Below, piece after piece: positions 1 to 64,000 of a stretch of DNA of 64,000 bases (positions within the stretch are counted from its first letter, which is position 1; every line of letters begins with the position of its first letter). The notes below the pieces were generated by a model. The model saw only the letters and a program-made list of their open reading frames with translations, was not told the origin of the DNA and did not search any database. The stretch spans positions 62,001-126,000 of the forward strand of contig JAGWNA010000003.1 in NCBI GenBank assembly GCA_028871555.1, written 5' to 3'. Made by a program: the position numbers and the translations under genes. This DNA is from Lysobacteraceae bacterium. Lineage in GTDB: Bacteria; Pseudomonadota; Gammaproteobacteria; Xanthomonadales; Rhodanobacteraceae.

Positions 1-1
1 G

Positions 2-916
2 TGGGAGCGCTGCCCGCGCACGGACGAGCACGTCGCATTGCGCCATGATCTTGCGGTATTCGCCGCGCACCTTGGGCGCCTGGATCTTGCCCGAGGCATG
101 TTCGCGTACGACTCCGACCATACCTGCCTTGCATGGTGCGAGGCACTCGGCGGCAATCTCGGATGTGCGCTCGATCGCCTGCGCCGGTCGGACCCTCGCG
201 ACGATCATGCGAGGGCTCTTCGCGAGGAGCTGCAGGCGCGCCGCACGCACTGGCAAACGCTGACCTGGTATCGCGCGGAGCTGGCGGTGGATGGCGATCT
301 CGCCCTGGAACCACTGGGCGCCGAACATGCCCAGGCCATGCTTCGGCAATACCGCGACCCCGAAATCGGCATGCTCACGCGCCTTCCGCAGATCGATTCG
401 CATCGTGCCGCATGCGACTGGATCGCCGAACAGGAGCGGGAGCCGGGGCGTGCCACCTGCGCCGTCATGCATGCCGATGCCGGCTTCGTCGGCGTCGTCA
501 GCATGCAGTGCAGTGGCGACTGCGGTTACTTCTATTTCTGGATCGGCTGCGATCATCAGGGCTGCGGATACGGCCGACGTGCCGGGCGACTGCTGCAGGC
601 ACAGGCCGCTGGGTGTGGCGTACGGCGGCTGTTCACCTCGGTCTATCCGGACAACCGCCGCTCACGGGACGCGCTTGCCGAGCTCGGCTTCGTGCCGCTG
701 GCGGCAACCGCCGTACCGCCCGACGACGACCTCGTCTTTCTGGTCAGCACATTGAGCGGCGGCGGCCGTGAGCCGGGAGCGGGCGACGTGGCGATGCAAC
801 TGGCGAATTTTCTCTCGGCAACGCAATCGCCCATACGCATCGACCCGCGCAGCAGGGCGTTCGGTGCGGGGAGGGCATGGCCCGTCGAAGGGGCCGCGGG
901 CATGGCCGATGCGTGA
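2..916 (+). CDS. GNAT-family N-acetyltransferase domain protein (5' end outside window)
   Basis: The reading frame is open from the first complete codon at position 2, so the gene probably begins upstream; the first possible start inside the window is a TTG at 38 without a good ribosome binding site. About 100 N-terminal residues are helical and rich in Arg and Asp, of no family I recognise. A RimJ/RimL-like acetyltransferase fold follows. The acetyl-CoA loop QGCGYG lies in a GYFYFWIGC context, and further on is the YPDNRRSRDALAELGF segment (Asn, Ser, Leu, Gly-Phe) typical of GNAT motif B. The last 50 residues after the domain look disordered. Substrate cannot be told. It stands just before two unrecognised genes on the same strand, with a 127-bp gap. 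Domain call is fairly firm; role unknown. Confidence 0.72.
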   Translation, partial: WERCPRTDEHVALRHDLAVFAAHLGRLDLARGMFAYDSDHTCLAWCEALGGNLGCALDRLRRSDPRDDHARALREELQARRTHWQTLTWYRAELAVDGDLALEPLGAEHAQAMLRQYRDPEIGMLTRLPQIDSHRAACDWIAEQEREPGRATCAVMHADAGFVGVVSMQCSGDCGYFYFWIGCDHQGCGYGRRAGRLLQAQAAGCGVRRLFTSVYPDNRRSRDALAELGFVPLAATAVPPDDDLVFLVSTLSGGGREPGAGDVAMQLANFLSATQSPIRIDPRSRAFGAGRAWPVEGAAGMADA

Positions 917-1043
917 AACATCGGTGGGTGACGCACGGATGCGCAGGCCTTGTACCGGAAGGGATTTTGTCGATCGACGCGATCACCGCGAGGCATGCGG
1001 ATCGATCGCGATGTGAGTCAACTGACGAGAACGAGGAGGCAAC

Positions 1044-1349
1044 ATGAATCCCGGAAGCATATGGGCACGTACGCAGGGTCCCCGCTTTGCGGCATCAGCC
1101 GCGATGTTCTATGGCGGCACGGCGATGGCCATGTACGGCATGATGCGGGGGCAGGATCGCAGCTCCGAGATGCAGGACCGGCTGGGCAGCCGCGTCGGTT
1201 CGAGTTTCGCCGGTGCCGCTTTCACGGCATTTCGAGCAGGTTCGCCGCTGGGGGCGGCGATGTTCGCCGCGCATGCCGCTCCCTTTGTGCCGGCCATGGC
1301 CAGGCGAGCCGCCAATACCGTGGGCAACCTGTTCGGCTCGGTCGAATAG
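1044..1349 (+). CDS. Small Gly/Ala/Met-rich hypothetical protein
   Basis: A 101-residue protein with a strong ribosome binding site (GAGGAGG, about 7 bases before the ATG). It has no family I recognise. It is rich in Ala, Gly and Met, with two mildly hydrophobic stretches (around residues 15-33 and 52-85) separated by a charged piece (RGQDRSSEMQDRLGSR). Such a pattern fits a membrane-associated or helical-hairpin protein, but there is no clear signal peptide. It lies between a GNAT protein and a basic 322-residue protein on the same strand, so the three may form one unit. The ribosome binding site and frame make it likely to be real. Function unknown. Confidence 0.6.
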   Translation: MNPGSIWARTQGPRFAASAAMFYGGTAMAMYGMMRGQDRSSEMQDRLGSRVGSSFAGAAFTAFRAGSPLGAAMFAAHAAPFVPAMARRAANTVGNLFGSVE

Positions 1350-1493
1350 CCGCACAAAAGTGCATTGAACGGCCCGCCCGGTACGTCCGCATGCGCTGCC
1401 GGTGTGCCGGGCGGCGCCGCTTCACGGTTCGATTTCCATCATTCATGCCGCGCGCCATCGCGGTTGCGGCACTGCGAACTTAAGGAAACCGTC

Positions 1494-2462
1494 ATGCCCC
1501 ACCATCACAAAACCGGCATGTATACGATGGACCCGGCCCGCCGGAGCAGTCTGCGAGTCAATTTCAAGCGATATCGCCAGAAGCCGCTCAGCAGCAACAT
1601 CCGCATCAAGGCGCTGACAGGCGCCCATGAACGCTGGGGAGTCAGCGCGGACGAGAACGTGCGCACGAAGATTCTCCGCACGCAGTTCGGCAGCATGGGC
1701 AAGCGCGAGGCGCGTGCGGCGTACCATCAGCGGTCGCACCAGGGCGTGCTGGTCTGGCGTACCGGCTCGCGGGTACTGCGCAAGACATACGGGCTGGACC
1801 CCAACAAGCCCAAGCATGCCATTGCCGCGCACACGCCCGGCCTCAAGACGCAGGTCACCGGCGGCACCAAGGGGGCGATCACCGAGGAACATGGGACGCG
1901 CGACAACCTGCGCGCCGATGCGGTCATGAAGACGCTCGCCGACCCCAAGCGCCACCGGCTGGATGTGGCAGCGATGGGCAAATTGGCGACGGTTCAATTG
2001 TTCATGTCGCCGCAGGAGGAGCTCAAGCGGGTGCGCACTTCCGTGACGGCGCCGAACGCGCCCACTGTCCACTCGGTGTTTCCTGGCATCGGCAAGGTGA
2101 GCAGGAGCAAGGGCTTCGATCGCCTCACCGGTACCGTGCACGAAGTGCGTGAGCGCGAGAAGCTCGTGGCCGCAAGCATGTTGCTTGCAGCCGGGCGGCG
2201 CCACCTGGTTTCGCCGCAGCACAAGCGTTCGCTCGACCGCGGCAACGGCGACATCGATGAGGCTCTGGAATACCAGCGGCGCAAGAGTGCCAAGGCGAAC
2301 ACCAGTTTTTCGTTCAACAAGAAACGTTATTCGGCCACCGACCGGCTGGATCACCGCAGCCTGCGCAGGATGGACCGCAATGCCAGTCACGGAGGTGACC
2401 GTTCGCGTGCGCTGAGTCCGCCGCGGCGATTGCCGGATCGTCCCAAGAAATATCCGTTCTAG
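1494..2462 (+). CDS. Highly basic hypothetical protein, 322 aa
   Basis: The ATG at 1494 follows AAGGAAA at good spacing; the frame is open further upstream but without a better start. The product is very rich in Arg, Lys and His along its whole length, has no cysteine that I can see, only two tryptophans, no signal peptide and no membrane segment. The C-terminal 60 residues (RRKSAKANTS onward) are low-complexity and strongly basic, ending in RPKKYPF. I recognise no domain. The composition would suit a nucleic-acid-binding or secreted protein, but this is inference only. It is the last of three plus-strand genes and faces the hydrolase gene tail to tail across 118 bp. Confidence 0.6.
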   Translation: MPHHHKTGMYTMDPARRSSLRVNFKRYRQKPLSSNIRIKALTGAHERWGVSADENVRTKILRTQFGSMGKREARAAYHQRSHQGVLVWRTGSRVLRKTYGLDPNKPKHAIAAHTPGLKTQVTGGTKGAITEEHGTRDNLRADAVMKTLADPKRHRLDVAAMGKLATVQLFMSPQEELKRVRTSVTAPNAPTVHSVFPGIGKVSRSKGFDRLTGTVHEVREREKLVAASMLLAAGRRHLVSPQHKRSLDRGNGDIDEALEYQRRKSAKANTSFSFNKKRYSATDRLDHRSLRRMDRNASHGGDRSRALSPPRRLPDRPKKYPF

Positions 2463-2580
2463 CAGCACCAGACGTTCAAGGCCGCCTGCCGCGCCCACGC
2501 CGGAGCGGCATCCGCGGTGTGGGCCGATGCCCCTGCGCGACCGGCCGTCGATACCGCAGCCTGCGATGGCGATGTGCCCG

Positions 2581-4023
2581 TCAGCCGATCAGCGGTCCGG
2601 CCATCGGCCGGCTGAAATCCTCCGGCGTCAGTTTCTGCGTCAGGCGGAACACCCCTTCGTGGATCTTCCTGGGCAGCACCACGTCGAGCACGGTGCTCCG
2701 GTGCGGGCCGAGCATGTCGAGCAGGTCGTCGCCGGCGGCGCTTTTCGCCAGCGCGTGGTGGACCAGGCCGCTGAGATCGACGGGCTGCACGCTGACGCCG
2801 TACGGCCGGTGGCTGGCGATGGCCGGACGCAGCGTCTGGCGGCTGTTGCGGGGATCGGCAACACGATCATCGCCGGCCAGCAGCGCATGGTTGAGGAACA
2901 GCGAGATCGTGGAGCGGTTGATCGAGTTGGCCTGGCGGTCGGGCATGAAACCCTCGGGCATCAGATTCGGGCTGGCCTGCGCACCGGCGGTGAACAGCAG
3001 GCCGGCGCCGATGAGCGGTTCGCCGGCCTCGTCGGTGAGGCGCACGATCACCAGGCTGCACGGATCGTGGATGTGCACGCGCGGAGCGAACGGGCCGGCC
3101 GGCTCCAGCTCCACCTTGTTCGCGTCGCGCTGGCTGTTCTCGCCGTCGAAGGCATCGCACAGCGCGCGGTAGTCTCCGGCGCTGCGCACCTGCAGGCAGC
3201 GCAGGATCTCCTCCACCGTGGCCGGGGCGGCGCTTTCGAGGATGCCGTGGGCGGCGCCCGAGTGCGCGGCGCCGGCGATCAGCTTGAACGCGCAGCGCGG
3301 CCCTTGCCGCTGGTTGAGCGAGAGCGCGTCGACGGTGCCTTCGGCATCGCCGCGCTGCAGCGCCAGCACGGCATGGCACGCGTTGAGGTTGGCGGCGGCG
3401 ATGCGCACCACGCCGTCGGAGCCGTCCTCGCCGGTATAGCTGTTGAGATGGTCGTACAGCGAGCGATCCGGGCGATCGCCGATCAGCACGAACAGGTATT
3501 GGCCGTCCGCGGCCGGGTCCGGGCCGTGGATGCGGTCGAGGTTGAGCGCGAGCGATTCGCTGCTGCCCAGTTCCAGCCAGTCGAGGATGCGCTGGCCCGG
3601 CTCCACGCCGCTGAACCACGCCTTGAGCCGGCCCAGTGCGCTCTTGCCCAATTGGGCCAGGGCCGAGCCGAAGTTCGCCGGTGCCAGCATCACCAGGTGG
3701 GTGAGCCGGATCGTGCTGCAGTTGTCCGGCTTGTCGCGCTGCGCGCGCAGCCATTCGCGCACCACCGGGCCGCCGGTGGAATGCGTGACGCAGGCGAAGC
3801 TGGCGTCGGGCAGGGGCAGGTCGCGCAGGGCGCGGTCGAAGGCGCGCACCAGGTCGCCCATGGTCACGCTGTCGTCGAAGCTCACGTATTCCGACAGCCA
3901 GATATCCGCCAGCGTGATGCCGATGCCCGCCGCTGCCGCGCGCTGCTGCAGCTGCTGCGGCATCTGGCCGTAGGTGGCTGTGTTGGTGACGCTCCAGCCG
4001 TGGACGAAGACGAGAGTGGTCAT
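2581..4023 (-). CDS. Alpha/beta hydrolase (esterase/phospholipase-like) with C-terminal extra domain
   Basis: A 480-residue protein. It begins MTTLVFVHGW, the first strand and oxyanion HG turn of an alpha/beta hydrolase. The nucleophile elbow is VTHSTGG with Ser at about residue 82; the usual first Gly of GxSxG is Thr. The surrounding VREWLRAQ and LVMLAPANFGS are typical of PGAP1-like or triacylglycerol lipase relatives. After residue 330 there is a beta-rich part (VRLTDEAGEPLIGAGLLF) that looks like a second domain. No signal peptide is seen, so it is cytoplasmic or exported by a route without one. The much longer open frame upstream is only GC-driven openness; the ATG at 4023 begins the first conserved strand. 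Substrate is unknown. Confidence 0.8.
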   Translation of the reverse strand: MTTLVFVHGWSVTNTATYGQMPQQLQQRAAAAGIGITLADIWLSEYVSFDDSVTMGDLVRAFDRALRDLPLPDASFACVTHSTGGPVVREWLRAQRDKPDNCSTIRLTHLVMLAPANFGSALAQLGKSALGRLKAWFSGVEPGQRILDWLELGSSESLALNLDRIHGPDPAADGQYLFVLIGDRPDRSLYDHLNSYTGEDGSDGVVRIAAANLNACHAVLALQRGDAEGTVDALSLNQRQGPRCAFKLIAGAAHSGAAHGILESAAPATVEEILRCLQVRSAGDYRALCDAFDGENSQRDANKVELEPAGPFAPRVHIHDPCSLVIVRLTDEAGEPLIGAGLLFTAGAQASPNLMPEGFMPDRQANSINRSTISLFLNHALLAGDDRVADPRNSRQTLRPAIASHRPYGVSVQPVDLSGLVHHALAKSAAGDDLLDMLGPHRSTVLDVVLPRKIHEGVFRLTQKLTPEDFSRPMAGPLIG

Positions 4024-4293
4024 GGCGTCGCTCCGTGAGGTGGCGGCGCTCATGATGGCGGGCCGGCGGGCGAATCGGAAGGGTGGCAAGGCGAAAGCCA
4101 TCGCCGCCGACATGCGGTGGCAAAGCCTTGCGCACAGGACGGGTATCCGGTGCGCTGCCGAACGGGTGATTGCGGCCGGCCGAATGGGTGTATCGATGCC
4201 TGCCCGGTCTGCGGTGATGGGCGATCCGCGCTCGACAGTCACGACCGCCGTGCAGGCTGCGCTACCCTGCACGTCTTTGCGGATTCCCAGGCC

Positions 4294-5046
4294 ATGACCG
4301 GTATCGCGTTGGCGACCTTGCTGCTTCTGGCGCTGCTGGCCGGCTGGCGTGGACGGCGATGGCTGGCGCGAGGCCTGGTTGCGCTGGCGCTGACGCTGTT
4401 GCTGGCGGCGGGGTGCGGACCGCTGCCGCAGTGGCTGCTGGCCGGACTGCAGGGGCCTTATGTCGCCACGGGCACGGGCGGCTGGGCGCCGCGCAACGCG
4501 ATCGTGCTGCTCGGGGCGGGGACCACGCTGGTTGGCCACGGCGGATTGGAGCCGCCGCTTTTCGCCTACGGCCGGATCGTGCAGGCGGCGGCGCTTTATC
4601 GTGACTGCAAGGCGGCCGGCCGCGCGTGCCGGGTGCTGGTCAGCGGCGGCGATGCCCAGCATCACGGTGTAGCGGAGGCGACGGTGTACGGCGCCGTGCT
4701 GCGCCGGCTGGGGGTGCCCGCGCAGGACCTGCAACTGGAAACGCGCAGCACGAACACCTGGCAGAACGCCCGGTTCAGCCGTCCGCTGCTGCGCGACTAC
4801 GGCGCGCAACGGGTGCTGCTGGTGAGCTCGGCGTTCCACCTGCGCCGCAGCCTGCTGTACTTCGCTCACTTCGGCATCCGGCCCACGCCGGTGCGCGGCG
4901 ACTGGCCGGCGCCGGTGTGGTCGTTCGTGCCGCTGGGCTGGAACCTGGCGTTGACCGATGCCGCATGGCACGAGTACCTGGGCATCGCGCGCTATCGCCT
5001 CTACAACGCGCTGGGCTGGAACGCACCGAAGATGGCGCCGCTGTAA
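4294..5046 (+). CDS. DUF218 / YdcF-family membrane protein
   Basis: A 250-residue protein. An N-terminal stretch of two hydrophobic helices (residues 1-45) is followed by a DUF218 domain. This is visible as NAIVLLGAG, then VLVSGGDAQHHGVAEA, ETRSTNTWQNARFS (the conserved Ser-x-Asn-Thr and Asn) and VLLVSSAFHLRRS. These are the hallmark motifs of the ElyC/SanA/YdcF group, some of which act in cell-envelope polysaccharide metabolism. The ATG at 4294 is chosen because the hydrophobic helix begins there; the frame upstream lacks such character. It is divergent from the hydrolase gene, 270 bp away, and faces the alcohol dehydrogenase tail to tail. Exact role not known. Confidence 0.8.
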   Translation: MTGIALATLLLLALLAGWRGRRWLARGLVALALTLLLAAGCGPLPQWLLAGLQGPYVATGTGGWAPRNAIVLLGAGTTLVGHGGLEPPLFAYGRIVQAAALYRDCKAAGRACRVLVSGGDAQHHGVAEATVYGAVLRRLGVPAQDLQLETRSTNTWQNARFSRPLLRDYGAQRVLLVSSAFHLRRSLLYFAHFGIRPTPVRGDWPAPVWSFVPLGWNLALTDAAWHEYLGIARYRLYNALGWNAPKMAPL

Positions 5047-5102
5047 CGGGCGGTTTCCGGGCCGCTGAGGCGGCCACCGCGCGAGGCGGCGGCCGGTCAT
5101 CC

Positions 5103-6164
5103 TCAGGCGGCCCGGCCCAGCGAGGCGATGTCGATCACGAAGCGGTAGCGCACGTCGCTCCTGAGCATCCGTTCGTAGGCCTCGTTGATGTCCTGGATGG
5201 CGATCATCTCGATGTCGGCGCTGATGCCGTGTTTGGCGCAGAAATCCAGCATCTCCTGGGTTTCGGCGATGCCGCCGATCAGCGAGCCGGCGATCGAACG
5301 GCGACCGAAGATGATGTTGGCCGCGTGCACTGGCGGTTCGATCGGTTCGACCAGGCCGACCAGCACGTGCACGCCGTTGATCTTGAGCGTGCCCAGATAG
5401 GGATTCAGGTCGTGCTGCTGCGGCACGGTGTCGAGGATGAAGTCGAACTGGCCGGCGACGGCTTGCATCTGGGCCGGATCGGTGGACAGCACCACATAGC
5501 CGGCGCCGAGGCGGCGCGCTTCGCTTTCCTTGCCGGGCGAGCGGGTGAACAGGGTGACCTCGGCGCCGAGTGCCTTGGCGAATTTCAGGCCCATGTGGCC
5601 CAGCCCACCCAGGCCGACGACCGCGACCTTGCTGCCCTTGCCGACCTTCCAGTGGCGCAGCGGCGACCAGGTGGTGATGCCGGCGCACAACAGCGGCGCG
5701 GCGGACTTCGGGTCAAGCGTTGCGGGAATGTGCAGCACGAATTTGTCCGACACCACGATGCGCTCGGAGTAGCCGCCGAAGGTCATGCGGCCGTCCTGGC
5801 GGTCCTTGCTGTTGTAGGTGAAGGTGGGCAGTTCGGCGCAGTACTGCTCCAGACCCTGGTCGCAGGCGGCGCAGTGCCGGCAGGAGTCGACCATGCAGCC
5901 GACGCCGACCATGTCGCCGACCTTGAACTGGCTGACCTGGTCACCCACGGCGCTGACCTTGCCGATGATCTCGTGGCCCGGCACGACCGGATAGCTGGTG
6001 CCATGCCATTCGTTGCGGGCCGTGTGCAGGTCGGAGTGGCAGACGCCGCAGTACAGGATGTCGATCACCACGTCGTCCGGCCGCGGATCGCGGCGCTCGA
6101 AGGCATGTGGCGCCAGCGGCGCGGTGGCGGACCGGGCGGCGTAACCACGGATGTTCAGGGGCAT
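5103..6164 (-). CDS. Zinc-dependent NAD(P) alcohol dehydrogenase (YahK/cinnamyl-type)
   Basis: A 353-residue medium-chain dehydrogenase that reduces aldehydes or oxidises primary alcohols. The catalytic zinc ligands are Cys39 in CGVCHSDLH and His64-Glu65 in GHEIIG. The four structural-zinc cysteines lie at about 95, 98, 101 and 109 (DSCRHCAACDQGLEQYC). The Rossmann motif is GLGGLGHMGLKFAKALG. Overall the protein matches the YahK/cinnamyl alcohol dehydrogenase group. The ATG at 6164 has AAGGAG close upstream; a longer frame to 6200 does not. It is transcribed away from an AraC-family regulator, a common arrangement for aldehyde-response loci, and the shared 176-bp region carries three GATCCT repeats. 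Confidence 0.92.
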   Translation of the reverse strand: MPLNIRGYAARSATAPLAPHAFERRDPRPDDVVIDILYCGVCHSDLHTARNEWHGTSYPVVPGHEIIGKVSAVGDQVSQFKVGDMVGVGCMVDSCRHCAACDQGLEQYCAELPTFTYNSKDRQDGRMTFGGYSERIVVSDKFVLHIPATLDPKSAAPLLCAGITTWSPLRHWKVGKGSKVAVVGLGGLGHMGLKFAKALGAEVTLFTRSPGKESEARRLGAGYVVLSTDPAQMQAVAGQFDFILDTVPQQHDLNPYLGTLKINGVHVLVGLVEPIEPPVHAANIIFGRRSIAGSLIGGIAETQEMLDFCAKHGISADIEMIAIQDINEAYERMLRSDVRYRFVIDIASLGRAA

Positions 6165-6234
6165 GCGTTTCTCCTTGGGTGTGCGGTCACCGAAGCGCAA
6201 AGTATGCGCAGCGAAGGCGGGCCTCCGGTAGCCG

Positions 6235-6261
6235 GATCCTGCGAGATCCTTGCCCGATCCT
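6235..6261. promoter_or_regulatory. Triple GATCCT repeat between adh and araC-type regulator
   Basis: The hexamer GATCCT occurs at 6235-6240, 6245-6250 and 6256-6261, spaced 10 and 11 bases, about one helical turn each. Two of the three continue as GATCCTGC. It lies 71-97 bp before the dehydrogenase start and 80-106 bp before the regulator start. In-phase direct repeats are the usual operator layout for AraC-family regulators, so this is a candidate binding site. No experiment supports it here. Confidence 0.4.
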
Positions 6262-6340
6262 GCAAAGTGCGTTCTGTGCGCTCGCGCCGGCGCGCAGGAA
6301 CAGGCAATCTTGTCTCTCCCTGCAGCAGGTGCCGAATGCC

Positions 6341-7300
6341 ATGAATCAAAGCTCCCAGGCTGTCATGCCGGTTTCGCGCATGGAGTGCGACCGGGCGGAA
6401 TTGGCAGCCATCATTGATCGATCGACCGTCGGCAACGGCGTCCATGCGACGGCGTTGCCGGGGCTGTCGTTCTTTCGCGCCGAGGTGCCGGGCGCGCAGG
6501 TCTGCACGATGTACGAGCCGGGTCTGGCGCTGGTGGCGCAAGGTGCCAAGCAGCTGCTGCTGGGCGAGGAGGTGCTGCACTACGACCAGGCGAATTACCT
6601 GGTGACCTCGATCGATCTGCCGGTGGTCTCGCAGGTGATCAGGGCTTCGGCGCAGGAACCCTACCTTTGCGCCATGCTGCGTTTCGACGCCCGAATCATC
6701 GGCGAGCTGCTGACCAGTGCCGCCATGCCACGGCCGGCGGCGACCGCCGCCGGCCGTGGCATGGCGGTCAGTCCGCTGACGCCGGAGCTGCTGGACAGTG
6801 TGTTGCGCCTGGTGCGTCTGCTCGACGCGCCGCGGGACATCCCGGTGCTGGCGCCGCTGATCGAGCGCGAACTGCTGTACCGCCTGCTGACCGGCGAGCA
6901 GGGCGCGCGCCTGCGCCACGTCGCGATGAGCGGCAGCCAGTCGCAGCAGATCGCGAAGGCGATCGACTGGCTCAAGGGGCATTACGACCAGCCATTGCGC
7001 ATCGACGAGCTGGCCGTCACGGTGAACATGAGCGCCTCCTCGCTGCACCATCACTTTCGTGCGATCACCGCGATGAGCCCGCTGCAGTACCAGAAGCAGC
7101 TGCGCCTGCAGGAAGCGCGCCGGGTGCTGCTGACCGAACGTTGCGACGTGGCGACCGCGGCGCATCGGGTGGGCTACGAGAGCCCGTCTCAGTTCAGTCG
7201 CGAGTACAGCCGGCAGTTCGGTGCGCCGCCGCTGCGCGACGTGGAGCAGTGGCGGCGCACGGTGGGCGAGTCGCCGAACGCCTCCCTGGCGGCGGGTTGA
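6341..7300 (+). CDS. AraC-family transcriptional regulator (AraC_N cupin type)
   Basis: A 319-residue regulator. Residues about 25-180 form the AraC_N ligand-binding part (MYEPGLALVAQGAKQLLLGEE, YLVTSIDLPV, CAMLRFD). The C-terminal 100 residues hold the double helix-turn-helix: first IDELAVTVNMSASSLHHHFR, second RCDVATAAHRVGYESPSQFSREYSRQFG. This is the YqhC-like class that often controls a neighbouring aldehyde reductase. It diverges from a zinc alcohol dehydrogenase, and an aldehyde dehydrogenase follows tail to tail 27 bp downstream. ATG at 6341 fits the domain start. The inducer is likely an aldehyde, by analogy only. Confidence 0.9.
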   Translation: MNQSSQAVMPVSRMECDRAELAAIIDRSTVGNGVHATALPGLSFFRAEVPGAQVCTMYEPGLALVAQGAKQLLLGEEVLHYDQANYLVTSIDLPVVSQVIRASAQEPYLCAMLRFDARIIGELLTSAAMPRPAATAAGRGMAVSPLTPELLDSVLRLVRLLDAPRDIPVLAPLIERELLYRLLTGEQGARLRHVAMSGSQSQQIAKAIDWLKGHYDQPLRIDELAVTVNMSASSLHHHFRAITAMSPLQYQKQLRLQEARRVLLTERCDVATAAHRVGYESPSQFSREYSRQFGAPPLRDVEQWRRTVGESPNASLAAG

Positions 7301-7327
7301 CGTGGTCGGTGGTGGCGGCGTGCGCGC

Positions 7328-8758
7328 TCACGCTTCGCGCATCACCATCAGGCGGATCTCGGTCATGTCCTCGATCGCACAGCGGATGCCCTCGCGACCG
7401 AGACCGGACAGCTTGACGCCGCCGTACGGCATGTTGTCCGCGCGGAAGCTGGGCACGTCGTTGACGATCACGCCGCCCTGTTCCAGTCCGTTCCAGGCGC
7501 GCATGGCGTGGTCGAGGCTGTCGGTGAAGATCCCCGCCTGCAGGCCGTAGTCGGAGTCGTTGACCATCGCGATGGCCTCGTCGAATTCGCTGAACGGGGC
7601 CAGCAGGGCGAACGGGCCGAATGCTTCGAGACGGTTGACCCTGGCGTCGCCGGGCACGTTTTCCATCAGTGTCGCCTGCAGCATCGCGCCTTCGCGCCCG
7701 CCGCCGCACAGCAGCCTGCCGCCGGCGATCCGCGCTTCGTCGATCCAGCCGTGCAGGCGTTCGGCGGCGGCCTTGTCGATCATCGGGCCGAGAAAGACAT
7801 CCTTCTTTTTCGGGTCGCCTGTCTTGAGCTTCTTCACCGCCGCCACAAGTTTTCGCTTCAGCGCCTCGTAGATGTCCGCATGCGCGACGATGCGCTGCAC
7901 GCTGATGCAGCTCTGGCCGGACTGGTAGAACGCGCCGAACACCAGCCGCTCGACCACGCGGTCCAGCTTCGGCCCCTGGTCGGCATCGACGATGCACGCG
8001 GCGTTGCCGCCCAGTTCCAGCGTGACCTTCTTGCGGCCGGCGCGTGCCTTCAGCTCCCAGCCGATCTGCCCGCCGGTGAAGGACAGCAGCCTGAAGCGCT
8101 CGTCCTCGACCAGCGGCGCGGCATGCAGGCCGTCCAGCGGGAGGATCGAGAACGCACCCCGGGGCAGGTCCGTCTCGGCCAGCACCTGGCCGATGAGCAG
8201 CGCGCCGACCGGGGTTTTTTCCGACGGCTTGAGCACGAACGGGCAACCGGCGGCGATCGCCGGGGCGACCTTGTGCGCCACCAGGTTCAACGGAAAGTTG
8301 AACGGCGTGATGAACGACAGCGGGCCGATCGGCACGCGCCGGGTATAGCCGTGATAGCCGTCCAGACGGCTGGACAGCTCCAGGTTCAGCGTCTCGCCGT
8401 TGTTGCGCACGGATTCGTCGGCGGCGATGCGGAACGTCTCGATCAGCCGGGTCACCTCGCCGGCCGCGTCCCCGATCGGCTTGCCGGCCTCGATGCACAG
8501 CGCCTCGGCCAGTTCGTCGCGGCGCTCGCCGAAACGGGCGACGCAATGCTGCAGCGTCGCCTGGCGCGCCCAGGGCTTGTATTCGCGCATCGGCGCGGCG
8601 GCCTTCGCCGCGGCGGCGATGGCCTTTTCCACGGCTTTCGCGTCGGGCACGGCCACGCGGGTGGCGACCCTGCCGTTGTACTTGTCGCGCACCTCCAGCA
8701 TGGTCTTCGAGGTCTGCGGCCGGTTGGCGAGGTAGTAGGGGTAGGTCTTGTCGAGCAT
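7328..8758 (-). CDS. Aldehyde dehydrogenase (NAD(P)-dependent, ALDH family)
   Basis: A 476-residue enzyme oxidising an aldehyde to the acid. Catalytic residues are all visible: Asn154 in TPFNFPLN, Glu248 in LELGGN, and the nucleophile Cys284 in GQSCISVQR. Cofactor-binding FVLKPSEKTP and C-terminal MPYGGVKLSGLGREG are also intact. The sequence resembles the lactaldehyde/glyceraldehyde-3-phosphate (non-phosphorylating) branch of the family, but substrate cannot be assigned. GGGAGAG lies just before the ATG at 8758. It is the third aldehyde-related gene in a row, convergent with the AraC gene, so it may belong to the same response. Confidence 0.92.
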   Translation of the reverse strand: MLDKTYPYYLANRPQTSKTMLEVRDKYNGRVATRVAVPDAKAVEKAIAAAAKAAAPMREYKPWARQATLQHCVARFGERRDELAEALCIEAGKPIGDAAGEVTRLIETFRIAADESVRNNGETLNLELSSRLDGYHGYTRRVPIGPLSFITPFNFPLNLVAHKVAPAIAAGCPFVLKPSEKTPVGALLIGQVLAETDLPRGAFSILPLDGLHAAPLVEDERFRLLSFTGGQIGWELKARAGRKKVTLELGGNAACIVDADQGPKLDRVVERLVFGAFYQSGQSCISVQRIVAHADIYEALKRKLVAAVKKLKTGDPKKKDVFLGPMIDKAAAERLHGWIDEARIAGGRLLCGGGREGAMLQATLMENVPGDARVNRLEAFGPFALLAPFSEFDEAIAMVNDSDYGLQAGIFTDSLDHAMRAWNGLEQGGVIVNDVPSFRADNMPYGGVKLSGLGREGIRCAIEDMTEIRLMVMREA

Positions 8759-8799
8759 GGGTTTCTCTCCCAGGTGTTCCGGCGGATCGGACGGGTCCC

Positions 8800-9006
8800 G
8801 TAGGAGCCCACCCTGTGGGCGAATACTCTATGTGGGCGATTCTGGAGCCCGCTTGCGGGCGATGCCGTTGCTTTGATCTCTCCGGCTGGATTCAGAGCAG
8901 AAGCATCGCCCGCGAGCGGTATCTACACAACATTGAAAATCGCTTGACTGCGAACAGAGTGTCTACAAACAAGAGCAAAGCATTCGCCCACAGGGTGGGC
9001 TCCTAC
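8800..9006. repeat. Composite REP element (nested inverted REP units)
   Basis: Two REP-type pairs are nested. The outer pair is 8800-8825 (GTAGGAGCCCACCCTGTGGG) and its inverted copy 8980-9006. The inner pair is 8843-8866 (GGAGCCCGCTTGCGGGCGA) and an imperfect inverted copy at 8902-8919. Each unit is itself a short palindrome headed by GTAG or a close variant. The element fills the gap between the aldehyde dehydrogenase promoter side and the end of xseA. No gene is inside it. Confidence 0.75.
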
Positions 9007-9039
9007 CGCAAGCCGGCCAATGGCCGACCGGGCAGGCGG

Positions 9040-10398
9040 TCACTGCTTCCCGGGCGGTTCGACTACGCGCAGGGCAAGCTCGCCTTCGGCCAGCCGCGCC
9101 CGCAGCGACGTGCCGGGCGGTGCGTTGCGGGCGGCGCGCAGGATCCGGCCGGCGGCATCGAACACGATCGCGTAGCCGCGTTCCAGCGTGGCCAGCGGGC
9201 TCACCGCATGCAGCGCGTGGCGGGCGTGGCGCAGGGCGGTGCGGTCGCGTTCCAGCGTGTGCGCGATCGCGCGGCGCAGGCGCAGGTCCTGTTCGGCCAG
9301 GCGGCGCGCCAGCAGCGGCAGCCGCGCGCGCGGGTGCTGCGCCAGCAGGCGCGCGTGCAGCCGTTCCAGCCGGGTGTGCCGGCGCTGGCTTTGCTCGCGC
9401 CGCACCGCCGTCAGGCGTTGCCGCAGATGGATCAGGCGCTCGCGGTCGCGTACCAGCCGCGCTTGCGGCCGCTGCGCCTGCAGCCGCGCCAGCAGGTGAT
9501 CGGCGCGCTGCGAGTGCGCCTGCAGGCGTCGCTGCTGCAGGGTCTGCAGGCGCTGCTGCAATTGCTGCAGATGCCGGCCGACGGCCAGCGCATCGGGCAC
9601 CAGCAATTCGGCGGCGGCCGAGGGGGTGGGCGCGCGCAGGTCGGCGACGAAGTCGGCGATGCTGAAGTCGATCTCGTGACCGACCGCGCTGACCACCGGC
9701 ACCGCGCTGGCGTGGATCGCCCGCGCCACGGATTCCTCGTTGAACGCCCACAGGTCTTCCAGCGAGCCGCCGCCGCGGGTCAGCAGCAGCACCTCGTAAC
9801 GCCCGCTGGCCGAGGCCTTGCGCAGCATCGCCACGATCGCCGGCGGCGCCTCGCGGCCCTGCACCGGCACCGGCAGTATCTCGACATCGGCCAGCGGCCA
9901 GCGCCGCGCCAGCACGCTCAGCACGTCGCGCACGGCCGCGCCGGTGGCCGAGGTGATCACGCCGATGCGTCGCGCGAAGCGCGGCAGGGCGCGCTTGCGC
10001 GCCGATGCGAACAGGCCTTCGGCATCGAGCCGGGCCTTGAGCTGCTCGAACTCGCGTTGCAGCGCGCCTTCGCCGGCCGGCTCCATGCTCTCGGCGACCA
10101 GCTGGAATTCGCCGCGCGGTTCGTACAGGCCGACCTTGGCGCGCACCAGCACCTGGATGCCGTCGACCGGGCGGAAACGCAACGAGGCGGCCTTCGGCTT
10201 GAACATCGCGCAACGCACCTGCGCGCCGCTGTCCTTCAGGGTGAAGTACAGGTGCCCGGAAGCCGGCCGCGCCACGTTCGACAATTCGCCCTCGATCCAC
10301 ACCATGGGCAGTGCATCGCCCAGCAGATCGCGCACCAGCCGGTTCAGCGTGCTGGGGGTCAGGACGTGGCGCGGAGGGTTGTCGTCGTAGGCAGGCAT
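9040..10398 (-). CDS. xseA: Exodeoxyribonuclease VII large subunit
   Basis: A 452-residue protein. Its N-terminal OB-fold shows [34 protein letters not shown] and QVRCAMFK, which are classic XseA signatures; the catalytic domain shows [29 protein letters not shown] and [29 protein letters not shown] long Gln/Arg/Leu-rich coiled coil follows, as in the family. With XseB it degrades single-stranded DNA to oligonucleotides in the cytoplasm and takes part in repair. XseB is not in the window. The ATG at 10398 matches the usual start. REP repeats flank it on both sides. Confidence 0.97.
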
Positions 10399-10802
10399 GG
10401 GAACGCGAGCCTAGCATGGTCGATCTTGCCAGGTCGTGTAGAAACATTCACTTGGCGTAGCTTGCGCAGGCGCCACATCAATTGCCCCCCCCGAATAGCC
10501 ACGATTTGGAGCGGTTTTGTGGGAGCGGCTTCAGCCGCAGGCAGTGCCTACCCTGCAGGGCCGTCATGTGTGGAGCCCGCTTGCGGGCGATGCTCTTGCT
10601 CTCAATGCCCTTAGCTCTTGCGATTTCCCACCGAGGAGCATCGCCCACAGGGTGGGCTCCTACAAGATATGGCTTGCGCTGCCGTAGGAGCGCACCCTGT
10701 GCGCGAATGGCTAGGCGGGGAACGGGCATCGCCCACAGGGCGGGCTCCGAGTGTCGAGAATCGGGTTATTCGGGATTCCCGATTGATGGCGGCAGGCTCC
10801 GG
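10399..10802. repeat. Intergenic REP cluster (five units)
   Basis: This 404-bp gap holds no gene. Five REP-like palindromes stand in it: 10519-10542 (TGTGGGAGCGGCTTCAGCCG type), 10568-10596 (TGGAGCCCGCTTGCGGGCGA), 10636-10663 (inverted GTAGGAGCCCACC type), 10684-10712 (GTAGGAGCGCACCCTGTGCG) and 10727-10751 (inverted). A further hairpin, AATCGGG...CCCGATT, lies at 10759-10783. A run of eight C is at 10485-10492. The upstream region of xseA (minus strand) must lie within 10399-10500. Confidence 0.75.
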
Positions 10803-12281
<1,479 letters not shown>

Positions 12282-12341
12282 GCCGGGAGCCCGTCGATGA
12301 GCCGCTCCATCCGCCCGCAGCGCCGGTGGCGGGCTTCTGGC

Positions 12342-14312
12342 ATGATCTGGCGCATGCCGATCGAGCATCGCCACACCGACACCAGGGATTGCGCGCAGTA
12401 CATCGTCGACCGGCTGGGGCCGGATCTGCGCATCGCCGCGCCGCTGGGGCTGGGCAAGCCGCATGGCCTGCTCAATGCGCTGTACCGGCTGGTTGCCGAC
12501 GCCCCGACCCGCTCGCTGCGCCTGTATACCGCGCTGTCGCTGACCCGGCCGCAGCCTGCGCCGGGGCTGGAGGCGCGCTTCCTGGGGCCGTTTCTCGAAC
12601 GTCATTTCGGTGCCGATCAGGTCGATCCGCAGTACGCGCTGGATCAGGCGCACAATGCGCTGCCGGCGAACGTCGAGGTGCACGAGTTCTACCTGCAGTC
12701 CGGCGCGCTGCTGCATTCGGCCAGCGCCCAGCGCAGCTACATCAGCCAGAACTACACCCATGTCGCCCGCGACCTGGTGCCGCAGGACATCAACCTGCTG
12801 GTGCAGTTGGTGGCGCGGCGCGAGGGGCCGGACGGCGTGCGTTACAGCCTGTCCTGCAACCCGGATCTCACCCTCGATTTCCTGCGCCAGGTGCAGGCTG
12901 CCGGCAAGCCGCGGCCGCTGTGCGTGGCGGTGGTGCATCCGGACCTGCCGTACCTGAGCGGCACGGCCGAGGTGGCCGAAGATTATTTCGACATCGAACT
13001 GCGCCCCGACGCCTCGCCGCGCCTGTTCGCGCTGCCGCGCCCGCCGGTCGATATGGCCGAGTACGCGCTGGGCCTGCACGCCAGCGCGCTGGTCCGGGAC
13101 GGCGGCTGCCTGCAGATCGGCATCGGTGCGCTGTCCGATGCGCTGGTCAAGGCGCTGCTGCTGCGCCAGCAGGAAAACATCCAGTGGAGGCGCGCGCTGG
13201 TGGCGCTGGACCGCCGTGGCGCCACGCACGCGCTGGCCGCGTCGATGGGTGGCCTGGCGCCGCTCGAGAGCGGTCTGTACGGCGCCAGCGAGATGGTGAT
13301 GGACGGCTTCATGCACTTGCAGCAGGCCGGCATTCTCAAGCGCCGCAGCTGGGACGATCTGGCGCAGGAGCAGGCTTCCGCCGCCGGGCTGCTGGATCCG
13401 GCAACGCCCGGCGGGCACTACCTGCGCGGTGCGTTCTTTCTGGGCACGCAGGCCTTGTACGAATGGCTCGGCGCCACCGGGGCGGCCGATCCGGATGCGA
13501 TCGACATGTGCCCGGTCGCCAACGTCAACCAGCTGTACGGCGATCATCAGGCGCTGGCCGTGCTGCAGCGGCGCGGCGCGCGTTTCTTCAACACCTGCAT
13601 GATGGCGACCCTGCTTGGCGCCGCGGTGTCCGAAACGCTGGCGAACGGAGAGGTGGTCAGCGGCGTCGGCGGCCAGTACAACTTCGTGGCGATGGCGCAC
13701 GAACTGCCCGGCGGCCGCTCGGCGCTGCTGCTGCGTGCCACCCGGCAGGCGCGCGGCGGCATCGAAAGCAACATACGCTGGAACTACGGCCAGACCACGA
13801 TTCCGCGCCACCTGCGCGACCTCTACATCACCGAATACGGCGTCGCCGACCTGCGCGGCAAGAGCGACAGCGAATGCGTCGAGGCGATGCTGTCGATCTG
13901 CGACGCGCGCTTTCTCGATGTGCTGAGTGCCGAGGCGAAATCGCACGGCAAGCTGGCGGTGGATTTCGTCATACCCGAGGCCTGGCGGCAGCATCATCCC
14001 GATGCTCTGCGGGCGGCGCTGCTGCCCCTGCAGAAAAAGGGACTGCTGCCGCCGTTTCCGTTCGGCAGCGACTTCACCGCGGTCGAGCAGCAACTGCTGC
14101 CGGCCCTGAACTGGCTGAAGGCGTCGGTCGGCAGCTGGCGCGGCCGGTTCAGGCTGCTGCAGGCGCTGTCGCGACCAGGTGCGCCGATCGACGGCGAGGC
14201 CGCAGCGTTGGCACGGATGGGGCTGACCGCGCCGGCCACGCCGACCGACCGCGTGTTGCGCCGGGCGCTGCAGGCGGCGCTGCGGCGGATGGCGGGTGCG
14301 CAGTCGCGTTAG
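12342..14312 (+). CDS. Acetyl-CoA hydrolase/transferase family protein
   Basis: A 656-residue protein (652 if the ATG at 12354 is used). The C-terminal half carries the typical family features: LQIGIGALSDALVKALL, EMVMDGFMHL, GVGGQYNFVAMAHELPGGRSALLL and ITEYGVADLRGKS, where family members use a Glu to form an enzyme-CoA thioester. It is longer than the usual 500-residue acetate CoA-transferases, with about 150 extra residues near the middle and at the end. Likely reactions are acetyl-CoA hydrolysis or CoA transfer between acids; the exact one is not determined. It stands alone, divergent from the phospholipase-D-family gene. Confidence 0.85.
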   Translation: MIWRMPIEHRHTDTRDCAQYIVDRLGPDLRIAAPLGLGKPHGLLNALYRLVADAPTRSLRLYTALSLTRPQPAPGLEARFLGPFLERHFGADQVDPQYALDQAHNALPANVEVHEFYLQSGALLHSASAQRSYISQNYTHVARDLVPQDINLLVQLVARREGPDGVRYSLSCNPDLTLDFLRQVQAAGKPRPLCVAVVHPDLPYLSGTAEVAEDYFDIELRPDASPRLFALPRPPVDMAEYALGLHASALVRDGGCLQIGIGALSDALVKALLLRQQENIQWRRALVALDRRGATHALAASMGGLAPLESGLYGASEMVMDGFMHLQQAGILKRRSWDDLAQEQASAAGLLDPATPGGHYLRGAFFLGTQALYEWLGATGAADPDAIDMCPVANVNQLYGDHQALAVLQRRGARFFNTCMMATLLGAAVSETLANGEVVSGVGGQYNFVAMAHELPGGRSALLLRATRQARGGIESNIRWNYGQTTIPRHLRDLYITEYGVADLRGKSDSECVEAMLSICDARFLDVLSAEAKSHGKLAVDFVIPEAWRQHHPDALRAALLPLQKKGLLPPFPFGSDFTAVEQQLLPALNWLKASVGSWRGRFRLLQALSRPGAPIDGEAAALARMGLTAPATPTDRVLRRALQAALRRMAGAQSR

Positions 14313-14446
14313 GGCCTTCGGGTTTGAGGCGCAGTGGGACGGGAAACCAGATGAGCCCCAGGTGCGCGTCAGCCCTTCGGTGGCAGGGGGAGTACGCGCA
14401 AGCGTGTGCGGTTCGGATCAATGGTGAGCAGCGCACCGGCGTCAAG

Positions 14447-14743
14447 TTAAGCAGCCATCTGCCGCAGCGCAGCGATGACTTGCCGACCGATGGCGTCCGG
14501 GCGGATATCTTCGGCACGGATTTGCACGACACTGGGTTTCTCACCATGCGTGGCGGCGAGGATCGCGCTGAAGTCCAGGTCGTGTGTGAGCACTACATAC
14601 TCATTTACGCTGGCATAGGCCATGATCTCCGCGTCTGGCGCATTCTTCGCACAGACCATCGACCAATGCGCTGCTTCGATGCCCGCGTCGGAGAACCAAT
14701 CGATCCAGCGTGGCGATAGATTCATGTCGACGAGCAGCTTCAT
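14447..14743 (-). CDS. DUF5615 PIN-like toxin
   Basis: A 98-residue protein beginning MKLLVDMNLSPRW, with the conserved acidic Asp and the later VVLTHDLDFSAIL strand typical of DUF5615 (Mut7-C/PIN-like RNase fold). Family members are thought to be toxins, probably RNases, paired with a DUF433 antitoxin. Its ATG overlaps the stop codon of the DUF433 gene by 4 bases (ATGA), so the pair is translationally coupled, antitoxin first. The longer frame upstream lies inside the antitoxin gene and is not used. A remnant of this junction with a destroyed toxin start is found at 16557-16600. Confidence 0.85.
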   Translation of the reverse strand: MKLLVDMNLSPRWIDWFSDAGIEAAHWSMVCAKNAPDAEIMAYASVNEYVVLTHDLDFSAILAATHGEKPSVVQIRAEDIRPDAIGRQVIAALRQMAA

Positions 14744-14970
14744 GCGGTGGCGAGCATGACCTCGCGTTCTTCCGCCCGCCATGCCGCGTAGCGAAGCGCC
14801 TGCATGATGTCTTCGCGCTCCAGATAGGGGTAGTCGGCGAGCAGTTCATCGACGCTGTGCCCGGTACCGATCTGCCCCACGAGCATGCCGACCGTGACGC
14901 GCAAACCGCGGATGCACGCCTTGCCGCCCATGATCTCGGGCTGCTGAGTGATGCGATCGAGTTGTGCCAT
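14740..14970 (-). CDS. DUF433 antitoxin
   Basis: A 76-residue protein, MAQLDRITQQPEIMGGKACIRG at the start, then LRVTVGMLVGQIG and DELLADYPYLEREDIMQALRYAA. This is the standard DUF433 pattern with a C-terminal winged-helix-like segment that usually binds DNA. A good ribosome binding site (AAGGAG) precedes the ATG at 14970. It is first in a two-gene unit with the DUF5615 toxin and likely represses the pair as well as neutralising the toxin, by analogy with known pairs. Very long open frames around it are artefacts of GC content. Confidence 0.88.
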   Translation of the reverse strand: MAQLDRITQQPEIMGGKACIRGLRVTVGMLVGQIGTGHSVDELLADYPYLEREDIMQALRYAAWRAEEREVMLATA

Positions 14971-15158
14971 GACCTGCTCCTTGTCGAAACTCGTTGTGAT
15001 GCCGGTTTTGCGGGAATAGCGCTTCAAGAAGTGCGGAGCGACAACCGATATCGGATACCCACGTCGGTTGGCTGGATGATTCGTCGGCACCGCTCGTGTC
15101 GATGGGTGTCGCTGAACTTCCCCCGTCCCTGAGGTTTCCGGATTTTGCCAGATGCAGG

Positions 15159-15356
15159 TCAGCGCGGCCCGGCGAGTCGCGGCCGGGCCGGCATGCAGCA
15201 TGCCGACGCGATCAGCCTGGCCTTCCTGATGCGGGACTTGCGCTTGGCGATGGTGTCGGGCCGGTCCGCATCGGTGCGCACATCGGGCCGCCAGGCCAGA
15301 TCGGCGTGGGTGAGGTGACCGTGCAGGAACAGCAGATCTTTCCAGAGCGAGCTCAT
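15159..15356 (-). CDS. Small hypothetical protein, 65 aa
   Basis: An ATG at 15356 preceded by GGAGG at about 10 bases opens a 65-residue frame beginning MSSLWKDLLFLHGHLTH. The N-terminal half looks protein-like (Trp and hydrophobic residues, DLAWRPD), while the C-terminal half is very basic with KRKSRIRKARL. I recognise no family. It is divergent from the LysR regulator gene 108 bp away, and a LysR protein often controls the gene it faces. It could equally be a fortuitous frame. The 188 bp between it and the DUF433 gene hold nothing I can identify. Confidence 0.45.
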   Translation of the reverse strand: MSSLWKDLLFLHGHLTHADLAWRPDVRTDADRPDTIAKRKSRIRKARLIASACCMPARPRLAGPR

Positions 15357-15464
15357 GGGGAGAGCCTCCGTGGGTGGCTTGGGTTTGGAATACGATCAAG
15401 GTACGCGTGCCAGAGGCCGCCAAAAAGCGATATATTCGCAAGCCAGGCTTGAGGGAAATTCAAG

Positions 15465-16382
15465 ATGGGAAAGGTGCCGCCGGGCCTGCTGCAACAGTTC
15501 GTGCTGGTTGCCCGGCTGGGCAATCTGTCGCACGCCGCGACGAAGGCAAACCTTACCGTCAGCGCGTTGAGCCACCAGATGCGCCAGCTGGAGGAGCGCA
15601 TGCAACGGCGCCTGTTCGAGCGCGGACCGCGCGGCGTGAAGCTGACCGTCGACGGCCGCAGCCTGCTCGAAGCGGTGGGCGAACACTTCGACGGCATCGA
15701 GCGCGCGCTGTCGCGCTATCGCACCCACCGCCACAACGAGCTCACGCTCAGCGCCAGCCCCGGCATCATGTCGAGTTGGCTGGTGCCGCGACTGCCGCGA
15801 CTGGTGGCCACCTATCCGGAACTGGAACTCAACCTGCAATCGGGTTCCGCGCTGGTGGACTTCGAACGCGAGGCGGTGGACGTCGGGCTGCGCTACGGTC
15901 GCGGCAAGTGGAGCGGCTTGCACGGCGAGCGCCTGTTCGGCGAATGGATCGCGCCGGTGGCCGCGCCCGCGCTGATCGCACGGATGGACGACGCCGATCC
16001 GCACGACCTGTCGCGCTGGCCGCTGCTCGGCGAGCAGGCGCCCTCGACGCGCTGGAACGACTGGTTCGACCGCTATGGCGGCACGCGCCCGACGCGCTAT
16101 GTGGCGCAGTTCGACGGCCTCGACGCGCTGCGCCATGCCGCGCTGGAAGGTCTCGGCGTTGCGCTGGGGCGGATGGTGACCTCGAAGTCGCTGATCGATG
16201 CCGGGCGACTGGTGGTGCTGGGCGATCGCTACATGGCGGTGCCGGACGCGTACTGGCTGGTGTATCCGCAACGCTCGCAGGAACATCGCGGCCTGCAGCT
16301 GTTCCGCGAATGGCTGCTGGCCGAGGCCGCCGACTACTGCCGGCAGATGCCGGCGATGGGATCGGACGTGACGCTGGACTGA
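15465..16382 (+). CDS. LysR-family transcriptional regulator
   Basis: A 305-residue regulator. The winged helix-turn-helix occupies residues about 6-65 (LLQQFVLVARLGNLSHAATK, LTVSALSHQMRQLEERM, RLFERGPRGVKLT). The effector-binding domain follows (LTLSASPGIMSSWLVPRL, LVDFEREAVDVGLRYGRGKW, GLGVALGRMVTS), with the GcvA-like look common in this family. It probably activates a divergent or distant gene in response to a small molecule that I cannot name. The nearest divergent gene is the 65-residue protein at 15159-15356. A REP hairpin follows its stop. Confidence 0.92.
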   Translation: MGKVPPGLLQQFVLVARLGNLSHAATKANLTVSALSHQMRQLEERMQRRLFERGPRGVKLTVDGRSLLEAVGEHFDGIERALSRYRTHRHNELTLSASPGIMSSWLVPRLPRLVATYPELELNLQSGSALVDFEREAVDVGLRYGRGKWSGLHGERLFGEWIAPVAAPALIARMDDADPHDLSRWPLLGEQAPSTRWNDWFDRYGGTRPTRYVAQFDGLDALRHAALEGLGVALGRMVTSKSLIDAGRLVVLGDRYMAVPDAYWLVYPQRSQEHRGLQLFREWLLAEAADYCRQMPAMGSDVTLD

Positions 16383-16450
16383 CGCGGCAGTGTCAGCGAG
16401 CGGCTGGCCGTGGCTTCATGGGAATCCCGGATAACCTGCTGCTTGGTACT

Positions 16451-16531
16451 CGTAGGAGCGCACCCTGTGCGCGAATGCTCTTGTCGATGAACATCCGCAA
16501 AGAGCATTCGCGCACAGGGTGCGCTCCTACG
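16451..16531. repeat. GTAG-type REP inverted pair
   Basis: A perfect inverted repeat with 32-base arms (16451-16482 and 16500-16531) around a 17-base loop. Each arm is a REP unit of the form GTAGGAGCGCACCCTGTGCG followed by CGAATGCTCTT. It would form a very strong hairpin after lysR and could end transcription or protect the 3' end of the mRNA. Weaker outer matches, GGAATCCCGGATAACC at 16421-16436 and GGTTATTCG at 16540-16548, suggest that the mobile unit is larger. Confidence 0.85.
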
Positions 16532-16556
16532 CAAATCGGGGTTATTCGCGGTGCCC

Positions 16557-16600
16557 TCATGCCAACGAGCAGCTTGATGCGGTGGCGAGCATGACCTCGC
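16557..16600 (-). pseudogene. Remnant of a DUF433-DUF5615 junction
   Basis: These 44 bases match 14723-14766, the end of the DUF433 gene and start of the DUF5615 gene, at 41 positions by hand alignment. One of the three differences changes the toxin ATG to ATC. The DUF433 end EEREVMLATA is still readable as RREVMLATA. Nothing of either gene is recognisable beyond this piece. It lies 26 bp past a REP hairpin and just before the 3' end of the glutathione reductase gene. Confidence 0.6.
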
Positions 16601-16636
16601 GCCGCCGCGAGGCAGCGAACTTGCCCCGTTCCCGCC

Positions 16637-17986
16637 TCACCCCATCAACACCAGCTCCTCCGCCGCGGTGGGATGGATCGCCACGGTGTCGTCGAAATCG
16701 CGCTTGCGCGCGCCCATCTTCACCGCCACCGCGAAGCCCTGCAGGATTTCGTCGCTGGCCGGGCCGATCAGGTGCAGGCCGACCACGCGCTCGTCGTCGC
16801 CGGCGCAGACCAGTTTCATCAACGAACGCTCCGGGTGCCCGGCCAGCGCGCCGAGCATGGGCCGGAAGCGGCTGGTGTAAACCTTGATGGCTTCGCCGTG
16901 TTCGGCGCGGGCCTGTGTTTCGGTGAGGCCGACGGTGCCGATCGGCGGATGCGAGAACACCACGCTGGGGATGTTGCGGTAATCCATGCGGGCATCGGGC
17001 TTGCCGCCGAACACGCGGTCCATCAGGCGGCGCGCGGCGGCGATCGCGACCGGGGTCAGCGCGGCGGCATCGGTGACGTCGCCCACCGCGTAGATGCCTT
17101 TCGCCGAGGTGTTCTGCCATGCGTCCACGGCGATGAAACCCTTGGCGTCGAGCTCGACGGCAGCGGCCTCGATGCCGAAGCCGGCCACGTTCGGCGTCCG
17201 GCCCACGGCCCACAGCAGGCTGTCGAAACCCCCGGCGACATCGCCATTGCGGCAATGGATGCGGATGCCGTCGGCGTTGCGGTCGACCTGATCCAGCCGA
17301 TGCCCGAACTCGACCGCGATGCCGCGCGTGCGCATCGCTTCGAGCAGGACATCGCCGAGGTCGTGATCGAACGTGCGCAGCAGGCGCTCGCCGCGCACCA
17401 GCAGATGCACCTCCGAGCCCAGCGCCCGCAACACCCCGGCCAGCTCGACCGCGATGTAGCTGGCGCCGACCACCGCGACCTTGCGCGGCGCGGCGCGCAA
17501 GTCGAAAAAGCCGTCGGAGTCGATGCCGTGTTCGTGGCCGGCGATGTCGGGTCGCTGCGCATGGCCGCCGGTGGCGATCAGCAGGTGTGCCGCCGACAGC
17601 TGCCGTGCCCCGGCGCGCACCCGGCCGTTGCCCAGCAGGTGCCCGCGCTCGGCGATCAGGGTGATGCCGAGCTCGTCGAAGCGCTTGCGGTAGCTGGCGT
17701 GGATGTTGGCGATGTAGTGCTGCCGGCGCGCGATGAAGGCGGGCCAATCGAGTACGCCCGGCTTGAGGTCGAAGCCGAGCTCGGCGGCCAGCGGCTGCGC
17801 CTCGGCCAGTTCCGCGGCGAGCCACATCGCCTTCTTCGGCACGCAGCCGACGTTGACGCAGGTGCCGCCCAGCGCACGGGGTTCGAGCACCGCGACACGC
17901 GCGCCATGCCGTGCTGCGCGGATGGCGCCGGCAATGCCGCCCGAGCCGGCGCCGAGAACGATCAGGTCGAACGATTGGTTGGTCAT
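16637..17986 (-). CDS. gor: Glutathione reductase
   Basis: A 449-residue flavoprotein. The FAD motif is [14 protein letters not shown], followed by the redox-active disulfide Cys43/Cys48 in [13 protein letters not shown]. The NADPH-binding region [16 protein letters not shown] is followed by [16 protein letters not shown], the signature that separates glutathione reductases from lipoamide dehydrogenases. The C-terminal catalytic His-Glu motif is IHPTAAEE. The enzyme reduces glutathione disulfide with NADPH in the cytoplasm. The ATG at 17986 is taken because it begins directly before the FAD fold; the 42 extra upstream residues are not family-like. It ends next to a REP hairpin and the DUF433 remnant. 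Confidence 0.94.
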
Positions 17987-18068
17987 GCGCGACAGTTTGC
18001 CCCAGCGCCGCCCGGAGCGAAACCGCGACGTGCCCCGCGTGGCGCAATAACCGTGGATGGTGGCCGGC

Positions 18069-18293
18069 TCATTCGACGGCGCTGCTCCCGTCGACGGCCG
18101 CCGTGCCGGCATCGGGTGGCGCGGCCGGTTTCGCGGCGGCCGGGCCGGCGGGAGGCGGTTCGTCCAGCAGCGGCAGGACCGCCGGGCTGTCCAGGTCGTC
18201 GAATTGCTGGTGGTTGACGGCCCAGAAAAACAGCCCCACCGCGATCAGCACGATCAGCAGCGTGACCGGAATCAGCACCAGCAGGATGTTCAT
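18069..18293 (-). CDS. ccoS: cbb3 oxidase assembly protein CcoS
   Basis: A 74-residue protein with a single N-terminal membrane helix ([19 protein letters not shown]) followed at once by [17 protein letters not shown], the conserved CcoS motif. The remaining tail is Pro/Ala-rich and variable. CcoS is needed to insert cofactors into the cbb3 oxidase. Its ATG overlaps the ccoI stop codon by 4 bases, and it is the last gene of the ccoNOQP-ccoI-ccoS run on the minus strand. Confidence 0.93.
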
Positions 18294-20533
18294 GCGTGCA
18301 GTCTCCGGCCACTTGTCACGGGTACTGGAGCGGCATCGCGGCCGACCCGCAGCGCGTTGAGCACCACCACCAGCGAGCTGAGCGACATGCCGATGCCGGC
18401 CAGCCAGGGCGGCACCAGGCCGAACGCGGCGAACGGTACCGCGCACAGGTTGTAGAGCAGCGACCAGCGGCGGCCTTGGCGCACTACCTGCTGCACTTGC
18501 GTGGCGATCGCGAGCGCGTGGGTCAGGCCGTCCAGACGTCCATCCAGCAGCAGCAGGTCGGCGTGCGCCTGCGCCAGTCCGGTGCCGCCGGCCAGTGCCG
18601 CGGAGACATCCGCGCCGGCCAGTACCGGCGCGTCGTTGCTGCCGTCGCCGACCGCCAGCGTGACCCGGCCGCGCGCGCGCATCGCGTGGAGCAGGGCAAG
18701 CTTGTCGGCCGGTGTCTGGCGCGCGTGCCAGTCGGCAATGCCGAGCGTGGCGGCGAGCGGCGCCACGCGGTCCGCCGTGTCGCCGCTGGCGATGCCGGGC
18801 GCGATGCCGCGCTTGCGCAGCGCATCCAGCGTGCGGCGCGCGTCGGCGCGGGGTTGTTCGGTGGGATGAAAGGCCGCGACGATGCCTTGCGCGTCGCACA
18901 GCAGCAGCGCGCTCTGCAACGGTTCGGGCACAGCCTGGCCGCCGGGGGCGAGCGCGAAGCCGGCGCGGCCCAGGCGCAGCGGGCGGCCGTCGACGGTCCC
19001 GCTGATGCCGGCGCCGGCCTGGACCTGCACGTTGCGTGCGCGTGGCGGCCGGCCGTACCGGCACGCCGCGTCGGCCAGCGCGCGGGCCAGCGGGTGCGCG
19101 CTTTCGCCGGCCAGCGCGGCGGCCCAGGCCAGCACCTGTTCGCGGCTGTCGCCGCGCTGGGGTTCGACCTGTGCGAGGCCGAGTTGCGGCACGCCGAGCG
19201 TGCCGGTCTTGTCGAACAGCGCGCTGTCGACGCGGGCCAGGGTGGCGATGGCGGCGGTGTCGGTGACCAGTACGCCGTGCCTTGCCAGCACGCCCAGCGC
19301 CCGGGTCAGCGTGAGCGGCAGGGTCAGCGCGAAGGCGCAGGGGCAGGCCACCACCAGCACCGCGATGGCGGCGTCGAAGGCGCGCGACGGGTCGACCAGC
19401 AGCCAGCCGAGCGCGGTGAGTGCCGTCAGCAGCAGCACGCGGCCGACGAAGCGGCCGACCTCGGGATCGCTGCCGGCGATCCGCGCGCGCGCCTGCCGCG
19501 TGCGGCGGGCCAGTGCGCCCAGGCGGGCCGCGGCGGTGGTCTCGCCGCTGCGTTCCACCCGCAATTCGGCGGGGCCGGACAGCAGCACGCTGCCGGCCAG
19601 CAGCGGTTCGCCGCGGCGGCGCCGGACCGGGCGGGATTCGCCCGACAGCAGCGCCTCGTCCACCTGCACGCCGGGGCTTTCCAGCACGCCGTCCGCGGGC
19701 ACCGTGCCGGCTTCCTCGATGTGCACGCGATCGCCCGGCAGCAGGGCGATCGCGGCCACGGTTTCCAGTTCGCCGTCGGCGCGCCGGCGCCGGGCCAGCG
19801 GCGGCACCGTGTCGATCACCGCGTCGGCCTGCGCGCCGCTGCGAAGGCGCGAGCGCAGCTCGAGATAGCGCGCGCCCAGCAGCAGGAACACGAACATGCT
19901 CACCGAATCGAAATAGATCTCGCCGCTGCCGCGCAGCGTGTCGAACAGGCTGGCGAGAAAGACCACCGCCACCGCCAGCGCCACCGGCAGGTTGATGCCC
20001 AGCCGCCGTGCACGCAGTTCGTGCGCGGCGCCGACGAAGAACGGCTGCGCCGAATACAGCACGACCGGAATGGTCGAGATCAAGCCGAGCCAGCGGAACA
20101 GGCCGCGCGTGGTGAAGTCGACGAAATCGACCGCGCCGATGTAGATCACGAACGCGTAGGCCATCACCTGCATCGCGCACATGCCGGCGACCAGCAGGCG
20201 CTTCAGCGCATCGTGGGTCTGCTTTGCGCGGGCATCGTCGATGCTGTCGTGCTGCAGCGGCTGCGCCGCGCAGCGCGCCTCGGCGAACGCGTCGAGCAGG
20301 GCCGGCAGCGAAGTGCGTCCGGCGTCCCACACCACCCGTACGCGGCGGGCGGTGGGGTCGATGGCGACGCGCTCTACGCCGGGCAGCGCGCCGATCCATC
20401 GCTCCAGCCGCAGCACCTGGCGTGCGTCGTGCAGCGATTCCACCCGCAGGGCAATCTCGCTGCGGCCATCGGTGCGGGTACGCAATACCTGCCCGGCGAG
20501 CTGCGGGTGGGCCCACGCCGCGTGCGCGTTCAT
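18290..20533 (-). CDS. ccoI: Copper-type P1B ATPase CcoI/FixI of cbb3 oxidase assembly
   Basis: A 747-residue heavy-metal P-type ATPase. Visible motifs are the TGE-like LLSGES, the membrane CPC (VVACPCAFAL, about residue 394), the phosphorylation site DKTGT (about 441), the SAHPLARAL HP locus and GDGSNDAPVL. It supplies copper for the CuB centre of cbb3 oxidase. The N-terminal metal-binding domain is present in outline (IALRVESLHDARQVLRLERW) but has no CxxC pair, which many CcoI proteins have. It overlaps the neighbouring small gene and ccoS by 4 bases each, so the unit is translationally coupled. Confidence 0.93.
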   Translation of the reverse strand: MNAHAAWAHPQLAGQVLRTRTDGRSEIALRVESLHDARQVLRLERWIGALPGVERVAIDPTARRVRVVWDAGRTSLPALLDAFAEARCAAQPLQHDSIDDARAKQTHDALKRLLVAGMCAMQVMAYAFVIYIGAVDFVDFTTRGLFRWLGLISTIPVVLYSAQPFFVGAAHELRARRLGINLPVALAVAVVFLASLFDTLRGSGEIYFDSVSMFVFLLLGARYLELRSRLRSGAQADAVIDTVPPLARRRRADGELETVAAIALLPGDRVHIEEAGTVPADGVLESPGVQVDEALLSGESRPVRRRRGEPLLAGSVLLSGPAELRVERSGETTAAARLGALARRTRQARARIAGSDPEVGRFVGRVLLLTALTALGWLLVDPSRAFDAAIAVLVVACPCAFALTLPLTLTRALGVLARHGVLVTDTAAIATLARVDSALFDKTGTLGVPQLGLAQVEPQRGDSREQVLAWAAALAGESAHPLARALADAACRYGRPPRARNVQVQAGAGISGTVDGRPLRLGRAGFALAPGGQAVPEPLQSALLLCDAQGIVAAFHPTEQPRADARRTLDALRKRGIAPGIASGDTADRVAPLAATLGIADWHARQTPADKLALLHAMRARGRVTLAVGDGSNDAPVLAGADVSAALAGGTGLAQAHADLLLLDGRLDGLTHALAIATQVQQVVRQGRRWSLLYNLCAVPFAAFGLVPPWLAGIGMSLSSLVVVLNALRVGRDAAPVPVTSGRRLHA

Positions 20534-20739
20534 CGGGGCGCGTGCCGGCTGCCGGCGCTGACCGGCACGTCGAAGATCTTGTGCGATGTCTCCAGCGGCG
20601 TGTCGGCGTGGTGCACGCCGAGCACGATCATCCACACGCAGCCGGCCAGCGAGCCGATGAAGATGGCCATGCCCAGCCACAGCACCGGCTGGCGATACCA
20701 GGCCGATGCGGCGGTGGCGTGGCTATTGCGCGGCGACAT
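20530..20739 (-). CDS. Small membrane protein in FixH/CcoH position
   Basis: A 69-residue protein with one membrane helix (LWLGMAIFIGSLAGCVWMIVLGV) preceded by WYRQP and followed by a short soluble tail. It sits where fixH/ccoH lies in cbb3 operons, and WYRQ-plus-helix matches the start of FixH proteins, which are usually about twice as long. It may be a shortened FixH or an unrelated small subunit. It overlaps the ccoP end by 17 bases and the ccoI start by 4. Confidence 0.7.
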   Translation of the reverse strand: MSPRNSHATAASAWYRQPVLWLGMAIFIGSLAGCVWMIVLGVHHADTPLETSHKIFDVPVSAGSRHAPR

Positions 20740-21631
20740 CGTGTTCGTGCGACAGGTGGTAGACCCACGCGGCCAGCACGTGGATCTGGTCGTCCGTGAG
20801 CCGCGGACTCCATGCCGGCATCTGGCCCTGCCGGCCGCCGCCGATGGTCCGCTCGATGTCGGCGACGCTGCCGCCATGCAGCCAGATGCGGTCGGTGAGG
20901 TTCGGCGCGCCGATGGCCTGGTTGCCCTTGCCGTCGGCGCCGTGGCACGCCGCGCAGGTGGCGAACAGCGGCTTGGCGGCGGCTGCCCTGGCGGTGTCGT
21001 GCGGCGAACCGGACAGGCTCAGCACGTACTGTGCGAGGTTCTTCACGTTGTCCTCGCCGAGGCTGGCCCACGGCGGCATCACGCCGTGCCGGCCGCCCCG
21101 GATCGAGGCGGTGATGGCCTTGCCGTCGCCGCCGTACAGCCAGTCGTGGTCGGTCAGGTCGGGGGCGCCGACCAGTTGATTGCCCTTGCCCGCGCGGCCG
21201 TGGCAGGCCGCGCAGTTGTCCTCGAACAGCCGCTGGCCCAGTTGCTGCGCTTCCGGATCCCCGGCCAGCTGCTCGACCGTGTACATGTCGAAGCGCCTGG
21301 TCAGCGCGTCGAGCTTGGCATCGTTGGCGGCGGCGTCGTGCGCCAGTTCGCCCTGCGAGGTCCAGCCAAGCGTGCCCTTGCGGTTGCCGAAACCCGGATA
21401 CAGCGCCAGGTAGGTGAAGCCGGCCACGAACATGCCGGCCGACATCAGCAGCCACCACCGCGGCAGCTTGCGCACGCCTTCGCGCAGCGTGCCGTGTGCC
21501 CATACGTGGCCGCTGGTGCCGTCGGGCAGGGTCGGGATCTTCGCCCGCGGTCCCCACAGGAACAGGAACAGCGTGACGCCGAGGTTGAGCACGATCAGCG
21601 ACATCACCCACCACGACCATCCCGCGCTCAT
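20723..21631 (-). CDS. ccoP: cbb3 cytochrome oxidase diheme subunit CcoP
   Basis: A 302-residue c-type cytochrome subunit. Two N-terminal hydrophobic helices (residues about 5-25 and 58-80) anchor it, and two cytochrome c domains follow, each with CAACH: FEDNCAACHGRAGKGN and FATCAACHGADGKGN. Methionine ligands are likely in GVMPPWAS and GQMPAWSP. It passes electrons from soluble cytochrome c to CcoO/CcoN. The ATG at 21631 overlaps the ccoQ stop by 4 bases. Confidence 0.97.
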   Translation of the reverse strand: MSAGWSWWVMSLIVLNLGVTLFLFLWGPRAKIPTLPDGTSGHVWAHGTLREGVRKLPRWWLLMSAGMFVAGFTYLALYPGFGNRKGTLGWTSQGELAHDAAANDAKLDALTRRFDMYTVEQLAGDPEAQQLGQRLFEDNCAACHGRAGKGNQLVGAPDLTDHDWLYGGDGKAITASIRGGRHGVMPPWASLGEDNVKNLAQYVLSLSGSPHDTARAAAAKPLFATCAACHGADGKGNQAIGAPNLTDRIWLHGGSVADIERTIGGGRQGQMPAWSPRLTDDQIHVLAAWVYHLSHEHDVAAQ

Positions 21632-21819
21632 CGGCGATCCTCCTTCGTGCCGGTATCGGCTTCGTCTTCATTTTCGTCTTCGTCTTCCAGCGGCAATTGC
21701 GCCATGCGCTGGAACACCTGCTGGTGCCGGCTGCGCCAGGCCCAGATCCAGATGCCGATGAAGGTGGCCATCATCAGCACGATGAAAACCCCGGCCACCA
21801 GGCCCCAGACAGGATTCAT
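21628..21819 (-). CDS. ccoQ: cbb3 oxidase subunit CcoQ
   Basis: A 63-residue protein with one membrane helix ([21 protein letters not shown]) and a very acidic tail ([14 protein letters not shown]). Size, topology and position between ccoO and ccoP identify CcoQ, a small stabilising subunit. Overlaps of 4 bases link it to both neighbours. Confidence 0.92.
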
Positions 21820-22466
21820 GGCGCACCTGCGGCGCTGGCCGCCGCCGCTGCCGGCGTCGGCTCGTTCTTGATCCCCAGGCCCTGCAGGTAGGCGATCAGC
21901 GCGTCCATCTCGGTCTTGCCGTCCACGGCCGCGGGCGCGCCGGCGATGTCGGCATCGGTGTAGGGGTCGCCCAGCCGGCGCAGGGTGCGCATGCTGGCCT
22001 GGATCTGCGCCGCATCGAGCTTCTTGCCGGCCAGCCACGGATAGCCGGGCATGTTCGACTGCGGCACCACCTGGCGCGGGTTCATCAGGTGCAGGCGGTG
22101 CCACGGGTCGGAGTACTTGCCGCCGACGCGGGCCAGGTCCGGGCCGGTGCGCTTGGAGCCCCACTGGAACGGACGATCGTAGACCGACTCCACCGCAGTC
22201 GAGTAGTGGCCGTAGCGCTCGGTCTCGAAACGCAGCGCGCGGATCATCTGCGAGTGGCACAGGTAGCAACCCTCGCGCACATAGATGTCCCGGCCGGCCA
22301 GCCGCAGCGGATCGTACGGGTGCACGCCCGGCGGCGCCTTCACCGCATGCGCCTGCATGAACAGCGGGGTGATTTCCGCCAGGCCGCCGATCGAGACGAA
22401 GATCGCGATCAGGACGCCGAGCAGGCCGGCGTGTTTTTCGATCGCTTCGAAATGCTTGAATGCCAT
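21816..22466 (-). CDS. ccoO: cbb3 oxidase monoheme subunit CcoO
   Basis: A 216-residue subunit. An N-terminal helix ([22 protein letters not shown]) anchors a periplasmic cytochrome c with the heme motif [11 protein letters not shown]. Further family motifs are [19 protein letters not shown] and SNMPGYPWL, the latter holding the Met ligand. CcoO carries electrons from CcoP to CcoN. It lies 10 bases downstream of ccoN. Confidence 0.97.
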
Positions 22467-22476
22467 GGCGCGCTCC

Positions 22477-23943
22477 TCAACCGACGGCCGGCAACGGGGC
22501 GGGAACCTGGCGCGGTTCCGGCTCGGGGATCGGTACCGGAATCGGCTTGATCAGATGCGCCCGCGCGTCCGCCGCGGTGTGCCACAGGTTCCATGCCATC
22601 ACCACCATGCCCGACAGGATCAGCAGGCCGCCGATCCAGCGGATCAGGTACATCGGCCTGACCGCGATCAGGCTGTCCAGGAACGAATAGGCGAGCGAAC
22701 CGTCGGGCAGGGTGGCGCGCCACATCAGGCCCTCGGTGACGCCGGCGGTCCACATCGCGCCCACGTACATCAGCGTACCCATCATGTGCAGCCAGAAATG
22801 CGCCTCCATCGCGCGGTTGGAATGCATCGCGGGGCGGCCCAGCGCGCGCGGCGCCATCGCGTACAGCGAACCGATGGTGATCATCGCCACCCAGCCGAGC
22901 GCGCCCGAGTGCACGTGGGCGATCGTCCAGTCGGTGTAGTGCGACAGCGAGTTGACCGTCTTGATCGCCATCATCGAGCCTTCGAAGGTGGCGGCGGCGT
23001 AGAACACCAGCGCCATCACCATGAACTTCGCCGCCGGGTCGGTCCTGAGCTTGTGCCACGAGCCGTTGAAGGTGAGCAGGCCGTTCGCCGCCGAGCCCCA
23101 GCTGGGCATCAGCAGCACCAGCGAGAACGCCATGCCGACCGACTGCACCCAGTCCGGCAGCGCGGTGTACATCAGGTGGTGCGAGCCGGCCCACATGTAG
23201 ACCGAGATCAGCGCCCAGAAATTGACGATCGAGAAGCGGTAGCTCCACAGCGGCTGCTGCGCCTGGCGCGGCACGAAGTAGTACATCATGCCGAGGAAGC
23301 CGGCGGTCAGGAAGAACGCCACCGCATTGTGGCCGTACCACCACTGCACCATGGCGTCGACCACGCCCGAGTAGATCGGGTAGGACTTCCACAGCGACAC
23401 CGGCAAGGCGAGGTTGTTGACGATGTGCAGCAGGCCCACCGCGATGATGAACGCGCCGTAATACCAGTTCGCCACGTAGATGTGCTTGATGCGCCGGCGC
23501 GTGAGGCTAGTGAAGAACACCACGCCGAAGCTCACCCAGACGATCGCGATCAGGATGTCGATGAACCACTCCGGCTCGGCGTACTCCTTGCTCTGGGTGA
23601 TGCCCAGCGGCATCGTCACCATCGCCAGCACGCAGATCAGCTGCCAGCCCCAGAACGTGAACTGGGCCAGCCTGCCCAGCGCCAGCCGCGCATGGCCGGT
23701 GCGCTGCACCACGTAGTAGCAGGTGCCCATCAGCGCCGAGCCGCCGAAGGCGAAGATCACGCCGAAGGTATGGTCGGGGCGGAGCCGGCTGAAGGTCAGC
23801 CACGGGATGTCGAAGTTGAACACGGGCCACATCAGCTCGGCGGCGACGTAGACGCCGATTGCCATGCCGATGATCCCCCACACGGCGGCAGCCAGCAAAA
23901 ACAGGCGCACGACGCGGTCGTCGTAGTACTCGGTATTGGGCAT
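22477..23943 (-). CDS. ccoN: cbb3 cytochrome c oxidase catalytic subunit CcoN
   Basis: A 488-residue, roughly 12-helix protein of the heme-copper oxidase superfamily. Conserved stretches include [43 protein letters not shown] (CuB histidine region), [10 protein letters not shown] and the heme-ligand part [17 protein letters not shown]. It reduces oxygen with high affinity at the inner membrane and heads the ccoNOQP operon. Start ATG 23943 begins MPNTEYYDD before the first helix. An FNR-like dyad lies 55 bp upstream. Confidence 0.97.
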
Positions 23944-23997
23944 GCGGATTTCCCCGGTGATAGCGGCACGATTGTGCCTGATGCGGGGGACTATTTC

Positions 23998-24011
23998 CTG
24001 ACGCCGGTCAG
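23998..24011 (-). promoter_or_regulatory. Possible FNR/Anr-like dyad upstream of ccoN
   Basis: The sequence CTGAC-GCCG-GTCAG is a perfect 5-4-5 inverted repeat lying 55-68 bases before the ccoN start codon. FNR/Anr sites have the form TTGAT-N4-ATCAA; here the TGA/TCA core and spacing fit but the outer and inner bases do not. cbb3 operons are commonly under FNR-type control. The short dyad could also be chance in GC-rich DNA. Confidence 0.3.
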
Positions 24012-24142
24012 TGCGGCCGCCGGCGAAACATGTACAGCCGGCGGTCGCGCCGGCGCGCGATTGCCGCGGCGCTTCAGGCACGATCGGGTATCCTTGCGGG
24101 CATCGTCGCGGATGGCCGCGACCTGCCATTCCGGTTGATTGC

Positions 24143-25402
24143 ATGAGTGAGATCGCTTCGCAGAACCCGCGTCCGGCCGGACCGGCCTTGCGCCGGCCCT
24201 GCGTCGGCGTGCAGATCGGCAAGGTGACGGTGGGCGGCGGCGCGCCGATCGTGGTGCAGTCGATGACCAACACCGACACCGAGGATCCGGTCAGCACCGC
24301 GAAACAGATCGCCGAGCTGGCCCGCGCCGGCTCCGAGCTGGTGCGCATCACGGTCAACACCCCCGCCGCCGCCGCCGCCGTGCCGCGGATCGCCGAACGG
24401 CTGGCGATGATGGGCGTGGAGGTGCCGGTCATCGGCGACTTCCACTACAACGGCCACCAGCTGCTGGAAGCCGAACCGGCCTGCGCCGAGGCGCTGGCGA
24501 AGTACCGCATCAACCCGGGCAACGTCGGCTTCGGCAAGAAGAAGGACAGCCAGTTCGGCGCGATCATCGAGAAGGCGATCCAGTACGGCAAGCCGGTGCG
24601 CATCGGCGCCAACTGGGGCTCGCTGGACCAGGCGATGGTCGCCATGCTGATGGACGAGAACCACGCCCGCGCCGAGCCGTGGGACGCGGCCCACGTGGCG
24701 CGCGAGGCGCTGATCCGCTCGGCGCTGGACTCCGCCGCCCGGGCCGAGCAGATCGGCCTGCCGCGCGAGCGCATCATCCTGTCGTGCAAGGTCTCCGGCG
24801 TGCAGGAGCTGATCGCGGTGTACCGCGACCTCGCCGCGCGCTGCGACTATGCGCTGCATCTGGGCCTGACCGAGGCCGGCATGGGTTCGAAGGGCATCAC
24901 CGCGTCCAGCGCCGCGCTGGCGGTGCTGCTGCAGGAAGGCATCGGCGACACCATCCGCATCTCGCTGACCCCGGAGCCGGGCGCCTCGCGCAGCGGCGAG
25001 GTGATCGTGGCGCAGGAGCTGCTGCAGACCATGGGGCTGCGTTCGTTCACGCCGCTGGTCACCGCCTGCCCCGGCTGCGGCCGCACCACCAGCGAATTCT
25101 TCCAGGTACTGGCCAAGACGGTGCAGGAACACGTGCGCGAGCAGATGCCGGCATGGCGCGTCAAGTACGACGGCGTGGAGAACCTCACCCTGGCGGTGAT
25201 GGGCTGCATCGTCAACGGTCCGGGCGAATCGAAGCACGCCAACCTCGGCATCTCGCTGCCGGGCAACGGCGAGGCGCCGGCGGCGCCGGTGTTCATCGAC
25301 GGCGAGAAGGCGACGACCCTGCGCGGCGACAACATCGCCGGCGAATTCGTGGCCATCCTGGACGATTACGTCGCACGCAGCTACGCCGCCCGGGGCGAAT
25401 AG
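24143..25402 (+). CDS. ispG: 4-hydroxy-3-methylbut-2-enyl diphosphate synthase (flavodoxin-dependent) IspG
   Basis: A 419-residue enzyme of the MEP isoprenoid pathway that converts the cyclic diphosphate MEcPP to HMBPP. Signature parts are [44 protein letters not shown] and [12 protein letters not shown]. The three iron-sulfur ligands are in [10 protein letters not shown] (two Cys) and [15 protein letters not shown] (one). The start MSEIASQNP at 24143 is chosen because the conserved core begins about 20 residues later; the upstream frame has no family match. It is divergent from ccoN. Confidence 0.97.
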
Positions 25403-25561
25403 AGCCCGGGCGGCAAGCGTTCCGGCAGGTCGACCCGCCGCCCAGCGGGCACGTCGATCCATCCGGGGCGGCGGCGTCGGTCAAGTTTCCGGTGTTCGTG
25501 CCGAAACCGTTTTCATGAGGCGATCGCTCAATACAGACGGTTGCCCGCACGGAGATCGGCA

Positions 25562-26452
25562 GTGACGACCAGCCCGCAGTTCCGTACGGCCATCGTTTAT
25601 GTGGTGCTGGCATTGCTCTGGATCGGCCTTGCCGACCGCGCGCTCGAAGCCATCGTGCCGGATCCGCAGGAGTTGTTCCTGGCGATGCTCATCGCGGGCT
25701 GGTTGTCCGTACTGGGCACCGGCCTGATGCTGTACTGGCTGATCGGCCGCGATCTGCGGCGGCTGGCCGAGGCCAACCGGGCATTGCAGCGCGGGCAACG
25801 GCAGGCGTTGCGTGTGCTGGTTTCGGCGATGGACATCCGCCACAAGGAGACCAGCGATCATTCCGACCGCGTGATGCGGATGAGCGAGGGATTGGCGCGG
25901 CTGGCCGGGGTGCAGGGCGAGGCGCTGCAGAATCTGAAGCTGGGCGCGCTGCTGCACGACATCGGCAAGCTGGCGATTCCCGATGCCATCCTGACCAAGC
26001 CCGGCAAGCTCGACGAGCAGCAGACGGCGATGATGCGCCGGCATCCGCAGATCGGCCACGACCTGCTCGATCAGGTCGATTCCCTGCGCGCGGCGGTCGA
26101 CATTCCCTATGCGCACCATGAGCGCTGGGACGGCAGCGGCTATCCGCGTGGGCTGCGCGGCGAGCAGATTCCGCTGGCGGCGCGCATCTTCAGTGTCGTG
26201 GACGTGTGGGACGCGCTGATCTATCCGCGCGTCTACAAGCCGGCATGGCGGGAAGACGAGGTACTCGCCTACCTGAGCGATGCGGCCGGCAGCGAGTTCG
26301 ATCCCGGCCTGGTGGCGCTGTTCCTGGCGCATTACGACGCATTGAAGCAGCTCGGGCAACAGGCCCTGCCGGGCGTGAACTCACTCGTGCACGACACGCT
26401 CGGCGACAGCGGCTGCGGGTGGCCGGCAAGCGGCCTGCTGGAGATACGCTGA
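25562..26452 (+). CDS. HD-GYP domain membrane protein
   Basis: A 296-residue protein. Two N-terminal membrane helices (about residues 9-30 and 38-60) are followed by an HD-GYP domain. Its motifs are HSDRVMRMSEGLARLAG, LLHDIGKLAIPDAILTKPGKLD, MRRHPQIG, HHERWDGSGYPRGLRGEQIPLAARI and DVWDAL. HD-GYP proteins usually hydrolyse cyclic di-GMP; the intact HD and GYP motifs favour activity. Start is a GTG with GGAG 7 bases upstream; a TTG at 25541 is the alternative. Its 3' end overlaps the end of aat by 72 bp on the other strand. Confidence 0.9.
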   Translation: MTTSPQFRTAIVYVVLALLWIGLADRALEAIVPDPQELFLAMLIAGWLSVLGTGLMLYWLIGRDLRRLAEANRALQRGQRQALRVLVSAMDIRHKETSDHSDRVMRMSEGLARLAGVQGEALQNLKLGALLHDIGKLAIPDAILTKPGKLDEQQTAMMRRHPQIGHDLLDQVDSLRAAVDIPYAHHERWDGSGYPRGLRGEQIPLAARIFSVVDVWDALIYPRVYKPAWREDEVLAYLSDAAGSEFDPGLVALFLAHYDALKQLGQQALPGVNSLVHDTLGDSGCGWPASGLLEIR

Positions 26453-27160
26453 GGCGGGCCGGATGGCGACCGCATGCCACGCCGTGGCGTCGAAGGGCTG
26501 CCGCGACAGTTCGTGCACCTGGGCCAGGAACGCCTCGCGCGGCAGCTCCAGCGCACCGAGCCCGAGCAGGTGCGGGTTGCTGACCTGGGCGTCGATCAGC
26601 GGGAAATCCCAGTCGTGCAGCAGCTGCGCCAGCGCAACCAGTGCGATCCGCGAACCGCCGCTCTGCGCGCTGAACATCGACTCGCCGCAGAACAGCCGGC
26701 CGATCGCCACGCCGTACACGCCACCGGCCAGCTGCCCGCCGTCCCACACCTCGACGCTGTGGGCGTGGCCCAGCTCATGCAGCGCGGTATAGGCATCGAC
26801 CATCGCCGGGCTGATCCAGGTGCCCGGCTGCTGCGGTCGCGGCGCGGCACAGGCCAGCATCACCTGGCGGAACGCCCGGTTCACGCTGATCTGCCAATCC
26901 TTGCCGTTCAGCGTGCGGCGCAGGCTGCGGTTGGGTTTCAGCAGGTCGGTGCGAAACACGCAGCGCGGGTCGGGCGACCACCACAGGATCGGCTCGTCCT
27001 CGCTGAACCACGGAAAGATGCCGTTCGCGTAGGCGGCCAGCAGACGACCCGGCGACAGATCGCCGCCGAACGCGAGCAGGCCGTTGGGCTTGCGCAGCGC
27101 CTGCCGCGGGTCGGGGAAGCGGTCCGGCACATCGGCGGTCAGCAGCGGCAGATGGATCAT
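26381..27160 (-). CDS. aat: Leucyl/phenylalanyl-tRNA--protein transferase
   Basis: A 259-residue enzyme that adds Leu or Phe from aminoacyl-tRNA to proteins with N-terminal Arg or Lys, marking them for ClpAP. Hallmarks are FPDPRQALRKPNGLLAFGGDLSP, LLAAYANGIFPWFSEDEPILWWSPDPR, HSVEVWDGGQLAGGVYGVAIG and FCGESMFS. The last 25 residues run past the usual end of the family and form the part that overlaps the HD-GYP gene. Its ATG overlaps the stop of the upstream DUF482-type gene by 4 bases. Confidence 0.95.
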   Translation of the reverse strand: MIHLPLLTADVPDRFPDPRQALRKPNGLLAFGGDLSPGRLLAAYANGIFPWFSEDEPILWWSPDPRCVFRTDLLKPNRSLRRTLNGKDWQISVNRAFRQVMLACAAPRPQQPGTWISPAMVDAYTALHELGHAHSVEVWDGGQLAGGVYGVAIGRLFCGESMFSAQSGGSRIALVALAQLLHDWDFPLIDAQVSNPHLLGLGALELPREAFLAQVHELSRQPFDATAWHAVAIRPASAYLQQAACRPPAAAVAERVVHE

Positions 27161-28317
27161 GACCGGGTGTCGCCGCGATTGGCATACGGGCTGTGCTCGT
27201 GCAGCTCGGCCGCATAAGCGTCCATCGCGATCGCCTCGCGCGCCAGCGCTGCCGCCACGGCGGCGCGAAGGCCAGGGTCGGCCAGATAGTGCCGCGAGTG
27301 CGTGCGCACCGGCAGGAAGCCGCGCGCCAGCTTGTGCTCGCCCTGCGCGCCGGGTTCGAAGCGAGCGAGCCGGTTGGCGATCGCGTACTCGATGCCGCGG
27401 TAGTAGCACAGTTCGAAATGCAGGCCGGGAACCTCCACCGAGGCACCCCAGTAGCGGCCGTACAGCACGCCGTCGCCCTGCAGGAACAGCGCCATCGCGA
27501 CGATGCTCCCCGCGTGGCGCGCCAGCGCCAGCTGCACGTTTTGTCCGAGCTCGCCGAGCCGGGCGAAGAACGCCGCGGTCAGCGCCGCATGGTTGCCCTT
27601 GGCGTCGAAGGTGGCGGCGTACAGCGCATGCACCTGTTGCCATTCGTCGGGGCTCAGTGTATCGCCGCTGCGCCATTCGATCGCCAGTCCGCTGTTCCCG
27701 ACCCGGCTGCGTTCGTGCAGGATGTTCTTGCGCTTCTTGTGGGCGAGCGCGGCGAGGAAATCGGGGAAATGGCGGTAGCCCCGGTTGTGCCAGTGGAACT
27801 GGATGTCCGAACGGGCCAGCCAGCGCTGGCCCGGCACGCGGCTCTCGAATGCGTCGAGCTCGTCTTCCGGCAGGAAATTCGCGTGTACCGAGGACAGGCC
27901 GAGCCGCAAGGCTTCGTTGCGCATCGCCTCGACCAGCGCCTGCCGCAGCGTCGCGCTGCGTCGATGCCGGCCCGCCAGCAGGCGCGGGCCGGGCACCGGC
28001 GAGTAGGGCACGGCGTTGAGCAGCTTCGGGTAGTACCCGCCACCGGCGCGTTGCCACGCGCTGGCCCAGCTGAAGTCGAACACGAACTCGCCGTGCGAGT
28101 TGCCCTTCAGGTACAGCGGTGCGGCGGCGAGCAGTTCGCCGTTTTCGTGCAAGCCCAGATGATGGGCCTGCCAGCCCCAGTCGCGGCGGATGCAGCCGCC
28201 CTGTTCCAGCGCGGCCAGAAACGCGTGCGACACGAACGGGTTGGCGTCGCCGCGCAGTGCGTCCCACTGCGCGGCAGGCAGTTCGGCGATCGCGGCATGG
28301 AAGCGGATTTCATGCAT
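27157..28317 (-). CDS. DUF482/GNAT-fold protein (FemAB-like)
   Basis: A 386-residue protein with the DUF482 pattern: NPFVSHAFLAALE near the start, YLKGNSHGEFVFDFSWA, GGGYYPKLLNAVPYSPVPGPRLL, FHWHNRGYRHFPDFLAALAHKKRKNI and FELCYYRGIEYAI. The family resembles FemAB/GNAT transferases and is often called a peptidoglycan-biosynthesis protein, but no activity is established. It is coupled to aat by a 4-base overlap, which would suit an aminoacyl-tRNA-linked role, by inference only. ATG 28317 is taken; other ATGs crowd the same area. Confidence 0.82.
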   Translation of the reverse strand: MHEIRFHAAIAELPAAQWDALRGDANPFVSHAFLAALEQGGCIRRDWGWQAHHLGLHENGELLAAAPLYLKGNSHGEFVFDFSWASAWQRAGGGYYPKLLNAVPYSPVPGPRLLAGRHRRSATLRQALVEAMRNEALRLGLSSVHANFLPEDELDAFESRVPGQRWLARSDIQFHWHNRGYRHFPDFLAALAHKKRKNILHERSRVGNSGLAIEWRSGDTLSPDEWQQVHALYAATFDAKGNHAALTAAFFARLGELGQNVQLALARHAGSIVAMALFLQGDGVLYGRYWGASVEVPGLHFELCYYRGIEYAIANRLARFEPGAQGEHKLARGFLPVRTHSRHYLADPGLRAAVAAALAREAIAMDAYAAELHEHSPYANRGDTRS

Positions 28318-28366
28318 GGCATGGCCATTGTAGGACCCCGCTTGTTTCATGCACGGCATGGCCATT

Positions 28367-28386
28367 GGAGCCCGCCAGCGGGCTCC
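28367..28386. terminator. Hairpin after trxB
   Basis: A perfect 9-base-arm hairpin, GGAGCCCGC-CA-GCGGGCTCC, lies just past the trxB stop. No clear T run follows on the minus strand. It resembles the REP family of this genome and may act as a terminator or mRNA 3' stabiliser. A 13-base direct repeat, GGCATGGCCATTG, also stands at 28318-28330 and 28356-28367 (last base differing). Confidence 0.45.
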
Positions 28387-28403
28387 TTATGCACGCACAC
28401 GCA

Positions 28404-30652
<2,249 letters not shown>

Positions 30653-30682
30653 CCATTGGCCGGAAACGGGAGGCCATCCACG

Positions 30683-33007
30683 GTGGCACGCAGCGCGAAC
30701 GTCAGGCAGCAACCGGACAAGGGCCTCAGCGAGGAGATGAAGCGCCGGCTGCGCGAAGCCGGCGCCCTGTTGCTGCTGCCGCTGGCGCTGTACCTGCTGC
30801 TGTGCCTGATCAGCTACAACGATCAGGACCCCAGCTGGTGGCATGCCGGCAGCGTGGGCTACGTCAGCAATCTGTGCGGCATGGTCGGGGCCAACATCGC
30901 CAGTGTGTTGCGCAGCATTTTCGGGCTGGTTGCCTACGGCTTCCCGTTGCTGCTGTTGCTGCTCGGCGTGCAGGTGCTGCGCCAGCACGGCGCGCGAGCC
31001 GCGCATGCGTGGGAGCCGTCGCTGCGGCTGATCGGGCTGGTGTTCTTCTTCATCACCGGTCCGGCGCTGCTGTACATCAATTTCCATGAATCGCCGGTAC
31101 AGCCGCAGGGTGTCGGCGGCATCGTCGGCAAGTGGGTCGGCGACGGGCTGCTGCGGGCGCTGGGCGAACAGGGTGCGCCGTTGCTGTTGCTGGCGCTGTT
31201 CCTGATCGCGGTAACGCTGGCCACCGGGCTGTCCTGGTTCAAGCTGATGGACTGGACCGGACGCAGCGTGCTGAAACTGGCCGGCTGGCTCAGGGGCAAG
31301 CTGCACCAGGCGCCGCAGGTGCTGGCGGCGCGCCAGGCGCGCAACGAACGCGAGGAGGTCAAGAAGGCCGATGCGGTGAAGCAGGCCAGGCGCGAGCCGG
31401 TGCGCATCGAGCCTGCGCCCGCGCCGGTGACGAAAAGCGAGCGGGCGCGGCTGGAAACCCAGATTCCGCTGTTCGTCGGAGCGGCCATGCCCGGTGAGCT
31501 GCCGCCGCTGTCGCTGCTGGACGAGGCGCCGCCGCAAGGGCCGGGCTACTCCGAGGAAACCCTCGAGGTGCTCTCGCGCCAGGTCGAGTTCAAGCTCAAG
31601 GATTTCAAGATCGAGGCCAAGGTGGTCGGCGCCTATCCGGGTCCGGTGATCACCCGCTTCGAGATGGAGCCGGCACCGGGCATCCGTGGCTCCCAGGTGT
31701 CGAGCCTGGACAAGGACATCGCCCGCGGCCTGTCCGTGGTCAGCGTGCGCGTGGTCGACGTGATCCCCGGCAAGAACGTGATCGGGCTGGAGATCCCCAA
31801 CAGCAAGAAGCAGATCGTCTATCTCTCGGAGATCCTGCGCTCGGACAGGTACGACCAGCTGAAGTCGCCGCTGGCGCTGGCACTGGGCAAGGACATCGGC
31901 GGCAAGCCGGTGGTGGTGGATCTGGGCAAGATGCCGCATCTGCTGGTCGCCGGCACCACCGGTTCGGGCAAGTCGGTGGCGGTCAACGCGATGGTGCTGA
32001 GCCTGCTGTACAAGGCCAGCCCGAAAGACGTGCGGATGATCATGATCGATCCGAAGATGCTGGAGCTCTCGGTGTACGAGGGCATCCCGCACCTGCTGGC
32101 GCCGGTGGTCACCGACATGAAGGAGGCCGCCAACGCGCTGCGCTGGTGCGTGGCCGAAATGGAGCGCCGCTACAAGCTGATGGCCGCGGTCGGCGTGCGC
32201 AACCTGGCCGGTTTCAACAAGAAGGTGCGCGATGCGGAGCATGCCGGCCAGCCGCTGCTCGACCCGCTGTTCCGGCCGAACCCGGAGATGCCCAATCTCG
32301 CCGCCGAGCCGCTGGAGCCGCTGCCGTACATCGTGGTGATCATCGACGAATTCGCCGACATGATGATGATCGTCGGCAAGAAGGTGGAGGAGCTGATCGC
32401 CCGCCTCGCGCAGAAGGCGCGCGCCGCCGGCGTGCACCTGATCCTGGCCACCCAGCGCCCGTCGGTGGACGTGATCACCGGCCTGATCAAGGCGAACATC
32501 CCCACCCGCATCGCGTTCCAGGTGTCCAGCAAGATCGACTCGCGCACGATTCTCGACCAGAGCGGCGCCGAGACCCTGCTCGGCCACGGCGACATGCTGT
32601 ACCTGCCGCCGGGCACCGCCACGCCCGAACGCGTGCATGGCGCCTTCGTCGACGACCACGAGGTGCATCACGTGGTCGCGTGGCTGAAATCGCAGGGCGC
32701 GCCGGACTACGTTGCAGGCGTGCTGGAGGAGGTGCAGGCCACCGGCGACGGCAAGTTCATCGACGACACCGGCCTGCCGCAGGATGGCGGGGAAGGCGGC
32801 GATGCCGAGGCGCAGCTGTACGACAAGGCCGTCGCCATCGTCACGCAGACTCGCCGCGCCTCGATCTCCGGCGTGCAGCGCCACCTGCGCATCGGCTACA
32901 ACCGCGCCGCCCGCCTGGTCGAACAGATGGAACAGGACGGCGTCGTCAGCGCCCAGCAGCACAACGGCAACCGCGAAGTGCTGGCACCGCCGCCGCCGAA
33001 GAATTGA
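30683..33007 (+). CDS. ftsK: DNA translocase FtsK
   Basis: A 774-residue protein that moves chromosome ends to the XerCD site at division. It has four or five N-terminal membrane helices (residues about 25-185), a short linker (about 195-270), then the motor: alpha part [22 protein letters not shown], Walker [10 protein letters not shown] (about 424), Walker [13 protein letters not shown], and [24 protein letters not shown]-terminal gamma winged helix ([29 protein letters not shown]) recognises KOPS. The linker is short compared with E. coli FtsK. Start is GTG with GGGAGG 8 bases upstream, 31 bp after ald. Confidence 0.97.
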
Positions 33008-33019
33008 CAAGACTCGCGC

Positions 33020-33100
33020 GTGTAGGAGCGCACCCTGTGCGCGAATGCTCTTTGCCGGTGCATGAACAAAAGCATTCGCGCACAGGGTGCGCTCCTACAC
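33020..33100. repeat. GTAG-type REP inverted pair after ftsK
   Basis: A perfect inverted repeat with 30-base arms (33020-33049 and 33071-33100) and a 21-base loop; the arms have the same sequence type, GTAGGAGCGCACCCTGTGCG, as those at 16451 and 63363. It lies 13 bp after the ftsK stop and about 80 bp before lolA, so it could separate the two transcripts. Confidence 0.85.
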
Positions 33101-33131
33101 ACGATCCGTTAAGCCGGTGCTGTCCACAATT

Positions 33132-33165
33132 CATTGCCATTGCCATTGCCATTGCCATTGCCATT
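33132..33165. repeat. Hexanucleotide tandem repeat upstream of lolA
   Basis: Five complete copies of ATTGCC (33133-33162) are followed by a partial ATT, 34 bases in all with the leading C. The array ends 13 bases before the lolA start codon and lies between the REP hairpin and the gene, therefore inside the probable promoter or leader. Unit number changes would alter promoter spacing or leader length by 6 bases. Confidence 0.9.
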
Positions 33166-33177
33166 TCGGAAAGCTTG

Positions 33178-33843
33178 ATGAAACGCCTGATGCCTGCCTT
33201 GTCCGCCCTGTTGCTGACATTCTCGCTGAATGCCATGGTGCATGCCGCCGCCGGTACGGCGCGTGCGCGGCTGGATGCGTTCGCCGACGGCCTGCATTCG
33301 CTCACCGGCGATTTCAGCCAGACGCTGACCGACGTCAACGGCAACGTCGGCAGGACCAGTGCCGGCACGCTGGTGCTGCAGGCGCCGCGGCAGTTCCGTT
33401 GGGACACGTTGACGCCGTACAAGCAGACGATCGTCGCCGACGGCAGCCGGGTCTGGCTGTACGACCCGGAGCTGGAGCAGGTCACCGTGCGCGTGCAGAG
33501 CAACGAGGAGGCGCACAGCCCGCTCACCGTGCTGACCGACGTCAAGCAGCTGGACCGGCAGTTCAAGGTCAGCGAGCAGGGCGAGCGCGACGGTCTGCAA
33601 TGGTTGCGGCTGACCTCCACCGCGAAGGATCCGCAGTTCGATTACGTCGACATGGGTTTCGATGCGAACGGCCTGGCCCGCATGACGTTCCGCGACCAGC
33701 TCGGCTCCATCACCGACATCCGGTTTTCCGCTTGGCGGCGCAACGTGGCGATCCCGCCGTCGACCTTCAACTTCGTGCCGCCGCCGGGTGCCGACGTGAT
33801 CGGCGACGTGCCGGTGATCACCACCGAACCGCTGAAAAACTGA
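33178..33843 (+). CDS. lolA: Outer-membrane lipoprotein carrier protein LolA
   Basis: A 221-residue periplasmic chaperone that takes lipoproteins from LolCDE to the outer membrane receptor. A signal peptide (MKRLMPALSALLLTFSLNAMVHA) is followed by FSQTLTDVNGN, GTLVLQAPRQFRWDTLTPYKQTIVADGSRVWLYDPELEQVTV and FSAWRRNVAIPPSTFNF, all family-typical. ATG at 33178 has GGAAAG just upstream. The frame is open through the hexanucleotide repeat and back into ftsK DNA but without another ATG that fits a signal peptide. Confidence 0.95.
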   Translation: MKRLMPALSALLLTFSLNAMVHAAAGTARARLDAFADGLHSLTGDFSQTLTDVNGNVGRTSAGTLVLQAPRQFRWDTLTPYKQTIVADGSRVWLYDPELEQVTVRVQSNEEAHSPLTVLTDVKQLDRQFKVSEQGERDGLQWLRLTSTAKDPQFDYVDMGFDANGLARMTFRDQLGSITDIRFSAWRRNVAIPPSTFNFVPPPGADVIGDVPVITTEPLKN

Positions 33844-33874
33844 TACCGGCGGCGCATGGCAATTGCTTGCGTGC

Positions 33875-33902
33875 CGTCATTCCCGCCTTCGCGGGAATGA
33901 CG
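33875..33902. repeat. Palindrome CGTCATTCCCGC, REP-like, between lolA and rarA
   Basis: CGTCATTCCCGC-CTTC-GCGGGAATGACG is a perfect 12-base-arm hairpin 32 bp after the lolA stop. The same type of palindrome is a well-known dispersed repeat in many proteobacteria. Here it may work as a terminator; there is no T run. Confidence 0.7.
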
Positions 33903-34053
33903 GATACGCGGGGTTTCACGCGCGAGTCAGTGCCGTTCATCCAGGCGGCCTTCATCCGCGCGCATTGCGGCGGGCAGGAGAGGTGCGGGCGGTGTCGGCC
34001 GCCGCCGGCTAAGCGGTGCCGGACGATCATCTGTGCCGCGCTATCATGCGCCC

Positions 34054-35409
34054 ATGCCACGCAGTCATTCCTCCCCCGCGGACCTGTTTGCCGGTAGCCA
34101 CTCCGACGCGCTCAAGCCGCTGGCCGAACGCATGCGTCCGCGCAGCCTCGACGAGATCGTCGGCCAGCAGCGGCTGGTGGCGCAGGACCGGGCGCTGCGC
34201 CGCGCACTGGAGACCGGCAAGGTTCATTCGATGGTGCTGTGGGGGCCGCCCGGTTGCGGCAAGACCACGCTGGCGTTGCTGGTGGCGCGTTATGCCGACG
34301 CGGATTTCCGCGCGATCTCCGCCGTGTTGTCCGGCCTGCCCGAAGTGCGCAAGGCACTGGCCGAGGCGGAGGTCAACTTCGCGCAGGGGCGACGCACCGT
34401 GCTGTTCGTCGACGAGGTGCACCGCTTCAACAAGACCCAGCAGGACGCCTTCCTGCCGCATATCGAAAAGGGCGTGATCCTGTTCATCGGCGCGACCACC
34501 GAGAACCCCTCGTTCGAGCTGAATTCGGCGCTGCTGTCGCGCTGCCGGGTGCACGTGCTGGAGCCGGTCCCGGTGGAGGACATCATCGCCGCGCTCAGGC
34601 GTGCGCTGGCCGACAGCGAGCGCGGCCTGGGCGAGCTGCAGCTGCAGGTCGGCGATGAATCCCTGGACGCGATCGCCCAGGCTGCCGACGGCGACGTGCG
34701 GCGTGCGCTGACCCTGCTGGAAATCGCCGCCGAGCTGGCCGGGGACAGGCGCATCGACGACGCCACGCTGAGCCAGGTGCTGGCCGACCGCACGCGCCGC
34801 TTCGACAAGCAGGGCGAGCAGTTCTACGACCAGATCTCGGCGCTGCACAAGTCGGTGCGCTCGTCCGACCCGGACGCCGCGGTGTACTGGCTGTGCCGCA
34901 TGCTCGACGGCGGCGTCGATCCGCTGTACCTGGCCCGGCGCATGACGCGCATGGCGGTGGAGGATGTCGGCCTGGCCGAGCCGCGCGCCTGGCGCATGGC
35001 GCTGGATGCGTGGGATACCTATGAGCGGCTCGGCAGCCCCGAGGGCGAGCTGGGGCTGGCCCAGCTGGCAATCTGGCTCGCCATCGCGCCGAAGAGCAAC
35101 GCCGCCTACATGGCGTACAACAAGGCGCGCGCCGCGATCCGCGAAGGCGGCACGCTGGAGGTGCCGATGCACCTGCGCAACGCGCCGACCAAGCTGATGA
35201 AAGGCCTCGGCTACGGCAAGGGTTACCAGTACGACCACGACGTCGAGGGCGGCGTGGCGCTGGACCAGCAATGCCTGCCCGATGCGCTTGCCGGCAGCGT
35301 GTTCTACGAGCCGGTCGAGCGCGGCCTGGAAACCCGGCTCAAGGAAAAGCTCGACGCCTTGCGCAGCAGCCGCAGCCGCGCAAGGCGGGATCCTGCCGCA
35401 CGGTCATGA
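34054..35409 (+). CDS. rarA: Replication-associated recombination protein A (RarA/MgsA AAA+ ATPase)
   Basis: A 451-residue clamp-loader-like AAA+ ATPase acting at stalled replication forks. N-terminal LAERMRPRSLDEIVGQQRLV, Walker A GPPGCGKTTLA, Walker B VLFVDEVHRFNKTQQDAFLPHIE, sensor GATTENPSFELNSALLSRC and the C-terminal KSVRSSDPDAAVYWLCRML and DVGLAEP are all diagnostic. The GTG at 34033 is possible, but the ATG at 34054 better fits family length. It lies between lolA and serS, the conserved gammaproteobacterial order. Confidence 0.96.
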   Translation: MPRSHSSPADLFAGSHSDALKPLAERMRPRSLDEIVGQQRLVAQDRALRRALETGKVHSMVLWGPPGCGKTTLALLVARYADADFRAISAVLSGLPEVRKALAEAEVNFAQGRRTVLFVDEVHRFNKTQQDAFLPHIEKGVILFIGATTENPSFELNSALLSRCRVHVLEPVPVEDIIAALRRALADSERGLGELQLQVGDESLDAIAQAADGDVRRALTLLEIAAELAGDRRIDDATLSQVLADRTRRFDKQGEQFYDQISALHKSVRSSDPDAAVYWLCRMLDGGVDPLYLARRMTRMAVEDVGLAEPRAWRMALDAWDTYERLGSPEGELGLAQLAIWLAIAPKSNAAYMAYNKARAAIREGGTLEVPMHLRNAPTKLMKGLGYGKGYQYDHDVEGGVALDQQCLPDALAGSVFYEPVERGLETRLKEKLDALRSSRSRARRDPAARS

Positions 35410-35434
35410 GTGCGATCCGGCCGGTGTGGGCCGG

Positions 35435-36226
35435 TCAGGCTCCGGCGCGGCCAAGCCGATGCTGCAGTCGGGCGGTGAAGCGGCGGATGCGCGCCGCGTT
35501 GGCGCCCACGTCGCTGCCGCCCAGGCGCGACTCGGAGCGGATGTCGAGGCGCGATCCGTTGCCCTCGGGGCGCACCCTGATCACGACGTCATCCTTGAAG
35601 CCGAACCAGCGCGTGGTCGCGGTGGCCTCCAGCCGGCCGGCATCGGCTTGCTCCGCCACGATCCGCCAGCCCATGGCCTGGGCAACCTCGTGCGCGGCGG
35701 CCAGCACCTCGGCGGCGGCATGCGCCAGGTGCAGCGGCTGGATATCGGGGTAGGCCGCATGCTGCTCGGCGGCAATCCCGGCGCCGCCGTAGACCGGCGA
35801 ATTGGGCGCGTTTTCGCGCAACGCCAGGATCGCCTGGAAACGCGGTGGATCGACGGTATCGGTGCTGATGTCGTGAATCGCCGGCAGTGATCGGGCCTTC
35901 CTGACCAGCAGCCACGGCGGCACGAAGGCGAAGGCGCCCAGCAGCAGGCCGAAGATCGCATAGAGGGCGTAGCGGCGATGGCGCGCGAACAGCGCCAGCA
36001 CGATCGCCGCCAGCGAAATGGCACCGGCGGCGATACCGCCCATCGCACCGATGCGGATCGTGCCGAACGCGGTGCCCAGACCGATGAGCCCATAGCGATA
36101 AGCCGGCCCAGGCAGCACCGCCGCAAGCACGGCCAGCGCGCCGAGCACGATGCCAAGCCATGCCACCGTCAGCGACCATCGCTGCAGCGCATGGCGGGGG
36201 GCGGATCGATCGGTCGCTGCGTTCAT
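35435..36226 (-). CDS. DUF1499 membrane protein
   Basis: A 263-residue protein. Three hydrophobic helices (residues about 18-40, 46-80, 87-108) precede a DUF1499 domain, seen as DISTDTVDPPRFQAILALR, NSPVYGG, MGWRIVAEQADAGRLEATATTRWFGFKDDVVIRV and IRSESRLGGSDVGANAARIRRF. The domain is widespread with no settled function. It is convergent with rarA (25 bp gap) and divergent from the next gene. Confidence 0.85.
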   Translation of the reverse strand: MNAATDRSAPRHALQRWSLTVAWLGIVLGALAVLAAVLPGPAYRYGLIGLGTAFGTIRIGAMGGIAAGAISLAAIVLALFARHRRYALYAIFGLLLGAFAFVPPWLLVRKARSLPAIHDISTDTVDPPRFQAILALRENAPNSPVYGGAGIAAEQHAAYPDIQPLHLAHAAAEVLAAAHEVAQAMGWRIVAEQADAGRLEATATTRWFGFKDDVVIRVRPEGNGSRLDIRSESRLGGSDVGANAARIRRFTARLQHRLGRAGA

Positions 36227-36401
36227 ATGGGTCTGTCCCTACGCTGGAGATGGACGGCATGCCTCGATCATCATGCCCGTGCGAGTCCTCCGATGTCCGC
36301 GGCTCGCCGCGATGGCACCGGTACGGCGGCTACTGCGTCCGCCCTTGCCTGCGCCACAGGATACGGCATACATTGCATCGTGACCGACGGAGGGGCGAAG
36401 C

Positions 36402-36980
36402 ATGCGCGTGCTGGTGGCTGGCTTGATCGGCGGCATCGTGATGTTCATCTGGGGCGTGGCGGCGCACATGGCGCTGGGCCTGGGCCAGGTGGGCTTCAAG
36501 CTGCCGGCCGACGAGAACGTGGTGCTGAGCAGCCTGCATCAAGGGCTCGGCGAACAGCCCGGTGTCTACGTGCTGCCCGCGCTGGATCCGAAGGTCCGCA
36601 AGGACCCGGCCCAGGTGATCGCCTATGCGCAAAAGGCCATACGCTCGCCGTACGCCTGGGTGGTGTACGAGCCGCAAGGCACGGACATGACCAGGATGGG
36701 GCCGCAGATCGGGCGGCAATGGGCGTCCGACACCCTCGGTGCACTGGGCCTGGCGTTCATGATGGGGCTGGCCGGGCCGGGCTTGCGGCGGCGCATCGCG
36801 GTGGCGGCCGTCGCCGTGTCGTTCGCCTGGTTGAGCACGCTGGTGCCGTACTGGAACTGGTACCGCTTTCCGACCAGCCTGATCCAGGCCGCGCTGGTCG
36901 AGCAATTGATCGGCTGGCTGATCGCCGGTGCCGCGATGGCCTGGTGGCTGGGCCGCGACGAGCGTCAGCGGGCGCACTGA
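36402..36980 (+). CDS. Hypothetical membrane protein, 192 aa
   Basis: An ATG with GGAGGGG about 9 bases upstream opens a 192-residue protein. One helix stands at the N terminus (VAGLIGGIVMFIWGVAAHMAL), then about 85 soluble residues (GVYVLPALDPKVR, YAWVVYEPQGTD), then three more helices to the end. I recognise no named family, although the arrangement looks like a conserved envelope protein. It precedes serS by 107 bp on the same strand. Confidence 0.78.
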   Translation: MRVLVAGLIGGIVMFIWGVAAHMALGLGQVGFKLPADENVVLSSLHQGLGEQPGVYVLPALDPKVRKDPAQVIAYAQKAIRSPYAWVVYEPQGTDMTRMGPQIGRQWASDTLGALGLAFMMGLAGPGLRRRIAVAAVAVSFAWLSTLVPYWNWYRFPTSLIQAALVEQLIGWLIAGAAMAWWLGRDERQRAH

Positions 36981-37054
36981 GCCGGGTGGCCGGCCGGGCT
37001 GCGGCAGCGCGCTGCCCGGCATTCATTGCGGCGATTGCCGCCCGGCGGCGATAA

Positions 37055-38748
<1,694 letters not shown>

Positions 38749-38790
38749 TAAACTGCACCGCCGCAGCGTCGCGCAGCGCACGCCGTCGAC

Positions 38791-38930
38791 GGACAACGAT
38801 TTCCGGAGAGATGGCCGAGTGGTTCAAGGCAGCAGTCTTGACGCGAAGGCAGGAAGCCGAAGCGAACAGCGGCGCAGCCGCTGGCCCCGAAGGGGTGGAG
38901 GGCAGGATGCCCGGAATAAAACTGCCGTAG
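38791..38930 (+). pseudogene. Broken tRNA-Ser copy with 77-bp insert
   Basis: The bases 38791-38841 repeat 38956-39006, the leader and 5' half of the intact tRNA-Ser, with one mismatch in 51. The copy reaches the anticodon loop (38840), is interrupted by 77 GC-rich bases (38841-38917) that can form hairpins such as GCGGC-GCA-GCCGC, then resumes with AAAACTGCCGTAG (38918-38930). The variable arm, T arm and acceptor 3' side are missing, replaced by GGCGCGC-GAA-GCGCGCC. It cannot give a working tRNA. Confidence 0.75.
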
Positions 38931-38969
38931 TGGCGCGCGAAGCGCGCCTTCGACAGGACAACGATTTCC

Positions 38970-39059
38970 GGAGAGATGGCCGAGTGGTTTAAGGCAGCAG
39001 TCTTGAAAACTGCCGTAGGTGCAAGCCTACCGTGGGTTCGAATCCCACTCTCTCCGCCA
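38970..39059 (+). tRNA. tRNA-Ser (anticodon TGA)
   Basis: A complete 90-base class II tRNA with encoded CCA. The acceptor stem is GGAGAGA pairing with TCTCTCC. The anticodon arm is GCAGT-CTTGAAA-ACTGC with anticodon TGA at 39004-39006. A variable arm (GTAGGTGCAAGCCTAC) and T arm (GTGGG-TTCGAAT-CCCAC) follow. It stands downstream of serS. A broken copy lies 165 bp upstream, and low-GC DNA begins after its 3' end, so it is a likely integration site. Confidence 0.97.
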
Positions 39060-39781
39060 ATAATTAAGTGATAAGTTGCTAAATTTTTAAGTGGCTTTTG
39101 TGGAAGCAAAGACGGCTGGTATGCCATTGGGTATGCCAGCCGTTGTTGTTTGTAGTTCTGCCTTGTTGAGTCACGTTACTGAGCGATCAAGGCTTTCTCT
39201 CGAATCGCAGGTAGCTGGACAGAGTTCGTGCTTTCCACGATCTCGTCATGAGGGATAAGCAGGTACTTCCATGGCTTGCCCCCTACGTGGGCCGAACCCG
39301 AACCTGTATATCGAGGCCGGTACCGGCAACCAGGTGATCTCGGGCGTCTTGTCGGGCAAAGAGACTATTGGTTGCGGCTGATTCTTGGGATACGCTTCAC
39401 AGATTATGCGCCGTGCATTGTGAGGGAACGCAATGACGAGGGGATGCCGTAAGTCAGAAGCAAGCGCGGACGCGTCACGCCCGCGAAGGGTGGTGCGCTT
39501 GCGGATGTTCACCGTAGGGAAGCCCAAGGGCTCGGCCCATCTCCAGCGCCGTCATGGCCGGCTGCTTGTTCCGTACGCTTGGCGAGCTTTGCCGCTGCTG
39601 CGCGCTCCTCCCACATGATCGCCATCCAGCCGCACGGATCGACGCGGCTGGTGCAACACCTCATCCGTGATGACGAGTGCGATCAAAATTGGGCAAGCCA
39701 GTCACTCTCGGATTTCAAACATGTCGACGCAAAGTCGATGCGCGGCGGATTTGCTTTGGGTACCAGGAGGACAGACTTGCC
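39060..39781. other. Gene-poor stretch after tRNA-Ser with a decayed minus-strand ORF
   Basis: These 722 bases hold no intact gene I trust. A direct repeat, GGTATGCC, stands at 39118-39140. On the minus strand 39246-39527 an ORF from TTG (GFPTVNIRKRTTLRG at the start, MEVPAYPS at the end) reads like protein. Upstream of it, in two other frames, lie MTALEMGRALG and MWEERAAAAKLAKRTEQAA. The three pieces join naturally if two frameshifts are removed, so this is probably a pseudogene of an island gene I cannot name. Confidence 0.45.
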
Positions 39782-40636
39782 ATGAAACCGTTCGTGATGC
39801 GAAAACTCGTGGCGCAGAAATATGACCAACGCTGGCTGTGCCAGATGGTTGTGGCCATCGTGGCCATGGGGCTCTCCGGTTTGGCGGGTGCTGCAGGCAC
39901 GACCATCAAGGCCATTGTCGGTCGTGATTCGTTGGCGTGTCAGCAGTTTCTGGCCATGGTGAAAGCGGCAGGTATTCCGGACATGAGCGACGCACAGCTG
40001 TGCGACTTCCGGTTCGCGCGGTTGCCGGTTTTCAAAGCCAATCATTTCACTGCCATCGATTGGAGGCCGCTTGAGGTGAAAGACCCGCTGGAGATGTACC
40101 GGCATATGCGGATGGCCAATGTCCAGGGGCCTCCGGCCAACGACGGACCACCTTGGCCGGATCTGATGAAGGCAGTCGCGGAGGCCAAGGCCGACCATAA
40201 CCTGGGCTTTCGTACGGCCCAAGTGCAGTTGCAGGGCAAAGGCCCAGAGGTGACGGTGGTCGAAATGGATGTCATACGGAACTGCAGCAAATTGCCAAAG
40301 TACATGCTCCACGTGGGCGTTCCATATTATGCAATCTACAAGAACGTGGCGTTGCAGCATCCGCTACGGTTCTGGATCCCACACGAAAGTTGGCAAATGA
40401 TGTTGTGGAGCCACAATGGATTGCAGGTCCCCGTTCTACTTGGCCTACAGTCCTCCTGGAGCCCTCCGATTCCTCAGGCGAAACTGGTTGCTTACTTAAA
40501 TACAGTGACGTTGGACACATTGGTGCCAAATAAAGCGGCGACGGGCAAGTTCCACGACACCGTTTCTAATTACGGTAGTTGCGCATATGACTTGTGGTCC
40601 AAGACGAAGCCTAATGGCACCACCGTATCTCTGTAG
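39782..40636 (+). CDS. Secreted hypothetical protein, 284 aa (island)
   Basis: AGGAGG stands 10 bases before the ATG at 39782. The protein has a long basic N-terminal part, then a hydrophobic signal segment (MVVAIVAMGLSGLAGAAG), so it is probably exported. The mature part has conserved-looking features (DSLACQQFLAMV, DAQLCDFRFARL, WRPLEVKDPLEMYRHM, CAYDLWSK) and four cysteines that may form disulfides. I recognise no family. The downstream frameshifted gene is related: both show a C...LC-x3-F pattern and similar spacing. GC is lower than in the surrounding genes. Function unknown. Confidence 0.7.
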   Translation: MKPFVMRKLVAQKYDQRWLCQMVVAIVAMGLSGLAGAAGTTIKAIVGRDSLACQQFLAMVKAAGIPDMSDAQLCDFRFARLPVFKANHFTAIDWRPLEVKDPLEMYRHMRMANVQGPPANDGPPWPDLMKAVAEAKADHNLGFRTAQVQLQGKGPEVTVVEMDVIRNCSKLPKYMLHVGVPYYAIYKNVALQHPLRFWIPHESWQMMLWSHNGLQVPVLLGLQSSWSPPIPQAKLVAYLNTVTLDTLVPNKAATGKFHDTVSNYGSCAYDLWSKTKPNGTTVSL

Positions 40637-40647
40637 GAGATTACACC

Positions 40648-41467
40648 ATGACGAATGGATTTACACCTCTCACGCCAGTTTCCGGGGTCACTGAAGATCA
40701 GTTGCTCTTTTATAACCTTGCCCCAATGAAACTTAAGTCAGTGGCGATATTAATTGGCATGCTATGCACCACAAGTGCACTGGCAATGTCATACACCATT
40801 CGCCCCAACTATGAAAGTGATATGTGTCGAGCCGTCAGGCGCGCTTTCACTGAAGGGTTGGTGCTGGATGCCACGCAACCATTATGCGAGCGGCGCTTCA
40901 GTCTATCGCCAAAAGGGGGGGGATCTTGGTTTATCTAATGTCCAAATGAAATTGTTGCCAAAACAAATATATCCAGATTTATTGCGACAAATAATTATAG
41001 TGATTGGAAATGAGAAAAATACACAACTTTTGACCACTCAGAAACACAATGCCGAAATCCTTGAGCAACTAATGAAGCGGGATGTAAAAATTTACAGCTC
41101 AAATTTTGATGCTGACAACGGCGGGAAGGTCAAAAGCGTATACATTGAGGATGTCACATTTTGCGATATTAAAGACAGCTACCCGAATGGCAGTGCGTCT
41201 ACCTACATAAAAAATAGCGATGGATCACTAGACCCATCTTGGGGGGTGCGCAACGCGACCGCAGGTATTCCATTTATCTATGATAAACACACGTATTATA
41301 TGGCGTGGAAATCACTCAGGGGGAGTCCAGATAAAAACCTACTTGCTGAAATTGATATTAGCGACGCCGTACCTTATCGAAGTGGCCTGAGAGCAATAAC
41401 CCCGTACGCGTCACTTACTCCGCCTGAATGCATTATTTACCAGACTCGGAAAAGGATGCTTCCATGA
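40648..41467 (+). pseudogene. Secreted hypothetical protein, frameshifted at a G8 tract
   Basis: TAGGAG stands 8 bases before the ATG at 40648. The first frame encodes 26 residues, then a signal peptide (MKLKSVAILIGMLCTTSALA) and SDMCRAVRRAFTEG, up to LCERRFSLSPKGG, and stops at 40938. The rest (DLGLSNVQMKLLPKQ onward, to 41467) lies in the next frame. The switch is at eight consecutive G (40915-40922); with seven G the two parts join into one protein of about 272 residues that aligns with the preceding gene. It may be a pseudogene, a phase-variable gene or a sequencing error. DNA is AT-rich here. Confidence 0.65.
40915..40922 (+). repeat. G8 homopolymer inside a secreted-protein gene
   Basis: Eight G in a row follow AAAA, in an otherwise AT-rich gene. 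Length 8 puts the downstream half out of frame; length 7 would restore it. Tracts of this kind slip during replication and are a common basis of on/off switching. Confidence 0.85.
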
Positions 41468-41589
41468 CCATCGTCTTTCGCAATCGCGCAGGAGTTCTGC
41501 CCAGGTCATTGCGGCCGCGATCATCGGCATGTCGGGGAGTCCAGGCGACAGCGCGGGCCGTTGGTTCAGCGCGGTTTGCGGGCGTGGCC

Positions 41590-42465
41590 CTATTCGCCAC
41601 GGATTTTCCGGCGCAGGCGGAGCTCCTCGCGGCCTGCGTAGAAGGCCGCCGCTGCCACCATCAAGGCCATCAGATACCAGGTGATCAGGTAGCCGAGGTG
41701 GTTGTTGGGGAAATGGGTCACGGTCAGGCCTGCGCGGGGCCATGTGCTGCTGCCGGCGGGCGCGGCATCGGCATCGATGAAGTAGGGCGCAACCTGGACC
41801 GGCGGCAGGCCGCGCGCCGAAGCAATGGCCGCCGTGTCGCGTGAGTACCATTGGCCCCTGGCCGGTTGGTTGGGACGCAGAAAGCCGCCGCCGGGTTCCG
41901 GGAAACGCAGCAGTCCGCTCAGGCTGGTTTCGCCCGTCGGCGGCGCCAGCTTCGCGTAGGCGGGCGTGCCCGGCAAGGTGGCCGGGATATAGCCGCGATT
42001 GACCAGCACGGTGAAGCCGCGATCCGTGCGCAGCGGGGCGATGACCCAGAAACCGTAGCCCAGCCTGCTGGTGCCGTGCACCAGCGTCGGCGCGCCTTCG
42101 AGGAACCGGCCATGCAGCCGCACATGCAGGTATTGCTGCCGGCCGCGGGCAATCTGCGGCCACTGCGCGGGGCCGGGCGCGGCCACCGGCGGCGCGTGCA
42201 CGCGTGCGGCCACATCGCGGATCAGGTCGAGTTTCCAGTGGAGGCGGCGCACCTGCCAGTTGCCCAGCAGGATGAATACGCCGAAGAGCGCGGCCGCCAG
42301 GAGCATCCAGGCGGCCAGGAGCCTGCCGGACCTGGGGCGGCAGGGCTGCAAATCCGTCTGCGCGGTCCCGATCTCCGCCGCTGCCTGGTCCATGGAACCA
42401 CGATGGGCCGGCGCATCGTCGAAAGCCGGTCCTCGCGCAGCCGGATTTTCGCCTCGACCATTCAA
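41590..42465 (-). CDS. SURF1-family protein
   Basis: A 291-residue protein of the SURF1/Shy1 family, which helps heme a or o oxidase assembly. A membrane helix (LLAAWMLLAAALFGVFILLGNWQVRRLHWK) is followed by the family motifs FLEGAPTLVHGTSRLGYGFWVIAPLRT, VLVNRGYIP and LSGLLRFPEPG. A second helix near the end is LGYLITWYLMALMVAAAAFY, preceded by FPNNH. The start is TTG at 42465, with AGGAG 10 bases upstream; the ATG at 42393 has no such site. It is the last gene of the cyo cluster, 73 bp after cyoD. Confidence 0.9.
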   Translation of the reverse strand: MNGRGENPAARGPAFDDAPAHRGSMDQAAAEIGTAQTDLQPCRPRSGRLLAAWMLLAAALFGVFILLGNWQVRRLHWKLDLIRDVAARVHAPPVAAPGPAQWPQIARGRQQYLHVRLHGRFLEGAPTLVHGTSRLGYGFWVIAPLRTDRGFTVLVNRGYIPATLPGTPAYAKLAPPTGETSLSGLLRFPEPGGGFLRPNQPARGQWYSRDTAAIASARGLPPVQVAPYFIDADAAPAGSSTWPRAGLTVTHFPNNHLGYLITWYLMALMVAAAAFYAGREELRLRRKIRGE

Positions 42466-42538
42466 GTCCGACAGGCTCCTGGCGCAACCGGGCTGCGCAG
42501 CGTCCGGCTTTGCGCCGGGTCGTTACGCGAGCTGCGGC

Positions 42539-42946
42539 TCACGAGCCTTGCCGGTGATTCGTGTATTGCGGCGACATCGGCATCATGTTCGCGTTTTCGT
42601 TGTACATGACCCAGACCGAGGCGCCCAGCACGATCACCACCAGGACGATCGTGAAGATGAATGCCAGCATGTTCCAGCCGCTCTCCGACCTGGTGTCCAG
42701 GTGCAGGAAATAGACCACGTGCACCACGATCTGCACCACCGCCAGACCCAGCACGATGAGGATCGTGGCGAGGGAGCTGGAGATCGCATGGCCCATCACC
42801 AGCCAGAACGGGATGATGGTCAGGATCGCGGCCAGCACGAATCCGGTCAGATAGCCGCGCAGGCTCCCGTGATGCGAGTGCCCGGCATCGTGGTCGCCCG
42901 GATGCGGCGTGCCGTGTTCCGGCGCGGACGGGGACGGATGATTCAT
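42539..42946 (-). CDS. cyoD: Cytochrome bo3 quinol oxidase subunit IV
   Basis: A 135-residue protein: a His-rich N-terminal tail (HPGDHDAGHSHHGSLRGYLTGF), then three helices with IPFWLVMGHAI, VQIVVHVVYFLHLDTRSESGWNM and VVIVLGASVWVMYNENANMMP, the usual CyoD pattern. Its ATG overlaps the cyoC stop by 4 bases. It is a small structural subunit of the bo3-type oxidase. Confidence 0.95.
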   Translation of the reverse strand: MNHPSPSAPEHGTPHPGDHDAGHSHHGSLRGYLTGFVLAAILTIIPFWLVMGHAISSSLATILIVLGLAVVQIVVHVVYFLHLDTRSESGWNMLAFIFTIVLVVIVLGASVWVMYNENANMMPMSPQYTNHRQGS

Positions 42947-43569
42947 CGAAGCACTCCCACCAGATAGACGTAGCTGAAGACGCCGACCCATACCAGGTCG
43001 AGAAAATGCCAGAACATGCTCAGGCACAGCAGGCGCCGCCGGTTGGCCTCGGTGAGGCCGTATTTGCCCAGCTGGAGCATCAGCACCACCAGCCAGACGA
43101 TGCCGACCGTGACATGCAGGCCGTGCGTGCCGACCAGGGTGAAGAACGAGGACAGGAACGCGCTGCGTCCCGGACCCGCGCCATCGGCGATCATCGTGAC
43201 GAATTCGTGGATCTCCAGCCCCACGAAGCAAACCGCCAGCAGGCCGGAAATCGCCAGCCAGCCGAGCATGGCCCGTTTGCGCTGGCGCGCCATTTCCAGC
43301 ATGGCGAAACCGAACGTGACCGATGAAACCAGCAGCAGGGCCGTGTTCACGGCCAGCCCGGGAAGATCGAACACGTCGCGGGCGGTGGGGCCGCCCGCGT
43401 AGCTGGTACCGAGCACCGCGTTGCAGGCGAACAGCGCCGCAAAGATGAAGCAGTCGCTCATCAGGTAGAGCCAGAACCCGAGCAGGGTTCCGGTTTGCGG
43501 ATGCGCTTCCTCGCGGCACAGGAACTCGCGCGGCGCGCTGTGGACGGTATCGACGGCGATCGTATTCAT
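42943..43569 (-). CDS. cyoC: Cytochrome bo3 quinol oxidase subunit III
   Basis: A 208-residue protein with five hydrophobic helices. Diagnostic stretches are [61 protein letters not shown] and [24 protein letters not shown]. It overlaps cyoB and cyoD by 4 bases each. Confidence 0.96.
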
Positions 43570-45575
43570 GCGGTTGCGCCCTGTGCCTTCGGCTCCCAGT
43601 TGCCGGTGTGTTCGAATTCGCCCACTTGCTGCGCGGAGAGGTGGGTGTCACGGTCGTAGTCGAAGGTGTGCACGATGGCGACGGCAATCAGCGCGACAAA
43701 CGAAAGTGCCGCCAGCCACCAGATGTACCAGACCATGGCGAAACCGAAGACGGTGCCCAACCCGGCGAGCACCACGCCTGCGCCGGTGTTTTTCGGCATG
43801 TGGATGGCGTTGAAGCCCTCCAGCGGACGCTGGTAGCCATGTTTCTTCATGTCTGTCCAGGCGTCACGCTCGTGCACCAGCGGGATGAAGGCGAAGTTGT
43901 ACGGCGGCGGCGGCGAGGAGGTGGACCACTCCAGGGAGCGGCCGCCCCACGGATCGTTGCCCACGGCCAGTTCGTCGCGCCGACGGATACTGACGTAGAT
44001 CTGCATGACAAACGCAAGGATGCCAAGCAGGATCAGCAGCCCACCGCACGCCGCGATGATGAACCAGATCTGCAGGCTCGTATCGGTAAAGTGGCTCAGG
44101 CGGCGGGTGACCCCCATCAGGCCCAGCACGTACAACGGGCCGAACGCCACCCAGAAGCCGACCTGCCAGAACCAGAAGCTGAGCTTGCCCCAGAACTCGT
44201 CGAGCCGGAACCCGAACGCCTTGGGGAACCAGTAGTTGATGCCGGCAAACACGCCGAACACGACGCCCCCGATGATCACGTTGTGGAAGTGCGCCACCAG
44301 GAACAGGCTGTTGTGCAGCAGGAAATCCGCCGGCGCCACCGCCAGCATCACCCCGGTCATGCCGCCGATGGTGAAGGTGAACAGGAAGCCCATCGTCCAC
44401 AGCATCGGCACGGTGAAGCGCACGCGCCCGCGGTACATCGTGAACAGCCAGTTGAAGATCTTCACGCCGGTGGGGATCGAGATCATCATCGTGGTCAGCG
44501 CAAAGAACGAATTGACGTCGGCGCCCGAACCCATGGTGAAGAAGTGGTGCAGCCACACCAGGTAGGACAGCAGCATGATCGACGCGGTGGCGTAGACCAT
44601 CGACGAATAGCCGAACAGCCGCTTGCCCGAGAAGGTCGGGACGATCTCCGAATACAGGCCGAACATCGGCAGGATCAGGATGTACACCTCCGGGTGCCCC
44701 CAGACCCAGATCAGGTTGACGTACATCATCACGTTGCCGCCGGCCCCGATCGTGAAGAAGTGGGTTCCGATGTAGCGGTCCAGCGACAGCAGGAACAGCG
44801 TGGCGGTGAGGATAGGAAACGTCACCACGATCAACCCGCTGGTGCACAGCGTGGTCCACGAGAACATCGGCATCTTCATCAGCGTCATGCCCGGCGCGCG
44901 CATCTTGATGACGGTGACCACGAAGTTGATGCCGGTGAGCAGGGTGCCCAGGCCGGACAGTTGCAGGCCCCAGATGTAGTAATCCACACCGGGCCCCGGG
45001 CTTTGCCGCAGCTCCGACACCGGCGGCATGCCGAGCCAGCCGGCGTGCGAGAAGTCGCCGATGAACAGCGAGGTCATGAACAGCACCACGCCGGATACGG
45101 TCAGCCAGAAACTGAAATTGTTGAGGAACGGGAACGCCACGTCGCGCGCGCCGATCTGCAGCGGCATGACGAAGTTCATGAACCCCGCGATGTAGGGCAT
45201 CGCCACGAAGAAGATCATGATCGCGCCATGCGCGGTGAAGATCTGGTCGTAGTGGTGGGGCGGCAGGTAGCCCATGTTGCTGCCGAACGCCATCGCCTGC
45301 TGCGAACGCATCATCAGCGCGTCGGCAAAGCCGCGCAGCAGCATCACCGTGCCGAGCACCATGTACATGACGCCCAGCCGCTTGTGGTCAACGCTGGTGA
45401 ACCATTCGTTCCACAGGTAACCCCATTTGCGGTGGTAGGTGATCGCCGCCAGCACCGCGCCACCTCCCAGGGCCACGGCCACGAAGGTCCAGACCACGAT
45501 CATGTTGTCGAGCGGCAGCGAACTGAGCGACAGGCGCCCAAGCAGAAAATTCCAGATGGCGGGACGGTCGGGCAT
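43566..45575 (-). CDS. cyoB: Cytochrome bo3 quinol oxidase subunit I
   Basis: A 669-residue, about 15-helix catalytic subunit. It shows the copper/heme centre region [26 protein letters not shown] (with the His-Tyr crosslink site), WLHHFFTMG and [19 protein letters not shown], and the N-terminal [17 protein letters not shown]. The subunit reduces oxygen to water with electrons from ubiquinol and pumps protons. The ATG at 45575 begins [16 protein letters not shown]. It heads a three-gene overlap chain to cyoD. Confidence 0.97.
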
Positions 45576-45598
45576 GGTTTGAACCTCGAGAATGCGGG

Positions 45599-46594
45599 TC
45601 AGCGCGTCGCCGCGTCGTGCGCGGGCGACGTCGTCGATGGGGCGCCGGGCATGGCGTCGCCGGTGGAGTGGCGGTGCGCGGCATGGCCGGGATTGGCGTC
45701 GATGGCCATCGTCTGGTCCATGCACACCTGCCCCGGATCGACGCACTGGTCGAGAATGCGATGGTAAAGATCCGCCTCGAAGTGCGCGTAGTGGCGCACC
45801 GGTTCGGCACGGCTCGGCCGGTTCAGCCGATCGAACGCGCGGGTGTCCAGATCACCGCCGTTGGCGCGGACCCCGGCCACCCACCGGTCGAAGTCCTGCC
45901 GGCTCATGCCGTGGAAACGAAAGCGCATGTCAGTGAAGCCGTGGCCGCTGTAGTTGGACGAAAAACCGTCGAAATCGCCCGGCTTGTTGATCACCGCGTT
46001 CAGCACCGTCTGCATCCCGGGCATGGTGTAGATCATTCCCGCCAGCGAAGGCACGAAGAACGCGTTCATGGTCTCGGTCGAGGTGAGCTTGAAGTGGATC
46101 GGCACATCGACCGGAGCCGCCAGCTCGTTGACCGTGGCGATGCCGTACTGCGGATAGAAGAACAGCCACTTCCAGTCCAGCGAGACCACCTCGACCTCCA
46201 GCGGCCGGATGTCGGCCGCCACGGGGCGGCCGGCGGCGATACGGGTGAGCGAGCGATAGGGGTCAAGCTGGTGGGTGCCGATCCAGGTCATCGCGCCAAG
46301 CACGACGATGATCAACAGTGGCGCGGCCCAGACCACCAGTTCGAATTGGGTGGAGTGATCCCATTCGGGGTCATATTCGGCGTCCTTGTTCGTCGCCCGG
46401 TAGCGCCAGGCGATGACGCCGGTGGCGATCAGCACCGGCACGATGATCAGCGACATCAGGATCACCGAGGCGATCATCAGGTCGCTCTGCTGGCGCGCCA
46501 CGTCGCCGGCAGGGTGGAGCAGCACCAGATTGCAGCCGCCGAGCATGAGTGCCGGCGGAAACAAAAGCAGGCCGCGTAAACGTTTTGCGGACAT
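45599..46594 (-). CDS. cyoA: Cytochrome bo3 quinol oxidase subunit II (lipoprotein)
   Basis: A 331-residue subunit with a lipoprotein signal (LMLGGCN, lipid-attached Cys about residue 20), two membrane helices ([20 protein letters not shown] and [23 protein letters not shown]) and the periplasmic cupredoxin domain ([61 protein letters not shown]). The CuA ligands of cytochrome c oxidases are absent, as expected for a quinol oxidase. ATG 46594 is chosen because it starts the signal; 46627 is the alternative. It is divergent from an MFS gene. Confidence 0.95.
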
Positions 46595-46808
46595 GGGCAG
46601 GCTTGGGGATGGAGGGGGAGGTGCCATATGATAGTGCCTGCAGACGGCGCTTTCGATGCGACACGGCCGGTTCGACCCAGCGGGTGCATTCTTGCGGGGC
46701 ATGCGTGACGCGGTTCTTGTCGCATCAACAACCTCAATCCAGCCTGCGCAAGGCTCTTCGACATCTCCCGATGCGCCGCAAGGCCAGCATCGCACCCACG
46801 GAAGCATC

Positions 46809-48143
46809 ATGCCGACCAGTTACGCCCACCCAACGGATCTGCCGCCCGGCACAGCGCCTTCAGCGGCAGCGCAGGCTCATGCGCACGACGTCACGCCCGG
46901 AGATATTTCCATCGGCGTGGTGATCGGACGCATTTCCGAGTTCTTCGATTTTTTCGTGTTCGGGCTCGGTTGTGTGCTGGTCTTTCCGAAGGTGTTCTTT
47001 CCCTTCGCCAGCGAACTCGGCGGCATTTTCTACTCGTTCACGATCTTCGCGCTGGCGTTCATCGGGCGCCCGTTGGGCTCGTTGTTCTTCCTGATGCTGC
47101 AACGGGAGTTCGGGCGCGCGACCAAACTGACCGTCGCACTGTTCCTGCTCGGCATGACCACGGCAGGCATCGCCTTCCTGCCCGGGTACCGCACGCTCGG
47201 CATCGTGGCCATCGGCGCGCTGGCCCTGTTGCGGTTCGGCCAGGGCCTTGCCATCGGCGGCAGCTGGGACGGCCTTGCCTCGCTGCTGGCGCTCAATGCG
47301 CCGCGCAATCGCCGCGGCTGGTACGCGATGATTCCGCAGCTCGGCGCGCCGATCGGCTTCATCCTTGTTGCCGGCCTGTTCGCCTACCTGATGCTCAGCC
47401 TGACGCCGGGCGAGTTCTTCGCATGGGGCTGGCGCTATCCGTTCTTTGTGGCCTTCGCCATCAATGTGGTGGCCCTGTTCGCCCGGCTGCGGCTGGTGGT
47501 CACACCCGAATACGCGACGATGCTCAAGTTGCGCGAGCTGGAGCCATCGCCGGTGGGCGAGCTGGTGCGCACGCAGGGCCGGGCCATCGCGCTGGGCGCG
47601 TTTGCGCCACTGGCCAGCTACGCGCTGTTCCATCTGGTAACCATCTTCGCGTTGTCCTGGGCGCTGTTGTTCACCAGACAATCGCCGACCAGCTTCCTGC
47701 TGGTGCAGATCGTCGGCGCTGCGATCGCGATTCCGTGCATGTTCCTGTCCGGGCTCATCGCCGATCGTTACGGCCGCCGCATGACGCTGGCGGTATGCGG
47801 CGTGCTGATCGCGATCTACAGCGGCTGGACCCCGCTCATGCTGGCCGGCGGCACAGCCGAGGGCTACCTGTTCATCATCATCGGTTTCGCGTTGCTCGGC
47901 CTGTCGCACGCGCAGGCAGCCGGCGCGGTGAACTCGAGCTTCCTCAGCTACTACCGGTACACCGGTGCGCTGATCACCTCCGACCTCGGCTGGCTGCTGG
48001 GTGCGGGTTTTGCGCCGCTGGTGGCGTTGTCGCTGTCGGTCTACCTGGGCGTGGGCTACGTCGGCCTGTACCTGCTCTCTGGCGCCGCGGGCACGCTGGG
48101 CGCGCTGTGGATCAGCCGGGCCGGCGGCATGCCGAACGATTGA
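46809..48143 (+). CDS. MFS transporter, metabolite:H+ symporter type
   Basis: A 444-residue 12-helix transporter. GRISEFFDFFVFGLGCVLVFPKVFFP at helix 1 and the loop GRPLGSLFFLMLQREFGRATKLT are typical of the metabolite:H+ symporter branch (ShiA/ProP relatives). The helix 4-5 region RFGQGLAIGGSWDGLASLLALNAPRNRRGWYAM and the second-half GLIADRYGRRMTLAV also fit. Substrate cannot be told. It is divergent from cyoA across 214 bp, so it may share regulation with the oxidase. ATG at 46809. Confidence 0.88.
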   Translation: MPTSYAHPTDLPPGTAPSAAAQAHAHDVTPGDISIGVVIGRISEFFDFFVFGLGCVLVFPKVFFPFASELGGIFYSFTIFALAFIGRPLGSLFFLMLQREFGRATKLTVALFLLGMTTAGIAFLPGYRTLGIVAIGALALLRFGQGLAIGGSWDGLASLLALNAPRNRRGWYAMIPQLGAPIGFILVAGLFAYLMLSLTPGEFFAWGWRYPFFVAFAINVVALFARLRLVVTPEYATMLKLRELEPSPVGELVRTQGRAIALGAFAPLASYALFHLVTIFALSWALLFTRQSPTSFLLVQIVGAAIAIPCMFLSGLIADRYGRRMTLAVCGVLIAIYSGWTPLMLAGGTAEGYLFIIIGFALLGLSHAQAAGAVNSSFLSYYRYTGALITSDLGWLLGAGFAPLVALSLSVYLGVGYVGLYLLSGAAGTLGALWISRAGGMPND

Positions 48144-48372
48144 CGCCGCAGCCCCCGGCTGGCATCGACTGGACGGGTCTTGGGGCTTGAGGTGTTTCGC
48201 ATCGATCCACGTGCGGCCGCCAGCGAGTCCGGGCGACCGGCGAATCGCGGTTCCGCCCCGCGGAATGATGGCCGAGATCAAATTCAACGAGGATCGCGTG
48301 CCGGCACGATCAGCCGGCTGCCTGTCGGGGCATCCGTGGCATCGGCAAAGCTTCGTTACGAAGCGGCCGCGA

Positions 48373-48552
48373 TCAATGCACGCTCGGCACGGCGTCGATC
48401 GACCACCGCCGCAACCGGGCATGCTGTTCCTGGGTTTGCAGTGCTTCGATCAGTTCGTCTGCTTCTTCACGGGTCCTGAAGAGCACTACCGGTTCGCCGG
48501 CGTCGGTGTCGTAGACCAGAAAGGCGTTGTTTCTCCTTCGTACTTCCAGCAT
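48373..48552 (-). CDS. Small conserved protein, 59 aa (twin A)
   Basis: AGGAG stands 8 bases before the ATG at 48552. The 59-residue product begins MLEVRRRNNAFLVYDTDAGE and ends LRRWSIDAVPSVH. It is clearly related to the 59-residue product of the gene at 49160-49339: I count 36 identical positions of 59 in an ungapped hand alignment. No family is recognised; the predicted pattern is two or three short strands and one helix (REEADELIEALQ). The 229 bp between the MFS gene and this one hold nothing I can identify. Confidence 0.7.
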   Translation of the reverse strand: MLEVRRRNNAFLVYDTDAGEPVVLFRTREEADELIEALQTQEQHARLRRWSIDAVPSVH

Positions 48553-49159
48553 GACCAGACTCCTGCTCAGTGGAGGTGCCCCGGTTCGTCGGTTCCGCCG
48601 GGTGTTGCGGCATCGGCTGTCGCCTGACGCCGATCGGTTCGATCCAGACCTCCGGGTCCGGCTATCATGCGATCGTGTTGCTGAACGGTTGATCAGCGGC
48701 AGGCTGTCTTGCACGAAAAACGATGCCGGCTGCGCTGGTCCGGTCGCCGGCGCGGGCCGTGAGCGGCCGGTCGGGTGCCGGCAAAACGCCGGGTTCCGAT
48801 CCCGGCCATGGCACGCAAGGCATCAACCCATCGCAGCTAAGGTGGTGTCGCATGCCGCGCCCTGCAGGCCGATGCGGAAACCGGGGTGCCACCATCGTGC
48901 CGCGGAACGCGTCGCGATCGGGGATGCCCGTCGTCGCAGGGTTGTGCGCTTCAGCTGCGAGGGGAGCGAACTTGGCGCTGTGGCAACAATGTCGGCAAAC
49001 CCCTACAAGCTCCCGCGCCGCTTTCTGATGCACGGTCCGCGCGCCCTCCCGTAGGATGGGGCGATCCCGCGCGTGAAGTCCAGGTCGGCAGGATGCTGAC
49101 GTCGGAATGCCCATGGACCGGACGCGCGGGATACTTCCGGACATCATGGAGCCATGGAA
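48553..49159. other. Intergenic region between the twin small genes
   Basis: No reliable gene is seen in these 607 bases; the open frames are typical GC noise and lack ribosome binding sites. The twin genes point away from each other, so the region must contain both promoters. An 11-base inverted repeat, ATCCCGCGCGT at 49064-49074 and ACGCGCGGGAT at 49122-49132, lies just before twin B. Confidence 0.4.
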
Positions 49160-49339
49160 ATGCTCGAAGTTCGCGACACAGGCAATGGCTTCATGGTCTT
49201 CGACACCGAAGCCGCCGAACCCGTGATGTTGTTTGCGACACGTCACGAGGCCGACAAGCTGATCGCCGCGTTGCAGATCGAAGAGGTTCACCCGCAGCTC
49301 AGGCGCTGGTCGCCGGATATAGTTCCGGGCACGTACTGA
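49160..49339 (+). CDS. Small conserved protein, 59 aa (twin B)
   Basis: The start is set at the ATG at 49160: GGAG (49148-49151) is 8 bases upstream, while the earlier ATG at 49154 would be only 2 bases from it. This gives MLEVRDTGNGFMVFD at the start and 59 residues, exactly the length of twin A. Both share EPVxLF, TRxEAD, LIxALQ and LRRWSxDxVP. The high conservation between diverged copies argues for a real, selected protein. Function unknown. Confidence 0.72.
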   Translation: MLEVRDTGNGFMVFDTEAAEPVMLFATRHEADKLIAALQIEEVHPQLRRWSPDIVPGTY

Positions 49340-49535
49340 CGGCGCACGTACTGGCGGCAAGCGAGTGGCCTCCGGCGGTGGAGGCCCATGCCGCAGGCTC
49401 TTCGTCGTTGCCCTGGCCACTCGCCCGCAATGCGTCCAGGCCCTCCTTCCACGAACGCGCGGGCAGCACGGCTTCGCTGTTCCGTCGGGATGAGCCGTTC
49501 GTGGCGGGGCGATGCTCCGCGGCTTCCCCTTCAAT

Positions 49536-49563
49536 GCGAAACGCCCCTCGCGGGGCGTTTCGC
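49536..49563. terminator. Strong hairpin terminator
   Basis: GCGAAACGCCCC-TCGC-GGGGCGTTTCGC is a perfect 12-base stem with the A/T pairs that typify bidirectional rho-independent terminators. It stands 22 bp after the stop of the glycine-zipper gene (minus strand) and about 200 bp after twin B. Confidence 0.75.
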
Positions 49564-49584
49564 TCGATGCACGCCCGGCACCGC

Positions 49585-50037
49585 TCACTGGATCCGCGTG
49601 ATGTTTCCGTTTGCGTCGACCTGCACGACATCGCCTTCGCGGATGTCGCTGGCGTCTTTCACCTGGATGTTGCTGTAGCTGCCGTCGCCCATTCTCAAGC
49701 GAATGGTCCAGCTTTCGCCGCCGCCGCCGGTGCCGATGGCATGGCCGGCAAGACCGCCGCCGACGGCGCCGCCGACCGTTGCCAGTTCTTTGCCCTTGCC
49801 TCGGCCGACCTGATGGCCGAGCACGCCGCCGGCGACCGCGCCGAGGATGGTGCCGGCAGTGCCGTGATGGCGCCCCTCGGTGACGTTGTGTTCGATGCGT
49901 TCCACCGTACCGCACTGGTCACAGCGCAGATAAATGCCGTCCGGTCGCATCAATACGCCACGCGAGGACTGTGCCTGCGCCAGCGGTGCGATGGCCAGCG
50001 CCAGGATCGCGACGAGCGGGAGGAGTGATGCTTTCAT
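49585..50037 (-). CDS. Glycine-zipper envelope protein
   Basis: A 150-residue protein with a signal peptide (LLPLVAILALAIAPLAQAQ) and a glycine-zipper pair, TAGTILGAVAGGVLGHQVGRGKGKELATVGGAVGGGLAGHAIG, as in 17-kDa surface-antigen/SlyB-type proteins. Two cysteines lie before it (YLRCDQCG), and a beta-type C-terminal region follows (IRLRMGDGSYSNIQVKD). There is no lipobox. It is likely periplasmic or outer-membrane. The terminator at 49536 ends its transcript. Confidence 0.82.
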   Translation of the reverse strand: MKASLLPLVAILALAIAPLAQAQSSRGVLMRPDGIYLRCDQCGTVERIEHNVTEGRHHGTAGTILGAVAGGVLGHQVGRGKGKELATVGGAVGGGLAGHAIGTGGGGESWTIRLRMGDGSYSNIQVKDASDIREGDVVQVDANGNITRIQ

Positions 50038-50230
50038 GCGGTGACTCCATGGGGGGCGGGAAATGGCGCCACTTTACGCCGGTGGGCTGAAAGGCAGGTA
50101 AAGAGTGCGCTAAATCGAAACGGGGCGACGCGGACCGGCCTGTGCCGCGGGTGCCTGCGGCTGGAGGCGGCATGGCCGGGGCAGTCCACGGCTTCGCCGG
50201 TCGTCGGGCGGCTCCTCTAGACTGCGGCGC

Positions 50231-51652
50231 ATGAGTATTGCCCTCGTCCTGTTCCGCCGCGACCTGCGCCTGGCCGACAACCCCGCCCTGACGGCCGCCT
50301 GCGCGGCGCACGAACAGGTATTGCCGTTGTATATCCATGCCCCGCAAGAGGAGGGCGAATGGGCGCCGGGCGCGGCCAGCCGCTGGTGGCTGCATCACGC
50401 GCTGGCCGCGTTGCAGGCCCGGATGCGCGAGCGGCACGGCGATCTGCACCTGCGCCAGGGCGACGACAGCTTGCCGATCCTGCAGGACGTGCTGCGGCGC
50501 ACCGGCGCCAGCGCGGTGTACTGGAACCGTCGCTACGAACCGGCGGCGATCGCAAGCGACACGGCGATCAAGGCGGCGCTGCGGGAGCAGGGTGTGCCAG
50601 TGCACAGCTTCAATGCCGCGCTATGGTGCGAGCCATGGCGGATCGCCACCGGGCAGGACGCGGCGTATCGGGTCTTCACGCCGTTCTGGCGCAACCTGCG
50701 GTCGCGGCTGACAGGGGCGGCGCCACTGCCGCCGCCATCGCCGCTGCGTTGGGGGCAGGCGGCCGGCGGCGTGCCGCTGGCATCGCTGAAGCTGTTGCCG
50801 CGGACCGGCTGGGACAGCGGCCTGCGCGAGACGTGGACGCCGGGCGAGCAGGGCGCGCAGGAGATGCTGGAGATCTTCGCCGACGATGCGCTGGGCGATT
50901 ACGCGCAGGCGCGCGACCTGCCGGCACGTCGCGGCACGTCGCGGCTGTCGCCGCATCTGCACTTCGGCGAGATCTCGCCGCGGCAGATCCACCACATGCT
51001 GCATGCCAGGGCACAGCGGATGGATGCGGCGCGGCGACCGGATCTCGAGCCGTATCTGCGCGAGCTTGGCTGGCGCGAGTTTGCCCATCACCTGCTGTAT
51101 CACTTCCCCGCCACGCCGACGGCCAACTTCAATGCACGCTTCGACGGCTTTCGCTGGGCCGGGACGGACGACGCGCTGCTGCAACGATGGCGGCAGGGAT
51201 GCAGCGGCATTCCGCTGGTCGACGCGGGCATGCGCGAGTTGTGGCACACCGGCTGGATGCACAACCGGGTGCGCATGGTGGCCGCCAGCCTGCTGGCCAA
51301 AAACCTGCGCCAGCACTGGCTGCATGGCGCACGCTGGTTCTGGGACACGCTGGTGGATGCGGACCTGGCCAGCAACACGCTGGGCTGGCAGTGGGTGGCC
51401 GGATGCGGTGCGGACGCGGCGCCGTATTTCCGCGTGTTCAACCCGGTCGCGCAGGCACGCAAGTTCGATCCGCAGGGTGTGTATCTGCGCCGCTGGCTGC
51501 CGGAGCTGGCCCATGCGCCGCTGCCGCTGCTGCACGAGCCCTGGAAGGACCCCGTGCTGCTGCGGCACAGCGGTTATCCGGCGCCGATCGCCGATCTGGG
51601 CCAGTCGCGCCTGCAGGCGCTGGCGGCGTACCGGGATCTGCGCGGCGATTGA
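50231..51652 (+). CDS. phrB: Deoxyribodipyrimidine photolyase
   Basis: A 473-residue DNA repair flavoprotein that splits pyrimidine dimers with light. The N-terminal antenna domain starts ALVLFRRDLRLADNPAL; the FAD domain shows TSRLSPHLHFGEISPRQI, ELGWREFAHHLLYHFP, GIPLVDAGMRELWHTGWMHNRVRMVAASLLAKNL and DLASNTLGWQWVAGCG. The tryptophans of the electron-transfer chain appear present. It has the standard class I length. It stands alone, convergent with nhaD. Confidence 0.96.
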   Translation: MSIALVLFRRDLRLADNPALTAACAAHEQVLPLYIHAPQEEGEWAPGAASRWWLHHALAALQARMRERHGDLHLRQGDDSLPILQDVLRRTGASAVYWNRRYEPAAIASDTAIKAALREQGVPVHSFNAALWCEPWRIATGQDAAYRVFTPFWRNLRSRLTGAAPLPPPSPLRWGQAAGGVPLASLKLLPRTGWDSGLRETWTPGEQGAQEMLEIFADDALGDYAQARDLPARRGTSRLSPHLHFGEISPRQIHHMLHARAQRMDAARRPDLEPYLRELGWREFAHHLLYHFPATPTANFNARFDGFRWAGTDDALLQRWRQGCSGIPLVDAGMRELWHTGWMHNRVRMVAASLLAKNLRQHWLHGARWFWDTLVDADLASNTLGWQWVAGCGADAAPYFRVFNPVAQARKFDPQGVYLRRWLPELAHAPLPLLHEPWKDPVLLRHSGYPAPIADLGQSRLQALAAYRDLRGD

Positions 51653-51785
51653 TCTGCTGGCCGGCACGTGCGCCGCCGGTTGCGCTCGGCCGGTCGGAGT
51701 CTCCGGCGGGTTCGGCTTCGATCGCGGGGACATCATGCCCGATGATGGCCGGATGCCGCCGCACGCGTGCCACGGCCACGGCCGG

Positions 51786-53189
51786 TCAGCCGGTGAACAG
51801 CGCCGCGTTCAGCCACAGGTGCAGCGCGATGCTGGCGACGTAGCCCAGGCCGATCGCCCAGCTCCAGCGCAGGTGGCGCATGAAGGTGTACTGCCCGCGT
51901 GAAGCGCCCATCAGCGCCACGCCCGCGGCGGAGCCGACCGACAGCAGGCTGCCGCCGACGCCGGCGGTCAGGGTGATCAGCAGCCACTGTCCCTGATCCA
52001 TCGGCGGGTTCATCTTGATCACCGCGAACATGATCGGGATGTTGTCGACCACCGCCGACAGCAGCCCCATCGCCGCATTGGCCACGCTGGGCCCGAGGCT
52101 GCCGTACAGCTGGTGCGAGGCCAGTTCCAGATAGCCGATGGCGGCCAGGCCGCCGACGCAGGCGAACACCCCGTAGAAAAACAGCAGCGTGTCCCACTCG
52201 GCGTTGGCGATGATCTGGAAGATCGAGTAGCCCTGCGGCTCGATGCCTTGCGCCAGCGCATAGCGGCGCTGGCGATGGTCGATGCGGGTGGCCAGCAGGT
52301 TCAGCAGCGCCAGGCCGGTCAGCATGCCGTACACCGCCGGCATGCCCAGCAGCTGATGGCCGGCCACGGTGATCATGATGGTCAGCACAAAGGTCAGGCA
52401 GATGGCGATGCCGCCGTGCTTGATGCGGCTGTCGTTTGCCGTACGCTCCGGCTTGCCGGCGGGCAACGCGAAGAACATCAGTACGGCGGGCACCAGCCAG
52501 TTGGCCAGGGCGGGCAGGAAGATCCGGAAGAACTCGAAGAAATCCGCCTTCTGCGCCTGCCACACCATCAGCGTGGTGATGTCGCCGAACGCGCTCCAGG
52601 CGCCGCCGGCATTGGCCGCCACCACCAGGTTGATCAGCGCCAGCGTGATGAAGCGCGCATTGCCGGCGCCGACCGCCAGGATCACCGCCGACATCACCAG
52701 CGCGGTGGTCAGGTTGTCCAGCACCGGGGAGAGCAGGAACGCCAGCAATCCGGTGATCCAGAACAGGCTGCGGTAGCCGAAGCCGTGCCGGATCAGCTGT
52801 CCGCGCAACGCCTCGAATACGCCGCGCTCGCCCATTGCGGTGACGTAGGTCATCGCCACCACCAGGAAGAAAAAGATCTCTGCGTATTCCAGGAACATCG
52901 CCTCGAAAGCCTGCCGCGCCTGCGTGGCCAGCCCGGTCGAGCTGCCGGTATGCCAGGCGATCAGGCCCCAGATCAGCGCCGCCGCCAGCACCACCGGCTT
53001 GGATTTGGCGACGTTGATGCGTTCTTCCAGGATCACCGCCACGTAGGCCAGCACGAACAGCGCCAGCGCGATCCAGCCGACCGGGTGCTGGCTCAGGTGA
53101 AAGTTCACATCGGCGCCGGGTTCGGCCGCGGACACGGGCATGGTGGCAAGCACTGCGGCCGGCGCGATCAGGGCGGTCAGCCATCGCAT
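51786..53189 (-). CDS. nhaD: Sodium:proton antiporter NhaD
   Basis: A 467-residue antiporter. A signal-like first helix (LTALIAPAAVLATMPVSAA) is followed by about 12 helices. Family features include FAYVAVILEERINVAKSKP-like LAYVAVILEERINVAKSKP, ITGLLAFLLSPVLDNLTTALVM, AANAGGAWSAFGDITTLMVW and SAVVDNIPIMFAVIKMNP, with the paired Asp-Asn motifs of the ion transporter superfamily. It would expel Na+ or Li+ in exchange for protons. It is separate from the neighbouring genes. Confidence 0.93.
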   Translation of the reverse strand: MRWLTALIAPAAVLATMPVSAAEPGADVNFHLSQHPVGWIALALFVLAYVAVILEERINVAKSKPVVLAAALIWGLIAWHTGSSTGLATQARQAFEAMFLEYAEIFFFLVVAMTYVTAMGERGVFEALRGQLIRHGFGYRSLFWITGLLAFLLSPVLDNLTTALVMSAVILAVGAGNARFITLALINLVVAANAGGAWSAFGDITTLMVWQAQKADFFEFFRIFLPALANWLVPAVLMFFALPAGKPERTANDSRIKHGGIAICLTFVLTIMITVAGHQLLGMPAVYGMLTGLALLNLLATRIDHRQRRYALAQGIEPQGYSIFQIIANAEWDTLLFFYGVFACVGGLAAIGYLELASHQLYGSLGPSVANAAMGLLSAVVDNIPIMFAVIKMNPPMDQGQWLLITLTAGVGGSLLSVGSAAGVALMGASRGQYTFMRHLRWSWAIGLGYVASIALHLWLNAALFTG

Positions 53190-53268
53190 GGGAAATCCTC
53201 GGGATGAAATCGTTGCGTCGATCGCGCAACAGGGTATCAGTTACCCATGCCGGCCCGGATCTGTGCGT

Positions 53269-54744
53269 TCAATGCGCGGCCCGCTGCAGCGCGTCGGCAT
53301 GGCTCGCGGGGTGGTCCGGGCGCAGTCGCAGAAAGATCAGCGCGGCAGCCAGCGTGACCAGTGCCAGCAACAGCACGGCGGCGTGGAAGGCGTCGACATT
53401 GGCGGCCGGCACCTGCGCATGGCGGCCCAGGAACAGTTCCATCAGGATGGTGGCCAATGCGATGCCGAAGCTCATCGACAGGTACTGGGCGGTCGATGCC
53501 ATCGACGACGCCATCGATGCGTGCCTGACGTCGAGGTCGGTGTAGATCAGCGTGTTCATCGCGGTGTATTGCAGTCCCATGAAACCGCCATAGACGAAGG
53601 TCATCGCGCCGATCACCCAGACCGGCGTGGCGCCGCCCAGCAGTGCGAACGAAGCCAGCAGGCCGGCCACGACCATGGTGTTGCCCAGCAGCATGCGCCG
53701 GTAGCCGAGCCGGTTCAGCAGGGGGTGTATCAGCCACTTGGCGCCGATCGAGCCCAGTGCCTGCGGCACCATCATCAGGCCCGCCATCAACGGCGACCAG
53801 CCACAGCCCACCTGCAGGAACAGCACCAGCAGCAGGAACATGCCGGAGATGCCCAGACGCGTGAACAGGTTGCCGGCCAGCGCCACGCGGACGCTGCGCA
53901 CGCGCAACAACGCGAGGTCCGCCACCGGATGCGTGGTGCGCCGGCTGTGCCAGACGTAAAGCGTGCCGAACAGCAGCGCCAGCGCGCCGCAGGTGGCAAT
54001 GCCGGGCAGATGATCGAGCGCGCTGCCGCTCATTTCCGCGACCGCCAGCAGCAGCGCCGAGGCGGCGGCAAACAGCGCGAAGCCCGGCAGGTCGAAACGG
54101 TTCGGCCGGGCCAGCCGGTACTCCGGCATGCCGTGGCGGTTCATCCACAGTCCGAGCACGCCGACCGGTACGTTGATCAGGAAAATCAGCCGCCAGCTGG
54201 TGAACTGCACCAGCGCGCCGCCCAGCAACGGCCCCAGCACCGAACCGAGCAGGCCGAACGTGGCCACCGTGCTCATCGCCTGCACGAACTCGCGCTTGTC
54301 GATGCTGCGCGCCAGCACATAGCGGCCCACCGGCATCAGCGCGGCGCCGCCGACGCCTTGCAGCACGCGGGCCGCGACCAGTTGCGGCAGGGTCTGGGCG
54401 AGGCCGCAGAGCAACGAGCCGACACTGAACACCGCGATCGCGGTACCGAATACCCGGCGCGTGCCGAAGCGGTCGCACAGCCACGGACTGGCCGGGATCA
54501 GGATCGCCAGGGTCAGCACGTAACTGGTCAGCGCCGTGCGCATGCCCAGCGGCGTCACGCCCAGCGCATCGGCCACCGCGGGCACCGCGGTATTGACGAT
54601 GGTCGAATCGAGCGCCTGCATGAAGAACGAGGCGGCGACCAGCCAGATCAGGCCACGAAAACGATGCCGCGAGGACGCTGCGGAAAGTGTCGCCCGCACG
54701 GCATCCGAAGCAGGCAGGGGAGAGGTGGACGCATCGGCAGGCAT
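53269..54744 (-). CDS. MFS multidrug efflux transporter (DHA2/EmrB type)
   Basis: A 491-residue transporter with about 14 helices. The first helix motif, FFMQALDSTIVNTAVPAVADALG, is the DHA2 (14-helix drug:H+ antiporter) signature, followed by LCDRFGTRRVFG (motif A) and RVLQGVGGAALMPVGR. No EmrA-type adaptor gene adjoins it. Substrates are unknown. It stands 80 bp downstream of nhaD on the same strand order. Confidence 0.9.
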   Translation of the reverse strand: MPADASTSPLPASDAVRATLSAASSRHRFRGLIWLVAASFFMQALDSTIVNTAVPAVADALGVTPLGMRTALTSYVLTLAILIPASPWLCDRFGTRRVFGTAIAVFSVGSLLCGLAQTLPQLVAARVLQGVGGAALMPVGRYVLARSIDKREFVQAMSTVATFGLLGSVLGPLLGGALVQFTSWRLIFLINVPVGVLGLWMNRHGMPEYRLARPNRFDLPGFALFAAASALLLAVAEMSGSALDHLPGIATCGALALLFGTLYVWHSRRTTHPVADLALLRVRSVRVALAGNLFTRLGISGMFLLLVLFLQVGCGWSPLMAGLMMVPQALGSIGAKWLIHPLLNRLGYRRMLLGNTMVVAGLLASFALLGGATPVWVIGAMTFVYGGFMGLQYTAMNTLIYTDLDVRHASMASSMASTAQYLSMSFGIALATILMELFLGRHAQVPAANVDAFHAAVLLLALVTLAAALIFLRLRPDHPASHADALQRAAH

Positions 54745-54845
54745 GGCTGTCCCATGATAGCTGCTGTGACAGCTTTTATTCCGGGTGGGCGGCCGGGGAG
54801 TCAGTCGCCTTTCAGCTTGCCGGACAGATCAGCCTGCCGGGCAGA

Positions 54846-55472
54846 TCAGGGCTTGAAGTGATGCACGTAGCCGATGCTGAAACCGCCCGGCAGCCACCCC
54901 ACCAGCAGCGACGAATGGCGATGCGCCGTCCACAGCCCCACGCCGGTGCCCAGCGCCGCGCCGACCAGCACGTCGCTCTGCCAGTGGCCGCGGGTCTTCA
55001 TGCGGGCCACCGCGTCGTAGGCCGGAAGCAGCGCCAGCGCGTACACGGCCGGGTGTTCGCTGCCGTAGTTGACCATGAACGGGGTGACCGCCGCCGAGAT
55101 CGCCGCGACCTCGCCGCTGGGAAAACTCTGCGCGTGGGTGCCGTGGAAGAAACGGTTCGGGTCGGACGTCTGCGACGGCCGTTCGCGCTGGAACGTGTAT
55201 TTCATCGCCTGGGCGCCGATGCCCGATACCAGCATCGCATCGGCCGAACGCCAGAACGTGTCGCCGAGCTTGTTGTCGTCGCCGAACGCCAGCGCGCCGA
55301 TACCCACGGTGAGGATCGAGCCGTACATGAGGACCTGCTGGTTGCTGCGCTTCCAGATGCCGCTGTTGTCGTAGTGCAGGCGGTGGTCGATGCCGAACGG
55401 GCCGCCGCCGGCAAGGGCATTGCCGCAGAGAGAGCAGGCAACGAGGAATGCTGCCAGACGCGATGCACGCAT
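54846..55472 (-). CDS. PAP2-like phosphatase family protein, variant active site
   Basis: A 208-residue exported protein with a signal peptide ending near GNALA and GGAGGAG before the ATG. It shows the three PAP2 motifs: MKYTFQRERPSQ (KxxxxxRP), SFPSGEVAAIS, and RGHWQSDVLVGAALG (R-x2-H-x3-D type). In the second motif the usual His of PSGH is Glu. Active PAP2 enzymes use that His in catalysis, so activity is uncertain. It may be a lipid phosphate phosphatase of the periplasm or an inactive relative. Confidence 0.85.
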   Translation of the reverse strand: MRASRLAAFLVACSLCGNALAGGGPFGIDHRLHYDNSGIWKRSNQQVLMYGSILTVGIGALAFGDDNKLGDTFWRSADAMLVSGIGAQAMKYTFQRERPSQTSDPNRFFHGTHAQSFPSGEVAAISAAVTPFMVNYGSEHPAVYALALLPAYDAVARMKTRGHWQSDVLVGAALGTGVGLWTAHRHSSLLVGWLPGGFSIGYVHHFKP

Positions 55473-58565
<3,093 letters not shown>

Positions 58566-58569
<4 letters not shown>

Positions 58570-59525
58570 GCGGCGCCGGCAAGCATGCGGCGCTGCACCT
58601 GCGCGCACGCCTCTATGCCCTGATCCGCGTGTTCTTCGCCGAACGCGAGGTGCTGGAGGTGGAGACGCCGATCCTGTCCGCGGCCGGCAACACCGATCCG
58701 AACATCGACAGTTTCAGCACCGCGTTCAGCGGGCACGTGGATGCCGGCGCGCGAACGCGCTGGCTGCGTACCTCGCCGGAGTTTGCGCTGAAGCGGTTGC
58801 TGGCCGCCGGCATCGGCGACTGCTACGAGCTGGGCCGGGTGTTCCGCAACGGCGAGGCCGGCGGCCGGCACAACCCCGAGTTCACCATGCTGGAGTGGTA
58901 TCGGGTCGGCTGGGACCATCGGCGACTGATGGAGGAGACCATCGCGTTGGTCGAGGCGGCGCTGGCGATGGTGGGCCGGCGTGCCGAGGTGCTGATCGAG
59001 AACTACCGGCAGCTGTTCCTCGACGAGCTGGGGCTCGATCCGATCCACGCCAGTTTCGACGAACTGCGCGCACCGCTGGCCGCCTACGGCATCGATCCGG
59101 CGGGACTGACCCGCGACGACTGGCTCGATCTGCTGATCACCCACAAGCTGCAGCCGGCGTTTCCGCGCGACCGCATCACGGTGATCCACGACTACCCGGC
59201 CAGCCAGTGCGCGCTGGCGAAGGTCCGTCCCGGCGAGCCGCCGATGGCCGAGCGCTTCGAGCTGTACCTCGGTTGCCACGAACTGGCCAATGGCTATCAC
59301 GAGTTGAACGACGCCGCCGAGCAGCGCGCCCGCTTCGAGCGCGACAACGCCGTGCGCTGCGCGCGTGGCCAGCGCGAGCTGCCGCTGGATGCGCACCTGC
59401 TGGCCGTGCTCGACGCGATGCCCGATTGCGCCGGTGTGGCGTTGGGGATCGAACGCCTGCTGATGTGTCTGGCCGGCACCGATGCGATCGCCGACGTGCT
59501 GACGTTCCCTTTCGACCAGGCATGA
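58566..59525 (+). CDS. epmA: Elongation factor P--(R)-beta-lysine ligase EpmA
   Basis: A 319-residue class II lysyl-tRNA-synthetase-like enzyme (PoxA/GenX) without the anticodon domain. It attaches beta-lysine to a Lys of elongation factor P. Motifs: FFAEREVLEVETPILS, RTSPEFALKRLLAAGIGDCYELGRVFRNGEAGGRHNPEFTMLEWYR, YHELNDAAEQRARFE and CAGVALGIERLLMCLAG. The length matches the family. Its ATG overlaps the VOC gene by 4 bases. Confidence 0.95.
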
Positions 59526-59606
59526 GCCGTGCGGGTGGTGGTGGCCCGGCTTGCGCCACCACCGCGATTTTCCGCAACGCGAACCGCATGGGCCATCCCT
59601 GGCCGG

Positions 59607-59634
59607 AAAGGGGACAACTAAAAGGGGACAACTA
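59607..59634. repeat. Tandem 14-bp repeat
   Basis: AAAGGGGACAACTA occurs twice without a gap, at 59607-59620 and 59621-59634, at the 3' end of the DUF4785 gene. The core AAGGGGACAAC also appears on the minus strand as the ribosome-binding-site region of the lipase gene (61754-61764). Significance unknown. Confidence 0.7.
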
Positions 59635-60894
59635 CAAGGTGTCGAACCGCAGCGCCACGGCCCGACGCTCGATCAGGCCGATTGCCGGCTGATCCTGCAG
59701 GCGCAGGTCGTGCACTTCATACGGTGCGCCGATACCCGTGAGACTGGCCGCGTTGTAATGCAGCACCAGTTGTCCGTTGCCCCTGGGCAGCCATGCCGCC
59801 GATTGCGCATAGGCCGCCGGCACCATCAGTCCGTCGGCACTGCGCCCGTACAGAACGGCGGAAACCGCATAGCGGCTGCTGCCTTGCACGGTCACGCCGA
59901 GCGTGATGTCGATGCCCTGGTCGCTGGCGCGGGCTGTTTCGGCGATGCCGCTCAGCCGCGCATCCGGCACCGCGGCGGAAAATACCGTGGTGGTGTCGCG
60001 GCGCACGGTGTTGCCGGCGGCGTCGTGGCCCGAGCTGAAGCTGTGCACTTCCCACAGCCCCGGCGTGGCCGGAATGTCCTTCGGCTGGACATCGACCGCA
60101 AAGCTGCCGTCGGTCTGACGTTGATAGGTCAGCGTCGTGATGTGGCCATCGGGTGCGCGCAGGTATCCGCCGACGGCCTGCAGGGGCATTTCGGTGTTTG
60201 CGTCATGCAGGGCGACACGGACATGCACGTCGCGGCCAAGCAATACGTCGTCGCGATTGCCGGCAGCGGTGAGCGTGTATGCGCTTTGTGGTTCGAAAAC
60301 ATGTACCACGTAACGGCCACTGGCCGTGGGTGCCCGCAGGGTCGCCATGCCTGAGCCCAGCGCGGGGTTGAGTTTCATCACCAGTGAAGCGGCCGGTACG
60401 TCCATGCCGGCCTCATGCAGGGACCGCGCATCGGCGATCTGGCTGGATGCCTGGCCGGCAGTCAGCGCATGGCGACCGAGCTGGAGGTGGACGGTGGCGG
60501 GCTGCAATTTACCTGCGAGGGGGTCGCTCGGGCTCAGTCGAATGATTGCCCCCGGCGCGGTCAATGGAAGCTCGATCCCCTGCTGCAGCGAACTGGCCGC
60601 CGCATCGATCCAGTATTCGCGGCTGCTGCGCACAAACGGTTGGGGCGTGGTTAGCAGCGAAGAGTCGTGCGGCAGCGCCCAGCTGATGCTGACCGGCTGG
60701 CGTTCCAGATGCACGTGCGATGCAGGTGCGGCGGCCATGCCGAAGCTGGGTGCTGGCGTGCGTGCGAGCAGCACGGTGGGCACCATGTCGCCCGTCTGTG
60801 GCGGCAGCAGGGCCCGGGTACCGGCGAAGACCGGTGACATGGTCAGGATTGCCAGCACGGAGCCGGCAAGAATGCGTGGCTTCATGGCGATCAT
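59632..60894 (-). CDS. Secreted DUF4785 protein
   Basis: A 420-residue exported protein: signal peptide ILAGSVLAILTMSPVFAG, then a beta-rich body resembling DUF4785 (PVSISWALPHDSS, YWIDAAASSLQQGIELPLTAPGAIIRLSP, YVVHVFEP, GYLRAPDGHITTLTYQRQTDGSF). The latter half looks like immunoglobulin-type domains. Function is unknown; relatives occur next to secreted enzymes. Its ATG at 60894 overlaps the stop of the lipase gene by 4 bases, which supports that start over 60885. Confidence 0.82.
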   Translation of the reverse strand: MIAMKPRILAGSVLAILTMSPVFAGTRALLPPQTGDMVPTVLLARTPAPSFGMAAAPASHVHLERQPVSISWALPHDSSLLTTPQPFVRSSREYWIDAAASSLQQGIELPLTAPGAIIRLSPSDPLAGKLQPATVHLQLGRHALTAGQASSQIADARSLHEAGMDVPAASLVMKLNPALGSGMATLRAPTASGRYVVHVFEPQSAYTLTAAGNRDDVLLGRDVHVRVALHDANTEMPLQAVGGYLRAPDGHITTLTYQRQTDGSFAVDVQPKDIPATPGLWEVHSFSSGHDAAGNTVRRDTTTVFSAAVPDARLSGIAETARASDQGIDITLGVTVQGSSRYAVSAVLYGRSADGLMVPAAYAQSAAWLPRGNGQLVLHYNAASLTGIGAPYEVHDLRLQDQPAIGLIERRAVALRFDTL

Positions 60895-61751
60895 CCCTTG
60901 AGGTCGTTGGCGAGAATGGATTCGAGCCCGAAGCAGGCGCGACGGCTCTGGTTATGGTTCAGCACCGAGCCACCGCTGGTGCGTTGCGTGTCCCTGAACC
61001 AGACCGTGCCGGCGGCGGATGCGCTGGTGCATTCGATGAAGCCGTCGGAACAGCTGTTCAACCAGTTCTGGGTGATTTCCAGCCCCACACTGTCGGTGTA
61101 GCCGCCGCAGTACGCCTGGCTACTCCAGAATGCCGAGACCACATCGGTGCCGACCACGTCGCGAAACGCCACCGGCAACGCCGGCCGACCGGCTGTACCC
61201 AGCAAATATTGCTGGTTGTAGGTGGCCATCCAGCCGACCTGTTGCTGGCGTACGGCATCGGTCTTGTAGCCGAGCAACCAGCCGAGCGCGGACTCGAATA
61301 CATTGCCGGCGATCACCGCATCGGCCAACGGCGTGCCGGCACTGGAGGGCGCCAGCGCATCGACTTTGGCGATGCGCTGGATGATGGCCGGGTAGCGCGC
61401 GTCCCAGGTCGGGTTGGACAGGATCCAGCGCATCACGTTGCCGCCATTGGAATGCGTGATGACGATCAGACGGTCGATGTGCCGGTTCTGGATGAAGGCG
61501 GTCAGCTGGGTGGCGAGGCAGCCGGCCGCGCGATCGTCCCACATGTACTGGTCGAAGTCGCAGTTGACCACCAGCAGGTTGCTGCGGTCGGTGAGGCCGT
61601 TGCGGATCCCCTCGACCATCGCGGCCTGCCAGTAGTTGTTGTAGGCATCGGTCTGATTGCCGGTGCCGTGCACCAGGGCGACCCCGGTGGTCGTTGCCAG
61701 TGCCGAGGCACTGGTCAGTGCCAGTGAAAGCGTTAGCCACAAGCGTCGCAT
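60891..61751 (-). CDS. Secreted alpha/beta hydrolase (lipase-like)
   Basis: A 286-residue protein with a signal peptide (LWLTLSLALTSASALA). The hydrolase fold starts GVALVHGTGNQ (oxyanion region), the nucleophile elbow is VITHSNGGNVMRW with Ser about residue 101, and VDALAPSSAGTPLADA follows. As in the hydrolase at 2581-4023, the first Gly of GxSxG is Thr. Several cysteines (YCGGYT, SCSDGFIEC) may form disulfides outside the cytoplasm. It is first in a two-gene operon with the DUF4785 gene. Substrate is unknown. Confidence 0.85.
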   Translation of the reverse strand: MRRLWLTLSLALTSASALATTTGVALVHGTGNQTDAYNNYWQAAMVEGIRNGLTDRSNLLVVNCDFDQYMWDDRAAGCLATQLTAFIQNRHIDRLIVITHSNGGNVMRWILSNPTWDARYPAIIQRIAKVDALAPSSAGTPLADAVIAGNVFESALGWLLGYKTDAVRQQQVGWMATYNQQYLLGTAGRPALPVAFRDVVGTDVVSAFWSSQAYCGGYTDSVGLEITQNWLNSCSDGFIECTSASAAGTVWFRDTQRTSGGSVLNHNQSRRACFGLESILANDLKG

Positions 61752-62059
61752 GTGTTGTCCCCTTCGAAGGCGGCGGATGCCGCGGATGAAGTCGACTGGC
61801 GAGCGGAAACGGGCACGCAAAGCCACCCGTTGCTGCAGGCAGGCCGACCGTTGAGGATGCCGTCGAGGCATCGATGGAGACCGCAGGTTCCCCTAAACCA
61901 TGCGGTCGCGCATGGACTCTAACAGCGCCATACGCACCAGTCTTGACGCATCTGCACAATTGCCGTCGCACCGCCCCAGCGGAGCACATCATGCTGCGCG
62001 CGAGGGCCTGTCGTGCGGTATGGTGTCGCCCCTTCGTGCCGAACGGATCGCATTGCCCG
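61752..62059. other. Divergent promoter region, no clear signals
   Basis: A 308-bp gap between the lipase and MFS genes. I see no gene and no convincing promoter boxes; a TTGACG at 61943-61948 has no matching -10 at normal spacing. An in-frame ATG at 61991 with GGAG 6 bases upstream could give the MFS protein 23 more residues. Confidence 0.4.
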
Positions 62060-63367
62060 ATGAGCGACTTCACTGCCGTTGCCGAAACTGCCGGCTCACT
62101 TCGGCGACGCGACGTCCGCACGCTCAGCCTGGCGGCGCTGGGCGGCGCGCTGGAGTTCTACGACTTCGTGGTGTTCGTGTTTTTTGCGCTGCCGCTGAGC
62201 CAGCTGTTCTTTCCGCACGACACCGTGCCGTGGCTGGCGCAGGTCAAGGTCTACGGCATCTTTGCGGCGGGCTACATGGCGCGACCGCTGGGCGGCATCG
62301 TGATGGCGCATTACGGCGACAAGCTGGGGCGCAAGAAGATGTTCACGCTCAGCGTGTTCCTGATGGCCGTGCCGACGCTGGGCATCGGCCTGCTGCCGGT
62401 GTATGCGCAGATCGGCATGCTGGCGCCGCTGTTGCTGTTGCTGCTGCGGGTGGTGCAGGGCATCGCGGTGGGCGGCGAGGTGCCGGGGGCATGGGTGTTC
62501 GTGGCCGAGCATGTGCCACGGCAGCGGATCGGTTTCGCCTGCGCCAGCCTGACCGCCGGGCTTACCGTCGGCATCCTGATCGGCTCGCTGGTGGCCGCGG
62601 CGATCACTCGCAGCATGACGCCCGCCCAGGTGCTCGGTTACGGCTGGCGGCTGCCGTTCCTGGTCGGCGGCGTGTTTGGCTTCGTGGCGGTGTGGCTGCG
62701 CCGCTGGCTCAGCGAAACGCCGGTGTTCGAGGCGATGCATGCACGGCGCGAACTGGCCAGCGGTCTGCCGCTCAGGCAGGTGTTCGCGCAGCACCTGTCC
62801 GGCGTGCTGAAGTCGATGCTGGTCACCTGGATGCTGACCGCCGCGATCGTGGTGCTGATCCTGATGACGCCTTCGCTGGTGCAGTCGACGTTCCACCTCG
62901 CGCCGGCTCGCGCGTTCCTCGGCAACAACGTGGCATCGTTCGCGCTGGCGCTGGGTTGCCTGTCCTACGGCTGGCTGGCCGATCGGATCGGTCATGCGCA
63001 GGCCTTGCTGTTCGGGGCGGTCGCCCTGTTGCTGACCGGCTATGCGCTGTATCTCGATCTGCAGGCCGGCGGCGTGCATTTCATCGGGTTGTATGCGCTG
63101 GTCGGCTTCAGCGTGGGCGTGGTCGGCGTGGTACCGGCGTTGATGGTGGTGGCGTTTCCGCCGGCGGTGCGGTTTTCCGGGTTGTCGTTCTCGTACAACA
63201 TCGCCTATGCGCTGTTCGGCGGTCTGACGCCGCCGCTGATCGGCATGCTGGTGCAGCGCTTCGGCGTGCTGGCGCCGGCGCATTACGTGGCGTTCACCGC
63301 GCTGATCGGAATCGGCGTGGCCGTCCATTCGCTGCGCCGGGGCGGCAGCGGCAGCACGAATTCGTAG
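62060..63367 (+). CDS. MFS transporter, metabolite:H+ symporter type
   Basis: A 435-residue 12-helix transporter. Helix 1 holds ALGGALEFYDFVVFVFFALPLSQLFFP, the loop 2-3 motif is RPLGGIVMAHYGDKLGRKKMFTLSV, and helix 4-5 carries LLRVVQGIAVGGEVPGAWVFVAEHVP, all typical of the MHS branch; SYGWLADRIGHAQ marks the second half. Substrate unknown. The ATG at 62060 gives the usual short N-terminus; 61991 is an alternative with a better ribosome binding site. A REP hairpin overlaps its stop codon. Confidence 0.88.
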   Translation: MSDFTAVAETAGSLRRRDVRTLSLAALGGALEFYDFVVFVFFALPLSQLFFPHDTVPWLAQVKVYGIFAAGYMARPLGGIVMAHYGDKLGRKKMFTLSVFLMAVPTLGIGLLPVYAQIGMLAPLLLLLLRVVQGIAVGGEVPGAWVFVAEHVPRQRIGFACASLTAGLTVGILIGSLVAAAITRSMTPAQVLGYGWRLPFLVGGVFGFVAVWLRRWLSETPVFEAMHARRELASGLPLRQVFAQHLSGVLKSMLVTWMLTAAIVVLILMTPSLVQSTFHLAPARAFLGNNVASFALALGCLSYGWLADRIGHAQALLFGAVALLLTGYALYLDLQAGGVHFIGLYALVGFSVGVVGVVPALMVVAFPPAVRFSGLSFSYNIAYALFGGLTPPLIGMLVQRFGVLAPAHYVAFTALIGIGVAVHSLRRGGSGSTNS

Positions 63368-63440
63368 GAGCGCACCCTGTGCGCGATGCTCTTTGCGGCA
63401 GCCGTGACAAGAGAAATCGCGCACAGGGTGCGCTCCTACG
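63363..63440. repeat. GTAG-type REP inverted pair
   Basis: A perfect inverted repeat with 25-base arms (63363-63387 and 63416-63440) around 28 bases, same sequence family as 16451-16531 and 33020-33100. It begins at the stop codon of the MFS gene and ends 7 bp before the convergent DUF2461 gene, a probable shared terminator. Confidence 0.85.
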
Positions 63441-63446
63441 GGAAAC

Positions 63447-64000
63447 TCAGAACTCCAGTTCCTGCGCCGCGCACAGGTAGTCGAGCAGCGGTGCGAGACG
63501 CTTGAAATTGTGCACCACCCACGGCAGCAGTTCGGCGGAGCAGGCCAGCGCATCGTCGAAGCCTTCGCCGGCGGCGAAATCCTTGCGCTTGAGGTCTTCG
63601 ATCAGCGCGTGATCGGGATCGAAGCCGCGCGGCGGGCGGCTCAGCGATTCGCCCCAGAAGGTGAAATGCTCACGGAAGGCCTTGCCTTGCGTGGCGCGTT
63701 TCCATGCCGCCGGGTTGTCGGCCAGAAAGGCGCGGATGTGTTTCAGCGCGTCCGGTTCCGGATGCCAGATGCCGCCGCCGGCGAAGCAGCCGCCGGGCTG
63801 GATGTGCATGTAGAACGACGGCGCCGGAATTTCGCGGTGGCGTTCGTGGAAAAACCGCGCGCCCTGCCACGGCTTGTACGGCAGCTTGTTGCCGGAGAAG
63901 CGCGTGTCGCGAAAAATGCGGAACAGCGAGCCGCCGTTCTTGCGCGTGTCGGCGCGATAGTGCGGGCTGATCTTCGCCAGCGGCGCCTGCAGGTCGCCGA
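63447..64000 (-). CDS. DUF2461 protein (5' end outside window)
   Basis: The frame is open from the window edge to a stop at 63447, giving at least 184 residues. Family features are SPHYRADTRKNGGSLFRIFRDTRFSGNKLPYKPW, FYMHIQPGGCFAGGGIWHPEPDALKHIRAFLA and FWGESLSRPPRGFDPDHALIEDLKRKDF, the pattern of DUF2461 (TIGR02453). Function is not established. The gene begins beyond the window. Confidence 0.88.
   Translation of the reverse strand, partial: GDLQAPLAKISPHYRADTRKNGGSLFRIFRDTRFSGNKLPYKPWQGARFFHERHREIPAPSFYMHIQPGGCFAGGGIWHPEPDALKHIRAFLADNPAAWKRATQGKAFREHFTFWGESLSRPPRGFDPDHALIEDLKRKDFAAGEGFDDALACSAELLPWVVHNFKRLAPLLDYLCAAQELEF

Follow-up and report, generated by a model that had tools for sequence, protein, structure and literature searches.

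What might explain why a gene for an exported protein, lying in a low-GC island next to a tRNA gene, is divided between two reading frames at a run of eight guanines? The gene belongs to the 64,000-nucleotide stretch of Lysobacteraceae DNA analysed here, which we call the window, and the original prediction was a phase-variable on/off switch, with a dead gene or a sequencing error named as alternatives. The reading that we favour, at a probability of about 0.57, is that the locus is the remnant of a toxin-immunity module, in which a first immunity gene (imm1) is intact, the toxin gene is reduced to its start, and a second, immunity-like gene (imm2) has been broken by a slip in the G8 run that is fixed or on its way to fixation. 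Among mechanisms for the break itself, the most likely is that an orphan immunity gene was inactivated by a recent slip, followed by an assembly error and then by phase variation. What appeared to be a switch would become a readable fossil of toxin-immunity turnover.

One gene in two reading frames

The G8 run occupies positions 40915-40922 on the + strand, at codon 90 of a 96-codon open reading frame that extends from an ATG at 40648 to a stop at 40938. The C-terminal half of imm2 (40922-41467, + strand) is read in a separate frame, +1 relative to the N-terminal frame by the ORF coordinates, which crosses the tract and stays open until the stop at 41467. This 181-codon frame stays open in none of 5000 base shuffles, and its homology extends up to the C-terminus of an imm2 gene in G171, a genome of the same genus; it is therefore not a product of chance. 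Residue alignments to the two homologues described below place the frame switch at about 40915-40927, that is, on the G8 tract, so that a change in tract length would alter the reading frame. The prediction that the tract is the only long homopolymer of the gene and lies one third of the way in has held: it is the longest run in 40648-41467, about 33% along, and the next longest are an A6 (41209-41214) and a G6 (41241-41246).

Intact copies of imm2 exist elsewhere, in that two homologues are each a single open gene matching both halves. One is in G171 (L019:8821-9585, 254 aa) and the other in G086, of the same family (L020:9790-10479, 229 aa). With the two halves used as separate queries, the N-terminal half matched them at E values of 2.8e-11 (G171) and 3.8e-7 (G086), and the C-terminal half at 6e-26 and 7.2e-19, respectively, bearing out the claim that a secreted-protein gene has been split at G8. 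Neither homologue (0 of the 2 found) has a G tract at the corresponding site. The C-terminal half is matched in 3 of 233 genomes of the family, and the G171 protein in 3 of 398 genomes of the order, this genome being included in both counts. Synonymous divergence from G171 is saturated (pS 0.84), so selection on imm2 cannot be judged from this pair.

The N-terminal part of imm2 (40726-40914, + strand), delimited by homology to both intact genes, has a signal peptide, recognized by eye, and the C-terminal part is complete to the homologous C-terminus, ending at the same point as the G171 protein. Export, as originally proposed for the first half, is retained, whereas the proposed start at 40648 is not, the signal peptide likely beginning at the ATG at 40726, which is the start position of the G086 homologue. 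The four cysteines that are invariant in the alignment of the imm1 family (alignment A1, below) are all found in the split gene, two per half, as judged by eye from the translations, and the short imm2 product would hold only the first two of them. Alignment of the C-terminal half to the homologues revealed no further inactivating lesion downstream of G8, as had been foreseen. Such a lesion would be expected in a long-dead gene, and the break must therefore be recent or reversible, or else an error of the assembly.

The split gene had been described as parallel to an upstream paralogue. The shared four cysteines support a relationship, which is remote rather than close, since hhalign relates imm1 and imm2 with an E value of 4e-4 at a probability of only 35%. 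In G171, imm2 is open about 3.6 kb past the same tRNA gene, and the imm1 relative upstream of it is a fragment (E 1.6e-4; 71 residues, 31% identity), apparently the reverse pattern, with gene 2 intact and gene 1 decayed. In G086, the imm2 homologue precedes, by about 1 kb, an RHS-repeat open frame of 2,803 residues.

The imm1 family, giant RTX proteins and a toxin-like start

The imm1 gene (39782-40636, + strand) encodes an intact exported four-cysteine protein, proposed from its homologues, the adjacency of those homologues to toxin genes and its pN/pS to be the immunity protein of an RTX toxin resembling a lysozyme. Relatives were found in 10 other genomes among the 233 family genomes searched. 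The search gave 13 match rows, of which one, a weak match to an 851-aa open frame in G206, was left unfollowed, and alignment A1 comprises 13 sequences, the first of two copies in G173 (L028:8276-8737) being left out. Compared with its relative in G186, imm1 has 67% identical residues over 276 codons, a pN of 0.20 and a pS of 0.59, as for a gene under constraint, even though the toxin domain was found in neither this genome nor G186. Pfam has no family for imm1, for the G186 imm1 or for either half of imm2, the sole match, below threshold, being to a holin (E 0.13); neither imm1 nor the imm2 of G171 had a PHROG match at E 0.1; the best solved-structure relative of the four-cysteine alignment had an E value of 0.24 and is not credible; and an AlphaFold model of imm1 from the single sequence has a mean pLDDT of 34, with no usable fold.

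The link to a toxin comes from gene order. The N-terminal domain of a giant RTX protein in G060 is matched in 4 of 233 family genomes (G060 itself, G078, G173 and G113) and has no match in the genome of the window. Directly upstream of the toxin gene, on the same strand, all four carry an imm1 relative, separated from it by 17 nt in G060, 24 nt in G078 and 71 nt in G113, and overlapping it by 8 nt in G173. This adjacency in 4/4 genomes, as indirect support, lets the upstream gene be read as an immunity gene, and imm1 is probably an exported immunity protein, for which we infer both the immunity function and the secretion route. Three of the toxin genes are giant, and that of G113 is a truncated remnant without RTX repeats. 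The repeats are recognized by Pfam in G060 (E 2.5e-85) and G173 (E 1.8e-78), with 11 GGxGxD motifs counted in the frame of G078. The N-terminal domain is weakly phage-lysozyme-like: the G173 protein matches Phage_lysozyme at an E value of 9e-4, just short of the curated cut-off, and the G060 protein matches a PHROG endolysin at 0.012, while Pfam detects no lysozyme domain in the latter at E 0.1, and no solved structure is related to its N-terminal domain at E 0.01. A lysozyme activity is accordingly suggested only tentatively by these matches. Six other imm1-like loci (L018, L021, L025, L026, L027 and L029) have no toxin motif of either kind in the stretch read, which in L029 stops at the contig end about 270 bases past the imm1-like gene, so some members of the family are orphans or have another role. 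A second family of similar exported appearance, grouped by eye and with no Pfam match, recurs at L020:10218-11363, L023:9647-10534 and L024:10768-11721.

The imm1-RTX adjacency is thus seen in G060, G078 and G173, and in G113 beside a truncated remnant; the window keeps only a toxin-like start. The first 24 or so codons of the split ORF (40648-40725, + strand), in frame with the start of imm2, resemble the starts of toxin genes. In ungapped comparison these residues score 54 against the G060 toxin and 46 against that of G078, and no more than 20 against any non-toxin among 1025 ORF starts; none of 20,000 shuffles reaches the score of either toxin. The control set consisted of starts of ORFs of at least 100 aa, some repeated through overlapping loci; the toxin of G078, extending past the end of its locus, was scored separately, and the resemblance had been spotted by eye before scoring. 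With scores of 20 for the G173 start (shuffle fraction 0.0017) and -13 for the remnant in G113, the putative vestige is similar to two of the four toxin starts. BLASTP aligns it to the G060 toxin with 9/18 identical residues (E 7e-5 with three sequences in the set). The spacing is also similar, the ATG at 40648 lying 11 nt past the imm1 stop and the G060 toxin start 17 nt past the stop of its imm1 relative. A Shine-Dalgarno-like AGGAG (40635-40639, + strand), overlapping the imm1 stop codon, precedes this ATG and is a putative ribosome-binding site. The simplest reading is that a deletion of the toxin body would have put imm2 behind the start signal of the toxin.

Elsewhere in this genome, the RTX open frame of locus L071 (G000, contig C29) encodes 2733 residues and is truncated by the contig end, so that the N-terminus is missing there. 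As that gene is cut at the end of C29, a partner toxin elsewhere in the 91%-complete genome is possible.

A variable site at tRNA-Ser

The module is adjacent to a tRNA-Ser (TGA) gene (38970-39059, + strand), identified with ARAGORN, and comparison of genomes of the genus, in which the sequence 3' of the tRNA differs, marks this position as an integration hotspot. The GC content of the island is 43-60%, compared with about 67% around it and in the window. In the near relative G169, with nucleotide identity of about 88-94% over aligned stretches, the homologue of window positions 48369-48371 lies within about 20 bp of the tRNA, and about 9.3 kb (39060-48368) are missing, including SURF1 and further genes for cytochrome oxidase beyond the island, as named from their translations. 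The variable segment may therefore extend past the island of two genes. In a second near relative, G185, the tRNA and the homologue of window position 48371 are separated by about 1.1 kb of different sequence. The island is thus absent from that site in both near relatives, and the island setting of the original prediction holds. In six further genomes of the genus, the sequence past the same tRNA is different or only partly similar. No credible repeat of the tRNA end was found in the window at the distal end of the island, Rfam detected nothing besides the tRNA over 38500-49000, and the genome_contigs, plasmids and phages collections gave no match. Near the start of SURF1, about 170 bp within 42310-42490 have many copies, about 74-88% identical, in this genome and the genus.

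What may have split imm2

We propose the following history. An antibacterial toxin-immunity module would have been acquired next to tRNA-Ser, with imm1 surviving as an intact exported immunity protein; a deletion would have removed the giant RTX toxin, leaving only its start and some 24 codons, and these leftover codons would now be read in frame into imm2. A recent slipped-strand indel on the G8 run may then have frameshifted imm2, and the resulting allele may be fixed or heading to fixation, since imm2 no longer meets its toxin. From the sequence as it stands, the cell would make imm1, and imm2 could yield no more than a truncated product carrying two of the four cysteines. Both the deletion as origin of the fusion and the fixation of the G8 allele are steps that we infer.

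The main competitor is an assembly or sequencing error, in which the true tract length differs and imm2 is intact. Homopolymers are the classic site of such errors, the assembly is a draft of 126 contigs, 91% complete, and the lack of a second lesion in the C-terminal half is compatible with a gene that was never broken. In a coarse translated comparison with relatives, on the other hand, the hits of 7 out of 40 relative ORFs fell in more than one frame of the window; by eye, these seven seem to be overlapping or antisense ORFs, and most of each region is taken up by long open frames. Another C8 run of the same genome stays in frame within its ORF, which is presumably rimM-like. We regard an error as possible, though a clear minority view.

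Phase variation, in which slipped-strand mispairing at G8 would toggle imm2 on and off, has in its favour that the tract sits at the frame switch with nothing else seen to be broken, and a C7/C8 difference at fimX of Bordetella pertussis accompanies an altered transcript level in the available part of PMC1891110. The same part of that paper has G/C tracts exceeding chance only above 8 bases, the G8 is short, and neither imm2 homologue (2/2) has a tract. In the 3.36-Mb draft genome, 11 distinct G/C runs reach 8 bases or more, including two of 9, against 10.6 runs of 8 or more and 1.8 of 9 or more predicted by a second-order Markov model fitted to the window; long G tracts are not in excess across the genome. 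Locally, a G8/C8 run is rare for the composition of the gene (0.004-0.025 expected per 820 bp), and the window, with 2 runs, is rich by the Markov model (0.2 expected) and not by dinucleotide shuffling of the window (3.2 expected per 64 kb). Inspection of ORFs by eye, which was non-systematic and included one tract near a contig end and one at window position 10485, found no obvious split gene at the ten other G8/G9 tracts. With nearly all of the toxin of the module gone, there is also no obvious gain from switching its immunity gene. Phase variation is therefore improbable, and a dead gene or a sequencing error, the alternatives offered with the prediction, fits better. Less probable still is the specific version in which G8 slippage would be a heritable switch of protection against an RTX lysozyme-like toxin of neighbouring kin, by which one clone would contain protected and unprotected cells. 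Titles and opening lines of the literature on phase-variable immunity genes describe no such pair, a search on phase variation in Rhodanobacter found nothing, and a viral_contigs scan with the tract flank gave no match.

Recoding, in which the ribosome or the transcription machinery would slip on the tract and so yield full-length imm2, we consider the most remote of these accounts. The A4G8 run might be a plausible slip site, but the homologues have no such site and the C-terminal frame is +1, so the common -1 ribosomal slip cannot join the halves. We rejected -1 ribosomal frameshifting on this misfit of the frames.

The gene neighbourhoods also bring out an exported four-cysteine family without significant Pfam match, tied to giant RTX lysozyme-like proteins, a candidate antibacterial pair that is directly testable. 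In the available part of PMC6759196, FrpC/FrpD-type systems and Smlt3024/Smlt3025 combine an exported partner with a protein that has an N-terminal effector domain; the pair proposed here from the relatives is similar in both respects, and has RTX repeats as in FrpC (PMC6759196). Unlike in those systems, the effector domain here is weakly phage-lysozyme-like and the partner is a four-cysteine protein without significant Pfam match, which we set beside FrpD and Smlt3025 by description only. The same portion of that paper has X-Tfe/X-Tfi of the Xanthomonadales T4SS with a putative immunity gene upstream of the effector, as here, some X-Tfe being lysozyme-like (PMC6759196). Unlike X-Tfe, the G060 and G173 toxins have RTX repeats and no XVIPCD among their Pfam matches at E 0.1. 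Pfam presumably contains the XVIPCD model. Beyond the related pair in PMC6759196, titles and opening lines of the literature linking RTX toxins to lysozyme or muramidase and to immunity or T1SS, and of that on orphan immunity with RTX, do not describe the pair, and those on decayed polymorphic toxin loci, among the matches listed, hold none matching it. More than one immunity-like gene per locus recalls the staphylococcal strings of non-identical esaG immunity genes, as far as PMC9484751 was available, though the protein family and the secretion system are different. The frame change at a homopolymer in an exported-protein gene resembles that of phase-variable genes of Neisseria and Bordetella (available parts of PMC1891110 and PMC5084427), unlike which the tract is not kept in homologues and the genome has no long-G excess. 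At L034:2002-2009, a C8 run is followed by short tandem CCGAAAA-like repeats within an ORF. We take this ORF to be nucleotide-sugar-dehydrogenase-like.
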